A stretch of DNA of 52,150 bases from Treponema sp. GTDB lineage: Bacteria > Spirochaetota > Spirochaetia > Treponematales > Breznakiellaceae. The stretch lies in NCBI GenBank assembly GCA_031254315.1, contig JAIRUQ010000098.1, positions 1 through 52,150 of the forward strand, written 5' to 3'. Each line of letters begins with the position of its first letter. The stretch's first letter is position 1. Made by a program: the position numbers and the translations under genes. Of this stretch, positions 1 to 52,150 are shown in pieces. The notes under the pieces were generated by a model. That model was not told the origin of the DNA. It saw only the letters and a program-made list of their open reading frames with translations, and searched no databases.

Positions 1-2211
1 ATTTCATATACCCGAAAAGCAGTAGACGAATTAAAGGAACGTATAAACGATGGGCTTCATATTTCTGCAAAGATATGCACTTTTCATGCATTCGCTTATG
101 AAATTGTCCGTAGATTTAGTGACACGCCGCCGGAAGTAAATTATTCCGCTTACAATATTATTTTTGAGATGTTGGAGAAAGAAATCTTTCACGACAAAAA
201 ATTGTTGCGGAAGGTTTTGTTGTTTCTTGGCTACTATTTTGACTTGCCTGATGATGTAATGAATTATGATGATCTTAATCAATTTCATTTGGCAAAGGCA
301 GCGCAAGACTATGAAACATTAAAAAGCGGAGCAGGTGATTATATAAATAAAGTTGCTACACAACGTGGACGAACTATGCGGACATTAACAGGTGAATATC
401 TTCGATCGGTACAGGAAACACAAATAGCTAATTTTTTGTATCTTAACGGTTTGGATTATGAATATGAACCTGTTTATCCTTATGCTATCCCTGGCGCGAA
501 GAAAAAATATACACCGGATTTCATCATTCGACAGGGAGAACATACCGCGTATTTAGAACATTATGCCATCAGCGAGAGTAATTACAGTTTTATTCTCACG
601 CCTAAGGAACTCGCAAAATATTCAGCCGCCATAAAGGATAAAATAAAACTTCATCGCCAGATGGGAACAACTCTGCTGGAAACATGGGCATGGTATAAGG
701 ATAAACGTCTACTTTCCGAACATCTGAAAGAAATACTTTTGAAAGAAAAATTTAAGCTCAAAGAAAGAGATTTTACAGAAGTATATAAAAAAATCGTTGA
801 GACTAGTAAAGATAAATATATTTTCAAGATGGTACAGTTTTTAATTACATTTATTGGTCAATTCAAAACATGCGGTTATGATGAGGGTGGTTTCAAGGTA
901 TTAAAGGGAAAAACGGATAATCTGCGTACGCTTCTGTTTTTAGAAATCGCAGAATCAGTTTATAAATATTATCAAAATAAACTCAAAGCTCAAAACCGTA
1001 TTGATTTTGAAGATATGATTAATGACGCACATTTTTATCTTGCAGAAATTGAAAGACAGCAACTAGAATTGCCTTATAAATATATCATTATTGATGAATT
1101 TCAGGATATTGCCCGTCAACGCTTTAATCTGACAAAGAGATTAAGTGAAATAACGAAGGCAAAAGTTGTTGCTGTAGGTGATGACTGGCAATCTATTTTT
1201 GCGTTTGCAGGCTCTGAAATCGGTTTATTTACCCGTTTTCTAGAACTTATGGGAAGCGGTATTGAAATGAAAATCACACATACCTATAGGAATTCTCAGG
1301 AATTGATAGATATTGCAGGCGGTTTTGTGCAAAAAAACGTATCGCAGATTCAAAAAAAATTAATATCGCCAAAACATCTTGCCGATCCGGTTATTCTTAC
1401 AGAATTTGATGATACATTTAAACCTGATTATGCCATGGCAGAAGCGGCTGAAAAAACAATTGGACGTATTATCGACGAATATGGTAAAAGTACTTCTATC
1501 CTGCTTATTGGGCGTTATAACTACGATAGTTATAAAATATGCAGAACAAGTAAGTTCTCTGATTTACCCGGAAATAAAATCAAATGTCTAAAATTTCCTG
1601 ATGTAAATCTTACCTTTATGACCGCCCATAGCGCAAAAGGGCTTGGTTTCGATAATGTTATTTTGTTGAATATGTTTGAAGGAAAATTCGGTTTTCCATG
1701 TCAGTTGGAAGATGACCCGATTATGAAGTTGGTACGTTTCGAAGATACATCCATGCCTTTTGCAGAGGAACGGAGGCTTTTTTATGTTGCTCTTACACGA
1801 ACAAAAAACCGGGTTTACATTCTTACGCCACAGAAAAGACCATCACGTTTTCTGATTGAATTAATTAATGACTATAAAATTTCTCATACCGAGAAAGTAA
1901 ATATGGAAACAGTGGATTTATTCAGGTTACGCTGTCCGATGTGTAAATATCCGCTCAAATATGAATTTAATAAAAATTATGGCTTAAATCTTTACCTTTG
2001 TACTAACGAACCGGAAGTATGTGATTTTATGACAAACAGCAAATCGTATCTGCATGACATTTATAAATGTGACAAATGCAATGACGGTTATATGATTGTG
2101 AGGACTAAAGATGATGAAGCATTTTACGGTTGTACAGGATATGATAATTACGAAAAAACAGGATGTCGAAACACCAAGCAAATTTCTACAAGCAGGCGCA
2201 ATTATAGTTGA
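1..2211 (+). CDS. UvrD/HelD-family superfamily 1 DNA helicase, 5' partial
   Basis: The frame is open from base 1, so the gene is cut by the window edge; 736 residues remain and Walker A lies outside. Visible SF1 motifs in order (numbering from base 1) are a motif Ia-like SYTRKAVDELKERI, CTFHAFA near residue 27, IIDEFQD near 364, VGDDWQSIFAFAG near 393, TYRNS, MTAHSAKGLGFDNV near 540 and FYVALTRTKN near 594. Between about residues 140 and 200 an insert with YEYEPVYPY, YTPDF and YLEHYAI looks like the nuclease-like insert of helicase-IV relatives; whether it is active is unknown. The C-terminal 95 residues carry several CxxC pairs (CPMC, CDKC), like topoisomerase-type zinc ribbons. It should unwind DNA during repair or act in defence. 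No partner gene is visible. Confidence 0.9.
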   Translation: MSYTRKAVDELKERINDGLHISAKICTFHAFAYEIVRRFSDTPPEVNYSAYNIIFEMLEKEIFHDKKLLRKVLLFLGYYFDLPDDVMNYDDLNQFHLAKAAQDYETLKSGAGDYINKVATQRGRTMRTLTGEYLRSVQETQIANFLYLNGLDYEYEPVYPYAIPGAKKKYTPDFIIRQGEHTAYLEHYAISESNYSFILTPKELAKYSAAIKDKIKLHRQMGTTLLETWAWYKDKRLLSEHLKEILLKEKFKLKERDFTEVYKKIVETSKDKYIFKMVQFLITFIGQFKTCGYDEGGFKVLKGKTDNLRTLLFLEIAESVYKYYQNKLKAQNRIDFEDMINDAHFYLAEIERQQLELPYKYIIIDEFQDIARQRFNLTKRLSEITKAKVVAVGDDWQSIFAFAGSEIGLFTRFLELMGSGIEMKITHTYRNSQELIDIAGGFVQKNVSQIQKKLISPKHLADPVILTEFDDTFKPDYAMAEAAEKTIGRIIDEYGKSTSILLIGRYNYDSYKICRTSKFSDLPGNKIKCLKFPDVNLTFMTAHSAKGLGFDNVILLNMFEGKFGFPCQLEDDPIMKLVRFEDTSMPFAEERRLFYVALTRTKNRVYILTPQKRPSRFLIELINDYKISHTEKVNMETVDLFRLRCPMCKYPLKYEFNKNYGLNLYLCTNEPEVCDFMTNSKSYLHDIYKCDKCNDGYMIVRTKDDEAFYGCTGYDNYEKTGCRNTKQISTSRRNYS

Positions 2212-2392
2212 TACACAAATTGCATGGCATTCCGTAACATTTAAATATTTACAAAATATTTTTCCCAATTATCTCGCGCAGAGATGTAGAGAAGAAAACA
2301 TGAAGAGATAAAACCACGGAGAACACGGAGGAAAGAGTAGAGAGCAGGGAGAAAAGATCAACGAATTACGCGAATAAAACTAAAGATATGTG

Positions 2393-2421
2393 TTGACAAT
2401 ATTAAAATAATAATTTAATAT
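2393..2421 (+). promoter_or_regulatory. sigma70-type promoter for the lipoprotein gene at 2427
   Basis: TTGACA (2393-2398), a 17 bp spacer and TAATAT (2416-2421) give a near-consensus promoter. The GTG start lies only five bases after the -10 box, so the transcript would have almost no leader. Confidence 0.7.
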
Positions 2422-2426
2422 AAGGC

Positions 2427-3422
2427 GTGAAAAAAGTTATATTTATAATAATATTAATATCCCAATTATTTTTTGGTTGTAAACGCAATCAAAATACAAT
2501 TATAAATACTTATCAAGAATCAGATAATAGTACAAATATAGATGAACAATATTTATATTCTGAATCTATTGAAGGTATAATTGTACAAGATAATATTAAT
2601 TCTGACAGACCAATTATTATAGGGGATGTTATACAGTTTTCAGATTCATATTCAGTAGATATTTGGAATGAACATTGTTATTATAAAATTGATAATATAA
2701 ATATTTATGAAACATATAATAAAGAATCGAATTTTCAAAAAATTACTGATAGTAATATTAAACTATTTAAATTACCTTATACTGAAGATTGGCTTTATTG
2801 TTATGTTACAAATGATGTACGTGGGTATATATATATCTATGATATTTCAAAAGAATCATTTTATGGCGACTTTGAAGAGAATAGAAAGAGTTTTAATTTC
2901 TATAGAATGTTATTAATAAGAGAATATGAGATAATAACAAAATATTCAAATTTTAGAAGATACGGTCCTTTATTGGAAATTAATTATAATAATACTGTTA
3001 TAAGGTTTTGGGATTCATTTACAGGAGAGATGGCGCAGAGATATCAATTGCTTGATTATTATGAAGGAACTAATGAAATATTTATTAGAGAACAATATTA
3101 TGAAGGTTCATCAAATCATATATATAATTTACGACTTAACAATTATGTTTGTACTCATATTGGAAACCTGCCTATATTTAACGAAAGAAGAAGTTTTGTT
3201 TTTTCCACATATGTTTTTTATGCTGACCCTATGAAATTGAAAATATTTTCAATCGCAAATGGGATTTATGAAAATATCTTAGATGTAAAAATATTTGAGG
3301 ACGAATACATTAATATAATAAATCAATATTGGATAAATAATAATGAATTTATAATAGAAACAGAAGAAAATGGTAATCTACTTGTAAAAATAAATAGAAA
3401 TATTGAGTTAATTTATGAATAA
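2427..3422 (+). CDS. AT-rich hypothetical lipoprotein
   Basis: 331 residues from a GTG start that sits directly behind a strong promoter. The N-terminus is a lipoprotein signal peptide: MKK, a run of Ile/Leu/Phe, then the lipobox LFFGC with Cys18. The mature part is rich in Asn, Ile and Tyr and I recognise no domain. It should be a membrane-anchored, periplasm- or surface-facing protein. Base composition is far more AT-rich than the kinase/transport operon downstream, as in the other orphan lipoprotein genes of this window. The start is supported by the signal peptide; no Shine-Dalgarno is present. Function unknown. Confidence 0.75.
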   Translation: MKKVIFIIILISQLFFGCKRNQNTIINTYQESDNSTNIDEQYLYSESIEGIIVQDNINSDRPIIIGDVIQFSDSYSVDIWNEHCYYKIDNINIYETYNKESNFQKITDSNIKLFKLPYTEDWLYCYVTNDVRGYIYIYDISKESFYGDFEENRKSFNFYRMLLIREYEIITKYSNFRRYGPLLEINYNNTVIRFWDSFTGEMAQRYQLLDYYEGTNEIFIREQYYEGSSNHIYNLRLNNYVCTHIGNLPIFNERRSFVFSTYVFYADPMKLKIFSIANGIYENILDVKIFEDEYINIINQYWINNNEFIIETEENGNLLVKINRNIELIYE

Positions 3423-3519
3423 AAATGCTGATTTTCCTTTAAATCTAAGGTTGTTTTTTTAAAAACTGAAGTTTTGAAAAAGATTTATCTGTACAAGACA
3501 TAGTTTACTGTCTTAGCGA

Positions 3520-3525
3520 TATAAT
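3520..3525 (+). promoter_or_regulatory. candidate -10 box for the FGGY kinase/transporter operon
   Basis: A perfect TATAAT lies 23 bases before the ATG at 3549, in the 126 bp gap after the lipoprotein gene. No convincing -35 box is seen at 16-18 bp, so this is only a candidate. Confidence 0.35.
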
Positions 3526-3548
3526 ATAAAATAAAACAGGATATTTTC

Positions 3549-4964
3549 ATGCTACTTACGATAGACATTGGCACTTCAACTTTTAAGTCCGCGCTTTGGG
3601 ACATTGACGGGAATCGTCTGTCCTTTGCCGCTGTCCCTCTCTCTTTTGATTTTGACGGCGTTAAACATGAAACCTCTCCGTCCCGGTGGCTGGGCGCGTT
3701 TGAAGATTGTTGCAAAAAACTGCTGGCGGATAAAAAGATTGAAAATCTTGCCGCTGTGCAGGTGCTGATAATAAGCGGGAACGGTCCCAGTCTTGTTCCC
3801 GTATTGGGAGAGCCGATTGTTGGAAAGCAGGGACTTTCGCTTGGTGCGGAAAACTCGAGGCTCTGGTTGGATCGCCGTTCTGTAGAACATCTTGCAGAAG
3901 TAATGAAAGTTACAAACTGCAATGACGCGAGATTTTTTGTCCCAAAAATTTATTCAATAAAAAAAGATGAATTGGAATTGTATAAAAAGACAAAATATTT
4001 TTTGGGATGCCCTGAGTATCTTGCCTGCGCTCTTACAGGACAGGCGCGAACTGTATTTCCCTGCGATGGATTTGATCGCTGGTTTTGGGATTCCGGCGCA
4101 CTTAAAAAACTTGATCTTGACGCGCAAAAGTTTCCTACTTTTATCCGTCCCGGCGATCAGTTTGGCTCTCTTCTTGCGCAGGTCAGCGAGTATTTTGGCT
4201 TCGCTAAAAATGTCCCTGTAATTTCAGGCGGACCTGATTTCTTTTCCGCGATTATAGGAAGCGGAGTGACAGAGACGGGACAGGCGTGCGATCGCACAGG
4301 CACTTCAGACGGAATAAATTTCTGTACTCAAAATCGTATTGATGATAATCGCCTTATGTCCTACGGTCATCCTATAAAACCGTATTGGAACTCATCGGGG
4401 GTTATAAGTACCACAGGTAAGGCAGTAGACTGGGCACGCGCTCTTTTGGGATTTGAGGACATAGAAGATTTTCTGTCTTTAGCGCGAGAAAGTAAGAGCG
4501 GAAGTGGCGGACTTGTTTTTCGCCCCTTTCTAGCGGGAGAACATTCGCCTGATTTTACTCCCCCTGATCGCGCTCACTTGTTCGGGATGAGCCTTTCTAC
4601 GGGAAGGAGTGAGTTTGCCAATTCCGTACTTGAGGGCATTGGCTTTGCGATAAGAGATATTATTGATATAATGGAAAGCTCAGGTGAAAAAATAAAAGAC
4701 TTGCGTGTAACAGGAGGGCTTGCAGGGTGCAGTTTACTCAATCAGATAAAAGCCGATATTACAGGGAAGGAAGTGTTGGAAGGGGTTCATAAAGAAGCGG
4801 AACTGCTTGGAGCGTTTATAATCGGCGCGTGTTTTTTAGGCAAATTCGGCTCTTACGCCGAAGGCTCTTCTGCTATGTGCCGTGTTGAAAAACATTACGA
4901 GCCAAACATGGGAAATGCCGCCCTTTACAATAATCTTTTTAACGTATATAAACATAAGGAGTAA
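3549..4964 (+). CDS. FGGY-family carbohydrate kinase
   Basis: 471 residues, a normal length for a xylulokinase/gluconokinase-like enzyme. The N-terminal ATPase-fold motif is LTIDIGTSTFKSALWD. WLDRR lies near residue 105, and SGGPDFFSAIIGSG near 225 should carry the catalytic Asp of the C-terminal FGGY domain. GTSDG and VTGGLAGCSLLNQIKADI are the later nucleotide-binding segments. It should phosphorylate a sugar or polyol with ATP in the cytoplasm; the substrate cannot be read from the sequence. It ends four bases before the binding-protein gene of a nucleoside-type ABC importer. This suggests that it acts on the imported compound or on its sugar moiety (inference). Confidence 0.88.
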   Translation: MLLTIDIGTSTFKSALWDIDGNRLSFAAVPLSFDFDGVKHETSPSRWLGAFEDCCKKLLADKKIENLAAVQVLIISGNGPSLVPVLGEPIVGKQGLSLGAENSRLWLDRRSVEHLAEVMKVTNCNDARFFVPKIYSIKKDELELYKKTKYFLGCPEYLACALTGQARTVFPCDGFDRWFWDSGALKKLDLDAQKFPTFIRPGDQFGSLLAQVSEYFGFAKNVPVISGGPDFFSAIIGSGVTETGQACDRTGTSDGINFCTQNRIDDNRLMSYGHPIKPYWNSSGVISTTGKAVDWARALLGFEDIEDFLSLARESKSGSGGLVFRPFLAGEHSPDFTPPDRAHLFGMSLSTGRSEFANSVLEGIGFAIRDIIDIMESSGEKIKDLRVTGGLAGCSLLNQIKADITGKEVLEGVHKEAELLGAFIIGACFLGKFGSYAEGSSAMCRVEKHYEPNMGNAALYNNLFNVYKHKE

Positions 4965-4967
4965 TTT

Positions 4968-5960
4968 ATGAAAAAAGTATTAGTTATTTTATTGTTAACA
5001 TTAGTACTTTTTACACTAAGTTGTGTTAAGAAAAATACGGCGCAGGACAGTATTTCTGTTCTTGTTTTTGTTACAGGATTTATCGCGGGAAGCCCTCCTT
5101 ATGAAATGATGACGGAAGGCGCTTTGGAATTTGCGCAAGAACACCCAAATGTAAAGGTTAAAGTATATGAAGCCGGAATAAATCAGGCTGAATGGGAAGC
5201 TCAGTTAGGTGAAATGGTAGCAAGCGGAGAATATGATGTCGTAATTGGCTCTAACCCCTCCCTGCCTGAAATTTGCGTCAATATTTTAGCTCTGTTTCCG
5301 AACCAGAAGTTTATTATACTGGACGCGTACTATGAAGGAAATCCGCAAATTAGAACATATAATTATAATCAGTATGAACAGTCAAAAGTACTCGGTTTTC
5401 TCGCGGGACTTATAACAACAAGTGATATGCGTTATTCAAATAGCCAAAAGAGAGTCGGCTTTATCGCCGCGCAGGAATATCCGCTGTTAACAAGGGAAAT
5501 GATTCCCGGCTTTTTAGAAGGCGCGAGACTTGCCGATTCGCAGATTGCACTTGATGTGCGCATAATCGGCTCATGGGCGGACGCGAGCAAAGCCGCTGAA
5601 CTTGCCTCCGCGATGATGGCGGGCGGCGTTGACGTGTTTACAGCGATTGCGGGTAGCGCGGCTCAGGGGTTGATCAGGGTCGCAAGTGAGAGGGGAGCGT
5701 ACATTGTCTGGTATAACACAAACGCGTATAACTTAGCTCCCGGCGTTATTGTCGGGTGCGGAATAATGGAACAAAAAAAACTTGTAATGGAAATACTTGG
5801 TGATCTTATTGAAGGTAAGATAGAATATGGTACCGCTCAGACAATCGGTATAAAAGAAGGCTATCTTGGCTTTGCCTTTGACGCTCCCGGCTATTTGGAA
5901 AGCCTTCCCCCTGATATACGCGAAAGATTTGAAACGTATTATAATGGTTTATTACCGTGA
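4968..5960 (+). CDS. BMP/PnrA-family substrate-binding lipoprotein of an ABC importer
   Basis: 330 residues with a lipoprotein signal (lipobox TLSC, Cys19). The body follows the BMP family: a start of the form SVLVFVTGFIAGSPPYEMMTEGA, DVVIGSNPSLPE, FIILDAYYEG, then EQSKVLGFLAGLI and VGFIAAQEYPLL. Treponemal TmpC/PnrA of this family binds purine nucleosides (family knowledge), so that is the best guess for the ligand. AAGGAG precedes the ATG. The stop overlaps the GTG start of the ATPase gene by four bases, so binding protein, ATPase and permeases form one operon. Confidence 0.88.
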   Translation: MKKVLVILLLTLVLFTLSCVKKNTAQDSISVLVFVTGFIAGSPPYEMMTEGALEFAQEHPNVKVKVYEAGINQAEWEAQLGEMVASGEYDVVIGSNPSLPEICVNILALFPNQKFIILDAYYEGNPQIRTYNYNQYEQSKVLGFLAGLITTSDMRYSNSQKRVGFIAAQEYPLLTREMIPGFLEGARLADSQIALDVRIIGSWADASKAAELASAMMAGGVDVFTAIAGSAAQGLIRVASERGAYIVWYNTNAYNLAPGVIVGCGIMEQKKLVMEILGDLIEGKIEYGTAQTIGIKEGYLGFAFDAPGYLESLPPDIRERFETYYNGLLP

Positions 5961-7450
5961 TAGAACTGAGAAATATTAGTAAAACTTACCCCGGCGGCAG
6001 AAAAAAAGCGAATAACAACATCACACTTGATTTACGCGACGGGGAAATTCTCTGCATCGCCGGTGAAAACGGAGCAGGGAAGACTACTTTGATGAAAATC
6101 CTCTGCGGTCTTGAAAAACCTGACACAGGCGAAATACTTATTGACGGTAAGAAACCACAAAATAATTCCCAAATAGGCATGGTTCATCAACATTTTATGC
6201 TTTTTCCCGATTATACCGTATCTGAAAATATTGTTATGGGAAATGAGCCGCGAAAATACGGAATATTTTTTGACACACAAAAAGCAAAAAAAGTTTCAGA
6301 AGAAATTATAAATGATAACAATTTTTCTATTAAAAGCGAAAAAAAAGTTAATGAGCTGACGCTTGGAGAAATGCAACAAGTTGAAATCTGCCGTATTCTC
6401 TACCAAAACGCCCAGACGATTATCCTTGACGAGCCGACCTCGATATTAACCGAAAATGAAACTCAATCGTTATTTAAGACATTAAAAACACTTGTTAAAA
6501 ACGGAAAATCAATCGTTCTTATAACGCATAAATTGCGTGAGATAAAACAAATCGCTGACAGAGTCGCTATTCTCCGCCGTGGAGAAGTGATGGGAGTCCG
6601 TAATGTTGAGGATGCCGATCATTATGAAATTGCCCGTCTTATGACAGGTAGTAACGCTCCCCTTGAGTTAGTAAAAAAGAGCGAAGAAAAGTCTGCTGTT
6701 AGGCGGCAGAGCGTAATTGTTTTTGATAATGTTACAGTTCGCAGAAAGGGGCAACAGCGTCCGTTACTCGACAAGGTTTCATTTTCCGTAAGTTCAGGGG
6801 AAATACTTGGATTTGCCGGAGTAGGGGGGAACGGGCTTGGAGTAATAGAGGCTGTTTTAGGCGGCTTTCTTCACCCTGAGTCGGGGAGAATCCTTCACAG
6901 GGAAAAAGATATTTCCGCCTTAAATATAGAAGACCTTCGCGCTCAGGGGCTTGCCTTTGTTCCTGCCGACCGTGTTAATATAGGAAGCGCGAGGGAAGCG
7001 ACAATAGAAGAGAACATGATAATAAACCGCAGAAAAGAATTGGCAGGAACTTTTTTTCTCGCTGAAAGATTTACAAGTAATCTTGTTAATAATTTTAGTA
7101 TAGAAACGCATAACTTAAAAGAAAAAGTTTTAACCCTTTCAGGCGGCAATTTGCAAAAATTAATTTTAGCAAGAGAAATTGACTGGTTTAATGACTATAT
7201 TGTCTTTTCAGAGCCTACATGGGGCTTGGACATTGCCGCCAGCCGTTTTGTCATGGGCGAAATTGACGCTCTTCGTAACAGGGGAGCCGCCGTCATTTTA
7301 ATTTCTACAAACCTCGATGAAATATTCGCTCTTGCCGACCGTATAATCGTAATGTACAGGGGTATGATCGCAGGGACATTTACCAATTCAGGCTCTTCAA
7401 TTAAAACATCGGTAGAAAACTGTATGCAGGGGTTGGGAGCAGGAGAATGA
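5957..7450 (+). CDS. ABC importer ATPase with two nucleotide-binding domains (BMP/nucleoside type)
   Basis: 497 residues with two ABC domains, as in RbsA/YufO-type importers. Domain 1 has Walker A GENGAGKTT near residue 37, the Q-loop HQHFMLFPDYTV, a degenerate signature LTLGEMQQVEI and Walker B TIILDEPTS. Domain 2 has a degenerate P-loop GVGGNGLGV near 290, signature LSGGNLQKLILAREI and FSEPTWGLD. A strong first site with an altered second one is usual for this class. The GTG start overlaps the upstream stop as GTGA, and the stop overlaps the permease start as ATGA, so translation is coupled. Confidence 0.92.
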   Translation: MIELRNISKTYPGGRKKANNNITLDLRDGEILCIAGENGAGKTTLMKILCGLEKPDTGEILIDGKKPQNNSQIGMVHQHFMLFPDYTVSENIVMGNEPRKYGIFFDTQKAKKVSEEIINDNNFSIKSEKKVNELTLGEMQQVEICRILYQNAQTIILDEPTSILTENETQSLFKTLKTLVKNGKSIVLITHKLREIKQIADRVAILRRGEVMGVRNVEDADHYEIARLMTGSNAPLELVKKSEEKSAVRRQSVIVFDNVTVRRKGQQRPLLDKVSFSVSSGEILGFAGVGGNGLGVIEAVLGGFLHPESGRILHREKDISALNIEDLRAQGLAFVPADRVNIGSAREATIEENMIINRRKELAGTFFLAERFTSNLVNNFSIETHNLKEKVLTLSGGNLQKLILAREIDWFNDYIVFSEPTWGLDIAASRFVMGEIDALRNRGAAVILISTNLDEIFALADRIIVMYRGMIAGTFTNSGSSIKTSVENCMQGLGAGE

Positions 7451-8454
7451 AAAGACAGGTAATTTTTTTGTTTAGCGCGTCCCTTCTCGCCCTTGTATTG
7501 CTTGTCTTTTTACTCAGCGATATGCCTTTTAGAGCGCTTTATTTTTTCTTTCTAGGTCCGTTCAGGAATTTATTCAGTTTTGGCAATATGCTTAACGCCG
7601 CTGTTCCGCTTATTTTTGGAGCGTTAGGTGTAACAGTTGCGATGAAAGCAGGAAGTTTTAATCTTGGTGGAGAAGGGCAGGTATACCTTGGCGCTTTTAT
7701 AACAACCATTGTCGCGCTTGCTCTTTGGAAATTAGGCGTAATAGGGATGATTATCGCGGCTCTCTGTGGAGCTGTCGCCTCCGCTATTCTTTCAGCGTTC
7801 AGCGGCTTTTGTAAGGCAAAATGGAACACAAACGAGCTTGTTACGACATTTTTGCTTTCATGCGCTGTCATTCCTATTATTAATTATCTTGTTAGCGGTC
7901 ATTTCCTTGACCCTGAAACTTCGCTTATCTCAACAAAAAAAATAGCGGAAACTATGTGCCTTCCGTTGATCTTAAAACCTTCAAGTTTGAACACGGGATT
8001 TTTTCTTGTATTGATATTTGTTTTTATCGTTAACTATTTTTTAACAAGAACAAGAACAGGCTATGAAATAAGGATGACAGGTAACAATGAATTATTTGCC
8101 CGCTACGGAGGAATTAACACAAAATTTAATACAATTCTTTCTATGGCGATAAGCGGAGGTTTATACGGTCTTGCCGGAAGTATCGCCGTTTTGGGAACAT
8201 ATCATGCCGTAATTAAAGAATTTTCCGCCGGTCTTGGCTGGAGCGGACTTACAGTCGCGCTGATCGCGGGTTTCTCTCCTGTCGCTGTTATTCCCTGCGC
8301 TCTCTTTCTTGCGTGGATCAACGCGGGGGCGAGAATCGCTATGCAAAACACAGGGCTTACTTATGAGATCGCGTATATTGTACAAGCTGTGCTGTTCTTC
8401 CTTTCTACCAGTTTGGTAATTAAAAATATTTTTGAGCGCAGGAAAATGGGTTAA
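7447..8454 (+). CDS. ABC importer permease, first subunit (BPD_transp_2 family)
   Basis: 335 residues, very hydrophobic, about eight to ten membrane segments. The central segment MKAGSFNLGGEGQVYLGAF is the conserved N-L-G-x-E-G motif of BPD_transp_2 permeases that work with BMP or ribose-type binding proteins. It should pair with the next permease to form the channel for the nucleoside-like substrate. It begins inside the end of the ATPase gene (ATGA overlap). Confidence 0.9.
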   Translation: MKRQVIFLFSASLLALVLLVFLLSDMPFRALYFFFLGPFRNLFSFGNMLNAAVPLIFGALGVTVAMKAGSFNLGGEGQVYLGAFITTIVALALWKLGVIGMIIAALCGAVASAILSAFSGFCKAKWNTNELVTTFLLSCAVIPIINYLVSGHFLDPETSLISTKKIAETMCLPLILKPSSLNTGFFLVLIFVFIVNYFLTRTRTGYEIRMTGNNELFARYGGINTKFNTILSMAISGGLYGLAGSIAVLGTYHAVIKEFSAGLGWSGLTVALIAGFSPVAVIPCALFLAWINAGARIAMQNTGLTYEIAYIVQAVLFFLSTSLVIKNIFERRKMG

Positions 8455-8455
8455 A

Positions 8456-9286
8456 ATGGAAAACATTATTTTATTTTTTAAAAGTACGCTAACAATAATG
8501 ATTCCGGTCTTTTTTGCCGCTCTTGGAGGCTTGTTCCCCGCTCTTGCGGGAACCCTCAACATAGCTTTGGAAGGATTGCTTCTCGCTGGGGCTTTTTCAT
8601 CATTGGCAGTTTTTTATTTTTCAGGCTCTGTAGCGGCGGCGGTTACAAGCGCGATTATTTCAGCTATGATTTTGTCGACGTTACACGCATTCGCTATCTT
8701 CAAACTTCGCGCGAATTTGTTTATTTCCGGTCTTGCGATTAATTTGTTTTCCGCCGGTCTTTTCATAGTGCTTTCAGATAAATTATTCAACACAAAAGGA
8801 GTAGTTGCGTCTAACACAGGAGGGGGCTTCTTAAAATGGTATGTAATAATCGCTTTGCTTCTCCTGTTACTCGCTTGTCTTGTCATTTACAAAACGCCTT
8901 TTGGCTACAGGCTTCGCGCCTGCGAAAAAAGCTCCGCTTCTCTTGTCTCGCTGGGAATCGCTCCTCAATTTTATCAAACAGCCGCAATTTTGGTGTCGGG
9001 TTTTTTCTGCGGAATAGGCGGCTCTTTTCTCAGCTTGAACCTAGGCGCGTATGTACCCGGAATGTCAGCAGGCAAGGGCTGGATTGCCCTCGCCGTGATT
9101 TTCCTCGGCATGAAAAAACCGCTTGGAATTCTAGCGGCGGCTTTCATTTTTGCCCTTGCCGAAAGCTTCTCTAATTACGCGCAGGGTCTTTGGAGCCTGC
9201 CATCCGACTTCATTCTTGCTTTTCCGTATGTTTGTACGCTAATTGCGATAGTTGTTGTTTCGATTATTCCAAAAAAAACGACATAG
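8456..9286 (+). CDS. ABC importer permease, second subunit (BPD_transp_2 family)
   Basis: I chose the ATG at 8456 (276 residues, starting MENIILFF) rather than a TTG 24 bases upstream. AGGAAA lies at a good distance and the upstream gene stops at 8454. LAGTLNIALEGLLLAGAF matches the N-I-A-x-E-G permease motif and several hydrophobic helices follow. It is the partner of the preceding permease and the last gene of the operon. About 108 bp of AT-rich sequence follow before the next promoter and gene. Confidence 0.9.
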   Translation: MENIILFFKSTLTIMIPVFFAALGGLFPALAGTLNIALEGLLLAGAFSSLAVFYFSGSVAAAVTSAIISAMILSTLHAFAIFKLRANLFISGLAINLFSAGLFIVLSDKLFNTKGVVASNTGGGFLKWYVIIALLLLLLACLVIYKTPFGYRLRACEKSSASLVSLGIAPQFYQTAAILVSGFFCGIGGSFLSLNLGAYVPGMSAGKGWIALAVIFLGMKKPLGILAAAFIFALAESFSNYAQGLWSLPSDFILAFPYVCTLIAIVVVSIIPKKTT

Positions 9287-9348
9287 TTTCTAAATATTTG
9301 CAAAATACAAAAAATATTTTCTTAAATATATTGCAATAATATTTAATC

Positions 9349-9377
9349 TTGACATATTTAAGAATAAAATATATATT
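9349..9377 (+). promoter_or_regulatory. sigma70-type promoter for the lipoprotein gene at 9395
   Basis: TTGACA (9349-9354), 17 bp spacer, TATATT (9372-9377). It is followed by the ribosome-binding sequence AAAGAGGTG before the GTG start at 9395. Confidence 0.75.
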
Positions 9378-9394
9378 ATTTAAAGAGGTGACTA

Positions 9395-10069
9395 GTGAAA
9401 AAAATAAACATTGTTCTAAGTTTTGTTTTACTTATTTTGGTATATCTTATTGGATGTACAAGTAATCCTCAAACAACTCCTACAACGATATTACCTACGC
9501 GACAGGAATCGTTTTTTGACGGTTTTTGGATCATGCCGAATGGTCTGACTATGTATATACATTATGATGTATATATTGTGTCTACTAATCAAACTGTAAT
9601 CAATTACGGAATATTTACATATTCAGATACGCGAATTCGTCTCAATTGGGATAGAAACGCATATACAGAATTTGATTATCAAAAAGACGAAGAAAATTTT
9701 ATTGTAACTAACGCTTATGATAATGAATTTGTCCTTGGTATGTGGCATAGAGATACAAATATTGATTTTGAATATAACAGTAGAAACAAAATAGAGGGAT
9801 ATTGGGAAAATAGGGATGGAAATAAGATACGTATTTTTCAAATTATGCCAAACGGTATGGGATTTCAGTTAACTTGTAATTCTGATTTATTTCTTGAAGT
9901 AAGGGCTATTGTAACATATGAAGGTATTTCACCCTCAGAAATTAGTATTACTATAGATACGGAAGGAATGTTTCCAGTTAAGATGCCACTAGGAATTATT
10001 TATGAAAGAAATGCAATTAAAATTGGTGTTGGTAATATTTCAACCTTTCTAAGATATGAAAGGCAATAA
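9395..10069 (+). CDS. hypothetical lipoprotein with two similar beta-rich halves
   Basis: 224 residues from a GTG start behind AAAGAGGTG. The lipobox is YLIGC (Cys21), followed by a Thr/Pro-rich linker. Two segments, one starting FFDGFWIMPNGLTMYI (about residue 40) and one starting IEGYWENRDGNKIRIF (about residue 130), share a G-x-W plus G-x-x-(M/I) pattern. They may be repeats of a small beta-barrel or lipocalin-like unit (inference). The gene is AT-rich. It should be an exported, membrane-anchored protein of unknown function. Confidence 0.75.
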   Translation: MKKINIVLSFVLLILVYLIGCTSNPQTTPTTILPTRQESFFDGFWIMPNGLTMYIHYDVYIVSTNQTVINYGIFTYSDTRIRLNWDRNAYTEFDYQKDEENFIVTNAYDNEFVLGMWHRDTNIDFEYNSRNKIEGYWENRDGNKIRIFQIMPNGMGFQLTCNSDLFLEVRAIVTYEGISPSEISITIDTEGMFPVKMPLGIIYERNAIKIGVGNISTFLRYERQ

Positions 10070-10105
10070 GTACAAATGCTATATATAAAAATTGGAAGTA
10101 ATAAA

Positions 10106-10629
10106 ATGGTAAAGGATATTGTTATGCATAGAATATTTTTTCTTGTAAGGGAAATACCGGAATAAATGATGTTTTTGACAATCAGACCGACGAAATATAT
10201 ATAAAAACTAAGGAAGTATTGGATGAATTCGGGCTTTCCGGTTATTCTATAAAAATATATACCCATAAATCAATTGGAAATGTACCTTCATCAAGGACTG
10301 TAAAATCAATAAGGGCGATAGGAGACGGATTATTGCCTATTTTGGAGTCTATAAGTGATTATGAACCCGTAACATGGGACGGATATATAAAAACATTCTC
10401 CAATGACTTTAGCGGATATTTTGAACAAAAAACAATAATAGCTAATTATGACCATCGCAGAAATAGCAATACAACAGTCATATATGATTATATTTCAGTA
10501 TTGATAATATTTGACGATATTTCTGCTAAACAAAGAGATGAATTATTAAAAATACTTAATATGTATATTGGTAATTCCAATCGCGGTGATACGATTTATA
10601 TCACATCAAAAAAACTCATGGAGGAATAA
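10106..10629 (+). pseudogene. lipoprotein gene with a frameshift in its signal peptide
   Basis: The body is open to 10629 and resembles the next gene; both end with a pattern like N-R-G-D-T-I-Y-I. In the body frame there is a stop at 10129-10131 and no good start before 10219. In another frame an ATG at 10106, with GGAAG eight bases upstream, reads MVKDIVMHRIFF up to six T residues (10136-10141). Adding one T would join it to SCKGN, giving the lipobox FFSC. The gene therefore looks like a lipoprotein broken by one missing base. An internal start at 10219 would give a 136-residue protein without signal peptide. Sequencing error or slippage on the T run is also possible. Confidence 0.6.
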
Positions 10630-10630
10630 T

Positions 10631-11140
10631 ATGCCGGCTCGTGTATGTATAATTTTTATAATATTGGCAATTGGATTGAGTTCATGCCTGAACAATAATA
10701 CAGAAAAATTTATTGAAAAAGAAAAGATTGAAATTTACGGAGAGATAGAAAATATCCTAAAAGAATTGGGGTATAATGATTTTTCCATACATATAAATAT
10801 TCACAAAAATTATAATAGTCGTGAAATATCAAAATCCATTTCATCGACGAAAATAATTGGTGATGAGATACCACTAAATGTAATTAGCAGTCTTAATTAT
10901 TCAAATTCGGAATATGCCGGGAGTTATGAATCTATTAATAACGGATATATAGAACAAAGAACCATGGTAGTAAATTATTTAGATAAAGAAAATTCAGGGA
11001 AAATATTTTATGAATATATCTCAATAGCCGTTTTTATTGGAAATATTGAACAAAACAAAATAAATAAATTATTAAAACTTTTTAGCAATTACATATTAAA
11101 TAATAATCGGGGAGACACAATATACATTATGCCAAAATGA
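10631..11140 (+). CDS. hypothetical lipoprotein, paralogue of the upstream frameshifted gene
   Basis: 169 residues from the ATG at 10631, with GAGGAA just upstream; an earlier in-frame start would lie inside the preceding gene. The signal peptide ends in the lipobox GLSSC (Cys16). The body shares spaced matches with the upstream gene: an I-x-I-x-x-H pattern, GYIEQ-T against GYFEQ-T, YEYIS against YDYIS, and the end N-N-R-G-D-T-I-Y-I. The two are therefore a tandem duplicate pair. Function unknown; very AT-rich. Confidence 0.7.
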   Translation: MPARVCIIFIILAIGLSSCLNNNTEKFIEKEKIEIYGEIENILKELGYNDFSIHINIHKNYNSREISKSISSTKIIGDEIPLNVISSLNYSNSEYAGSYESINNGYIEQRTMVVNYLDKENSGKIFYEYISIAVFIGNIEQNKINKLLKLFSNYILNNNRGDTIYIMPK

Positions 11141-11262
11141 AAGTACAGCCGATTAAGTGTGGCGATTTTCATTTACACAAAAAATTGGACAGACTCTTCA
11201 ATAAAGCAGATTTGGTATCTGTTGCTGTTGCATATCATTACATATTAAATCGCAGGGGATAA
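11137..11262 (+). CDS. possible 41-residue ORF coupled to the lipoprotein gene
   Basis: An ATG at 11137 overlaps the TGA of the preceding gene as ATGA and opens 41 codons. The final residues AYHYILNRRG resemble NYILNNNRGD near the end of the upstream lipoprotein. This could be a real coupled small ORF, or a remnant of a third copy of that gene formed by unequal recombination. The evidence is the overlap and the local similarity only. Confidence 0.25.
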   Translation: MKVQPIKCGDFHLHKKLDRLFNKADLVSVAVAYHYILNRRG

Positions 11263-11268
11263 ATATTC

Positions 11269-11541
11269 TTATGAAAACTTCCACAAAATAAAGAAAAACA
11301 AGAGCGCTAAAAAAGATAAGATTCCAATAAAAAGAGGATCATTATTTTCTTCTGCTTTTTCATATCCCCTACCTAAAAATGAACTTATAATAACAACAAC
11401 AGGACTAAGCAACAAAAAAACAACAACAAAAAGAATAGTAATATCTATTTTTATTTTTAAAATTTTAATAACTACCATTATGATGTCTAATATAAATACA
11501 GTTAATGTAGCTCCTACAAGCTTATAATATACCGGTTTCAA
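11269..11541 (-). CDS. small membrane protein with three predicted helices
   Basis: 90 residues from a TTG start (11541) with GAGGAAA five bases upstream. Three hydrophobic stretches are visible: about residues 10-28, 34-56 and 70-88. A short charged loop with GRGYEKAEENND precedes the last. No family recognised. It is a single gene on the minus strand, facing the lipoproteins on its left and lying downstream of the lipoprotein array on its right. Confidence 0.5.
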   Translation of the reverse strand: MKPVYYKLVGATLTVFILDIIMVVIKILKIKIDITILFVVVFLLLSPVVVIISSFLGRGYEKAEENNDPLFIGILSFLALLFFFILWKFS

Positions 11542-11639
11542 AATTTCCTCATTATATCACCTAATTCCCTTTGGGCTTCAAAGATGTCAAAGGCAAGTTT
11601 GTTATCTGCTACCGTTACGTGTCTAAAAAACCAGAGTTG

Positions 11640-11670
11640 TTCAGAAACTATGAATATTTATATTTCTGAA
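11640..11670 (-). terminator. candidate terminator of the lipoprotein array
   Basis: TTCAGAAA (11640-11647) and TTTCTGAA (11663-11670) form an 8 bp hairpin just after the last array gene. Read on the minus strand, a T-rich stretch follows about ten bases later. It is only moderately convincing because the T run is not adjacent. Confidence 0.35.
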
Positions 11671-11686
11671 ACTCTATACAAGGGTA

Positions 11687-12157
11687 TCATCGCGTTTGGG
11701 AGTCGTCCCTTAGTTTCCATTCTTTTAGCAATTCTTTTTCATTAGTAACATCATAAATTTCGATTGAAAGCGCTACCCTGCCAAAACCAAGCGACTTTGC
11801 GGTGTTTCCAACGTCATACTTTCTTCCCGGTAAAAGATTGTACTGTAACTCAATATTAGTATATTTATATGCATCACGGCCAAGGAAAAAAATTATATCA
11901 AATACAAAGCTGTTGTTCCCTGGAGGAACAGTTAGTTGTGTTTTACCGTTGGAGGACCAAATAGATTTATCGTCATATAGGTCATCATATATATCTATAT
12001 TATTCCATTTTTTTATTATAACCCAGCCGATAAAATTCACAGTCGCGCCCTGATCGGCGGAAATATCACCCACATTAAATTTAGGAGTTGAGAAACAGGA
12101 TGAAAATAATATTACACTTCCCAATACTAACGCCCAAAATAACGTTGTTTTCTTCAT
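11687..12157 (-). CDS. family A lipoprotein, copy 1 (last gene of the array)
   Basis: 156 residues with lipobox FSSC (Cys21). It is strongly similar to the product of 12724-13203: both have SADQGATVNF, KKWNNIDIYDDLY, a TVP-G-NNSF segment, IELQYNLLPGRKY and an end of the form KELLKEWKLRDDS. It extends three residues further because the stop found in the other copy is changed. It should be an exported, lipid-anchored beta-rich protein; function unknown. It lies 13 bases after a family B gene, so A and B alternate in one transcription unit. Confidence 0.75.
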   Translation of the reverse strand: MKKTTLFWALVLGSVILFSSCFSTPKFNVGDISADQGATVNFIGWVIIKKWNNIDIYDDLYDDKSIWSSNGKTQLTVPPGNNSFVFDIIFFLGRDAYKYTNIELQYNLLPGRKYDVGNTAKSLGFGRVALSIEIYDVTNEKELLKEWKLRDDSQTR

Positions 12158-12170
12158 TTTTGTTTCCTTA

Positions 12171-12629
12171 TTAATTTAAAATAGTTTGTCCCTGGGCATT
12201 TAAGAAAGGAACAAATTCCACAAAATGAATATCATCAGTAATGACCCTATTAAGACGTTCTCCATTGTTATAAGCATAAACACGAAGTCCGTCTTTGCCA
12301 TCTAGCTTTGACGCATGGAAAAAATATACTTTACCTGGCTGGAAATCATAGCGGAATAACAAACCTTTACCGGTATAGGTTGTATTACCAACCTCAGAAC
12401 GAACATCTACCTCCAGCAAGGTATTGCCGGATGGTATTTGAATTGTTTTCAGTAAAAAAGACCAGTTTACTGTTAATCCATTGTATCCGGTAATTGTTCC
12501 AAGGTTAAATGTGCTGATCCATGATGATCTTTCCAATGGTGTTGATTCATCATATATAAGTCCAACACTTGTGGTACATGATAAAAACAGCATCGTAAAA
12601 ACAGTAACAATTAAAAGCAGTTTTTTCAT
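12171..12629 (-). CDS. family B lipoprotein, copy 1
   Basis: 152 residues with lipobox LFLSC (Cys18) followed by TT. The family B pattern is IYDESTPLE, then GYNGLTVNW, IPSGNTLLEVD, TYTGKGLLFRYDFQPGK and a VEFVPFLN-like end. Close paralogues lie at 13218-13691 and 13758-14240. Families A and B share a faint plan: TVNW/TVNF, then a (I/V)P-G-N core, then Y-N-x-x-PG-(K/R). They are probably ancient duplicates of one fold (inference). Confidence 0.75.
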   Translation of the reverse strand: MKKLLLIVTVFTMLFLSCTTSVGLIYDESTPLERSSWISTFNLGTITGYNGLTVNWSFLLKTIQIPSGNTLLEVDVRSEVGNTTYTGKGLLFRYDFQPGKVYFFHASKLDGKDGLRVYAYNNGERLNRVITDDIHFVEFVPFLNAQGQTILN

Positions 12630-12723
12630 AATTTACCCCTTACAAAATATTTCCTTTAAGAGAGCCGCCAACTTCCCTGCGATAGCAACTGCCAGATTTG
12701 CCTATTCAAGGGTATCATCGCGC

Positions 12724-13203
12724 TTAGGAGTCATCCCTTAGTTTCCATTCTTTTAGCAATTCTTTTCCATTTGTAACATCATAAATTCCGATTGAAAGCT
12801 GTACCCCCGTACCAAGGAAACTACGCATTTTTGCGCTGGTTTCAATACTATACTTTCTTCCCGGTAGAAGATTGTACTGTAACTCAATATTATTATATTT
12901 ATATGTAGTAATAGAATTCCCGCGATTAATGGAAAAATTTACATCAAATGTAAAGCTGTTGTTTCCGGATGGAACAGTTAGTCGTGTTTTATTGGATTCC
13001 CACCAAACCTGCCAATCGCCATATAGGTCATCATATATATCTATATTATTCCATTTTTTTACCATAAAACCAGACGAAAAATTCACAGTCGCGCCCTGAT
13101 CGGCGGAAGCATCACCCAAATTCATTTTATAAGTTGTAGAGCAGGATGATAACAATATTACGCTTCCCAATACTAGCGCCAAAAATAACGTTGTTTTCTT
13201 CAT
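12724..13203 (-). CDS. family A lipoprotein, copy 2
   Basis: 159 residues with lipobox LLSSC. It is the nearest relative of 11687-12157, and the similarity continues in the DNA past the stop: both genes are followed on the minus strand by GCGATGATACCCTTG. A segment containing the gene and its 3' flank was therefore duplicated. It starts 14 bases after the preceding family B gene. Function unknown. Confidence 0.75.
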   Translation of the reverse strand: MKKTTLFLALVLGSVILLSSCSTTYKMNLGDASADQGATVNFSSGFMVKKWNNIDIYDDLYGDWQVWWESNKTRLTVPSGNNSFTFDVNFSINRGNSITTYKYNNIELQYNLLPGRKYSIETSAKMRSFLGTGVQLSIGIYDVTNGKELLKEWKLRDDS

Positions 13204-13217
13204 TTTTGTCTCCTTAA

Positions 13218-13691
13218 TTAATTTAAAACAGGTGTTTCACCGGAATCGGTATTTAAGAAATGAATAAATTCCACGAAATGCGCTTCAAAATCAGACCAAC
13301 TGCTTGTAAATTTTTCTCCGATGTCATAAGCATATATACGAATACCAACTGTACTGCTTCCCTCAGCCCGTCCCGCTCTGAGAAAATAATATTTCCCCGG
13401 CTGGAAATTATAGCGGAGTAATAGACCTTTACCGGAATAGACCGTATTACCGATCTGAGAATAAACATTTGCCTCCAGCAAGGTATTACCGGCTGGTATT
13501 TGAATTGTGCCTCCCCAGTTCACTGTTAATCCATTGTATGCGGTGATTCTCCCAAAGTTAGATACGTTGATATGTGATGATTGTTCCAATGGTATTGATT
13601 CATCATATATAACTCCCGCACCTGTTACTGTGGTAGTACATGATAAAATCGGTATTGCCAAAACAGTAACAATTAAAAGCAGTTTTTTCAT
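13218..13691 (-). CDS. family B lipoprotein, copy 2
   Basis: 157 residues with lipobox PILSC (Cys18) followed by TTT. It shares IYDESIPLEQSS, AYNGLTVNW, IQIPAGNTLLEANV and YSGKGLLLRYNFQPGKYYF with the other B copies. It precedes the family A gene at 12724-13203, forming a B-A pair. That pair is repeated downstream as 12171-12629 plus 11687-12157. Confidence 0.75.
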   Translation of the reverse strand: MKKLLLIVTVLAIPILSCTTTVTGAGVIYDESIPLEQSSHINVSNFGRITAYNGLTVNWGGTIQIPAGNTLLEANVYSQIGNTVYSGKGLLLRYNFQPGKYYFLRAGRAEGSSTVGIRIYAYDIGEKFTSSWSDFEAHFVEFIHFLNTDSGETPVLN

Positions 13692-13757
13692 AATTTACTC
13701 CTTACAAAACATTTTTTTGGCTGTATACATAGCCTTATAATAATTTTTGTCTCCTTA

Positions 13758-14240
13758 TTAATTTAAAATAGTCGTTCCGCCGGGATTGGAATTTAAGAAA
13801 TAAACAAATTCCACAAAATGCGGTTCCATCGCTCCCAAAGTTAAACCAATCTTTTCTCCAATGTCATAAGCATATACACGAACACCAATTGTACCGCTTT
13901 CATTATTTCGACTTACTATGAATAAATACTGTTTTCCCGGCTGGAAATTATAACGTAATAACATACCTTTACCGGTATAGACTGTATTACCAACGTTAGA
14001 ACTAATATCTATCTCCAGCAAGGTATTACCGGCGGGTATTTGAACCATAGTAGGTGACACCGTTTTTGATTTCCAGTTCACTGTTAATCCATTGTACGCG
14101 GTAACTGTACCAAAATTGGTTATGTTGAACCATGATGATTGTTCCAGCGGTGTTGATTCATCATATATAATTCCCACTGTGGTAGTACATGATAAAAACA
14201 GCATCGCGAAAACAGTAACAATTAAAAGCAGTTTTTTCAT
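13758..14240 (-). CDS. family B lipoprotein, copy 3 (first gene of the array)
   Basis: 160 residues with lipobox LFLSC and AAGGGG eight bases before the ATG. Its shared segments are IYDESTPLEQSSW, TVTAYNGLTVNW, VQIPAGNTLLEIDI and YTGKGMLLRYNFQPGK. It lies first behind the strong minus-strand promoter and has no family A partner directly after it. The array order is therefore B-B-A-B-A. An outer-surface or periplasmic role is likely from the signal peptide alone. Confidence 0.75.
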   Translation of the reverse strand: MKKLLLIVTVFAMLFLSCTTTVGIIYDESTPLEQSSWFNITNFGTVTAYNGLTVNWKSKTVSPTMVQIPAGNTLLEIDISSNVGNTVYTGKGMLLRYNFQPGKQYLFIVSRNNESGTIGVRVYAYDIGEKIGLTLGAMEPHFVEFVYFLNSNPGGTTILN

Positions 14241-14280
14241 AATTTACCCCTTGCAAAACATTTTCTTGACTGTATATAAT

Positions 14281-14309
14281 TTTATAACTTATTTTTCAAT
14301 TTTTGTCAA
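14281..14309 (-). promoter_or_regulatory. strong sigma70-type promoter of the lipoprotein array
   Basis: Read on the minus strand: TTGACA (14304-14309), 17 bp spacer, TATAAA (14281-14286). It lies 40 bases before the first array gene at 14240. Confidence 0.75.
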
Positions 14310-14467
14310 TAAAAAACATCATTATACGAAAACAGAATTCAAAATTTATTCATAGACACCACTTGACGTGGTGCATTTCTTAAATACCGTGCCTTATTGG
14401 GTATTATTTCTCCCTGTGTTGCTCTTTTCTCATTGAAATAATACTCTTATTTTCTAAAGAAACTCCA

Positions 14468-14496
14468 TTGAATTTTCAATAATCCCCTGATATAAT
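14468..14496 (+). promoter_or_regulatory. sigma70-type promoter of galK/surE
   Basis: TTGAAT (14468-14473), 17 bp spacer, perfect TATAAT (14491-14496). AGGGAGG at 14532-14538 precedes the galK ATG. Confidence 0.75.
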
Positions 14497-14543
14497 GCCT
14501 AAAGACGCAATTATTGTGATCTTCATTAAAAAGGGAGGTTTTA

Positions 14544-15740
14544 ATGCTGGATATCGGTCAAATTCACCGCTCTGAGTATGAGTTGGAAAATAGCCGATCC
14601 ATTCCTGTAGTTATCGCTCAGGCTCCCGGCAGAATCCACTTTTTGGGTGAACAGGGTGGTCCGGATCGCGGTTTTTTCCTTTCCGCGGCAATTGACCGTT
14701 TTATCAATGTAGCGGTAAGCTCCAGAAAAGACAATTCTTTCCGTTTTTATGCCGCAGACCTTAGCGAACGAAAAAGAACAACCATTGCCGGCTTAAAGTT
14801 TAGGCGTGAAGACCGCTGGGCAAATTACCTAAAAACCGCGATTTTTCTCTTTATCGAGCTTGGCTATCCGATGAAGGGTTTGAATTTTTCCTTTTGCGGC
14901 GATATTCCTCAGCATGTTGGGCTTGCTTCTTCAACGGCAATTGAAGTCGCTACCGCCGCCGCGCTTAGAAGTTTGTTCCGTGTCCAGATAAGCGACATAG
15001 ATTTGGCGCAGAAACTGAATGAAGCTCATTTTGCCCTTTTTGGCGCTCCATCTGATCTCGCGGATTATCAGGTCTGTCTTCTTGCCCGTAAAGATCAATT
15101 TTTAATTGTTGATTCAAGCGAAGGTGAAGTAAAATTGATCAAGTCACCCTTTTCGCGCTTTCGCTTTGTCCTTGTGGACTCCCGTGTTCCAAGAATGGGC
15201 GCGGAAAATGAAATCGCCATTAGGCGAGCCGATATATTAAAAGGTTTTGAGTTCCTTTCCGAAAAAAGAGACGGAGCCGCTTTTAAGGATTTTGCCCCAA
15301 ATGATCTTATTGAAGTGCTGGGAGATTTTCCCGAACAGATCAGGCGAAGGAGTATGCACATCGTTGGAGAAATTCACAGAGTAACTGACGCCTCAGACGC
15401 GTTAGAAAGGAGCGACCTCGCTTCGCTGGCAAAAATAATCTATCACTCGCACGAGAGCCTGCGCGACCTTTATGAAATAAGTTGTCCTGAAGTTGACTGG
15501 CTTGTAAAACGGGCGCAGGAGATCGAAGGGTCTGCAGGCTCAAGAATGACAGGCATGGGATTTGGCGGCTGTACTTATACAATTATCCGCAAGGAGCTTG
15601 TCGAAGAATACAAGAGCCGCCTTGAAGAATATGAGCGAATCTTCGGCTTTCGTCCGGTGATTTTTGAGGTTAAATTAGCCGCGAGGGCAAGGGTGCTTCC
15701 AGAAAGCAAGAGGGTTTATGCGAATACTGCTAACAAATGA
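14544..15740 (+). CDS. galK: galactokinase-like GHMP kinase
   Basis: 398 residues. It has the three GHMP motifs: APGRIHFLGEQGGPDRG near residue 28, GDIPQHVGLASSTAIEVATA near 115, and GSRMTGMGFGGCTYTII near 335. It should transfer phosphate from ATP to C1 of galactose, the first step of the Leloir pathway, in the cytoplasm. The first motif has GEQGG where classical galactokinases have GEHTDY, so another hexose or related sugar remains possible. No galT or galE is next to it. The 3' end overlaps surE by 23 bases. Confidence 0.8.
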   Translation: MLDIGQIHRSEYELENSRSIPVVIAQAPGRIHFLGEQGGPDRGFFLSAAIDRFINVAVSSRKDNSFRFYAADLSERKRTTIAGLKFRREDRWANYLKTAIFLFIELGYPMKGLNFSFCGDIPQHVGLASSTAIEVATAAALRSLFRVQISDIDLAQKLNEAHFALFGAPSDLADYQVCLLARKDQFLIVDSSEGEVKLIKSPFSRFRFVLVDSRVPRMGAENEIAIRRADILKGFEFLSEKRDGAAFKDFAPNDLIEVLGDFPEQIRRRSMHIVGEIHRVTDASDALERSDLASLAKIIYHSHESLRDLYEISCPEVDWLVKRAQEIEGSAGSRMTGMGFGGCTYTIIRKELVEEYKSRLEEYERIFGFRPVIFEVKLAARARVLPESKRVYANTANK

Positions 15741-16476
15741 CGATGGAATATCCTCGCCGGGGATAAGACTGCTGGCAAAAGTTCTGCGCGCTGACGGACA
15801 CCGTGTTTTTACGGTCGCCCCTGACATCAACCGCTCCGGTACTTCCCACAGCATTGAATTTCTGACCAAACCCCTAAAATTTACAGAAATCGAGGAGGAC
15901 ACTTGGTCATGCTCAGGAACCCCTGTTGACTGCGTTATTACCGCCCTTTTGGGAGGAATCCCTGAACTTTGTATTTCGACCGAAGGAACCGACCTGAACA
16001 TGGAAAGAGCCCCCGATTTGATTTTGTCGGGGATTAACGCGGGGGCGAACCTCGGCACGGACATTGTCTATTCAGGGACAGCGGCGGCGGCGAGGCAGGG
16101 GAGCTTTTTTGGGATTCCTTCCGTGGCGTTGTCTTTGGTTGAAAGCGACCTCCCGTGGCAGTGGGAAACCGTAGTTTCCTACATTTCCGAGAAACTTGTC
16201 TCGATTATGGGGTACTGGAAAGCCTCGACCTTTATCAATGTAAATTTCCCAAATATTGAAAAAAAACCCTCTGCCCTTGTTTTTACTTTTCCGTCTTTAC
16301 GGTATTATAATGATCGTATAGTTGCTTTTACGTCCCCGGGCGGAGACAAGTATTGCTTCGCTAAATCGGGGAAGGTTGGGAATATACCGGAAGAAGGCTC
16401 CGATTGGGCGGAGGTCTTAAAAGGCAACGCGGCGTTCTGCGTAGTGATGTCTCAGCCGGCAGTTACGGCATGGTAG
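15718..16476 (+). CDS. surE: 5'/3'-nucleotidase SurE
   Basis: 252 residues, typical for SurE. The N-terminus MRILLTNDDGISSPGIRLL carries the metal-binding Asp pair. SGTSHSIEF, GTPVDCV, and SGINAGANLG followed by TDIVYSGTAAAA are the conserved active-site segments. It removes phosphate from nucleoside monophosphates with a divalent metal, in the cytoplasm. The start lies inside the end of galK, so expression depends on that transcript. A TPR gene follows after 12 bases. Confidence 0.95.
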   Translation: MRILLTNDDGISSPGIRLLAKVLRADGHRVFTVAPDINRSGTSHSIEFLTKPLKFTEIEEDTWSCSGTPVDCVITALLGGIPELCISTEGTDLNMERAPDLILSGINAGANLGTDIVYSGTAAAARQGSFFGIPSVALSLVESDLPWQWETVVSYISEKLVSIMGYWKASTFINVNFPNIEKKPSALVFTFPSLRYYNDRIVAFTSPGGDKYCFAKSGKVGNIPEEGSDWAEVLKGNAAFCVVMSQPAVTAW

Positions 16477-16488
16477 GGGAGGGGAAAG

Positions 16489-17235
16489 ATGAATGTTCAG
16501 CAAAGCGGCATCGAAGAATCGTCCAAAGACGATGACGAAAAAACTGAATATCGCTTTGATGAAAAAATTCGAGAGGGTGTGCGACTTTACCGCATGAAAG
16601 ACTGGAAACATGCCCTGAGTGAATTTTTGTCAAAAGACGCTTCTAATTTTGAGTTTGAGGAAAAAATGGAGCTTTCATACTATCTTGGCTTATGTTATAC
16701 AAAACTTGAAAAATACGAAGAAGCTCTTTCATTCCTTGAACAGGTTGTAACCTCAGGCAATGATGTTTTAAGAGTTTTTCAATGTAGAATGACTCTTGCC
16801 TATATTTATGTTATAACAAAACGTGTTAAAATGGCTGAATATGAACTAAAAAGACTTCAATCAAGCGGAATGGAATCGCCTCTGCTTTACAATACGCTAG
16901 CGTACGCCGCTTGGCTTCAGAAACAGCATAAAAACGCCGTAGAGCTTTATGAAAAAACCTTAGAAATTGACGCTGAAAACGCGACCGCGATGAACAGCAT
17001 GGGTTACATTCTCGCCGATACCGGAATGGATATAATGCGCGCCCTTCGCCTTTGCAGGAGAGCGGTGGATCACCGTCCTCAAAGCGCGGCGTACCTTGAT
17101 TCGCTTGGATGGGCTTACTACAAAAGCGGCGAAGTTTTAGAAGCCCGAACATGGCTTCGCAGGGCGCTTGAAATCGCCCCCGATGAAGATGAAATCAAAA
17201 AACATTTTAAGATAGTTTCAGGAGATACAAAGTGA
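16489..17235 (+). CDS. cytoplasmic TPR-repeat protein
   Basis: 248 residues with a charged N-terminus and no signal peptide. Tetratricopeptide-like helix pairs run from about residue 40 to 240; the clearest are AYAAWLQKQHKNAVELYEKT, AMNSMGYILADTGM and YLDSLGWAYYKSGEVLEA. TPR arrays bind protein partners; the partner is unknown. A purine-rich ribosome-binding site (GGGGAGGGGAAAG) precedes the ATG. The stop overlaps the GTG start of the next gene as GTGA, so the two products may act together. Confidence 0.85.
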   Translation: MNVQQSGIEESSKDDDEKTEYRFDEKIREGVRLYRMKDWKHALSEFLSKDASNFEFEEKMELSYYLGLCYTKLEKYEEALSFLEQVVTSGNDVLRVFQCRMTLAYIYVITKRVKMAEYELKRLQSSGMESPLLYNTLAYAAWLQKQHKNAVELYEKTLEIDAENATAMNSMGYILADTGMDIMRALRLCRRAVDHRPQSAAYLDSLGWAYYKSGEVLEARTWLRRALEIAPDEDEIKKHFKIVSGDTK

Positions 17236-19319
17236 GATTTTTTGCGCGCCTGTGCGCCCCCTTCTGCTTAATTTTTATTCTCACTGTTACGCTCTGGGCG
17301 CAGGAACCGCCCGTCCGCCCCGGTCCTGTTACAGGCGGAACAGGAACTGACGCTCTTACAGCCGCCGAAGAGTTCAGGCTCGGCGTTCACGCTTACAACC
17401 GATTTTCGTATAACGAATCAATACTTTCTTTTGAACGAGCTCTTTCTTTCAGACCCGGTGAGCCGCTTATTCTTGACTGGCTTGGCAGGGCGTACTACCG
17501 TTCCGGCTTTGAAGAAACCGCTGTGCGCCAATGGCGAGCCGCCCTTGATCGTTACGGCAGAAACACAGGGACGGGAATGTTACTTGCGGCGCGGATAGAA
17601 ACAGTTACAAACAGGCGTTACCTTTTACCAATCGCTAATGACGGAGTGCGTTATGTCGGCTCAGGACAATATCCCGGAAAATTTGAAGAGATCGTTCTTT
17701 ATCGTCAGCCTACTTCTATTTTAGCGAATAACGACGGTTCAGCGTGGGTAGTCGCATACGGCAGTAATGAAATTGTTAAAATCGACGTAAACGGAGTGAT
17801 AAGGGATCGCAAGCGAGGACCGCTTAACGGTTTTGATCGTCCTTATGATTTAGTTCGCGGACTAGACGGACGAATGTATGTATCGGAGTATCGCGGCGGC
17901 AGAGTAAGCATTCTTAGCAGTAACGGAGACTGGCTTGCGTATGTAGGCTCACTTGGCATAGGCGCGGGTCAATTTGTCGGTCCTCAGCACCTAACAATTG
18001 ATGAAGACGGCTATCTGTATGTTGTCGATTACGGAAACATGCGTATTTCAAAATTTGATCCTGACGGAGTGTTCATTCTTTCATTTGGGTTGAGAAGCGC
18101 GGTATTCCCCGGTTTTATTTCTCCCACAGGTATTGCCGCGGGCAACGGCAGAATATACGTTGCGGATAACGCGGACAATGCGTCAAAATCAATTTATATG
18201 TTCGATCCCAATGGCAACTATTTGGGACGTTTAGCCGCCGACGGCTTAAAAAACCCTGAGAGCCTAAGATTTCTTTCTGACGGGACAATTCTAGTTGCCG
18301 ACGGCAACAGAATCTTGCAGATAGACCCCAATTCCGCGATTGTCCGCGAATTGGGACTTGCCGGAGGGGAGCGTGTGCGCATAACGTGCGCGGAGATGGA
18401 CAGAAACGGCAGTATACTCGCGGCAAATTTCGCAGGAAGCGAAGTTTCGGTAATGACCCGTTCTGACGACCTTGTTTCCGGTTTCTTTGTGCAGATACGC
18501 AATGTTTCAGCGGAACGTTTTCCTCGGGTTACTGTAGAGTTGACTGTCGAGGACAGACTGCGCCGCCCGATACTCGGTCTTGATAACAACAATTTCCTTA
18601 TTACAGAAAACGGAGTCCCCACAGCCGGACAAACAATATATATGCCGGGTTACCGCTATTCAGGCGCGGATATTTCCCTTCTTGTAGAACGCTCTGACAG
18701 CACAGCGAGATTACGCGACGATCTTACAGCGGCTTCGCGCGATATAAACCGCGCCATACAGGAAATGGGCAATTCAAAAGTTGTTTCGGTTGTTTCCGCC
18801 GCGGCTCAGCCGCGCAGGGAACAGCACGCCTCTTCCCTTGAAAACGCCGTGCGCGGCTCCGCCGACACTTTTTCAGGACTCTGGCGTTTTGATCTTGGAC
18901 TGCGCCTTGCCGCCACAGACCTTTTAACCGCTTCCGCGAAACGCTCGGTTGTTTATATCGGCTCCGGTAATTTGGGAGACATGGCGTTTGATCAGTACAG
19001 TCTTACGGAGCTTGCCTCTTATCTTGCGAATAACGGCATAGTGTTTAACGTTATAATCATAGGCGGCGGACAACTTTCCCCCGGCATTGAATATTTATGC
19101 AGAGAAACAGGCGGCAGGGCGATGCATCTCTATCGTCCCCGTGGTATCGGCGAACTTATAAAGAGCGTAGCGGATAACCCATCAGGTCTTTACAGCTTTA
19201 CATATAACTCCGCTCTTCCCACAGACTTTGGCAGATCCTTCCTTCCGCTTGAAGTTGAAGTTTATTTAATGGAAAGATCAGGCAGAGACAACACGGGATA
19301 TTTCCCGCCGATAGAGTAG
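17232..19319 (+). CDS. secreted TPR / NHL-type beta-propeller / vWA-like protein
   Basis: 695 residues. A signal peptide ends near LWAQ (residue 25). A TPR pair follows around residues 45-110 (EEFRLGVHAYNRFSYNESIL, then LDWLGRAYYRSGFEETA). Residues 150-420 hold repeated units such as GRMYVSEYRGGRVSILSSNG and GYLYVVDYGNMRISKFDPDG, each ending in F/I-D-x-N/D-G, as in NHL propellers. Residues about 470-690 look like a vWA-type domain with RSVVYIGSGN and FNVIIIGGG. I see no complete MIDAS DxSxS motif, so metal binding is doubtful. It is probably a periplasmic scaffold. Starting GTG overlaps the TPR gene. Confidence 0.75.
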   Translation: MRFFARLCAPFCLIFILTVTLWAQEPPVRPGPVTGGTGTDALTAAEEFRLGVHAYNRFSYNESILSFERALSFRPGEPLILDWLGRAYYRSGFEETAVRQWRAALDRYGRNTGTGMLLAARIETVTNRRYLLPIANDGVRYVGSGQYPGKFEEIVLYRQPTSILANNDGSAWVVAYGSNEIVKIDVNGVIRDRKRGPLNGFDRPYDLVRGLDGRMYVSEYRGGRVSILSSNGDWLAYVGSLGIGAGQFVGPQHLTIDEDGYLYVVDYGNMRISKFDPDGVFILSFGLRSAVFPGFISPTGIAAGNGRIYVADNADNASKSIYMFDPNGNYLGRLAADGLKNPESLRFLSDGTILVADGNRILQIDPNSAIVRELGLAGGERVRITCAEMDRNGSILAANFAGSEVSVMTRSDDLVSGFFVQIRNVSAERFPRVTVELTVEDRLRRPILGLDNNNFLITENGVPTAGQTIYMPGYRYSGADISLLVERSDSTARLRDDLTAASRDINRAIQEMGNSKVVSVVSAAAQPRREQHASSLENAVRGSADTFSGLWRFDLGLRLAATDLLTASAKRSVVYIGSGNLGDMAFDQYSLTELASYLANNGIVFNVIIIGGGQLSPGIEYLCRETGGRAMHLYRPRGIGELIKSVADNPSGLYSFTYNSALPTDFGRSFLPLEVEVYLMERSGRDNTGYFPPIE

Positions 19320-19320
19320 G

Positions 19321-19340
19321 GTGTATAATAAAGTATACAC
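19321..19340. terminator. small hairpin after the propeller gene
   Basis: GTGTATA (19321-19327) and TATACAC (19334-19340) pair over a six-base loop directly after the stop codon. It is AT-rich with no T run, so termination is only a possibility. Confidence 0.3.
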
Positions 19341-19408
19341 TCAATAATCTCTAAAATGATGAAAATTTCCGCCTAAAAATACATGATGATTTTAAGCCCG
19401 AAACAAGA

Positions 19409-19414
19409 TATAAT
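19409..19414 (+). promoter_or_regulatory. -10 box six bases before the ATG of the TA-like pair
   Basis: Perfect TATAAT followed by six bases and then ATG at 19421. There is no Shine-Dalgarno, so the expected transcript start coincides with the start codon. The -35 region is weak (ATGATT at 17 bp). Confidence 0.45.
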
Positions 19415-19420
19415 ACGGCT

Positions 19421-19684
19421 ATGGATGTTGTAATCAAATTTTGTGATTCAGCTTTTTCACATGGTATAACCGAGGCAGATATACGGTGGGCTATTGATAA
19501 TGCTATATATGATGGTTATATTGAAGATGATGAAGACGCTGAAAACAAACGGTTACTTGTTGGCTTTGACCGAAAGGGAAACCCGATTGAAGTATATTAT
19601 AATATCCTTGATCAAGATACAGTTAGGGTATTTCATTCAATGGAATACCGGAATATACATAATAAGTACCTTGGAAATAAGTAG
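19421..19684 (+). CDS. small protein resembling a BrnT/DUF4258-type toxin
   Basis: 87 residues. The pattern of HGITEADIRWAI near residue 14, an acidic DDEDAE stretch, RLLVGFDRKGNPIEVYYN and VFHSMEYRN at the end fits small RNase-like toxins of type II toxin-antitoxin pairs. I assign this by general resemblance, not by a search. It is followed after eight bases by a small gene of the antitoxin type, with AGGAGG between them. The order toxin then antitoxin is usual for BrnT-like pairs. If correct, the protein would cleave or block RNA in the cytoplasm unless bound by its partner. Confidence 0.5.
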   Translation: MDVVIKFCDSAFSHGITEADIRWAIDNAIYDGYIEDDEDAENKRLLVGFDRKGNPIEVYYNILDQDTVRVFHSMEYRNIHNKYLGNK

Positions 19685-19692
19685 GAGGAATT

Positions 19693-19944
19693 ATGCCGGA
19701 TTTAACTAATGAAGAATATGCCACACTTGCTGAAAAATGGGCAAAAAACCCGCCAAAACCAGGCCCCAACGGGACGGGTTTCTTCGCTCAAAGAAAAGCC
19801 GCTCTAGCTGCCCAATCCGCCCGTTCAATAACGGTTGATTCGTTTTCAGCGGACTATCTTTATAACAAGGCAATATCCTCGCATAAGACACCGGCAGATA
19901 TTATAGGCGAAATGGTTCAAAAAGAAATCGCCGCTGTAATATAG
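19693..19944 (+). CDS. probable antitoxin partner of the upstream small protein
   Basis: 83 residues, ATG behind AGGAGG. The N-terminal half is Pro/Gly/Lys-rich and probably flexible. The C-terminal half, RSITVDSFSADYLYNKAISS followed by a helix to the end, has the beta-helix-helix look of a ribbon-helix-helix-like DNA-binding antitoxin. It probably neutralises the upstream protein and autoregulates the pair (inference). Composition is close to the core genome. Confidence 0.5.
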   Translation: MPDLTNEEYATLAEKWAKNPPKPGPNGTGFFAQRKAALAAQSARSITVDSFSADYLYNKAISSHKTPADIIGEMVQKEIAAVI

Positions 19945-19983
19945 AATAGCAAAAGTAGGAGTATAAAGTATATCATTCCTATA

Positions 19984-20385
19984 ATGTCAAAACGAATATG
20001 TTTTACCATATTAGCCTTTCTATTATTACTCATTGGCGGACTAATTTATTTATGTTTTAGATCGCCTGAAATATTATTATTTAGATTTCTTGATATGATT
20101 AATTTCAATTATTCTGTTTTTCAAAATATAGATATAAAAATACCGTCGTTTTTTATATATAATTTTTCAAACGCTTTATTTGTATTTTTTGGTTATATAA
20201 TTGTTTATGTAATTTGGGATAAAGATAAAAAACATTTTTTATTGTATTCGTCAATTATAACATTTTTGAGTATTATTTATGAGATAATGACAAAAGATAT
20301 TTCTGATATTATAACGATATCAGTATCATATATAATCTGTCTATTTTTATATTTTAAGTTCCGCGGGGTAAAGTATGAGAAATAA
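19984..20385 (+). CDS. AT-rich membrane protein with four predicted helices
   Basis: 133 residues, four hydrophobic segments at about residues 5-27, 55-75, 83-100 and 108-126. Little charge lies outside short loops and no family is recognised. There is no well-placed ribosome-binding site; TAGGAG lies 22 bases upstream. The next gene starts inside its last codons, so the two probably form a unit. The composition suggests a horizontally gained or fast-evolving orphan. Confidence 0.55.
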   Translation: MSKRICFTILAFLLLLIGGLIYLCFRSPEILLFRFLDMINFNYSVFQNIDIKIPSFFIYNFSNALFVFFGYIIVYVIWDKDKKHFLLYSSIITFLSIIYEIMTKDISDIITISVSYIICLFLYFKFRGVKYEK

Positions 20386-20911
20386 GAAAAAAATTATTTT
20401 GACAATTATTCTTATACTCGCTATGGTAATAATGACTGTATCAACATCACAAAGTCCGCCTAGAGAAATAAAAAATAGTATTAGTTATGAAACCCGAGGA
20501 GAATATTTTTTAATTAAAATAAGAACACGGATTGATCCGGATAATTATACTTTTTTTGGTTCTTCTAGCAAGAGTGGCTCCTTTTATATTTTTTTTGAAG
20601 GCAGGAAAGAAGGACAATATTTTTATAAAAATATTGAAGGACATTATGTTACTCTAATAATTCGACCCTATGATTTTGAAGAAAGCATATTATTGGATGA
20701 TGAAGAAGTAAGATATTTCAATGGCGAGCATTTAATAATAACAAAGAGCATAATATTGGATGATGAAGATTTTGGAACATTTATCGAAGGCAGACATTTC
20801 ATAATAAGAATAAAAAATGAAATAATTATGTTTGATAACCCCAGAGTATCCTATGGCATTATGTTAAGTCGTAATGACGGCAGATATATTCATCAAATAT
20901 ATAGGGAGTAA
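20375..20911 (+). CDS. AT-rich hypothetical membrane-anchored protein with an internal repeat
   Basis: 178 residues, one N-terminal hydrophobic segment (about residues 6-24) without a lipobox Cys, so it is an anchored or exported protein. Residues about 108-148 hold two similar stretches: ILLDDEEVRYFNGEHLIITK, then ILDDEDFGTFIEGRHFIIRI. This is an internal duplication. The start overlaps the upstream membrane-protein gene by 11 bases. Function unknown. Confidence 0.55.
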   Translation: MRNKKKIILTIILILAMVIMTVSTSQSPPREIKNSISYETRGEYFLIKIRTRIDPDNYTFFGSSSKSGSFYIFFEGRKEGQYFYKNIEGHYVTLIIRPYDFEESILLDDEEVRYFNGEHLIITKSIILDDEDFGTFIEGRHFIIRIKNEIIMFDNPRVSYGIMLSRNDGRYIHQIYRE

Positions 20912-20925
20912 ATGCGGTTCTGTTT

Positions 20926-20940
20926 GGGGGAATTGCCCCC
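20926..20940. terminator. GC-rich hairpin between converging genes
   Basis: GGGGG and CCCCC pair over a five-base loop in the 79 bp between the plus-strand gene ending at 20911 and thiI (minus) ending at 20991. There is no clean T run, but the position suits a shared terminator. Confidence 0.4.
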
Positions 20941-20990
20941 CTCTGATTCAAAAAACTTTTAACTTAAAACAAAACCTTTTAACATTTTAG

Positions 20991-22187
20991 TCAAACTTTA
21001 ACTAACTCCTGTTCCTGCAAAGCCTGTTCAATAAGTACTTTTAGTTCCAGCTTTTCATATAAAGCGTTTGCCTCTTTGACATCGCCGTACAAGACAGGAT
21101 GAGGAGGGCTAAAAAGAGTACAGCAGTCCTGATACGGTTGTATCGAAGTTTCAAAAGTACCGATGCGTGTCGCTTCACGGATAATGCTCTCCTTGCTAAA
21201 GCCAATCAACGGGCGCAGAACGGGAAGTTTTATCCTGCTCTGCGTGCAGTTTAAGTTTTCTATTGTCTGGCTCGCTACCTGTGAAAGACTTTCACCCGTA
21301 ATAAGGCATTTGCACTTACTCCTTTGTGCGGCTATTTCCGCCGCTTCCATCATTGCCATCCTCAGCATAATCGTTGTCCACGGAAAAGGAGAACGCTCTT
21401 TTATACGCATCTGCGCCTGCGTAAAATTCAGAATGTGAAGACGAATCCCCATACAGTACGCGCCTGTAATTTCGGCAAGGCGTATAACTTTTTGTTTTGC
21501 TTCTAAAGAAGTGTAAGGATAGGCGTGGAAATGAATCGCGTCTATGTTCATTCCTCGAACCGCCATTAAAAATCCCGCGACAGGGGAGTCAATCCCTCCC
21601 GATAAAAGTAACATTCCCCTTCCCGCGGTTCCGACAGGAAGACCACCAAAACCTTTTTTCCCTCCTGAATAGACAAAGGCTTTTTCGCGGATTTCAATTT
21701 TAATAACATCCTGCGGATTGTGAATGTTAACCTCTAAGCCGCTTACAGCGTTTGTTACGGCGTCTCCTGCCATACAGCACAACTCATAAGAAGAGAGCGG
21801 AAAACTTTTGTCGGTTCTTCGAGCGTCAATCTTAAAAGTTTTAATTCCCTGAGCGTAGATTTTTTTTCCTTCTTCAACACAGGCGGAAATTACCGCCTCT
21901 TTGGTTTTTTCGCAGGTTACGGTTTTTGCCCAGCCTGAAATTCCTGTTAAATGTGAAAGCACATTTTCTACAAGAGGCGCTTTTTCTTCTGATGCGTGAA
22001 TGTAATAACGTCCTGCTGTAAATTTCACCTTTATATTGCTGTCAGGAGTGGAAAGAAGAATGTGTATGTTGTTTTTTAGAACGCCTTCAAAACTTTTGCG
22101 GTTATCGCCCTTGAGTGTTAATTCAGCCGGTTTTAAGAGCCATGTCGCCTCACGCTGTGAAGATTTTTGTTCGCCGCTTACAGAAAT
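20991..22187 (-). CDS. thiI: tRNA 4-thiouridine synthase ThiI, probably starting at AUU
   Basis: ThiI adenylates U8 of tRNA and inserts sulfur to make 4-thiouridine; it may also serve thiazole synthesis. The PP-loop is LLLSGGIDSPVAGFL, and YQDCCTLF near the C-terminus is the conserved Cys region. There is no rhodanese domain. A GTG start at 22028 would remove the N-terminus, but the frame continues upstream as LLKPAELTLKGDNRKSFEGV, which is conserved ThiI sequence. No ATG, GTG or TTG exists between the in-frame stop at 22230-22232 and that segment. GGAGGTG (22199-22193) lies five bases before ATT at 22187, giving 398 residues and a 10-base overlap with the desulfurase gene. Confidence 0.85.
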   Translation of the reverse strand: MSVSGEQKSSQREATWLLKPAELTLKGDNRKSFEGVLKNNIHILLSTPDSNIKVKFTAGRYYIHASEEKAPLVENVLSHLTGISGWAKTVTCEKTKEAVISACVEEGKKIYAQGIKTFKIDARRTDKSFPLSSYELCCMAGDAVTNAVSGLEVNIHNPQDVIKIEIREKAFVYSGGKKGFGGLPVGTAGRGMLLLSGGIDSPVAGFLMAVRGMNIDAIHFHAYPYTSLEAKQKVIRLAEITGAYCMGIRLHILNFTQAQMRIKERSPFPWTTIMLRMAMMEAAEIAAQRSKCKCLITGESLSQVASQTIENLNCTQSRIKLPVLRPLIGFSKESIIREATRIGTFETSIQPYQDCCTLFSPPHPVLYGDVKEANALYEKLELKVLIEQALQEQELVKV

Positions 22188-23338
22188 TTTAACACCTCCG
22201 CGATTGCGCAGATCAAAAGATCGATCTCTTCATCAGTGGTTGACCAGCCCTGCGAAATACGAATCCCTTCAATCCTCAGGTTTTCTTCGATGCCCATTGC
22301 GGCTAGAACAGGGCGTTCAGGCGATGACGAAGAACACGCCGAACCTGTAGAAACAGCGAAGCCAAGATCGTTTAACGCTCGAGCCATAACTTCGCCGGGA
22401 ATGTCCTTAAAAGCGGCTTGTAAAATATAGGGAGAAAATCTGTCATCCTCCGCAGTTCGCTCACGGGGAATAATTCTAAAGCGCTCAATTTTAGAAAGTT
22501 CTATTATAAGTTTTTTCCAGCGGCTTTTAGCGCTAATGTACTCTGCTTGCACAGTTTCGCCCGCGTATTTTTCCAAACACTCGGCGAGAGCGACAGCTCC
22601 AACGGTATTTTCAGTACCGCCCCTTATGCCCTTTTCTTGCCCCCCCCCTGTATAAAAAACTCCAAGCGGCTTTTTCAAATACAAAAGCCCGATTCCGCGC
22701 GGTCCTGAAATTTTATGCGCGCTTATAGAAGCGGAATCAATTTCCATGCTTGAAATATCAACCGGTATTTTCCCTACAGCTTGCACAAGGTCGCAATGAA
22801 AATGTATGGGAGCGCCGTCTCCCGTCTTCTTATGGATAAGATTTGTAAGAGAAGTAATATCGGTAACCGCGCCCGTCTCGTTGTTTACGGACATTATTGC
22901 CGCGAAACGAACATCGCCATTTTTTTCCAGCGCTTTTGTAAGAGTCTCGGCTGTTACACTGCCTGCCGAATTTACGGCGACCCTGCCTGTGGGCTTCCCC
23001 ATCTTTTCAAGGGTTTCCATTCCCTCTCTTACGGAAGAATGTTCGGCGAAAGACGAAATAACCCTTCCCTTGCCTGGGCGCGTCAAATTGGAAAACAACG
23101 CTATTGCGTTGGACTCCGTTCCGCCTGAAGTGAAGTATAGGGTTTCTGGAGGGACTTTCAAAACGGCGGCGCACCGCTCCCTCGCGTCCTCTAGGGCAAG
23201 TTTTGCCGCCCTGCCTTCGCTGTGCTGAGATGACGGATTTCCAAACGGAACATCCGCCAAAGCGGAAGTTATGCGATAAGGGGAAGAAGCCGCCCAATCA
23301 AAATAAATACGTCTTTCTTTTGACTCTATTTTCTCCAT
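22178..23338 (-). CDS. cysteine desulfurase (NifS/IscS family; NifZ-like partner of ThiI)
   Basis: 386 residues. It takes sulfur from cysteine as an enzyme persulfide using PLP. The PLP lysine lies in SAHKISGPRGIGLL, the catalytic Cys in STGSACSSSSPERPVL, and FTSGGTESNAIAL, HCDLVQAVGK and GGGQEKGIRGGTEN are further family motifs. It overlaps a ThiI that lacks the rhodanese sulfur carrier. This is the arrangement known for Bacillus NifZ-ThiI, where the desulfurase feeds ThiI directly. It is probably dedicated to tRNA thiolation rather than general Fe-S assembly (inference). Confidence 0.9.
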   Translation of the reverse strand: MEKIESKERRIYFDWAASSPYRITSALADVPFGNPSSQHSEGRAAKLALEDARERCAAVLKVPPETLYFTSGGTESNAIALFSNLTRPGKGRVISSFAEHSSVREGMETLEKMGKPTGRVAVNSAGSVTAETLTKALEKNGDVRFAAIMSVNNETGAVTDITSLTNLIHKKTGDGAPIHFHCDLVQAVGKIPVDISSMEIDSASISAHKISGPRGIGLLYLKKPLGVFYTGGGQEKGIRGGTENTVGAVALAECLEKYAGETVQAEYISAKSRWKKLIIELSKIERFRIIPRERTAEDDRFSPYILQAAFKDIPGEVMARALNDLGFAVSTGSACSSSSPERPVLAAMGIEENLRIEGIRISQGWSTTDEEIDLLICAIAEVLKFL

Positions 23339-23392
23339 AATACTATTGTAAAAGTATAGAAAAATTCTGTAATATTCAATGGGAGTTAAATT

Positions 23393-25897
23393 ATGTTAAT
23401 ACTTAAATTTGGCGGCTCATCTGCCGGAAGCCCTAAGGGAATTGAGCAAATTATCAGCATTTTAGGAGACAAAGAACACGCGGGGAATGTTCCGGCGGTT
23501 ATAGTCACGGCGTTTTCGGGAGTTACCGACAGCCTTATTGCTCTTGCCAATACGGCGCTGAGCGGCGAAAAATATTCAAAACAGGTCGAAGAGATAAGCA
23601 ATCGCCACATTGACTGCGCCTCGTATTTTTTGAAAGGTTTGGATCGAAAGAACGCGCTTAAAGAAATCGAAATTATTATCGTACATTTGTCGCAGATTTT
23701 GGATGGAATTTCTCTTTTAAGGGAATTATCTCCCAGAAGCCTCGATTTGGTTATGAGTTTTGGGGAGAGGCTTTCCGCGCAACTTCTCGCTTTCATTCTT
23801 TGCGCAAATAACATAAAAGCTGTTTTTTTGGACGCGCGGGATTTGATAAAAACAGACTCCAAATTTGGCAAGGCTGAAATTTTAAGAAAGGAGACCGAGG
23901 ATAATATTCGCGCTCATTTTAAGAGCGTTAAAAAAACAGTGCAAGTAGTAACAGGTTTTATCGGCTCAACTATTGAAGGGCATACAAGCACTATAGGACG
24001 CGGCGGCTCCGATTTAAGCGCGGCTATTTTCGCATCCGCCCTTGGAGCGAAAAAACTTGAGTTATGGGGCGATGTTGACGGCATATTTACCGCCGACCCT
24101 GCCCTTGTTAAAAACGCTTTTTGTATAGATGAAATATCCTATGTTGAAGCGATGGAAATTTCTCACTTCGGCGCGAAGGCGTTGTTTCCTCCTTCGGTAA
24201 AACCAGCTCTTGAAAAGGGAATTACTATTCTTATTCGAAACACATTTAATTATTCCGGCAGTACAGGGCAAAAGTTTGAAGGTACAAAAATTTCCGCTAA
24301 TGCCGTTTCAGGAAAATATCCAATTAAGGGTATCAGCTCGATAAGTTCCATCGCTCTTGTAAGAATACAGGGGACGGGAATGTTTGGCGTCGCCGGTTTT
24401 TCAGCGCGTGTTTTTGGCGCTCTCGCCAGAAAAAGTATCAGCGTTATGCTAATTTCCCAAAGTTCCAGCGAATATTCAATCTGTTTTGCTATTCTTCCGC
24501 AGGACATTCAGGAAGCGGACGCGATATTGAAGGAAGAGTTTCAAAATGAGATACGAAACGGTTCAATTGAAAAGCCAGTAATTGAAAAAGACCTTTCGAT
24601 AATCGCTGTGGTCGGCTCCGCTATGAAAAGCGTTTCCGGTATTTCGGGGAAATTTTTTCACGCGCTTGGACGCAACGGTATCAATATAGTAGCGATCGCG
24701 CAAGGCTCTTCGGAAACTAATATTTCAGCGGTAATTTCATCTGCGGATGAAGGCAAGGCGCTTAACGCTATTCATGACGCGTTCTTCTTCACCCAACAGC
24801 GCTCTGTCAATCTTTTCTTGATTGGCACAGGTCTTATTGGCGGTACTTTGCTGGATCAAATCGCGGAAAACTCTGAAAGATTGTTTAACAAGGATATGAT
24901 AAAAATCAATTTGATAGGAGCCGCCAATTACGACAAAATGCTCTTTTCGCTTGATGGGCTTGAGCCAAAAAAAGTAAAAGGAATGCTTACAACCGCAGGA
25001 AAAGTAGCAGGTACGGAACAGATCGAAGTTGGCAAGAAGGGAGCCTTAGCCTTTGTTGAAAGAATGACTTCGCTCAATCTTCCCAATTCTTGTTTCTGCG
25101 ACTGTACGGCAAGCGAAGATATTGCGGCTCTGTATGAGAAAATTCTCCACGACTCAATAGCGATTGTTACGCCAAATAAAAAAGCAAGTTCCGGTTCTTT
25201 GGATTATTACACCCGTCTTACTACATATTCAAGGGAGCGCGGTATTCCGTACCTGTATGAATGTACGGTCGGAGCGGGGCTACCTGTTATCTCAACATTG
25301 CGTGATCTTTTCCTTTCGGGTGACAAGGTAATTAGAATAGAAGCTATACTATCAGGTACACTGAGTTTTATCTTCAATAATTTTGACGGCTCAATTCCGT
25401 TCTCCGCATTGGTGCGAGAGGCAAAAGCAAAGGGTTACACAGAACCCGATCCCCGTGATGACTTAAACGCCATGGACGCGGCGAGAAAAGTTCTTATCCT
25501 CGCCAGGGAATGCGGTCTTTCAATTGAATTTAAAAACGTAACAATAGAACCTATTTTGCCGCAGTCCTGTTTTAACGCGAAAGACATAGACGCTTTTTTT
25601 GCTGAACTGCAAAAATCAGACGCTGATTATGAAAAACGCCGCGCGAAAGCAGACGCTGAAGGAAAGAAATTACGCTATATCGCGGTGATTGAGGAAGGCA
25701 AAGCAAAACTTTCTCTTCGCGCGGAAGGGGAAGAGAGTCCTTTCACCAAACTTGTAGACAGCGACAACATGGTAGTTATTACGACAAACCGTTATTCAAA
25801 ACTCCCGATGGTCATAAAAGGACCGGGAGCCGGCGCTCAAGTTACAGCCGGAGGAGTTTTCGCTGACATTGTTCGTATAGCACGTACATTGGTATAA
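23393..25897 (+). CDS. thrA: bifunctional aspartokinase / homoserine dehydrogenase
   Basis: 834 residues, near the usual 810-820. The N-terminal kinase starts LILKFGGSSAGS and has SFGERLSAQLLA and TIGRGGSDLSAAI. Two ACT-like regulatory segments lie around residues 310-460 (IQGTGMFGVAGFSARVFGAL, then VGSAMKSVSGISGKFFHALG). The homoserine dehydrogenase part begins near 475 with LFLIGTGLIGGTLLDQI and includes TPNKKASSGSLD and GAGLPVISTLRDLFLSGD. It catalyses the first and third steps from aspartate to threonine/methionine, with feedback control expected from the ACT domains. GGGAG precedes the ATG, and an aminotransferase gene follows. Confidence 0.95.
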   Translation: MLILKFGGSSAGSPKGIEQIISILGDKEHAGNVPAVIVTAFSGVTDSLIALANTALSGEKYSKQVEEISNRHIDCASYFLKGLDRKNALKEIEIIIVHLSQILDGISLLRELSPRSLDLVMSFGERLSAQLLAFILCANNIKAVFLDARDLIKTDSKFGKAEILRKETEDNIRAHFKSVKKTVQVVTGFIGSTIEGHTSTIGRGGSDLSAAIFASALGAKKLELWGDVDGIFTADPALVKNAFCIDEISYVEAMEISHFGAKALFPPSVKPALEKGITILIRNTFNYSGSTGQKFEGTKISANAVSGKYPIKGISSISSIALVRIQGTGMFGVAGFSARVFGALARKSISVMLISQSSSEYSICFAILPQDIQEADAILKEEFQNEIRNGSIEKPVIEKDLSIIAVVGSAMKSVSGISGKFFHALGRNGINIVAIAQGSSETNISAVISSADEGKALNAIHDAFFFTQQRSVNLFLIGTGLIGGTLLDQIAENSERLFNKDMIKINLIGAANYDKMLFSLDGLEPKKVKGMLTTAGKVAGTEQIEVGKKGALAFVERMTSLNLPNSCFCDCTASEDIAALYEKILHDSIAIVTPNKKASSGSLDYYTRLTTYSRERGIPYLYECTVGAGLPVISTLRDLFLSGDKVIRIEAILSGTLSFIFNNFDGSIPFSALVREAKAKGYTEPDPRDDLNAMDAARKVLILARECGLSIEFKNVTIEPILPQSCFNAKDIDAFFAELQKSDADYEKRRAKADAEGKKLRYIAVIEEGKAKLSLRAEGEESPFTKLVDSDNMVVITTNRYSKLPMVIKGPGAGAQVTAGGVFADIVRIARTLV

Positions 25898-25907
25898 GGA
25901 GAAAAAT

Positions 25908-27101
25908 ATGGCAATAGCAGAAAGCATTCAAAACGCCCTCGCGTCCTCTTCCATGATCCGCAAAATGTTTGAAGAGGGCATACAGTTAAAAAACCGGCAC
26001 GGAGCGGACAAAGTTTTTGATTTCTCGCTTGGAAATCCCGATATAGAACCGCCTGCCGCTTTTCACGAGTTATTTGTAAAACTCGCGCAGGAGGACGAAA
26101 AAGGCTCTCATGGTTATATGCCTAACGCCGGTTACGCCAATGTGAGGGAAGCTCTGGCAAAAAAAGTTTGCAGAGAACAGAATGTAAAAGTTGACGGCTC
26201 TTACATTGTCATGGCATCGGGAGCCGCTGGTGGGCTGAATGTAGTAATAAAAACTATATGTAACCCTGGCGATGAAGTTATTGTGAGCCGCCCCTACTTT
26301 ATGGAGTACAAAGCATATACAACAAACCACGGAGCGAAACTTGTCGAAGTTGATTCTACGGAAGACTTCGATTTGGACTTATCCGCTATTGGGGCGGCGT
26401 TAAACGAAAAAACCGCCGCTATCATCATTAATTCACCTAACAACCCTACGGGGAAAATTTACAGCGCCGCTTCTCTTGCCTCCCTTGCCTCCCTCCTTAA
26501 AGAACATGGTAAAAAAACGGGAAGGCTTCCGTATATTGTCTCAGACGAACCCTACCGTGAAATCGCGTACACAGGCGAAGTTCCTCCTATCCTCAGTTGT
26601 TACAGCGAAGCAATTGTAGTCAGTTCTTATTCAAAGAGCCTCTCACTTCCCGGTGAGCGTATCGGTTTTATCGCGGTAAGTCCTGAAATTTCCGCCAAAG
26701 ACGATCTTGTAAACGGTTTAATTTACGCGACAAGAATTCTTGGCTTTGTAAACGCTCCGGCTCTTATGCAAAAAATAGTCGGTTCATTAACAGAAGCGCG
26801 AGTTGATGTTTCAATCTACGAAAAAAGGCGCGATGCTTTTATGGATGTACTGAATGAAGCCGGTATTGAATACGCTCTGCCGCAGGGCGCGTTCTATCTT
26901 TTTTGTAAAGCGCCAAAGAGAGCGAACGGAGAAAGCGATGACAAGGCTTTTGTTGAACATCTAAAAAAACATCTGATATTGGGAGTTCCCGGCTCAGGTT
27001 TCGGCAAACAGGGATGGCTGCGTTTTGCCTATTGTGTAGATGAAAAGATAATAAGCGCTTCAAAAACCGCTTTTAAGGAAGCGATGAAAAGCTGGCAGTA
27101 A
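25908..27101 (+). CDS. class I/II PLP-dependent aminotransferase (aspartate-aminotransferase-like)
   Basis: 397 residues. Fold-type I aminotransferase motifs are FSLGNPDIEPP near residue 40, ASGAAGGLN (cofactor phosphate), NSPNNPTGKIYS near 180, VSDEPYREI (PLP-binding Asp) and SSYSKSLSLPGERIGF with the PLP lysine near 240. It transfers an amino group between an amino acid and a 2-oxo acid. It follows thrA by ten bases with AAGGAG before its ATG. It therefore may supply or use aspartate-family amino acids; the exact substrate is not decided by sequence. Confidence 0.9.
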   Translation: MAIAESIQNALASSSMIRKMFEEGIQLKNRHGADKVFDFSLGNPDIEPPAAFHELFVKLAQEDEKGSHGYMPNAGYANVREALAKKVCREQNVKVDGSYIVMASGAAGGLNVVIKTICNPGDEVIVSRPYFMEYKAYTTNHGAKLVEVDSTEDFDLDLSAIGAALNEKTAAIIINSPNNPTGKIYSAASLASLASLLKEHGKKTGRLPYIVSDEPYREIAYTGEVPPILSCYSEAIVVSSYSKSLSLPGERIGFIAVSPEISAKDDLVNGLIYATRILGFVNAPALMQKIVGSLTEARVDVSIYEKRRDAFMDVLNEAGIEYALPQGAFYLFCKAPKRANGESDDKAFVEHLKKHLILGVPGSGFGKQGWLRFAYCVDEKIISASKTAFKEAMKSWQ

Positions 27102-27120
27102 ATAATATTTTATAACATTT

Positions 27121-27453
27121 ATGGTTAAAAACAAATATATTTTAGGTATACCTCTTATGCTGTTATGCTCCGTTTGTTTGTGCCTTGGTCAGCTAATATG
27201 GAAACTCATGCCGGGATATGATCCGTTATACATTCTTGGAGGGTTTTCAATTTATATATTAGGCTCTATTTCGATGATTTTTGCCTACAGAAACGGAGAA
27301 CTTTCTGTTTTACAGCCAATAAACAGCATGAGTTTTGTTTTTGCCTCTCTTATCGGAATATTTATACTTCATGAAGAAACATCCCTAATAAATATAATAG
27401 GCATCTTACTTATTGTAATAGGAGCCGTTGTTATTGGAAGAACCAGCCGATGA
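27121..27453 (+). CDS. half-size DMT/EamA transporter subunit 1
   Basis: 110 residues with four hydrophobic segments, the size of small multidrug resistance or ArnE-like proteins. LSVLQPINSMSFVFASLIGI and HEETSLINIIGILLIVIGAV match the last two helices of EamA repeats. Its stop overlaps the next ATG as ATGA, and the partner is another half-size member. The two probably form a heterodimeric exporter or flippase (inference). No Shine-Dalgarno is visible before the ATG; TATAAC lies just upstream. Confidence 0.75.
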   Translation: MVKNKYILGIPLMLLCSVCLCLGQLIWKLMPGYDPLYILGGFSIYILGSISMIFAYRNGELSVLQPINSMSFVFASLIGIFILHEETSLINIIGILLIVIGAVVIGRTSR

Positions 27454-27779
27454 TAGTGTCTTTTATAATACTTGTAGTCATGACTATTATAGCCTCATTT
27501 GGAAGTTTTTTAATTAAAAAAGCCTCTAACAGCGGAACAATTATTGGTATTTTTACCAATAAATATTTATATATCAGCGCAATTTTATATTTAGTATCGA
27601 GTGTTTTAAGCATGTGGCTTTTAAAAAGACTGGATTATTCAATTGTAGTGCCGCTGAACAGTCTTTGTATCATTTGGACAATGCTCATAGCGTATTTTTT
27701 TCTTAAAGAGAAAATCGGAATAGAAAAAATTATAGGAGTTCTGCTTATAATTTCAGGCGTTATTTGCATAAATATATAA
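27450..27779 (+). CDS. half-size DMT/EamA transporter subunit 2
   Basis: 109 residues, four hydrophobic segments. LDYSIVVPLNSLCIIWTMLI and FLKEKIGIEKIIGVLLIISG mirror the partner's helices 3 and 4. Translation is coupled to the upstream half through the ATGA overlap. Two different halves in tandem resemble ArnE/ArnF or EbrA/EbrB pairs. The substrate is unknown; no lipid A modification genes lie nearby. Confidence 0.75.
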   Translation: MIVSFIILVVMTIIASFGSFLIKKASNSGTIIGIFTNKYLYISAILYLVSSVLSMWLLKRLDYSIVVPLNSLCIIWTMLIAYFFLKEKIGIEKIIGVLLIISGVICINI

Positions 27780-27990
27780 ATGAGCAATGAGTAGTGAGCA
27801 ATGAGCAATGGAAGACCAGTTATCTTATTGCTATCTTCGCTCGCTGATGGGATGTCCAAAAAGAATATAAAACCACAGAGGACACGGAGTACACGGAGGT
27901 ACTAAGGGAAGAAGGGGCGGCGAGCGTATCCTTTGTGCCTTAGTGCCTTTGTGTGATGTCTTTTTGAAGGATGTTTTTTAATATTGGGGG
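27780..27990. repeat. dispersed short repeats between the DMT pair and the next gene
   Basis: No gene is seen here. 27780-27812 repeats GAGCAATGA-type units, also present at 52028-52042. From 27852 a stretch reads AACCACAGAGGACACGGAG and CACGGAGG, matching 46846-46890. It ends with CCTTTGTGCCTTAGTGCC (27930-27947), the right arm of the palindromic elements at 29755-29919 and 32653-32811. It looks like a deleted mixture of two repeat types. Confidence 0.65.
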
Positions 27991-27996
27991 CTACTA

Positions 27997-28026
27997 TTGA
28001 CAAAAAATTAAAATGTAGGATAATAT
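27997..28026 (+). promoter_or_regulatory. promoter for the small gene at 28033
   Basis: TTGACA (27997-28002). The -10 is TAATAT at 18 bp (28021-28026) or GATAAT at 16 bp (28019-28024). With TAATAT, the ATG follows after six bases, so the mRNA would be leaderless. Confidence 0.6.
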
Positions 28027-28032
28027 TTAATT

Positions 28033-28392
28033 ATGGAATGGGATTTTGGAAAAATTTATTTAATATCCATAATTGTAGTTATAATAGCAATGATTATTTC
28101 CGGAATATTTTCTTCTATTGAGAGAAAATGGAGAATAAATTTATTAGATAAAGAAGAACAAAAAAAATTAAATGATTTTAACTATGATGTATTAGAAATA
28201 AATCGTGTAAGAGACCAAAATTTTACTAGAGGCACATTTCTTGTTGGAACTATTCCTTTTTTTGATGAATATGTTAAAGTGTATGGTAAAAAAGATAAGA
28301 AATATTATTTAATATATCAAGGTAAATGGTCAAAAAGTGAATATGATGAATTAAAAATAATTATAGATAATTATAATAATAAGAAAAATTAA
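28033..28392 (+). CDS. AT-rich small protein with one membrane segment
   Basis: 119 residues. One hydrophobic helix (about residues 8-27) precedes a Lys/Asp/Tyr-rich soluble part. No lipobox and no recognised family. It lies alone between a repeat cluster and the xylanase gene, and is probably an orphan inner-membrane protein facing the cytoplasm or periplasm. There is no ribosome-binding site; the -10 box sits directly upstream. Confidence 0.5.
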   Translation: MEWDFGKIYLISIIVVIIAMIISGIFSSIERKWRINLLDKEEQKKLNDFNYDVLEINRVRDQNFTRGTFLVGTIPFFDEYVKVYGKKDKKYYLIYQGKWSKSEYDELKIIIDNYNNKKN

Positions 28393-28438
28393 TTTTGATT
28401 TCTGTATCCCCCTCTTTACTTTCTACTCCTTGCCCTCA

Positions 28439-28480
28439 GTCTTTATTCGTCTAATTCGTTCAATTCGTATAATTCGTTGA
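28439..28480. repeat. AATTCGT-unit repeat
   Basis: Short tandem units of the form TAATTCGT/CAATTCGT lie between two converging genes. The reverse complement continues into AGAGATCAACGAATTA and resembles 2353-2378, so this is a dispersed sequence rather than unique DNA. Confidence 0.5.
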
Positions 28481-28488
28481 TCTCTTTA

Positions 28489-29721
28489 TTAAATCTCAAC
28501 CTTCAAATCCTTCCGCCTGCCATCCAATTCAAAACCAACCGTCTTGCCCATGAAGGAAAGTTCGTACTTTCCCTTAAAGCCTTCCAGTTTGATTGAACCG
28601 TCTGCGTCAGAAACCGTTTGTTTTTCTGTGCGCCATTCATTTTCTATCTTGTTACGGAGCGCTTTGTACGACGGTTTTTCGCTGTTGTCGGCGCGAAGGA
28701 AGCCGGCAGGCGCGTGGAGCCATGCGTTGTCTCCGCCCGACCATGTTGTAATTGCCTCTACCTGCGGATGAGAGAAAAGAATATCGTACATTTCAGAAAT
28801 TTCCCGCGCCTGACGCTCCTCGCCCTCAGGCGTGGTTGCCCATTCTTCCACCTGCCAATCGTTAAGGTCAACGATGTGCGGCGGCATTAAATCGCCTGAA
28901 ATTATCGTGTTTTCCGTGAAATGAAGCGGCAAGCCAAAACGGGAAAATCGCGCAAGCACATCGTTGACTTTTTGTACTCCCCAATAACCTTGATGCTGGT
29001 GCGACTGAATACCGATAACATCAATTGGAATCCCTGCCTGTAAACATTTATCTATCAGTATTTCATATTCTTCTGATATATCAAAATCGTTGAGTAACAA
29101 AACAGCGTTCGGGTTCGCTCGTTTTGCCGCGGAGAAAACTTCCTTGACAATGCGTATTTGTCCGTACTCTTTGCATATTCGCGTAACGGCATTATCGTAC
29201 TTGTCAAAAATTGGCATTATGACAACTTCATTAATTACATCCCAAATATCGATTAAGCCCGCGAATGCCGATACATCACGTTCTATTCGCGCGATAACTT
29301 TTCGCAGAATTTCAGCGTTGGAGTAATTCATAAGCCAGGGGGCGCAGACTGTGTGCCAGCAAAGGGGATGCCCCTTTAATGTTACATTTCGTTCAGAAAA
29401 CCAGCGAGCCCCCGCTTTTACGCGCCCTTCGTCAGGTTGTCCTTCTTGCGGCTCATACCTGCCGATGTAGAAGGGCAGGGTAGCGTAATTGTTAAATCCA
29501 AAAAGTTTGCCAAGTTTTTCCTTAATATGAGATTTTCTCGCCTCATCAATTGCTTCTCCGCCCGGCTTTCCTCCGGCAAGTTCAACAGCTTCAAAACCGC
29601 CGACTCCAAAAAGAAACTGATGAGTTTTTTGTGTAACATTAACTTCCTGATTCGCTACAGGCGTTCCGTCTTTTTTTACAAGACGCAATTCAATTTCAGC
29701 TTTTCGATGTTTTAGATTCAT
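28489..29721 (-). CDS. GH10 endo-beta-1,4-xylanase, apparently without signal peptide
   Basis: 410 residues. GH10 motifs are KGHPLCWHTV near residue 116, WDVINEV with the acid/base Glu165, and LHFTENTI with the nucleophile Glu270. The enzyme cleaves beta-1,4-xylan or xylo-oligosaccharides with retention. The N-terminal 35 residues (RKAEIELRLVKKDGTPVANQ) are a short beta segment rather than a signal peptide. The product is therefore probably cytoplasmic and would act on imported oligosaccharides (inference). GAGGGAG precedes the ATG. The last 45 residues form an extra beta-rich tail. Confidence 0.88.
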   Translation of the reverse strand: MNLKHRKAEIELRLVKKDGTPVANQEVNVTQKTHQFLFGVGGFEAVELAGGKPGGEAIDEARKSHIKEKLGKLFGFNNYATLPFYIGRYEPQEGQPDEGRVKAGARWFSERNVTLKGHPLCWHTVCAPWLMNYSNAEILRKVIARIERDVSAFAGLIDIWDVINEVVIMPIFDKYDNAVTRICKEYGQIRIVKEVFSAAKRANPNAVLLLNDFDISEEYEILIDKCLQAGIPIDVIGIQSHQHQGYWGVQKVNDVLARFSRFGLPLHFTENTIISGDLMPPHIVDLNDWQVEEWATTPEGEERQAREISEMYDILFSHPQVEAITTWSGGDNAWLHAPAGFLRADNSEKPSYKALRNKIENEWRTEKQTVSDADGSIKLEGFKGKYELSFMGKTVGFELDGRRKDLKVEI

Positions 29722-29754
29722 ATTCTCCCTCCTCTACATTTTTCTCAAAAGAAC

Positions 29755-29919
29755 TCACACAAAGGCACGAAGGCGCAAAGGGAAGAAAGAAGAATTCAGG
29801 ATGCTGAGTGTACTCTTCAAGCTTTTCTCTTTAATCATTGAAATTAAGAAAAAGCATGGTAAGGAATGCGCCGTTATCAAATTAAGCGCCATCCTTTGTG
29901 CCTTCGTGCCTCCGTGTGA
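29755..29919. repeat. palindromic dispersed element, copy 1
   Basis: About 165 bp. The 27-base ends TCACACAAAGGCACGAAGG.. (from 29755) and its inverted match ending at 29919 differ at about three positions. The interior (CTGAGTGTACTCTTCAAGC...) is similar to copy 2 at 32653-32811. It carries no ORF and resembles a small non-autonomous palindromic repeat. It fills most of the gap between the xylanase and synthase genes. Confidence 0.7.
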
Positions 29920-29952
29920 AATATTATGGAATAATACAGTTGTTACAGCCCC

Positions 29953-31068
29953 TTAAATATCTTCAAACCTTATTCCTTCTCCTGCCGGAATAAAGTTCCT
30001 CGCGGCTCTCCCCTCTACAGAGTCTTCCCAACACGGCTCAAGACCGGGACGCAAAACTTTTTCAGTCCTCAGAACGGCGTAATCGTCCCTTTTTAATACT
30101 TCGCCCTTTTTAATGTCCCTAAGCGCGTGAATTGAACGGTTTGTTAAATGGTAATTGTCCTTTTCCGAAGGGGCAAGCTCTTTGACCCCGTCTCCCAAGA
30201 TTTGTTCCACAAGAGATTCCCCTCTCTCGCGGCTATAGTGGGCGATTGTCTCTTTTCCGCCAATTCCTACCGCGCTGTGAATTGCCTTCACCATTTGGGA
30301 AAATTCTCGCGGCGGCAGGGCGATTGGGTCATCAAGCCCTGAGTCGGTTTTGGAAAGACAAAAATGCTTTTCAATTACAGAAGCTCCAACGCTCACCGCC
30401 AATGCGGGAACCAACTGCGGGTCGGCGCTATGGTCGCTCACACCAACCGGAACGCCAAAAATCGCCGCGAGATTGGGAAGAACCCTCAAATTGTAGTCGC
30501 TCTCAGGGGCGGGGTAACTCGTTACACAGTGCAAAAGGCAGAGATTTGTCTGCGGTTTTATGATAGAAACAGCCCTTTCTATGTCGCAAAGGCGGGAAAC
30601 ACCCGAAGAAAGAAGCACAGGAACCTTCCATTCCGCTATTTTTTCAAGTAAACCGGTATAATTTAGCTCAGGCGATGCGATTTTTACCATTTGTGGCTGT
30701 ATTTCCCTTAAAATTGAAGCGCTTTTTAACCCAAATGGGGTGCAAAGGAACAAAATATTGCGTGATTCGGCGTATTCTTTGATGTCGGCGTAGAACTTTA
30801 GGGGTGTTTCAAGGGCTTTGAACCTGTCATATAGCCTGATTTTGCCCCCGGGAAGGGGTACTTCCCCCGTATTTGGATGGAGAATTTCATCGGCATAGAC
30901 CATTTGTACTTTTATACAAAGAGCGCCTGCCTCGTCTGCGGCAGAGATCATCTCTTTTGCCTTGACAATATCGCCGTTGTGGGAAGTACCCAATTCCGCT
31001 ATGATAAGGGGGTTTTCCCGGCTAAAACAAGCCCCCCCAATCAGCAATTTTTTTTCATTTTTTCCCAT
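29953..31068 (-). CDS. NeuB-family sialic/pseudaminic/legionaminic acid synthase with SAF domain
   Basis: 371 residues. NeuB-type features are IIAELGTSHNGDIVKAKEMI, IKVQM, FLCTPFGLKSASIL, VKIASPELNY, LLHCVTSYPAP, GVSDHSADP and VIEKHFCLSKTDSGLDD. The last 65 residues (SIHALRDIKKGEVLKRDDY onward) form the antifreeze-like SAF domain. It condenses phosphoenolpyruvate with an N-acetylated amino sugar to a nonulosonic acid used on surface glycans or flagellin. The exact sugar is not decided. No other nonulosonate genes are adjacent. Confidence 0.88.
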   Translation of the reverse strand: MGKNEKKLLIGGACFSRENPLIIAELGTSHNGDIVKAKEMISAADEAGALCIKVQMVYADEILHPNTGEVPLPGGKIRLYDRFKALETPLKFYADIKEYAESRNILFLCTPFGLKSASILREIQPQMVKIASPELNYTGLLEKIAEWKVPVLLSSGVSRLCDIERAVSIIKPQTNLCLLHCVTSYPAPESDYNLRVLPNLAAIFGVPVGVSDHSADPQLVPALAVSVGASVIEKHFCLSKTDSGLDDPIALPPREFSQMVKAIHSAVGIGGKETIAHYSRERGESLVEQILGDGVKELAPSEKDNYHLTNRSIHALRDIKKGEVLKRDDYAVLRTEKVLRPGLEPCWEDSVEGRAARNFIPAGEGIRFEDI

Positions 31069-31075
31069 ATAGTAC

Positions 31076-31104
31076 TCGACATATTGTAAATTTTTTTGTA
31101 TACT
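31076..31104 (+). promoter_or_regulatory. promoter of the zinc-ribbon/yebC/ruvC unit
   Basis: TCGACA (31076-31081), 17 bp spacer, TATACT (31099-31104). AGGAGG at 31123-31128 precedes the ATG at 31135. Confidence 0.65.
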
Positions 31105-31134
31105 AAAACAAGGTTAAATTATTAGGAGGCTTAT

Positions 31135-31359
31135 ATGGTAACCGTTTCTTGTGATGTTTGTAAGAAAAAAATTGATAATCCGATAACTGACAGGACATTG
31201 TTTTATTATGATAAACATCTTGTCTGTGAATCCTGCAAGGACAGCTTTGAGTTTAATATTAGAACCGATGTCAGGGCAGTTAATCCATTTATTATGGACA
31301 GGTATCGTAAGCTCATGCGCGATTCTCTTGACAAGGCAGTACAAAAGGGAAGAGCCTAG
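31135..31359 (+). CDS. small zinc-ribbon protein
   Basis: 74 residues with CDVC near residue 6 and CESC near 31, spaced as a four-Cys zinc site. A helical, basic tail follows. It may bind nucleic acid or protein; no function is known to me. AGGAGG and a good promoter indicate real expression. yebC follows after 44 bases. Confidence 0.7.
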   Translation: MVTVSCDVCKKKIDNPITDRTLFYYDKHLVCESCKDSFEFNIRTDVRAVNPFIMDRYRKLMRDSLDKAVQKGRA

Positions 31360-31403
31360 TTCCGGCGGAACTACAGATTTCATTCTCAAATTAAGGAGTT
31401 ATC

Positions 31404-32144
31404 ATGTCGGGCCACAGTAAGTGGGCAACAATAAAGCACGCCAAGGGCGCTGCTGACGCTAAACGTGGGCAAATGTTCACGAAGTTGATAAAGGAAATTT
31501 CGATTGCCGCGCGAATGGGCGGTGGAAGTCTGGACGGAAATCCACGACTGCGTACAGCTATTCTCAAGGCAAGAGCCGCCAATATGCCCAAGGACAATAT
31601 TGACAGGGCTGTCAAAAAGGGCACGGGAGAGCTTGAAGGCGTAAGCTATGAAGAGCTTGTTTATGAAGCCTACGCTCCCGGCGGAGTAGCGATTTTTATC
31701 GAAGTTCTTACGGACAACAAAAACCGCGCCGCGGCGGATATCCGTAACATTTTAACGCGCGCCGGCGGTCAGCTTGCGACTTCCGGTTCTGTTTCAAGGC
31801 TTTTTAAGCGCTATGGCATTATTACGGTTGACGGTGAAAAATACACCGAAGACGCTATAATGGAAGTGGCGCTTGAAGGCGGCGCGGAAGATGTTTCGCT
31901 CTCAGAAGGTATAATCGAAGTGACTACCGCGCCTGAGGATTTTGAAAGCGTTCTTAACGCTCTTCAGGCAAAAGAGTTTGAAACGATGAGCGCGGAAGTC
32001 AGTATGATCGCGGAAGCTGAAGTTTCGCTGGATAATGACGCGACTGCGAAAGCGTTAAGACTTATTGACAAACTTGAAGAGAATGACGATGTGCAGAACG
32101 TTTATTCCAATATAGCGATCCCCGAAGGTTTTGAAGCAGAATAA
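31404..32144 (+). CDS. yebC: YebC/PmpR/TACO1-family protein
   Basis: 246 residues, standard length. The N-terminus SGHSKWATIKHAKGAADAKR and KLIKEISIAARMGGG are the family signature, followed by NPRLRTAILKARAANMPKDN and YEAYAPGGVAIFIE. Family members act as DNA-binding regulators or as translation factors at proline stretches. AAGGAG precedes the ATG. The stop overlaps the TTG start of ruvC by 14 bases, a common yebC-ruvC linkage. Confidence 0.95.
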   Translation: MSGHSKWATIKHAKGAADAKRGQMFTKLIKEISIAARMGGGSLDGNPRLRTAILKARAANMPKDNIDRAVKKGTGELEGVSYEELVYEAYAPGGVAIFIEVLTDNKNRAAADIRNILTRAGGQLATSGSVSRLFKRYGIITVDGEKYTEDAIMEVALEGGAEDVSLSEGIIEVTTAPEDFESVLNALQAKEFETMSAEVSMIAEAEVSLDNDATAKALRLIDKLEENDDVQNVYSNIAIPEGFEAE

Positions 32145-32697
32145 ACGTACACAGCGTAAACATCGAAGGGTGCTGGGCATAGACCCAGGTCTTGCCAGTA
32201 CGGGCTGGGGTATTCTTGATGACGTAGACGGAAAGATTCAGCATATCGATCATGGAGTTATTACTACAAAGGCGGACAGCCCTCGCGCTGATCGCCTTTT
32301 TTTTATTTTACAGAGCATACGCTCAATTATCGAAAAATTTAACCCCGATTCAGCCGCTATTGAGACCCTGTACTTTGGCAGAAATGTTTCCAGCGCGATT
32401 CCTGTAGCTGAAGCGAGGGGGGTAATATCTGCGGCTATAGCGGAAAAGGCTATTCCCCTGCATGAATTTACCCCTAACTCAATAAAACTTGGTGTAGTTG
32501 GCAACGCCGCCGCCGATAAAAAGCAGGTTCAGGAGATGGTAAAACTCATCTTGGGACTGGACACCGTCCCCAAACCCGATCATGCCGCCGACGCTCTAGG
32601 GTCTGCGATTTGTGCTATTAACAATAGTCTACTCAATTCTTCGCAAAAGACCTCACACAAAGGCACGGAGGCACAAAGGGGAAGAAAGGAAGGCTGA
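32131..32697 (+). CDS. ruvC: Holliday junction resolvase RuvC with a repeat-encoded tail
   Basis: 188 residues from a TTG start. The catalytic acids are visible: Asp18 in GIDPGLASTGWG, Glu78 in AIETLYFGRN, and KPDHAADALGSAI near 148-160. It cuts four-way DNA junctions with RuvAB. Residues 175-188 (SHKGTEAQRGRKEG) and the stop are encoded by the left end of a dispersed palindromic element (32653-32811). The original 3' end has therefore been replaced; the core fold ends before the tail, so activity is probably kept. ruvA and ruvB lie 940 bp downstream beyond an inverted toxin-antitoxin module. Confidence 0.93.
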   Translation: MKQNKRTQRKHRRVLGIDPGLASTGWGILDDVDGKIQHIDHGVITTKADSPRADRLFFILQSIRSIIEKFNPDSAAIETLYFGRNVSSAIPVAEARGVISAAIAEKAIPLHEFTPNSIKLGVVGNAAADKKQVQEMVKLILGLDTVPKPDHAADALGSAICAINNSLLNSSQKTSHKGTEAQRGRKEG

Positions 32698-32811
32698 GCG
32701 TATTCTTCAAGCTTTTTCTTCATTAGTATAGAAATCAAAAAAAAGATATGGAATGAAACGCACCTTTGACAAGTTAATCGCCGTCCTTTGTGCCTTCGTG
32801 CCTTTGTGTGG
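32653..32811. repeat. palindromic dispersed element, copy 2, overlapping the end of ruvC
   Basis: About 159 bp. The left end TCACACAAAGGCACGGAGG.. (32653-32680) is the inverted match of CCTTTGTGCCTTCGTGCC.. (32785-32811). The interior aligns with copy 1 (29755-29919), for example at CTGAGCGTATTCTTCAAGC. The left arm is read as ruvC codons 175-188. Confidence 0.7.
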
Positions 32812-32843
32812 AAATTTGGGAAAAAATGTTATGACTACTAGCG

Positions 32844-33260
32844 TTAAAATTCCCAAGGGTTGATAATATTGATCCCTTCGATATCTTCAAAATCCTTCGT
32901 GTTCCTTGTAACAAGAAACATATGGTGGGTAATCGCCGAAGACGCGATTAATGAATCGGCGAATGGCAGTTTTCTCTGTATCTTCGCGCAAAGTCTTCCC
33001 CATTCCATCATCACATCGGAATCTAAAGTTATAATTCGTCCGCTAAACCATTCGGGTAATTTTGTGTATAGCCAGACCGATAGATCGTGTTTCTTTTTTC
33101 CGTAAGAGAGTTTTTCAATGCCATAACAAATCTCCCCTATGGTAATCGCGGATAAATACAACTCTTCCCAATGGACGGTTTCTACAAATGATTTTACATT
33201 CTGATTGCATTGTGTTTTTTGCATTTCAGAAATTACGTTTGTGTCTAAAAGGTATTTCAC
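32844..33260 (-). CDS. vapC: PIN-domain ribonuclease toxin (VapC type)
   Basis: 138 residues. The PIN acidic residues are in MKYLLDTNVISE (Asp6), TIGEICYGIEKL (Glu), PFADSLIASSAI (Asp) and VTRNTKDFEDI (Asp), in the usual order. Such toxins cut RNA, often tRNA, when the antitoxin is lost. The start overlaps the antitoxin stop by four bases. The module is on the strand opposite to the ruv genes. Confidence 0.9.
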   Translation of the reverse strand: MKYLLDTNVISEMQKTQCNQNVKSFVETVHWEELYLSAITIGEICYGIEKLSYGKKKHDLSVWLYTKLPEWFSGRIITLDSDVMMEWGRLCAKIQRKLPFADSLIASSAITHHMFLVTRNTKDFEDIEGINIINPWEF

Positions 33261-33529
33261 AGTGAAACCTTCCTCATTTCTTCGCTCTGGCGGCGGGGTA
33301 GTTTAAGAGCAACATCCCTAAGGGGGGAGTTTTGGATGAATTCGTAAAGGGTCTGCCTAGGACCGGAGAGTTTTTGGTAGTCCTCAAAGGAAAGGATAAC
33401 AGCCGTTTTCTTTCCCCGAACCGTGATAATTTGCGGCTTTGAAAAAGCCGATTTGATAACTTCACTAAACATAGCCTTTGCCTCCTGTAATTGCCATTCT
33501 GTCCTGTTTTTTACCAGTTCCTTCTTCAT
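33257..33529 (-). CDS. Phd/YefM-family antitoxin
   Basis: 90 residues. WQLQEAKAMFSEVIKSA and PQIITVRGKKTAVILSFEDY form the Phd-type DNA-binding N-terminal domain; the C-terminal tail should wrap the toxin. It represses its own operon, normally by binding a palindrome, and one lies 14 bp upstream. AAGGGG precedes the ATG. First gene of the pair. Confidence 0.88.
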   Translation of the reverse strand: MKKELVKNRTEWQLQEAKAMFSEVIKSAFSKPQIITVRGKKTAVILSFEDYQKLSGPRQTLYEFIQNSPLRDVALKLPRRQSEEMRKVSL

Positions 33530-33542
33530 ATTTGCCCCTTAT

Positions 33543-33578
33543 ATATAGTATAGTCTGACTAGTCTGACTATACTATAT
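33543..33578. promoter_or_regulatory. 36 bp palindromic operator of the phd/vapC pair
   Basis: Arms ATATAGTATAGTC (33543-33555) and GACTATACTATAT (33566-33578) are perfect inverted repeats. The centre GACTAGTC (33557-33564) is itself palindromic; only the single T on each side breaks the symmetry. It covers the -10 box of the minus-strand promoter, as expected for an antitoxin autoregulatory site. Confidence 0.75.
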
Positions 33579-33595
33579 TCTATGCCATCTGTCAA
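33567..33595 (-). promoter_or_regulatory. promoter of the phd/vapC pair
   Basis: Read on the minus strand: TTGACA (33590-33595), 17 bp spacer, TATAGT (33567-33572). The -10 lies inside the palindromic operator. Confidence 0.7.
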
Positions 33596-33625
33596 GGGAA
33601 TTCTTACTTTTTTTCATAAAAATGG

Positions 33626-33631
33626 TATGCT
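33626..33631 (+). promoter_or_regulatory. possible -10 box of ruvA
   Basis: TATGCT is followed by six bases and the ruvA ATG. There is no Shine-Dalgarno, and the -35 (CTTACT at 17 bp) is weak. If used, ruvA would be translated from a leaderless mRNA. Confidence 0.4.
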
Positions 33632-33637
33632 TGAATC

Positions 33638-34228
33638 ATGTTCAACAGTATTCGCGGAATTGTCAGCGAAAAGACCCTAGATGCGGTTTTTGTTCTCTCA
33701 GGCGATATTGAGTGGGAGATCGCTATGCCCGCAAATGATATTCAGACCCTTGCGCTAAACGGCGAGTGCAGGGTTCTGACATGGCTGTACCACAGGGAAG
33801 ACCAGATGAAACTTTTTGGTTTTTCTGATGAAAGGCGGCGCGATACTTTTTTGGAGCTTTTAAAAGTCGAGGGCATTGGTCCTAAGGGCGCGTTAAAAAT
33901 CATGAGCGGCATAAGTCAGGATGATCTTGAAAAGGCTCTTGAAAATGGAGACCTTACGCGCCTTGAGGCTGTTCCGGGATTGGGAAAAAAGACAGCCCAG
34001 AAGATGCTTCTTTCATTAAAGGGAAAACTTGTTCAGACGCAGGCGAAAGGCGCGGTTTCTTCTCCCTACAATGACCTTGTTGAAGCGCTGGCAGAAATGG
34101 GCTATGACAGAAGAGCCGCTACCTTAGCACTGGAAAAAGCAGAAGTGGCGGTTGATAAATCCTTACCGTTAGCTGAAAAAGAAAAATTGTTATTTAAAGA
34201 AGCGATTGTATATTTAAGCGGGACATGA
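33638..34228 (+). CDS. ruvA: Holliday junction branch-migration subunit RuvA
   Basis: 196 residues. FNSIRGIVSEKTLD is the N-terminal OB fold. VEGIGPKGALKIMSGI and VPGLGKKTAQKMLLSLKGKL are the two helix-hairpin-helix motifs that contact the junction. The C-terminal domain (YNDLVEALAEMGYDRRAATL) binds RuvB. It forms a tetramer on the DNA crossover. ruvB starts one base after the stop codon. Confidence 0.96.
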   Translation: MFNSIRGIVSEKTLDAVFVLSGDIEWEIAMPANDIQTLALNGECRVLTWLYHREDQMKLFGFSDERRRDTFLELLKVEGIGPKGALKIMSGISQDDLEKALENGDLTRLEAVPGLGKKTAQKMLLSLKGKLVQTQAKGAVSSPYNDLVEALAEMGYDRRAATLALEKAEVAVDKSLPLAEKEKLLFKEAIVYLSGT

Positions 34229-34229
34229 G

Positions 34230-35267
34230 ATGGAGAAGAAAAAAGTAAAACCCGAAAGCAGTATAGTTCGTCCCGAATCAATAAATGACGATACGCAAGA
34301 CCTTGCCCTGCGCCCCCGAAGTTTGTTGGAGTTTTTAGGACAGAAGGGGATGAAAGAAAATCTGTCGGTTTTTATTTCTGCCGCAAAAGAGCGCGGCGAC
34401 AGTCTTGATCATCTTTTTTTAATTGGACCTGCGGGGCTTGGTAAAACTACAATGGCTCAGGTTGTGGCAAATGAGTTGGGTTCCGGTTTTATTCAGACAA
34501 CAGCTCCCGCGCTTGAAAAACCAAAAGACCTTGTAGGATTTTTAACCAACTTAAAAAAGGGCGATGTGTTTTTTATTGATGAGATTCACAGTCTAAAACC
34601 TGCTATTGAGGAGTTACTCTACATAGCGATGGAAGATTACGGGATTGACTGGGTTGTAGGGCAGGGACCTATGGCAAGAACGATAAGGATCGCTATTAAG
34701 CCCTTTACTCTGGTTGGAGCGACAACAAAAGCAGGAGTTGTTTCCAGTCCTTTAATCAGCCGCTTTGGAATCACCTGCCGTTTTTCCTTTTATGAACTGG
34801 AAGACCTCGAAGCGATTGTCCGCCGCTCCGCGTCCCTCTTAAACGTAAAAATTGAAAATGACGCGGCATCCCTTTTGGCAAAATCTTCAAGGGGCACTCC
34901 GAGGGTTGTAAATCAGTTGTTAAAACGGATGAGAGATTTTGCGCAATACGCAGGAGAGCCCTCAATTACGTTATCTGTTGTGAAAACAGGTTTGTCCCGT
35001 CTTGAGATAGACGAGCTTGGTCTTGAAAAACAAGACAGAGAAATATTAAAAATTATTATAGAACGTTATAAGGGCGGTCCTGTGGGAGCAGAAACTCTTG
35101 CCATTTCGATAGGCGAATCTGTTGAAACTTTAGAAGACTACTACGAGCCATATTTAATTCAAGCGGGGCTTTTACAGCGCACTCCTCGCGGCAGGGTAGT
35201 AACGTCTTTTGCCTACGGTCATTTGGGAATGCCTGACATTCCGCGTAATGAAGGTTCCCTCTTTTAA
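34230..35267 (+). CDS. ruvB: Holliday junction ATPase RuvB
   Basis: 345 residues. RPRSLLEFLGQKGMKENLSV, Walker A GPAGLGKTTMAQ, Walker B FFIDEIHSL, AMEDYGIDWVVGQGPMAR, TLVGATTKAGVVSSPL and the arginine finger in SRFGITCRFSFYE are all present. The winged-helix domain ends RTPRGRVVTSFAYGHLG. It is the hexameric motor for branch migration. The stop overlaps the queA start by one base. Confidence 0.97.
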   Translation: MEKKKVKPESSIVRPESINDDTQDLALRPRSLLEFLGQKGMKENLSVFISAAKERGDSLDHLFLIGPAGLGKTTMAQVVANELGSGFIQTTAPALEKPKDLVGFLTNLKKGDVFFIDEIHSLKPAIEELLYIAMEDYGIDWVVGQGPMARTIRIAIKPFTLVGATTKAGVVSSPLISRFGITCRFSFYELEDLEAIVRRSASLLNVKIENDAASLLAKSSRGTPRVVNQLLKRMRDFAQYAGEPSITLSVVKTGLSRLEIDELGLEKQDREILKIIIERYKGGPVGAETLAISIGESVETLEDYYEPYLIQAGLLQRTPRGRVVTSFAYGHLGMPDIPRNEGSLF

Positions 35268-36334
35268 TGAAGACAAACGATTTTAATTTTGATCTCCCGG
35301 ATGACCTTATAGCGCAACAGCCGCGTCCGCAAAGGGGGGAAAGCCGTCTTATGACATTGGATCGCTCTTGTGGTTCGCGCTCACATACAAGTGTCCTTAA
35401 ATTACCTGACATTCTTTGTGGGAAGAGTTTTTTAAGTCCCACGGGCGAAAAGCCATTGCTGGTTTTTAACGACACTAAAGTCCGTAAAGCGCGGCTGTAT
35501 GCTAAAAATACGCAAACTGGCGCACTAACAGAATTTCTGTTACTACAGGACAAGGACGGAAACGCTTGTTTTTGGAAGGCGCTTGCAAAACGCGCTCGCA
35601 GGATAAAGACGGGAACAGCTTTTATTTTTTTAGACGGCGGCGGCGTACAATGGGCAAAAGCGGTCATCACAGGTTTTGAAGAGGGTTTTATATATCTTGA
35701 GTTTGATCATGCGCTGACTGATGATGATCTTGAAAAGTACGGGCATATTCCACTTCCGCCGTATATTAAACGAAAGGATTTACCTGCCGACGCTGAGCGT
35801 TATCAGACGATTTACGCGAAGCAGACAGGTTCAGCCGCCGCCCCAACGGCAGGATTGCATTTTACGCAGGAACTTTTGAACACACTCGAAGAAAAGGGAA
35901 TTGAGAGAGCGTTTGTTACTCTGCATGTCGGTCTTGGAACATTTTTGCCTGTACGCACCGAAGAAATAGAAGATCATGTAATGCACAAGGAACAGTTTAT
36001 TATTACAGAAGAAAACGCGGCTCTTATTGAGAATGCGCTCGCAAACAAGCGAAAAATAGTCGCTGTCGGCACTACAAGCCTTCGCTCCCTTGAAAGCGCG
36101 TTTAGCGAAGACAGGCTAAAGCGGGGTTGGCAAGATACGTCAATCTTTATCTATCCGGGATACAAGTTTAAGGCAGTAGATGCTTTGTTTACAAATTTTC
36201 ACACCCCGCTTTCTACACTACTGATGCTTGTGTCCGCTTTTGCCGGAAAGGAGCTGATCCTTGAAAGTTATAAAGAAGCTATCCGTGAGGGGTATTACTT
36301 TTTCAGTTATGGCGACGCTATGCTAATATATTGA
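35267..36334 (+). CDS. queA: tRNA queuosine synthesis enzyme QueA
   Basis: 355 residues. FDLPDDLIAQQPRPQRGESRL, LLVFNDTKVRKARLY, GHIPLPPYIKRKDLPADAER, AAPTAGLHFTQELL and FHTPLSTLLMLVSAFAG are family signatures. It transfers the ribose part of S-adenosylmethionine to preQ1 in the wobble position of tRNA. The start codon shares a base with the ruvB stop, so ruvA-ruvB-queA are one unit. Confidence 0.96.
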   Translation: MKTNDFNFDLPDDLIAQQPRPQRGESRLMTLDRSCGSRSHTSVLKLPDILCGKSFLSPTGEKPLLVFNDTKVRKARLYAKNTQTGALTEFLLLQDKDGNACFWKALAKRARRIKTGTAFIFLDGGGVQWAKAVITGFEEGFIYLEFDHALTDDDLEKYGHIPLPPYIKRKDLPADAERYQTIYAKQTGSAAAPTAGLHFTQELLNTLEEKGIERAFVTLHVGLGTFLPVRTEEIEDHVMHKEQFIITEENAALIENALANKRKIVAVGTTSLRSLESAFSEDRLKRGWQDTSIFIYPGYKFKAVDALFTNFHTPLSTLLMLVSAFAGKELILESYKEAIREGYYFFSYGDAMLIY

Positions 36335-36481
36335 GTTATGTGCCATTTACTATAAGAATTAATATGAATGACCGTCCTCAGAGCAGGACGCGATCTGTTA
36401 AACTCTACATTCACACCCTACCTATATCCTTTGATGCTGGGTAAATATTCTTCTCAGACAGTCCCCATCTTAAAAAAGAGC

Positions 36482-36510
36482 TTGTAATCTTCCTTTGGAA
36501 CTGATAGTAT
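36482..36510 (+). promoter_or_regulatory. promoter of the cyclase gene
   Basis: TTGTAA (36482-36487), 17 bp spacer, TAGTAT (36505-36510), then AAGGAG at 36516-36521 and ATG at 36530. Upstream in the same gap, CGTCCT/AGGACG (36373-36390) forms a small hairpin after queA. Confidence 0.55.
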
Positions 36511-36529
36511 ATAAAAAGGAGTTCTTAGC

Positions 36530-38608
36530 ATGGTCAAGGGAAGGCTTTTTTTCAATCTATTGGGACTAATGCTTTTAGGCATTATTGTGTTTGGCTGTAA
36601 ACCGTCTGATCCCGTTGTTTCTGCTTCAAATAACTTTGTTTCCGGTATGGACAGGCTGTATATCGGGGACTTCCTTATTTATTCGGGCAGGAATTCTGAC
36701 AGAGAGAGAATGCTTGCGGCGAACTTTGATTTACCGGGTTTTGCACCATATAATAGAGAAAAACTTATTAACAATGAAGATGACGATAATTATCATGTAT
36801 TTAAGTCAAATTTTTCCGTATCAAAAGATTTTGAAGATAAGGAGCTTACCCTCTATATCGACTATTTTGACATGCCCGTAATCATTCATATAAATGATAT
36901 TACAATTTACAGAAAAGGACTTAAACAGGAAACCAAAAGAAGAGTATATTCCACAGGGTATCAAGTGGCGTTGGATGTGCCTCTTGCCGGGGAGCTGATT
37001 AATTATGACGAAGAGAACAGTCTTGTTGTCGAAGTTTTTCCGTTATACGAAACCAATTCTATGCCTGAACTGTCAATAGCGGAATATAAAGATAATGCGC
37101 AAAAAGTGTTTTTCAAAAATTTCTTTAATACCTATTTGGTGATTGCGGCGCAGTTTTTGGCAATACTTGTCGCGCTATACCATTTTGTTTTATTTCTTTC
37201 CAGAGGCTGTAAGGATAAAAAGTATCTTATTTTCTCATTTTTATCCATGTCTTTCGCCCTTGCTTATGCCAATATAGGATTTTCCTTTGACTCAAATTAT
37301 TATAACGCGATAATAAAAATAACTCGCAGTTTTCAACTGCTCTGTTTTGGCTTTTATTCTCTGTATATTATAGAATCATCAGGACTCTTTCCAAAGCAAA
37401 AAAAATATATTGTAACAGGTATTATTATATTCAGTTTAACGTGCGCCGCGTTTGTAGCTTTACAAAAAGACAAGCACATGGTAAATCTCGCGTTTTCCGT
37501 TATAAGCAATATTTATATAATACCGTTATTACTGCTTTGTATTGTTTTTCCGGTTCTTTCCATCATATTAAAAAAGGATTATATGCTTGCGCCGCTGTTG
37601 TTTACTACGCTGATAGTTTCCGTAGCAAGTCTGCGTGACATGGTGTTATTGAGCAGTAATATTCAACCGCTGTTCTGGTATGTGCCTTATGCTTTTCTTA
37701 CCCTTATAATTGTTATTTACGCAATTCTTGTTTATGAAGAAAGCAAACTTTTTAATCATTTCAAACGTTATGTTCCCGCCGATCTTGTAATCCAGCTTAT
37801 CAACAGAAACATCACTGCGGATTTAGGCGGCGAACAACAGGAGCTTACTGTTTTTTTTAGCGATATTTCTAAGTTCACTTCTATTGTAGAAAAGATGGAA
37901 CCTGAAAAACTTATTAAGGACCTTTGTGTTTATTTTGAAAGTATATCAAAAACTATTTTAGAAAATAAAGGAACCATTGATAAATTTATCGGGGATTCGG
38001 TGATGGCTTTTTGGGGCGCGCCCCTACCGATGGAAAACCACGCCGAGAAAGCCTGTCATACCGCGATTGTAATTCAAAAAAACCTGCGTTACCTTTTACA
38101 ACAGGAAAAGATCGAGTTTGTAACCCGCATTGGTATTCATACCGGTAGTGTTATTGTCGGGAATTTGGGTTACAAAGAAAGATTGAATTATACAATTATA
38201 GGCGATTCTGTTAATGTTTCAAGCAGAATTGAGAGTATAAACAAAATATACGGAACAGAGATAATCGTAAGCGACAGTACCTATAAGGAATGTAAAGACA
38301 ATTTTGAATTCCGTCTTCTGGATCGCGTCTCGCTTCTTGGACACTCCGGCGGAATGAACATCTATGAGTTGATTTCTTTTAAGGATGAGATTGACCTATT
38401 GCAAAAGAGAAATTGCGAGTTATACGAAGAAGGTTTACAGCACTACTTCAGGCAAAACTGGGACAAAGCAATGAATTCTTTTAACGAAATAATAGAATAT
38501 AGCCCGAATGATACGCCAAGCCGCCTTATGATAGACCGGTGTCTCCAGTATAAAGACAATCCGCCGCCGGAAGAATGGAACGGTGTTTTTATTCAAACTG
38601 CGAAATGA
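36530..38608 (+). CDS. membrane class III adenylate/guanylate cyclase with 7TM-type sensor
   Basis: 692 residues. The N-terminal signal ends in VFGC, a possible lipobox. An extracytoplasmic beta-rich domain (about 40-190) resembles 7TMR-DISM sensors. Seven hydrophobic helices follow (about 200-405), then a class III cyclase domain (about 430-610). Metal Asp residues are in FFSDISKF near 445 and FIGDSVMAFWGAP near 485; NYTIIGDSVNVSSRIES near 552 carries the later catalytic residues. The Lys in IDKFIGD favours ATP over GTP. A TPR-like helix pair ends the protein. It should make a cyclic nucleotide in response to an external signal. Confidence 0.88.
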   Translation: MVKGRLFFNLLGLMLLGIIVFGCKPSDPVVSASNNFVSGMDRLYIGDFLIYSGRNSDRERMLAANFDLPGFAPYNREKLINNEDDDNYHVFKSNFSVSKDFEDKELTLYIDYFDMPVIIHINDITIYRKGLKQETKRRVYSTGYQVALDVPLAGELINYDEENSLVVEVFPLYETNSMPELSIAEYKDNAQKVFFKNFFNTYLVIAAQFLAILVALYHFVLFLSRGCKDKKYLIFSFLSMSFALAYANIGFSFDSNYYNAIIKITRSFQLLCFGFYSLYIIESSGLFPKQKKYIVTGIIIFSLTCAAFVALQKDKHMVNLAFSVISNIYIIPLLLLCIVFPVLSIILKKDYMLAPLLFTTLIVSVASLRDMVLLSSNIQPLFWYVPYAFLTLIIVIYAILVYEESKLFNHFKRYVPADLVIQLINRNITADLGGEQQELTVFFSDISKFTSIVEKMEPEKLIKDLCVYFESISKTILENKGTIDKFIGDSVMAFWGAPLPMENHAEKACHTAIVIQKNLRYLLQQEKIEFVTRIGIHTGSVIVGNLGYKERLNYTIIGDSVNVSSRIESINKIYGTEIIVSDSTYKECKDNFEFRLLDRVSLLGHSGGMNIYELISFKDEIDLLQKRNCELYEEGLQHYFRQNWDKAMNSFNEIIEYSPNDTPSRLMIDRCLQYKDNPPPEEWNGVFIQTAK

Positions 38609-38665
38609 GCCTACGGTAGTTTATATCAATTGTAGTTAAACAACTATATAAGGATGGAATAAAAA

Positions 38666-39388
38666 ATGAAAAACAAATGGATTAGAACTCTTTTAATTAT
38701 TAATTTGCTAATTTTGCTTGTACTTAATAGTTGTTACACAATGTTTGATGCTTTGACAAATAATTTAAATGGTATAGAAAAATCATTAAAAGATGTTTAT
38801 ATATTTAATGAAGAAGATAAACGTTATAGAACAACACCACGTCATTCTGATGTAGTATCGGTCACAGTTGCATTAGATAAATACTATACGTTTTCCGAAT
38901 TAATATTAGATGTAAATCTTACAAATAATAGAAATTTTATTATTAGGGATGATAATGGAAGATTGAAAAAAATGAAAATACAAAAATTTGGAGATTATGC
39001 TCTTAATGCATATTATTATAATCCAAATTTGAAAGAAAGTGAAAGATATAGTGATACATTTCAAGGTGTTAGGTTGATTCATTTTAATAGAGCTACGGGA
39101 TTGGAAATTAAAAACTTAAAAGAAATGATAGATAATTATGATAGTATATATGCTCGTATAAACAATCTTCCTGAAATAATAGAAGAAAATAACCAATATA
39201 CAATATATTATAATAATGAAATATATGTTATAAATGATACTAATGATCATACAACTTACATAAATGAAATGCTTAATATAAATGATCAAATTGTTTTTAC
39301 AACTAATAGAGGAGAAAAAATACTCGTATTTAAACGTAGATGGACAGAAAGCGATGCGAGTAATAATTTAAGAAGAATTAGTAGTTAA
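38666..39388 (+). CDS. AT-rich hypothetical lipoprotein
   Basis: 240 residues with lipobox LNSC (Cys23); AAGGATGGAA lies before the ATG. The mature part is rich in Asn, Asp, Tyr and Ile, with no known domain. Composition matches the other orphan lipoproteins and differs from the cyclase and ABC genes on either side. It is the last plus-strand gene before a minus-strand operon. Confidence 0.7.
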   Translation: MKNKWIRTLLIINLLILLVLNSCYTMFDALTNNLNGIEKSLKDVYIFNEEDKRYRTTPRHSDVVSVTVALDKYYTFSELILDVNLTNNRNFIIRDDNGRLKKMKIQKFGDYALNAYYYNPNLKESERYSDTFQGVRLIHFNRATGLEIKNLKEMIDNYDSIYARINNLPEIIEENNQYTIYYNNEIYVINDTNDHTTYINEMLNINDQIVFTTNRGEKILVFKRRWTESDASNNLRRISS

Positions 39389-39432
39389 AGATAATTTTGT
39401 TTGTACTTCGCCTAGACAAAACACGCATTTGT

Positions 39433-40119
39433 TCATTCGTTGATCCTCCCATCCCTCATCTTGACAATCCTATCGCACAGATATTCAACAGCGTCTTTGT
39501 TATGCGAAATAAAGAGAATACTCAGCCCAAGGTTAGAATGAAGTTCCCTGAACAGGTTTAGTATTTGCGCGCCTGTAGAAACGTCAAGGGAACTGATTGC
39601 CTCATCAGCGATTAAAAGGCGGGGCTGGAGAATTAGGGCGCGTCCTATGCAAAGGCGCTGTTTTTGACCGCCTGAAAGTTCATTGACGCGGCGTGTTTTA
39701 TAGGACGGGTCAAGCCCGACCTTCAACAGCATTTCGTCTGTTTTTTGCCTGCGCTCACTAGGAGTGCCAATTTTGTGAATGACAAGCGGCTCTTCCATTA
39801 ACCAGCCGGCTTTTTTCGCAGGATTAAGAGACGCACCCGGCTCCTGAAACACAATTTGAATTTTCTGCGATTTGTTTTCAATCTTTTGCCCGTCAATTAA
39901 AATTTCCCCCTCATGCTCAATAATGCCAAGAATACAGCGCGCGAGAGTTGTTTTACCACAACCGGATTTTCCTGTAAGCCCAAAAATTTCTCCCGCCCGT
40001 AATTCAAGATTGACATGATCTAGGACGTGCTTTATTTCTTTTTTTCCAAAAAGACCGAAATTTCTGCTGACATAGGCGTTTGAGACATCGCAGACAGAAA
40101 GCAAAGGCATGTTATCCAT
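39433..40119 (-). CDS. peptide/nickel-type ABC importer ATPase, DppF/NikE-like
   Basis: 228 residues. Walker A GKSGCGKTT near residue 50, Q-loop VFQEPGASLNPAKK, signature LSGGQKQRLCIGRAL and Walker B LLIADEAISSLD are complete. It is shorter than most DppF proteins because the C-terminal oligopeptide-transporter extension is missing. Its start overlaps the partner ATPase gene by eight bases. It powers import with the partner ATPase at 40112-41098. Confidence 0.9.
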   Translation of the reverse strand: MDNMPLLSVCDVSNAYVSRNFGLFGKKEIKHVLDHVNLELRAGEIFGLTGKSGCGKTTLARCILGIIEHEGEILIDGQKIENKSQKIQIVFQEPGASLNPAKKAGWLMEEPLVIHKIGTPSERRQKTDEMLLKVGLDPSYKTRRVNELSGGQKQRLCIGRALILQPRLLIADEAISSLDVSTGAQILNLFRELHSNLGLSILFISHNKDAVEYLCDRIVKMRDGRINE

Positions 40120-41098
40120 TGCCGCCTCCCGTGTTTGGAAAGAAACAATAAACTTTTCCGCTTTCTGTTTCGGTTGCGCTTGGAAAAGTTTCTTCGCATT
40201 TTTTTTGAGCTTTTTTACAACGTGGCGCGAAAGGGCATCCTGTAAAATTATCCTCTACAGAGGGAACTTTTCCGGGAATGTTCTCAAGGTCTTTGCCGCG
40301 CTTGTCTTTTCCCGGTATCGCGCCAATAAGAGCCTGAGTGTACGGGTGAAGGGGAGAGTAGAGCGCAGAGGATTGTCCTTCTTCAACAATTTTTCCGGCA
40401 TACATGATAAAAAAGCGACTGCAAAATTGGCGTATTATAGAAAGATCGTGTGAGATGATAAGGACTGACGTTTTCTGCTTTTGGTTCATTTCCGTAAGCA
40501 TTGAAAGAATGTTCTCCTGACTTTCAGCGTCAAGAGAACTGGAAGGCTCGTCAGCTAACAAAAGACGCGGACGGCTGATCGCGGCGATTGCCGCCATTAT
40601 CCGCTGACACATTCCGCCTGAAAGCTGGTGAGGATAGGCGTTGTATATTTTTTTCGGTTCGTTGAACCCAAGAAGACGCAACATTTCTAAAACGCGTATT
40701 TTGCAACTTGCTCTGTCGCTCAATTTTAACGGAGCGGCGCTTCCAAGTTCCAGAGCTTCCCTGATCTGCCTGCCAACTCTGAGTAGCGGATTGAGGGATT
40801 GCCTTACCTCCTGAAAAATCATTGATATTTCTTTTCCCCGAATGTTGCAGTAATCTTTTTCACTTAGGGAAGTTAATTGCCGTCCGTTATAAATAATTTC
40901 GCCGCTTAGGACTTTCGCTTTCTGCGGCAGAAGTCCTGCGATAGATAGGGCGGCGAGGGTTTTGCCGCAACCTGTTTCTCCGGCAAGCCCTATAATTTCA
41001 CCTTCGTTAATTGAGAAACTGATATTGTCCACCGCATTAATTGTTTTATCGTCTTTTTTTAAGGCGACAACAAGTTCGCGTACTTCAAGCAAGGGCAT
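40112..41098 (-). CDS. peptide/nickel-type ABC importer ATPase, DppD-like
   Basis: 328 residues from the ATG at 41098 (MPLLEVRELVVALKK). An earlier ATG at 41134 would overlap the permease, and GGAG lies just before 41098. Walker A is GETGCGKTLAALS, Q-loop MIFQEVRQSLNPLLR, signature LSGGMCQRIMAAIA and Walker B LLLADEPSSSLD. The C-terminal GCPFAPRCKKAQKKCEETFP is the Cys-containing oligopeptide/dipeptide transporter domain. Confidence 0.92.
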   Translation of the reverse strand: MPLLEVRELVVALKKDDKTINAVDNISFSINEGEIIGLAGETGCGKTLAALSIAGLLPQKAKVLSGEIIYNGRQLTSLSEKDYCNIRGKEISMIFQEVRQSLNPLLRVGRQIREALELGSAAPLKLSDRASCKIRVLEMLRLLGFNEPKKIYNAYPHQLSGGMCQRIMAAIAAISRPRLLLADEPSSSLDAESQENILSMLTEMNQKQKTSVLIISHDLSIIRQFCSRFFIMYAGKIVEEGQSSALYSPLHPYTQALIGAIPGKDKRGKDLENIPGKVPSVEDNFTGCPFAPRCKKAQKKCEETFPSATETESGKVYCFFPNTGGGNG

Positions 41099-41099
41099 A

Positions 41100-41897
41100 T
41101 CAAACTCCAAACCTTCGCCTAAGACCTTCGCCAAGCATATGAAAGGCGATAACTGTCAGCATGATAAACAATCCCGGAGCTAGGGCGCACCATGGGGCGT
41201 TAAAAAACCATGTTTGCGCTTCGTGTAACATTCTGCCCCATGAAGGATTGGGCGGCTGAATGCCCATGCCAAGGTAACTCATCGCGGCTTCCGCGAGTAT
41301 CGCGTTGGAAAGCCCGATAACTGACGCGGAAAGCAGGGATGGGGCAATATTAGGCAGAATATGTATAAAAGTTAGCCGAAAGAAACCAGCGCCAAGAATT
41401 CTCTCTGCCTGTACAAATTCAGCGTTTTTATACTGCATTGCTCCTGTTCGCATAACGCGTGTAAAACTTGGTATAAAAAGTATTAAAAGCGCGACAAATA
41501 GTGTAAATTGACCATTGTCCATAATGGCAACGAATAAAAGGGCTACTACTATTCCGGGAAAAGAGTTTATCGTGTCTATTATCCGCATAATTATTTCACC
41601 TACGATCCCTCCGATAAAACCTGCTAAAAGTCCAAGTATGCTTCCTGCCGCCGCCGCCCCCGCGACAGTGCATACGGCAAGGAGCAGGGAGTTTCTGCCG
41701 CCTGCCATTATTCGTGAAAATATATCTCTGCCAAAATTGTCGGTTCCTAAGAGGTGGCTTGTACTTGGCGATAACAAGCGGTTGTTATGATCCATACTGT
41801 TGTAATCATGCGGAACCCAAAAAAAACTTAAAAGCGACATCGCGACAATGAAAATGCCGATGGAGGCTCCTATTTTTAGCTCTAAGTTTAGTTTCAT
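41100..41897 (-). CDS. peptide-type ABC importer permease, DppC-like
   Basis: 265 residues with about six membrane helices. HLLGTDNFGRDIFSRIMAGG is the DppC/OppC signature and EAAMSYLGMGIQPPNPSWG is the ATPase-contacting EAA loop. It forms the channel with the DppB-like subunit, whose gene overlaps this one by four bases (41894-41897). Confidence 0.93.
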   Translation of the reverse strand: MKLNLELKIGASIGIFIVAMSLLSFFWVPHDYNSMDHNNRLLSPSTSHLLGTDNFGRDIFSRIMAGGRNSLLLAVCTVAGAAAAGSILGLLAGFIGGIVGEIIMRIIDTINSFPGIVVALLFVAIMDNGQFTLFVALLILFIPSFTRVMRTGAMQYKNAEFVQAERILGAGFFRLTFIHILPNIAPSLLSASVIGLSNAILAEAAMSYLGMGIQPPNPSWGRMLHEAQTWFFNAPWCALAPGLFIMLTVIAFHMLGEGLRRRFGV

Positions 41898-42853
41898 TGA
41901 ATAGCCCTTTTTGACGGTCTTATTCTGGGATCGATTATCATTATAACGATGTCGGCGAGAGTGTTAGCAGAAACTACGACAAAGGCGATATAAACCATTA
42001 ACGCTTGAATTAGCGGATAATCCCTTGAACTAATCGCCCCGATTAACAGTCTTCCAATTCCCGGCACTGAAAAAACCTGTTCAATAACGACACTGCCCGA
42101 TAAAACTTCGGCAATGATCATGCCAAAGACCGTAATTGCAGGGATTGCGGCGTTTTTTAGCACATGACGGCACAGTGTATAAAAACTGTTTGCCCCCTTG
42201 CTTCTCGCGGTTCGTACATAATCGCTTTGCAGTTCAGAAAAGAGCGAGCCTCGAAGGAATTTTGTCAAAACAGCGGCGTTCGGAATAGCGATTGCCAGAG
42301 CGGGGAAAAAAAGACAGCCTAAAAAACCAAAAAAATTTTCCCTGTAATCGATATACTCACCCGGAATAAAGATTTTTAACATAAAACCGAATAAAAAAAT
42401 AAATAAAATTCCTATAAAAAATCCAGGCGCGCTAATTCCCGCGGCTGTAAGAAAATTTATTATACGGTCAAGCAGACTTCCCTCGCGCTTTACCGTTAAA
42501 AGCGAGAGCGGCACTGAAATTATCAATATAAAAAGAAGAGAAAGTATGGCGAGCGAAAAGCTAACCGGAATACGGTGTGAAATCATCGTTGAGATTGCCT
42601 CTCCGTGATAGCGCATGGAGCTACCCGGATTGCCGCGCAGGAGGTTGAAGAGCCAGTCAAAGTAGCGGATAAAAACATTGCGGTTAAGCCCCATTTCTTC
42701 ACGTAACGTCTCAAGTTGTTCAGGAGATGTATTTACATTAGCGGAAAAAACAGCAGGGTCTCCTTTTATAACGCTGAAGGCGAGAAAACATAATATCGAA
42801 ACAAGAAATAATGTGATTAAAGCTACTATAACTCTTCTAAGTATATAGCTCAA
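41894..42853 (-). CDS. peptide-type ABC importer permease, DppB-like
   Basis: 319 residues. The N-terminal helix MSYILRRVIVALITLFLVS, then FIRYFDWLFNLLRGNPGSSM and an EAA loop containing RTARSKGANSFYTLCRHVLK, are typical of DppB/OppB. The stop overlaps the DppC start by four bases. The binding-protein gene lies immediately upstream with no gap. Confidence 0.93.
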   Translation of the reverse strand: MSYILRRVIVALITLFLVSILCFLAFSVIKGDPAVFSANVNTSPEQLETLREEMGLNRNVFIRYFDWLFNLLRGNPGSSMRYHGEAISTMISHRIPVSFSLAILSLLFILIISVPLSLLTVKREGSLLDRIINFLTAAGISAPGFFIGILFIFLFGFMLKIFIPGEYIDYRENFFGFLGCLFFPALAIAIPNAAVLTKFLRGSLFSELQSDYVRTARSKGANSFYTLCRHVLKNAAIPAITVFGMIIAEVLSGSVVIEQVFSVPGIGRLLIGAISSRDYPLIQALMVYIAFVVVSANTLADIVIMIIDPRIRPSKRAIQ

Positions 42854-44353
42854 TTATTCTTTTTTCCCATAAATAGCGGCAAAATCAGTTACATATAACG
42901 GATAATTTACCACTCCATCATAAGCGCCCTGACGTAAGGCTGTAAAATATAAAATATCCTGTATATAAACGCTTGCAGAGTTCGCGATAATGACCCTCTG
43001 AGCTTCCTTGTAAAGCGCGATACGTCTTTCGTTATTGGTCTCTGTAAGTACAGCATTGTATATTCTGTCAAAATCGGCGCTGTTAAAATTGATAAAATTA
43101 CTGACGTTATCTGATTGGTAACGGGTAAGGAAACTGCGTGGTGAGACAGTTGGGCTATCCAAAGAAATTATTGTCGCCTGATACTGCCGTCCGAAGTATA
43201 CTTCAGAAAGCCATGTTGACCAGTCAACCAGTTTGATAGTTGCGTCAACATCGATCTTTTCAAGCTGGTCTACAATTACCTGCGCTGTATCAATATGCAT
43301 CGCGTAATTTGAGGGGACTGTAATTTCAAAGATAAGTTTGTTCCGTTCATTAAATCCGGCTTGAGAAAGCAGTGTACGCGCCATATCGGGATTATACTGG
43401 CTCTCGCCAGTTGAATATGAATTTTCATAATAAACGGATAATCCCGGAATAATCGGGCTTCCCGACGGCTCTCCAACGCCAAAAAACGCCGCGTCAATAA
43501 TTTCCTGAATGTTCACGGCAAAATTAATAGCTCTGCGCACACGAATATCATTAAACGGAGGGGAAGCGTTGTTAAGCGCAAGTAATTGCACTGCCGAAGA
43601 ACTGTTATTAAAAATATCAAATTGTCTGTGGCTAAGCTGTTCTGCCATCGCTCCTGTTATGCTCGCTCCGTCAATACTGCCGCCGCGAAAAGCGACTAAC
43701 AGAGCGTCATAATTAGAAAAGAACACAATGGTTACCTTCTCCAAATGCGGCAAACCGTCCTGCCGGTAATTATCAAATTTCTTTAACACAAGGTTGCTTT
43801 GCTTTGTATAACTTTCAACAAAGAATGGTCCCGTTCCTATTACATCCTTTTTGCGATCCGCGATTTCTCTTTTAACAATTCCAATTGTCAGGTAGGGAAG
43901 GAATTCCGGGTCTATAGATTTCAGAAGTATTCTTATTTGATTTTCACCCTGAATTGTTACTTCACTAATATTATCCAAGCCGGGAAAACCGGAAGCGATC
44001 GCGGTATCAAGGCTGAACTTGATATCGGCAGGAGTTACGACAGAACCGTCGTGGAATAACACGCCTTCTCTAATCGTAAAATTATAAGAGAGACCGCTCT
44101 GTTCAACTGTCCATGAGGAGGCGATACATGGAAGCATTGTTCCGTCAATGCCGGGTTTTACAAGTCCTTCAAAAACATTAAAGAGGATGCTTCTGCCGTC
44201 AGCGGTATTATCGGAGCTAAGAGGGTCAAGCGTCGTGGGCTCGCTCGCGAAACCGTAGCGCAGTTGTGAATTGTCGGCGTTTTTCCGCGTACAGGACGGA
44301 AAAATTGACAGCGCCATGACCGCGAGCAAAAAATAAATAACTGTCTTTTTCAT
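42854..44353 (-). CDS. family 5 peptide/nickel-type substrate-binding lipoprotein
   Basis: 499 residues from the ATG at 44353. A start at 44407 is rejected because those codons fall in repeat DNA and push the signal peptide inward. The lipobox is FPSC (Cys21). SEPTTLDPLSSDNTADGRS, IREGVLFHDGSVVTPADIKF and NDIRVRRAINFAVN are family 5 features. It captures a peptide, metal chelate or similar solute for the importer encoded downstream. There is no Shine-Dalgarno; a strong promoter ends six bases before the ATG. Confidence 0.9.
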   Translation of the reverse strand: MKKTVIYFLLAVMALSIFPSCTRKNADNSQLRYGFASEPTTLDPLSSDNTADGRSILFNVFEGLVKPGIDGTMLPCIASSWTVEQSGLSYNFTIREGVLFHDGSVVTPADIKFSLDTAIASGFPGLDNISEVTIQGENQIRILLKSIDPEFLPYLTIGIVKREIADRKKDVIGTGPFFVESYTKQSNLVLKKFDNYRQDGLPHLEKVTIVFFSNYDALLVAFRGGSIDGASITGAMAEQLSHRQFDIFNNSSSAVQLLALNNASPPFNDIRVRRAINFAVNIQEIIDAAFFGVGEPSGSPIIPGLSVYYENSYSTGESQYNPDMARTLLSQAGFNERNKLIFEITVPSNYAMHIDTAQVIVDQLEKIDVDATIKLVDWSTWLSEVYFGRQYQATIISLDSPTVSPRSFLTRYQSDNVSNFINFNSADFDRIYNAVLTETNNERRIALYKEAQRVIIANSASVYIQDILYFTALRQGAYDGVVNYPLYVTDFAAIYGKKE

Positions 44354-44359
44354 AAGGGA

Positions 44360-44388
44360 ATTGTACGGGAAAAAGCGAGGATAATCAA
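44360..44388 (-). promoter_or_regulatory. promoter of the peptide-type importer operon
   Basis: Read on the minus strand: TTGATT (44383-44388), 17 bp spacer, TACAAT (44360-44365), six bases, then ATG at 44353. The layout implies a leaderless mRNA. It lies beside the repeat array that starts at 44393. Confidence 0.65.
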
Positions 44389-44392
44389 GGTA

Positions 44393-44830
44393 CGCCCAAG
44401 TATGCACCGCGTCAAGCGGTGTGGATAAATTATGCTACACGGCGTGGCGCTAAATAAACGTAACTAAGATGAAAAGGGCGCGAAGGCTTTAGCCTGAGCA
44501 GTGCACGCCCAGTAAGGAGAGGATAATTTAACCACGGAGAACACGGAGGAAGAAGGGAACAAACGCCCAAGTATGCACGCGGAGCGTGAGGATGAATAAG
44601 GTAATAACGGCGTGGCGCTAAATAAACGTAACTAAGATGAAAAGGGCGCGAAGGCTTTAGCCTGAGCAGTGCTCGCCCAAGTATGCACAGCGTTAAGCTG
44701 TGTAGATGAATAAGGTTTCACTGCGTGGCGCTAAATAAACGTAACTAAGATGAAAAGGGCGCGAAGGCTTTAGCCTGAGTAGCGCGCCGCCCAAGTATGC
44801 ACAGCACCTAAAAATTTAGGTGCTGGGCGG
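44393..44830. repeat. tandem array of hairpin-bearing structured repeats
   Basis: Units begin with CGCCCA(A)GTA at 44393, 44506, 44564, 44674 and 44788; three are full (about 110-114 bp), 44506 is shortened and 44788 is a 3'-truncated copy. Full units share GGATGAATAA-like and GGCGTGGCGCTAAATAAACG sequence, then TAACTAAGATGAAAAGGGCG and GAAGGCTTTAGCCTGAG. Directly after the first motif each unit has a hairpin with a different stem: CACCGC/GCGGTG, CACGC/GCGTG, CACAGC/GCTGTG, CAGCACCTAAA/TTTAGGTGCTG. GGCTTTAGCC adds a second small hairpin. No ORF is conserved. The array fills most of the gap between the importer operon and the hydG unit. Confidence 0.85.
44530..44549. repeat. ACCACGGAG-type dispersed repeat inside the array
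   Basis: AACCACGGAGAACACGGAGG matches 2314-2333 and resembles copies at 27871 and 46862. It sits in the shortened unit of the tandem array, which suggests insertion into that unit. Confidence 0.6.
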
Positions 44831-44931
44831 ATGAATAATTTAGCATGGTGGGCAGGAAACCGGCAGGAGGTACACGGAAACCAATTGTCTTTTGAAGAAG
44901 GGAAATTTACAAAACAATAATTCTTTAACAT

Positions 44932-44958
44932 GCGCATAACGTTCCTGTTGTTATGCGC
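44932..44958 (+). terminator. strong hairpin terminator at the end of the array region
   Basis: GCGCATAAC (44932-44940) and GTTATGCGC (44950-44958) pair perfectly over nine bases and are followed on the plus strand by CATTTTTAATTT. It also lies 11 bases after the stop of the minus-strand gene at 44969, so it may serve both directions. Confidence 0.65.
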
Positions 44959-44968
44959 CATTTTTAAT

Positions 44969-45292
44969 TTATCCAACAATAGTTATATCTTTATTATTAT
45001 ATTCAAAAGACTCTGGTTCCACATAATCTTTATCTAACATACTCATTTCTATAAATAAATCTTTATTACAAGATATTATTAGTTTATTTTTTATTGTAAA
45101 TATATCATTAACAGCTTTATTTATAAATAGATTTTCATTTTCATTTATCATTGTTTTATTATATAAATTTAGAATACCATTATCATTAAAATATATTTGC
45201 ATATAATCATGTATATAATTTATTTTTGTAATTGTTTTACCATAAATATTTTTATATAATAAATTTCTTCTTTTAAAAATAAATCCAAGCAT
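44969..45292 (-). CDS. AT-rich hypothetical protein downstream of hydG
   Basis: 107 residues, no signal peptide or membrane helix, rich in Asn, Ile and Lys. AGGAG precedes the ATG and it starts 12 bases after the hydG stop, so it is in the same unit. No family recognised. Composition is much more AT-rich than hydG, so it may be a late addition to the unit. Confidence 0.5.
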   Translation of the reverse strand: MLGFIFKRRNLLYKNIYGKTITKINYIHDYMQIYFNDNGILNLYNKTMINENENLFINKAVNDIFTIKNKLIISCNKDLFIEMSMLDKDYVEPESFEYNNKDITIVG

Positions 45293-45303
45293 TTTATTTT
45301 CTC

Positions 45304-46689
45304 CTAAACAAAAAAGTCCCGCCCCTCTCCGCTTCTAATCTTCTGCACATTTTCGATTGTTTTCTGTCTTATTGTTTCATTGGCAATATGTGGAATTTCT
45401 TTCTCTATGAGCGCGTCTGATTTTTTCCTGAAAGCATCGTCACCGTAATCCATGGAATATTCGCAAAGAGTCATAAGCGCGTTTGGAAGACAGACATTTC
45501 CTATCTGCCCCGATTTCGCAAGCGACATAAAACGGTCGCCGGTTCTGCCGCCCCTGTAACAGGCTGTGCAGAAACTTGGAATGTAGCCGTCGTCCATCAG
45601 CTCTGAAATAATATCAATCGCGCTTCTGTCGTCGTTTACAAAAAATTGGGGAGTAGTTTTTTTGTTTTGTTTCGCGTAACCGCCTGTTTCGGTACTGGAG
45701 CCTGCGCTTATCTGCGAGATACCAAGCTGTAAAAGTTTTTTTCGCATATCATGGCTTTCCCGTGTAGAAAGAATCATACCTGTAAAGGGGACGGCAATGC
45801 GGATAATAGCGACGATTTTCATAAAAGTATCGTCATCTACAAGATGGGGGAAACCTTCAATTTTCATTCCGGCGGCAGGGCAGATGCGCGGAACTGAAAT
45901 TGTGTGAAAGCCGGTGTTATATTTTTTTTCAAGATGCTCGTTGTGCAGTAAAAGTCCCATCACTTCAAAATAAGGATCGTAAAGACCGAAAAGAACGCCG
46001 CCGCCAACATCGTCAATGCCCGCATCCTGAGCGCGGTCAAAGGCGTTAAGATGCCAGTCAAAATCTTTTTTGGGACCGGAAAGGTGAACCTTATCGTAAG
46101 TTGGCTCGTGGTATGTTTCCTGAAAGAGAATATAAGTGCCGATTTTTGCCTCTTTAAGTTTACGGTAATTTTCTGTCGTAGTTGCCGCGATGTTTACATT
46201 GACTCTGCGGATTTCGCCGTTTTCAAATTTCATGTCGTAAATGGTTTTAATGCACTCAAGGATGTAGTCGATGGGGCACTGTCCTTCATGTTCCCCGGCT
46301 TCAATCGCGAGCCTTTTGTGTCCCATCATTTCAAGTATTTTTACTTCTTGGCGAATATCGTCCATTGTAAGTTTATTCCGTTCAAAATCATGCCCGTTAT
46401 TAAAACTGCAATAGGCGCAACGGTTCACGCAGTAATCGCTGACATACAATGGCGCGAACATTACTATTCTGTTGCCGTAAATGCGCTTTTTTATTTTTCC
46501 GGCAATTTCAAAAATCCGCTTAATATGACCGGAATTGTCAGTTGCAAGAAGCGCGGCGACATCGCTGTGGCTAAGCGCCTCGCCATTTTCCGCCTTGTCC
46601 AAAGCGCGGGATATGACGGCAGTATCCGCGCATTTTGCGTCCTCAAGCAGTTTTTCGATATATTCGCGGTTTATAAAATTCTCGCCCAT
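45304..46689 (-). CDS. hydG: [FeFe]-hydrogenase maturase HydG
   Basis: 461 residues from the ATG at 46689; a TTG 21 bases upstream is less likely. CVNRCAYC (Cys87, 91 and 94) is the CX3CX2C radical-SAM cluster site. The C-terminal CTAC followed by 22 residues and a final Cys gives the CX2CX22C motif of the second cluster, which is specific for HydG. It cleaves tyrosine to make the CO and CN ligands of the hydrogenase H-cluster. hydE, hydF and the hydrogenase are not in this window. Confidence 0.93.
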   Translation of the reverse strand: MGENFINREYIEKLLEDAKCADTAVISRALDKAENGEALSHSDVAALLATDNSGHIKRIFEIAGKIKKRIYGNRIVMFAPLYVSDYCVNRCAYCSFNNGHDFERNKLTMDDIRQEVKILEMMGHKRLAIEAGEHEGQCPIDYILECIKTIYDMKFENGEIRRVNVNIAATTTENYRKLKEAKIGTYILFQETYHEPTYDKVHLSGPKKDFDWHLNAFDRAQDAGIDDVGGGVLFGLYDPYFEVMGLLLHNEHLEKKYNTGFHTISVPRICPAAGMKIEGFPHLVDDDTFMKIVAIIRIAVPFTGMILSTRESHDMRKKLLQLGISQISAGSSTETGGYAKQNKKTTPQFFVNDDRSAIDIISELMDDGYIPSFCTACYRGGRTGDRFMSLAKSGQIGNVCLPNALMTLCEYSMDYGDDAFRKKSDALIEKEIPHIANETIRQKTIENVQKIRSGEGRDFFV

Positions 46690-47023
46690 TTTTTTCTCTT
46701 TTAAGACCAAATATCCCTATACATACGTTTAGTGTTTTCTGAATATCCGCAAACGCTTTTGCGCCGATAGGAAGAGGATGTTTCGTTCATACTTATAAAG
46801 TAATCATCACAAGCATTTCAGTCAATACGCCCATGTATGGGGACTGTCCGAGAAGAATAAGAAACCACAGAGGACACGGAGAAACACGGAGTTTTTGTAC
46901 GATTTCTTTCTTTTCTTCCGTGAACTCCGTGGTGAATTTCTTCTTTCTTATCAGTTATCTTCAAGGAAGTTTTCTGACAACTTAATATAATGGGGATGTT
47001 TTTATGCCGATAATTTAATAATA
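46690..47023. other. intergenic region with repeats, between hydG and the ATPase/TPR gene
   Basis: 334 bp without a gene. It holds a small hairpin CGCAAA/TTTGCG (46748-46763) upstream of hydG, and a TACGCCCATGTATGGGG stretch at 46826-46842 like the start of the 44393 repeats. GGGGACTGTCCGAGAAGAAT (46839-46858) matches 36448-36467 inverted. An inverted pair of ACCACGGAG-type repeats lies at 46862-46891 and 46916-46938. TATAAT at 46986-46991 may serve the gene at 47024. Confidence 0.6.
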
Positions 47024-49762
47024 ATGATAAACCTCTTCTTTTTCCTGAAATTCAAGTCCCAACTGCGCAGGACAAAGCCCGATATTGTCCGTCAGATTGA
47101 CGAATCCCTCTCACGGGCGATTGCGGACGCAGGGGGGAAGGTTACCGGAGACCGTTTTGTAATTTCTGCCGTTTTTAACGAGGACACAATAGGTTTTTGG
47201 CTGGATATGTATATTTTGATTGAAAATCTGAAGAAGAACATTAACTCGTCCAGGGAGTTTTTTGGCTTTTCGCTTGTAATCTGCTCAAAATACCCCGATT
47301 CCCCGGATTTGCTTTGCCGTTTCCTCTCGGGAGTTAGCGGCGTTTTTGTTGACGATAAAGCCGCGAAAAAATTAGTCCCTTATGCTTCTTTTGACAATCC
47401 TTCCGTATGGCTAAAAGCGATAAAAAAACGAAAATACGGTTGCGGCAGTTATTATAAAATTAGTGAATTAAAAGTCTTTAAGCCGTCATCCGCGAATGAT
47501 CTATATTTAAAAAGCGATGTTACAAAGGCTTTCATGAAGGAAGAAGGAAAAAACACGCTGGTAACAGGTCCCTTTTATTTACAAATGCGCGCCGGTATGT
47601 ATGACTTTTATTATGAAATTAATAAAAATTTTCCGCCGCTGACAATTTGTTTTGAAACTACCGGGCTTGGCTCTATTGTCGATATATGGTCGCTCAGTAT
47701 TCGCTCTATTTCCTCAGGACAGCCGGTGGAAGATATCGATAGCCTTTGGACATTTCTGTTCCGTGAGCGCATCCGCGATGAAGTGTCGGAGTATTCTGCA
47801 CGCTGTGTTAAACAGTTTTTACTTCTCGTTTTTGATTATTACATGAACATTGCCGTAAAAAAGAGGAAAACTCCCATTCTGATACTGGAAAATGTTCATC
47901 TTGCTGAAAGTAACGCGTTAAAATTACTGCTGGATTCTCTGGCTGAATTTAACCGGCAAAGTGATCAGGAGCTTTTAATACTTGGTACGGCAGAAGACAG
48001 CATCTCGTCTGAGAAGCTGGATCAACTGGAAGACGTTTTTGATAAAGTAAAGAATATTGCTGATCTAAAAATCAACACGATATATTATCCAAGACTCTCG
48101 GTTGATCTTTGGGAAATAATTTACGCTATATCCCTATTAAGCCGCTATTTCTCACCTGAGCTTTTTCAGAGGCTTTTTGAAGAAGAAGAAAAAAATCCCA
48201 TAATGATCAACAAGGCTTTTTCGATACTTCATACAATGGGCATAATAGATGATTTACGCGAACCGCGCCTTATGAGCAGGCATTTTGAAGAACACGCAAT
48301 AAAAGTTATTGATGATAAGGCACAGAGGGTAAAAGCCCTTGTGCGCGGACGGCTTTTAAACTGGGCTGAAAGAAGGAATCTAAATCCGTGTTTCCGTCTT
48401 TTATTAACTATTTTCTCCCTTGAAGGATCAAAACAAATTGACGATCTGCTTTTATTAAAATCGTTTTCTTCTGATATTGTAAACAAATCAATAACGGCGA
48501 TAGAGATGGCGATGAATAACGGTCAGTTTGAAGAAATGGTAACTGTAAAAGCCTCGGCAATACGCCAGATTTTTAAGACATCCAAAGTCTTGAACGCTGG
48601 GTCTGAAAAAGATATAGAAACAGTTTTTAATGAAAGTCAGTTGGATAATTTAAACTCTGTTTGTGATTCATTTCCTGTTCTTAAAGCGCAAATACTTGTA
48701 AATCATTGCAGTTATTATTTGGGGCGGCATGACGAAAAGGAAGCCGCAGAAAAGGCAAAAGAAGCTATTTTAGTTGGGCAGAACAAAAATTCTTTTTGTC
48801 TCCCTCAGGCGTACCGTCTTTTCTCTCTTGTGTGTCTTTCTAAACAGCAGGTAAATGAAACAATTGAATACCTTAGCTTTGCCCTGTCAAACGCTGAAAG
48901 CAACGGCAACTATCATGAGCTTGCGGTGTCTGCTTACTACATGGCGGCGGCGAAGTTTCTGCACGGCGATGTTTATAATGCATCCCATCTTGCGCGTAAA
49001 TCAATTAAACAGGCGCTTGCCGCAGGTCGTCCCGACTGGGCGGATCGTTCCCGTTTTTTGGAAGGGCGGATAGAATTCGATCTTGGCAATTACAGCAAGG
49101 CGCATGATATTTTTGAAGGTTTGATAAAAGAGCCTTACGGAAGTATGACCTGTGAAAAAGAAAATCTTATGGCGGCATGGATTTACCGTTCAAAGATTTA
49201 TTTTCAAGACCCGAACACTCCAAAGCCACAGCCTGCGAACAACGACGCCGATCTATTTGAAATTGAAGCCGCCTATCTTGCAGGCGACTATAAAAAAGCA
49301 TTTGAACTTTCCGGCTCACATGCCGCTCCGTTTGCAGAAGAAAACTTTTTATATACGGAACAAGCCGATTGGCGGAGCGGCTTTGCCCAATGCGAGCATC
49401 TGTATTTTTCTCAAGGCGAGATACAAAGCAGAATGTTATCGCTGTTTCATTCGCTTGCTTTAAGCCGCCTGTCGCAGGAGGGAAATGAAGAGGCAATTCA
49501 TGACATTCAAAAAATACTACTCGATGAAAGGTTGTGCGAAATGGACCCATTGAACGCTTTTTATTTTTACGCCAAGTACCTGATCCTTGAACAAAGCGGC
49601 GCGAGCCTTGTAGACATGAGCACTGCAGTCAGCATAGCCTTCAAACGCCTCCAGCGCAGAGCCGGTCGCATAGAAGACATCGAAACACGCCGTCAATATT
49701 TGAACGGTTCACGCTGGAACCACGAATTAAGCCTTGCCGCGAAAGAATTTAAGCTGATATAA
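47024..49762 (+). CDS. large STAND-like protein: degenerate ATPase domain plus TPR region
   Basis: 912 residues, no signal peptide. Residues about 170-360 look like the AAA/NACHT-type core of signalling ATPases. NTLVTGPFYLQMRAGM stands where the P-loop should be but lacks GKT/S. PILILENVHLAESNALKLLL stands where Walker B is, with Glu-Asn instead of Asp-Asp. A helical region follows. Residues about 560-900 hold TPR-like repeats (PQAYRLFSLVCLSKQQVNET, ELAVSAYYMAAAKFLHGDVY, FLEGRIEFDLGNYSKAHDIF). The layout recalls MalT-type or cyclase-linked ATPases, but ATP hydrolysis seems lost. It is probably a scaffold or sensor (inference). Confidence 0.65.
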   Translation: MINLFFFLKFKSQLRRTKPDIVRQIDESLSRAIADAGGKVTGDRFVISAVFNEDTIGFWLDMYILIENLKKNINSSREFFGFSLVICSKYPDSPDLLCRFLSGVSGVFVDDKAAKKLVPYASFDNPSVWLKAIKKRKYGCGSYYKISELKVFKPSSANDLYLKSDVTKAFMKEEGKNTLVTGPFYLQMRAGMYDFYYEINKNFPPLTICFETTGLGSIVDIWSLSIRSISSGQPVEDIDSLWTFLFRERIRDEVSEYSARCVKQFLLLVFDYYMNIAVKKRKTPILILENVHLAESNALKLLLDSLAEFNRQSDQELLILGTAEDSISSEKLDQLEDVFDKVKNIADLKINTIYYPRLSVDLWEIIYAISLLSRYFSPELFQRLFEEEEKNPIMINKAFSILHTMGIIDDLREPRLMSRHFEEHAIKVIDDKAQRVKALVRGRLLNWAERRNLNPCFRLLLTIFSLEGSKQIDDLLLLKSFSSDIVNKSITAIEMAMNNGQFEEMVTVKASAIRQIFKTSKVLNAGSEKDIETVFNESQLDNLNSVCDSFPVLKAQILVNHCSYYLGRHDEKEAAEKAKEAILVGQNKNSFCLPQAYRLFSLVCLSKQQVNETIEYLSFALSNAESNGNYHELAVSAYYMAAAKFLHGDVYNASHLARKSIKQALAAGRPDWADRSRFLEGRIEFDLGNYSKAHDIFEGLIKEPYGSMTCEKENLMAAWIYRSKIYFQDPNTPKPQPANNDADLFEIEAAYLAGDYKKAFELSGSHAAPFAEENFLYTEQADWRSGFAQCEHLYFSQGEIQSRMLSLFHSLALSRLSQEGNEEAIHDIQKILLDERLCEMDPLNAFYFYAKYLILEQSGASLVDMSTAVSIAFKRLQRRAGRIEDIETRRQYLNGSRWNHELSLAAKEFKLI

Positions 49763-49763
49763 G

Positions 49764-49794
49764 GGCTTTTGCGGTATATTCCAAGCGAAAAGCC
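49764..49794 (+). terminator. weak hairpin after the ATPase/TPR gene
   Basis: GGCTTTT (49764-49770) and AAAAGCC (49788-49794) can pair just after the stop. The following sequence is TCTCCCATCTTT, so the T run is poor. Confidence 0.3.
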
Positions 49795-49844
49795 TCTCCC
49801 ATCTTTGAAGAACATGAAAAATATGCCGATACTGTAAGAGAAGT

Positions 49845-50948
49845 ATGAAAAAAGCGATAAAAAAGAAGAAAACTGCAGTAAGATCGTATAAAAGACGCAA
49901 AAAAATGGGGACTTCCGACGCTTTACGGGCGTTTATGCTTGTTGGTCTAATTGTAGCCCTCTCCGCCGCGATTTCATTCGCTGTAATAATGGTTCACGCG
50001 ACGGTTAATGGCGAAAATAATAGCGAAGAAATTAGTGTAACGAAGGGTGATGAGCCTGCGCAAACACCGAAAGCGGAGCCTGTTGAAGAAGTTGTTTCCG
50101 TCCCACAGCCGCCTGCAAGGGCTACAAGCGAAGAGAGCAGACCTTCATCACAGACTCCTACAGTGAGAGAACCGCCGAAGCCGGAGCGCAATGTCCCCGT
50201 ACAGCCACAGCGAAATACCTCAGCGCAACCGACCACATCCGGTGTAACCGCTTCTTCTTCTGTAACTCCGTCAAGGGTTGTTGAAAATCAGGGGACATTG
50301 GTTTTTGTCATAGATGACGCGGGAAATAATCTTAGAGAACTGGAACCGTTTTTGCGAATACCGGGTCCGCTGACAATAGCTGTTTTGCCGGGACTTCCTC
50401 ATTCAGCTGAAGCCGCCCGGCTCATAAGGGCAAGCGGAAAGGAAGTGATCCTTCATCAGCCGATGGAAGCGATTGGAGGTCAGAACCCCGGACCGGGAGC
50501 GATTTATTCAAATATGAGCGCGCAGGAAATAAGGGCGGTTCTTTCACGTAACGTCGCGGAAATCGGACCTATTGCCGGAATGAACAACCATCAAGGCTCA
50601 AAAATTACGATGGACAGGGAGGCGATGCAGACTATATTGGCTTTCTGCGCAGAGAATAATCTGTACTTCCTTGACTCAAGAACGACTGCCGACACTGTCG
50701 TTCCCGCTGTAGCTCGGCAAATGGGAATGAGAATTGCCGAAAGAAATGTGTTTATCGATAATGAGCAGAACAAGGCTTCGATGCTTCGTTATATTACAGG
50801 CGGCTTAACAAGGGCGCAGAGGAACGGTAGTGCTGTGATGATTGGTCATACATGGTCGCCTGAGCTTGCAGGTCTTCTTACTGAACAATTTCCGCTTTTT
50901 ATTGAACAGGGTTATAACATAAAGACCGCTTCTGATATAATCAAATAA
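49845..50948 (+). CDS. divergent polysaccharide deacetylase (DUF610/YibQ family)
   Basis: 367 residues. A Lys/Arg-rich start is followed by a membrane segment (about 27-50) and a long Pro/Ser/Thr/Glu linker to about 145. The family domain then runs to the end: LVFVIDDAGNNLRELEPFL, GPLTIAVLPGLPHSAEAARL, VILHQPMEAIGGQNPGPGAI, GMNNHQGSKIT, FLDSRTT and VMIGHTW. It should act on cell-envelope polysaccharide from a membrane anchor; the reaction is inferred from the family. Its stop shares a base with the tsaD start. Confidence 0.85.
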   Translation: MKKAIKKKKTAVRSYKRRKKMGTSDALRAFMLVGLIVALSAAISFAVIMVHATVNGENNSEEISVTKGDEPAQTPKAEPVEEVVSVPQPPARATSEESRPSSQTPTVREPPKPERNVPVQPQRNTSAQPTTSGVTASSSVTPSRVVENQGTLVFVIDDAGNNLRELEPFLRIPGPLTIAVLPGLPHSAEAARLIRASGKEVILHQPMEAIGGQNPGPGAIYSNMSAQEIRAVLSRNVAEIGPIAGMNNHQGSKITMDREAMQTILAFCAENNLYFLDSRTTADTVVPAVARQMGMRIAERNVFIDNEQNKASMLRYITGGLTRAQRNGSAVMIGHTWSPELAGLLTEQFPLFIEQGYNIKTASDIIK

Positions 50949-51973
50949 TGAAAGTTCTTGGTATTGAAACTTCCTGCGATGAATGTTCAGCCGCTGTTGT
51001 AGAAGACGGGGAAAAAATACTGTCAAATATTATCGCTACTCAGATTCCGTTTCATGCGCCATGGAACGGTGTTGTTCCCGAAATCGCGAGCCGTAAGCAT
51101 ATTGAGTGGATTTACGCCGTAACAAAAGAAGCGATTGACAAAGCGGGATTGGACGTTAAAGATATTGACGCTGTTTCTGTAACAAACCGTCCCGGTCTTT
51201 TAGGCTCCTTATTGGTTGGTCTTACATTTGCCAAAGCTTTTTCGTGGGCGCGCGGCATACCTTTTATTGCTGTCGATCACATGCTTGCCCATTTGTATGC
51301 TCCCCGCTTAACGGGACTTGGCAATGATAAACCTGAATATCCTTTTCTTGGACTATTAGTTTCCGGCGGGCATACGATTATTTGCCGCGCCGACAACTTT
51401 GACGAAATTACGGTGCTTGGAACCACGATTGATGACGCGGTAGGCGAAGCGTTTGATAAGGTGGCGAAATTTTACAACTTTGGCTATCCCGGCGGTTCCG
51501 TAATCGACAAAATGTCTCAAAGCGGCGACAGCTCGGCTTTTAACTTCCCGATGCCATCCCTCCACAAAGGCGATCACCGCTATGATGTGTCGTACTCAGG
51601 TCTTAAAAACGCGGTAATCAATCAGCTTGACATTTTTAAGAAGAAAAAAAACGCTCACTCAAACGAAGACATAGCGGCTTCTTTTCAAAAAACCGCTGTA
51701 AACATTTTATTACGCGCTCTATTGAACGCCGCAGAAGACACCGGTCTTTCTACAATAGTAGCCGGCGGTGGTGTCGCCGCTAACAGTTATCTACGCTCCT
51801 GCCTCGCGCAACAGACACATTTGCGCTGTATTTTCCCGCCCATCGAATTATGCGGCGACAACGCCGCGATGGTCGCCGGAATCGGCTATCATTACCTGAG
51901 AAGGGGAGAGCAGTCAGAGTTCAATGTTACGGCTTCGGCAAGGGTAAGCGGGTTTAAGAAGAAATACCCTTAA
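50948..51973 (+). CDS. tsaD: tRNA t6A synthesis protein TsaD
   Basis: 341 residues. VLGIETSCDECSAAVVEDG, PEIASRKHIEW, VTNRPGLLGSLLVGL, the metal-binding HMLAHLYAP, LLVSGGHTII and DDAVGEAFDKVAK are all family signatures. With TsaB, TsaC and TsaE it attaches threonylcarbamoyl to A37 of ANN-decoding tRNAs. Length is normal. It follows the deacetylase gene with a one-base overlap. About 118 bp without a gene follow, including a GAGCAATGA-type repeat. Confidence 0.97.
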   Translation: MKVLGIETSCDECSAAVVEDGEKILSNIIATQIPFHAPWNGVVPEIASRKHIEWIYAVTKEAIDKAGLDVKDIDAVSVTNRPGLLGSLLVGLTFAKAFSWARGIPFIAVDHMLAHLYAPRLTGLGNDKPEYPFLGLLVSGGHTIICRADNFDEITVLGTTIDDAVGEAFDKVAKFYNFGYPGGSVIDKMSQSGDSSAFNFPMPSLHKGDHRYDVSYSGLKNAVINQLDIFKKKKNAHSNEDIAASFQKTAVNILLRALLNAAEDTGLSTIVAGGGVAANSYLRSCLAQQTHLRCIFPPIELCGDNAAMVAGIGYHYLRRGEQSEFNVTASARVSGFKKKYP

Positions 51974-52091
51974 ACAATTAGCAATGAGGGTGCGGCGTAC
52001 GGACAAGACGCGGCGAAATTAGCCAAAGAGCAATGAGCAAAGTGGTGATTAGAGGGCGAAGCGTGAGGGGGAAATATTTTCTTGCTTACCG

Positions 52092-52150
52092 TTACTTTTT
52101 CCGCTTCACGATAAGTAGCGCTATGCCGCCAGCCACCACAACCGCACCGC
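52092..52150 (-). CDS. C-terminus of a membrane protein, 5' part outside the window
   Basis: On the minus strand the frame ending at TAA (52094-52092) reads GAVVVAGGIALLIVKRKK. This is a short hydrophobic helix followed by basic residues, as at the end of a membrane-anchored protein. Only 18 residues are inside the window, so nothing more can be said. Confidence 0.45.
   Translation of the reverse strand, partial: GAVVVAGGIALLIVKRKK

Follow-up and report, generated by a model that had tools for sequence, protein, structure and literature searches.

The window, a 52,150-nucleotide stretch of a Treponema sp. contig, carries four copies of one hairpin module, termed here module A, and three of another, module B, all on the + strand and all within the spacer between two − strand genes. 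The motif CGCCCAAGTATGCA is found exactly at 44393, 44564, 44674 and 44788, which are the real unit starts, spaced by 171, 110 and 114 bp; when up to two mismatches are allowed, 0.27 matches to this motif are expected by chance. The region is organized as follows:

42854..44353, − strand: left neighbour, an oppA-like lipoprotein gene annotated by eye (ORF 42854..44407), with a probable start near 44353, ~40 bp from the array
44393..44445, + strand: module A of unit 1, hairpin CACCGC/GCGGTG at 44404-44422
44446..44504, + strand: module B of unit 1, with a short 3' end that terminates GCAGTGC
44505..44563, + strand: spacer that includes a CGCCCA remnant (44506) and, at 44530-44549, AACCACGGAGAACACGGAGG, one copy of a different repeat
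44564..44613, + strand: module A of unit 2, hairpin CACGC/GCGTG
44614..44673, + strand: module B of unit 2
44674..44726, + strand: module A of unit 3, hairpin CACAGC/GCTGTG
44727..44788, + strand: module B of unit 3, with the full 3' end GCGCGCC
44788..44852, + strand: module A without a module B (unit 4), its hairpin enlarged to 11 bp (CAGCACCTAAA/TTTAGGTGCTG, 44802-44825)
44969..45292, − strand: right neighbour, a 107-aa ORF whose 3' end lies ~116 bp beyond the array

The initial annotation described a tandem array of ~110 bp units with five starts. Tandem repetition holds for the last three starts (TRF 44564-44805, period 113, 2.2 copies) but not for the first, from which the next is spaced by 171 bp, and four of the five starts are retained, position 44506 being a short CGCCCA piece that follows module B. 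The long segments reported as nearly identical include a constant segment that is identical in three units (44444, 44612, 44725), whereas the supposedly unchanged flanks hold for module B inside the array and no further. All four stems quoted as different yet paired were recovered, including the 11 bp stem of unit 4, whose 24-nt hairpin sequence occurs at a single place among the 298 fetched loci (covered by both L001 and L008). No tRNA or tmRNA genes were found in the window. Since the array is antisense to both of its neighbours, it is most likely a parked cluster at this site, rather than a regulator.

To place the array in context, we turned to the rest of the genome, in which a BLAST-type search identified 60 matching pieces. 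A covariance model, built from 70 full-length copies selected out of 144 pieces from this and related genomes, produced 112 matches at E <= 0.01 across 3.1 Mb, with an element length of ~115 bp. Far from unique or hypervariable, the array is four copies of this dispersed element, and an ordinary cluster of its family. BLAST-type matches were found in 15 of the 39 genomes of the first set, which includes the own genome, and all 15 are of its own genus. The covariance model under stricter filters, run on a sample of the taxonomic family, detected the element in 41 of 118 genomes, representing 25 of 56 genera (both counts include the own genome). The DNA pattern of the B hairpin matched 55 stretches, and the named ones are all Treponema sp. 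or Spirochaetaceae bacterium MAGs, with bin names that we take to denote termite-gut samples. Rfam matched nothing across the array up to E 5, and on 20 family loci its overlaps with the element were limited to neighbouring tRNA edges and two permuted-tmRNA hits below threshold. No mention of the element was found in the titles and abstract openings of open-licence papers. These data establish a real family of modular hairpin elements that is absent from Rfam 15.

Each element comprises the two modules, and the orders AB, AAB and ABB recur with similar joints. Module A follows the plan CGCC-spacer-hairpin-GATGAATAA...GGCG, in which a 4-bp closing helix joins the first four bases to an internal 4-base guide (columns 53-56 of alignment A1) around a variable inner hairpin; module B follows the plan GGCGC...hairpin-GCGCC, with a GGC/GCC closure and a TTTA-loop hairpin inside. 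In 48 copies from the own genome, distances in A do not correlate with those in B (Mantel r 0.05, p 0.24), whereas odd and even columns correlate at 0.44 within A and 0.64 within B. Finer segment-level tests are likewise mostly near zero, so the Mantel test alone cannot separate reassortment from star-like divergence, which may account for part of the lack of correlation between modules. The argument is therefore carried by cases of identical A beside different B, such as module A of unit 2, which is identical (A distance 0.0) to that of a copy elsewhere in the genome (L002:1613-1724) with a different B. Where identical B modules stand next to differing stems, modules appear to have been reassorted. 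The suggestion that a mobile element diversifies its stem locally is not supported, given this sharing of the unit-2 A with a copy elsewhere and the lack of correlation between the A and B halves. A hypervariable stem was likewise rejected, as hairpin alleles are shared between copies.

The stems are kept paired across the family. In alignment A1, which holds the 70 copies, 96.9% of cells in five helices are paired, compared to at most 54.1% in slid controls, and 12 of the 22 pairs have changed on both sides. The covariation score is 0.224 against 0.118 in shuffles, and none of 500 shuffles scored as high; the rows are related copies, so these shuffle figures are not probabilities. Helices 2, 4 and 5 hold 10 of the 12 double-changed pairs, and helices 1 and 3 contain one each (5 cells and 1 cell, respectively), although helix 1 is far more variable in alignment A2, which was fitted to the structure. 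Both hairpins show strong covariation, and the closing helices show some as well. The earlier proposal that change on both sides with pairing kept reflects selection on structure is supported across the 70 copies: paired substitutions are in excess, and the stems of other genomic copies do pair. When folded singly, units 1-3 are not unusual (z -1.42, +1.15 and -0.67) and unit 4 is (z -3.24). On the + strand, G.U cells exceed A.C cells in A1 by 86 to 15, or 40 to 15 without the basal pair, which is G-U or G-C in 67 of the 70 copies; in A2 without the basal pair the counts are 32 to 20, which is not significant (p 0.13). As the excess is found in A1 but is not significant in A2, RNA-level selection on the element is possible.

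Placement relative to genes bears on the same question. In the first set, from own and related genomes, codirectional gene ends fall between -40 and +10 of the element 5' end in 21 of 55 cases, compared to 3 of 40 in the mirror orientation (p 0.0007). Of 40 further own copies, 17 of 37 have a codirectional ORF stop within -60 to +70, compared to 3 of 38 for the mirror arrangement (Fisher p 0.0002), and in 40 copies from other genera the preference is not significant (10/36 vs 7/34, p 0.58). Where an ORF stop falls inside an own copy, 13 of 15 use one frame (tally; p 3e-5), and the ORFs that enter the element end GCC-CAA-TAA in some copies and GAT-GAA-TAA in others. Individual genes illustrate both arrangements: most RibF orthologues have only a few residues beyond MLG, the point at which the own gene continues into the element, and the own HisF gene stops 3 bp before it. 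In 30 RibF and 30 HisF fetched loci, the model matches a gene end at the two own loci only; the match in L158 of the RibF set lies ~250 bp off the 5' side of the gene rather than at its end, as judged from the unturned locus. Similarly, the own locus is the only match among 30 fetched tmRNA loci, one of which has no upstream side. At the tested sites, the element is therefore present in the own genome and absent from the same gene ends of related genomes.

These observations raise the alternative that the element is a functional 3'-UTR RNA, co-transcribed and folding beside the stop codon to tune translation termination or mRNA decay, with its stems kept by RNA-level selection. Codirectional stop-codon placement in the own genome, the G.U excess on the + strand of A1 and its G-U/G-C basal pair all fit, and passages of PMC12306157 report ribosome stalling by E. 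coli REPs that lie no more than 15 nt from a stop codon. The same passages, however, place just 446 of the 4,072 E. coli REPs predicted by the RepRanger authors within 15 nt of a stop (PMC12306157). Moreover, the G.U/A.C asymmetry outside the basal pair loses significance in A2, no codirectional ORF stop lies near 20 of the 37 further own copies, units 1-3 show no unusual stability when folded singly, and copies in the window and beside tRNA and tmRNA genes are antisense to their neighbours. We consider a 3'-UTR role doubtful.

Contacts with tRNA and tmRNA genes are a further recurrent feature. The 202 element-bearing loci contain 29 such genes, and at 10 distinct loci (11 contact rows, of which L194 and L273 are one locus) the 5' end of the tRNA or tmRNA lies -8 to +2 nt from the element 5' end on the opposite strand, although these loci are not a random sample, many being the best match of their genome. 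Six of the ten involve tRNA-Leu, one tRNA-Phe and three tmRNA, including that of the own genome; several of the tRNA-Leu loci may be one old inherited insertion. One tRNA-Asn touches the element in another arrangement. By eye, no consistent -10 was seen for a tRNA promoter on the antisense strand of the element. At the own tmRNA (L009, L386; C98), an array of element units lies directly at the mature 5' end, and the tmRNA promoter must therefore lie beyond or inside the units.

The four bases preceding YRGCGC in mid-element are the reverse complement of the four at the element 5' end, referred to here as the arm, and they differ between loci. From 290 entries, we set aside 7 without a flank, 56 without the motif and 8 duplicates, leaving 219. 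Among copies from other genomes whose guide is not GGCG, guide and arm match in 93 of 110, compared to 32 on average and at most 46 in 2000 shuffles (92 of 109 minus one further near-duplicate), and a matching arm exists for 26 of the 29 guide types. Own-genome copies with an unusual guide match poorly (4/19; 58 of 2000 shuffles reached as high). In some cases the arm lies within host sequence. Its bases fall inside the tRNA-Leu gene at L204, L212, L214, L215 and L216, while L203, also at a tRNA-Leu, fails the 4-base rule; L205 was left out of this test. In a sugar-permease gene (element-bearing L338 and L110), the arm forms codons of the GRR ending. Three close element-free orthologues (L349-L351) also end GRR, in other codons, and further orthologues end GSR, GKR, GKS or other tails, or stop earlier; the arm thus fits the amino acids of the host but not the exact bases of the orthologues.

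In the own genome, CGCC follows ACCACA in 13 of 73 left flanks, and the uninserted repeat AACCACGGAGGACACGGAG lacks CGCC at that point; here the element seems to bring its CGCC arm along when it enters the AACCAC repeat. Arms also recur between the units of arrays and are repeated at some unit junctions, which counts against guide insertion, as simple insertion 3' of a target would not give this recurrence. The 73 left and 65 right flanks share no motif; target site duplications were judged by eye only. The AACCAC...CACGGAGNNCACGGAG repeat is itself a second dispersed sequence, with 51 pattern matches in the own genome; it is seen at 44530-44549 of the window, and the 13 left flanks ending ACCACA all meet it at one exact point. 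A third dispersed sequence, resembling GATCAACGAATTACGCGAATTAAAACGAATGAA, also carries elements (flanks of L015, L032, L037 and L040; by eye).

Another account would be an inert repeat spread solely by homologous recombination and unequal exchange, in which pairing is kept as the copies are young and descend from few paired founders. Shared hairpin alleles, module reassortment and the occurrence of arrays beside single copies are in keeping with this. Double changes in 12 of 22 pairs, together with matching arms for 26 of 29 guide types, are nevertheless hard to obtain without selection on pairing, and the element is present or absent at unlinked single sites. We therefore regard an inert repeat as improbable.

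We also searched for a gene that could mobilise the element. One Y1 transposase gene was found in the own genome (L059:1255-1960), flanked by its own palindrome GGTGACAGTCACC, and this gene and palindrome are likely a separate REP/RAYT pair. A Y1 gene is present in 11 of 20 element-bearing genomes; G013, G068, G095 and G070 (66-97% complete) gave no Y1 match and hold 8-27 element matches. Single-sequence nhmmer found no element match at 20 Y1 loci, and the element model (E < 0.001) matched near 3 of 47 (L433, L435 and L410), the L433 match lying outside the conserved block common to the G100 transposase copies. At the Y1 loci of G100 (L415-L435), a divergent Y1 transposase sits in a block of ~860 bp that is present in multiple copies. 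RAYT/IS200 was rejected as the mobiliser in view of the palindromes that the own Y1 gene has for itself, the presence of Y1 genes in just 11 of 20 element-bearing genomes, the element matches near just 3 of 47 Y1 loci, and the place of the L433 match outside the shared block. Palindromes, mosaic clusters and stop-codon contacts of the kind described in passages of PMC3733652 would suit a REP/BIME proper, mobilised by RAYT (TnpA_REP). Against this identity, no GTAG or CGTC tag is conserved at the hairpin end in alignment A1, the sole Y1 gene found in the own genome carries a palindrome of its own, and four genomes hold elements with no Y1 match; we judge it very improbable.

The plan of the element nevertheless has precedents. 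The initial annotation knew of no named class with such a plan, which stands for Rfam but not for BOX and REP/BIME, whose modular or mosaic plans are comparable. In IS608 the left guide sits 5' of the hairpin, unlike the guide of this element, which lies 3' of it. In integron attC sites, the R'/R'' core boxes pair end to end; here, by eye, the 3' GCGCGCC does not pair with the 5' GCCCAA. MITE-type terminal inverted repeats of the whole element are also absent: 5' CGCCCAA and 3' GCGCGCC are not mutual inverted repeats, and each module closes on itself. BOX of Streptococcus pneumoniae is described in passages of PMC3049150 as a small dispersed composite repeat, boxA-boxBn-boxC, with a varying number of modules and a predicted fold if transcribed, for which mobilisation by ISSpn2 has been proposed from terminal repeats. 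The element is similarly small, dispersed and modular, but has just two modules (AB, AAB, ABB) in place of A-Bn-C, no known IS of this sort, and a variable end arm that pairs with an internal guide. With REP/BIME, for which passages of PMC3733652 describe subfamilies with alternative complementary stems, G-T pairing, clusters and repeats that supply the stop codon of flanking ORFs, it shares the alternative stems, G-T pairing, clusters and stop-codon contacts; it differs in its 115 bp, two-module unit (REPs are 20-40 bp) and in having no link to a RAYT gene. Rickettsia palindromic elements and ERIC, which are small mobile repeats, can invade coding frames and alter proteins according to passages of PMC2229807, whereas the additions seen here are C-terminal, mostly in one frame and end at an internal stop. 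In IS608, with a hairpin near each end, a left-flank tetranucleotide pairs with an internal guide that directs target choice, as set out in passages of PMC5934647, and our element likewise has a hairpin near each end and a 5' tetranucleotide that pairs with an internal guide. Unlike IS200/IS605 members, however, it has no tnpA inside and no linked HUH Y1 transposase, and its arms recur within arrays. We conclude that the element, most likely mobile, belongs to the BOX/BIME kind as a variant set apart by the unusual, variable pairing of its end.

Our analysis favours, at a probability of roughly 55%, a small non-autonomous mobile element of Treponema relatives, with two hairpin modules, a BOX/BIME-like plan and IS608-like guide/target pairing. 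A mobile element was one of three guesses made initially, and fits best among them. Such an element would insert in the form of single-stranded hairpin DNA, on the 3' side of a short stretch of host sequence able to pair with its guide, perhaps helped in trans by a putative transposase. It would persist best at gene boundaries, where its cost may be low and it would often bring a stop codon, and when co-transcribed it might form a 3'-UTR hairpin, by analogy with REPs near stop codons. A more ambitious reading, which we offer tentatively, is of a naturally re-programming mobile hairpin. The 4-base guide used at every insertion would be complementary to host sequence at the boundary of a gene, tRNA or tmRNA, with guides that have diversified across the family. 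If true, nature would here offer a parallel to the engineered retargeting of IS608, but with no Y1 transposase linked to the element.

If the mobile-element reading is right, the family would represent a structured repeat that marks gene boundaries across a whole family of mostly uncultured spirochaetes, and would provide natural data on the evolution of guide/target pairing, with the tRNA and tmRNA contacts making the guide idea testable from sequence alone.
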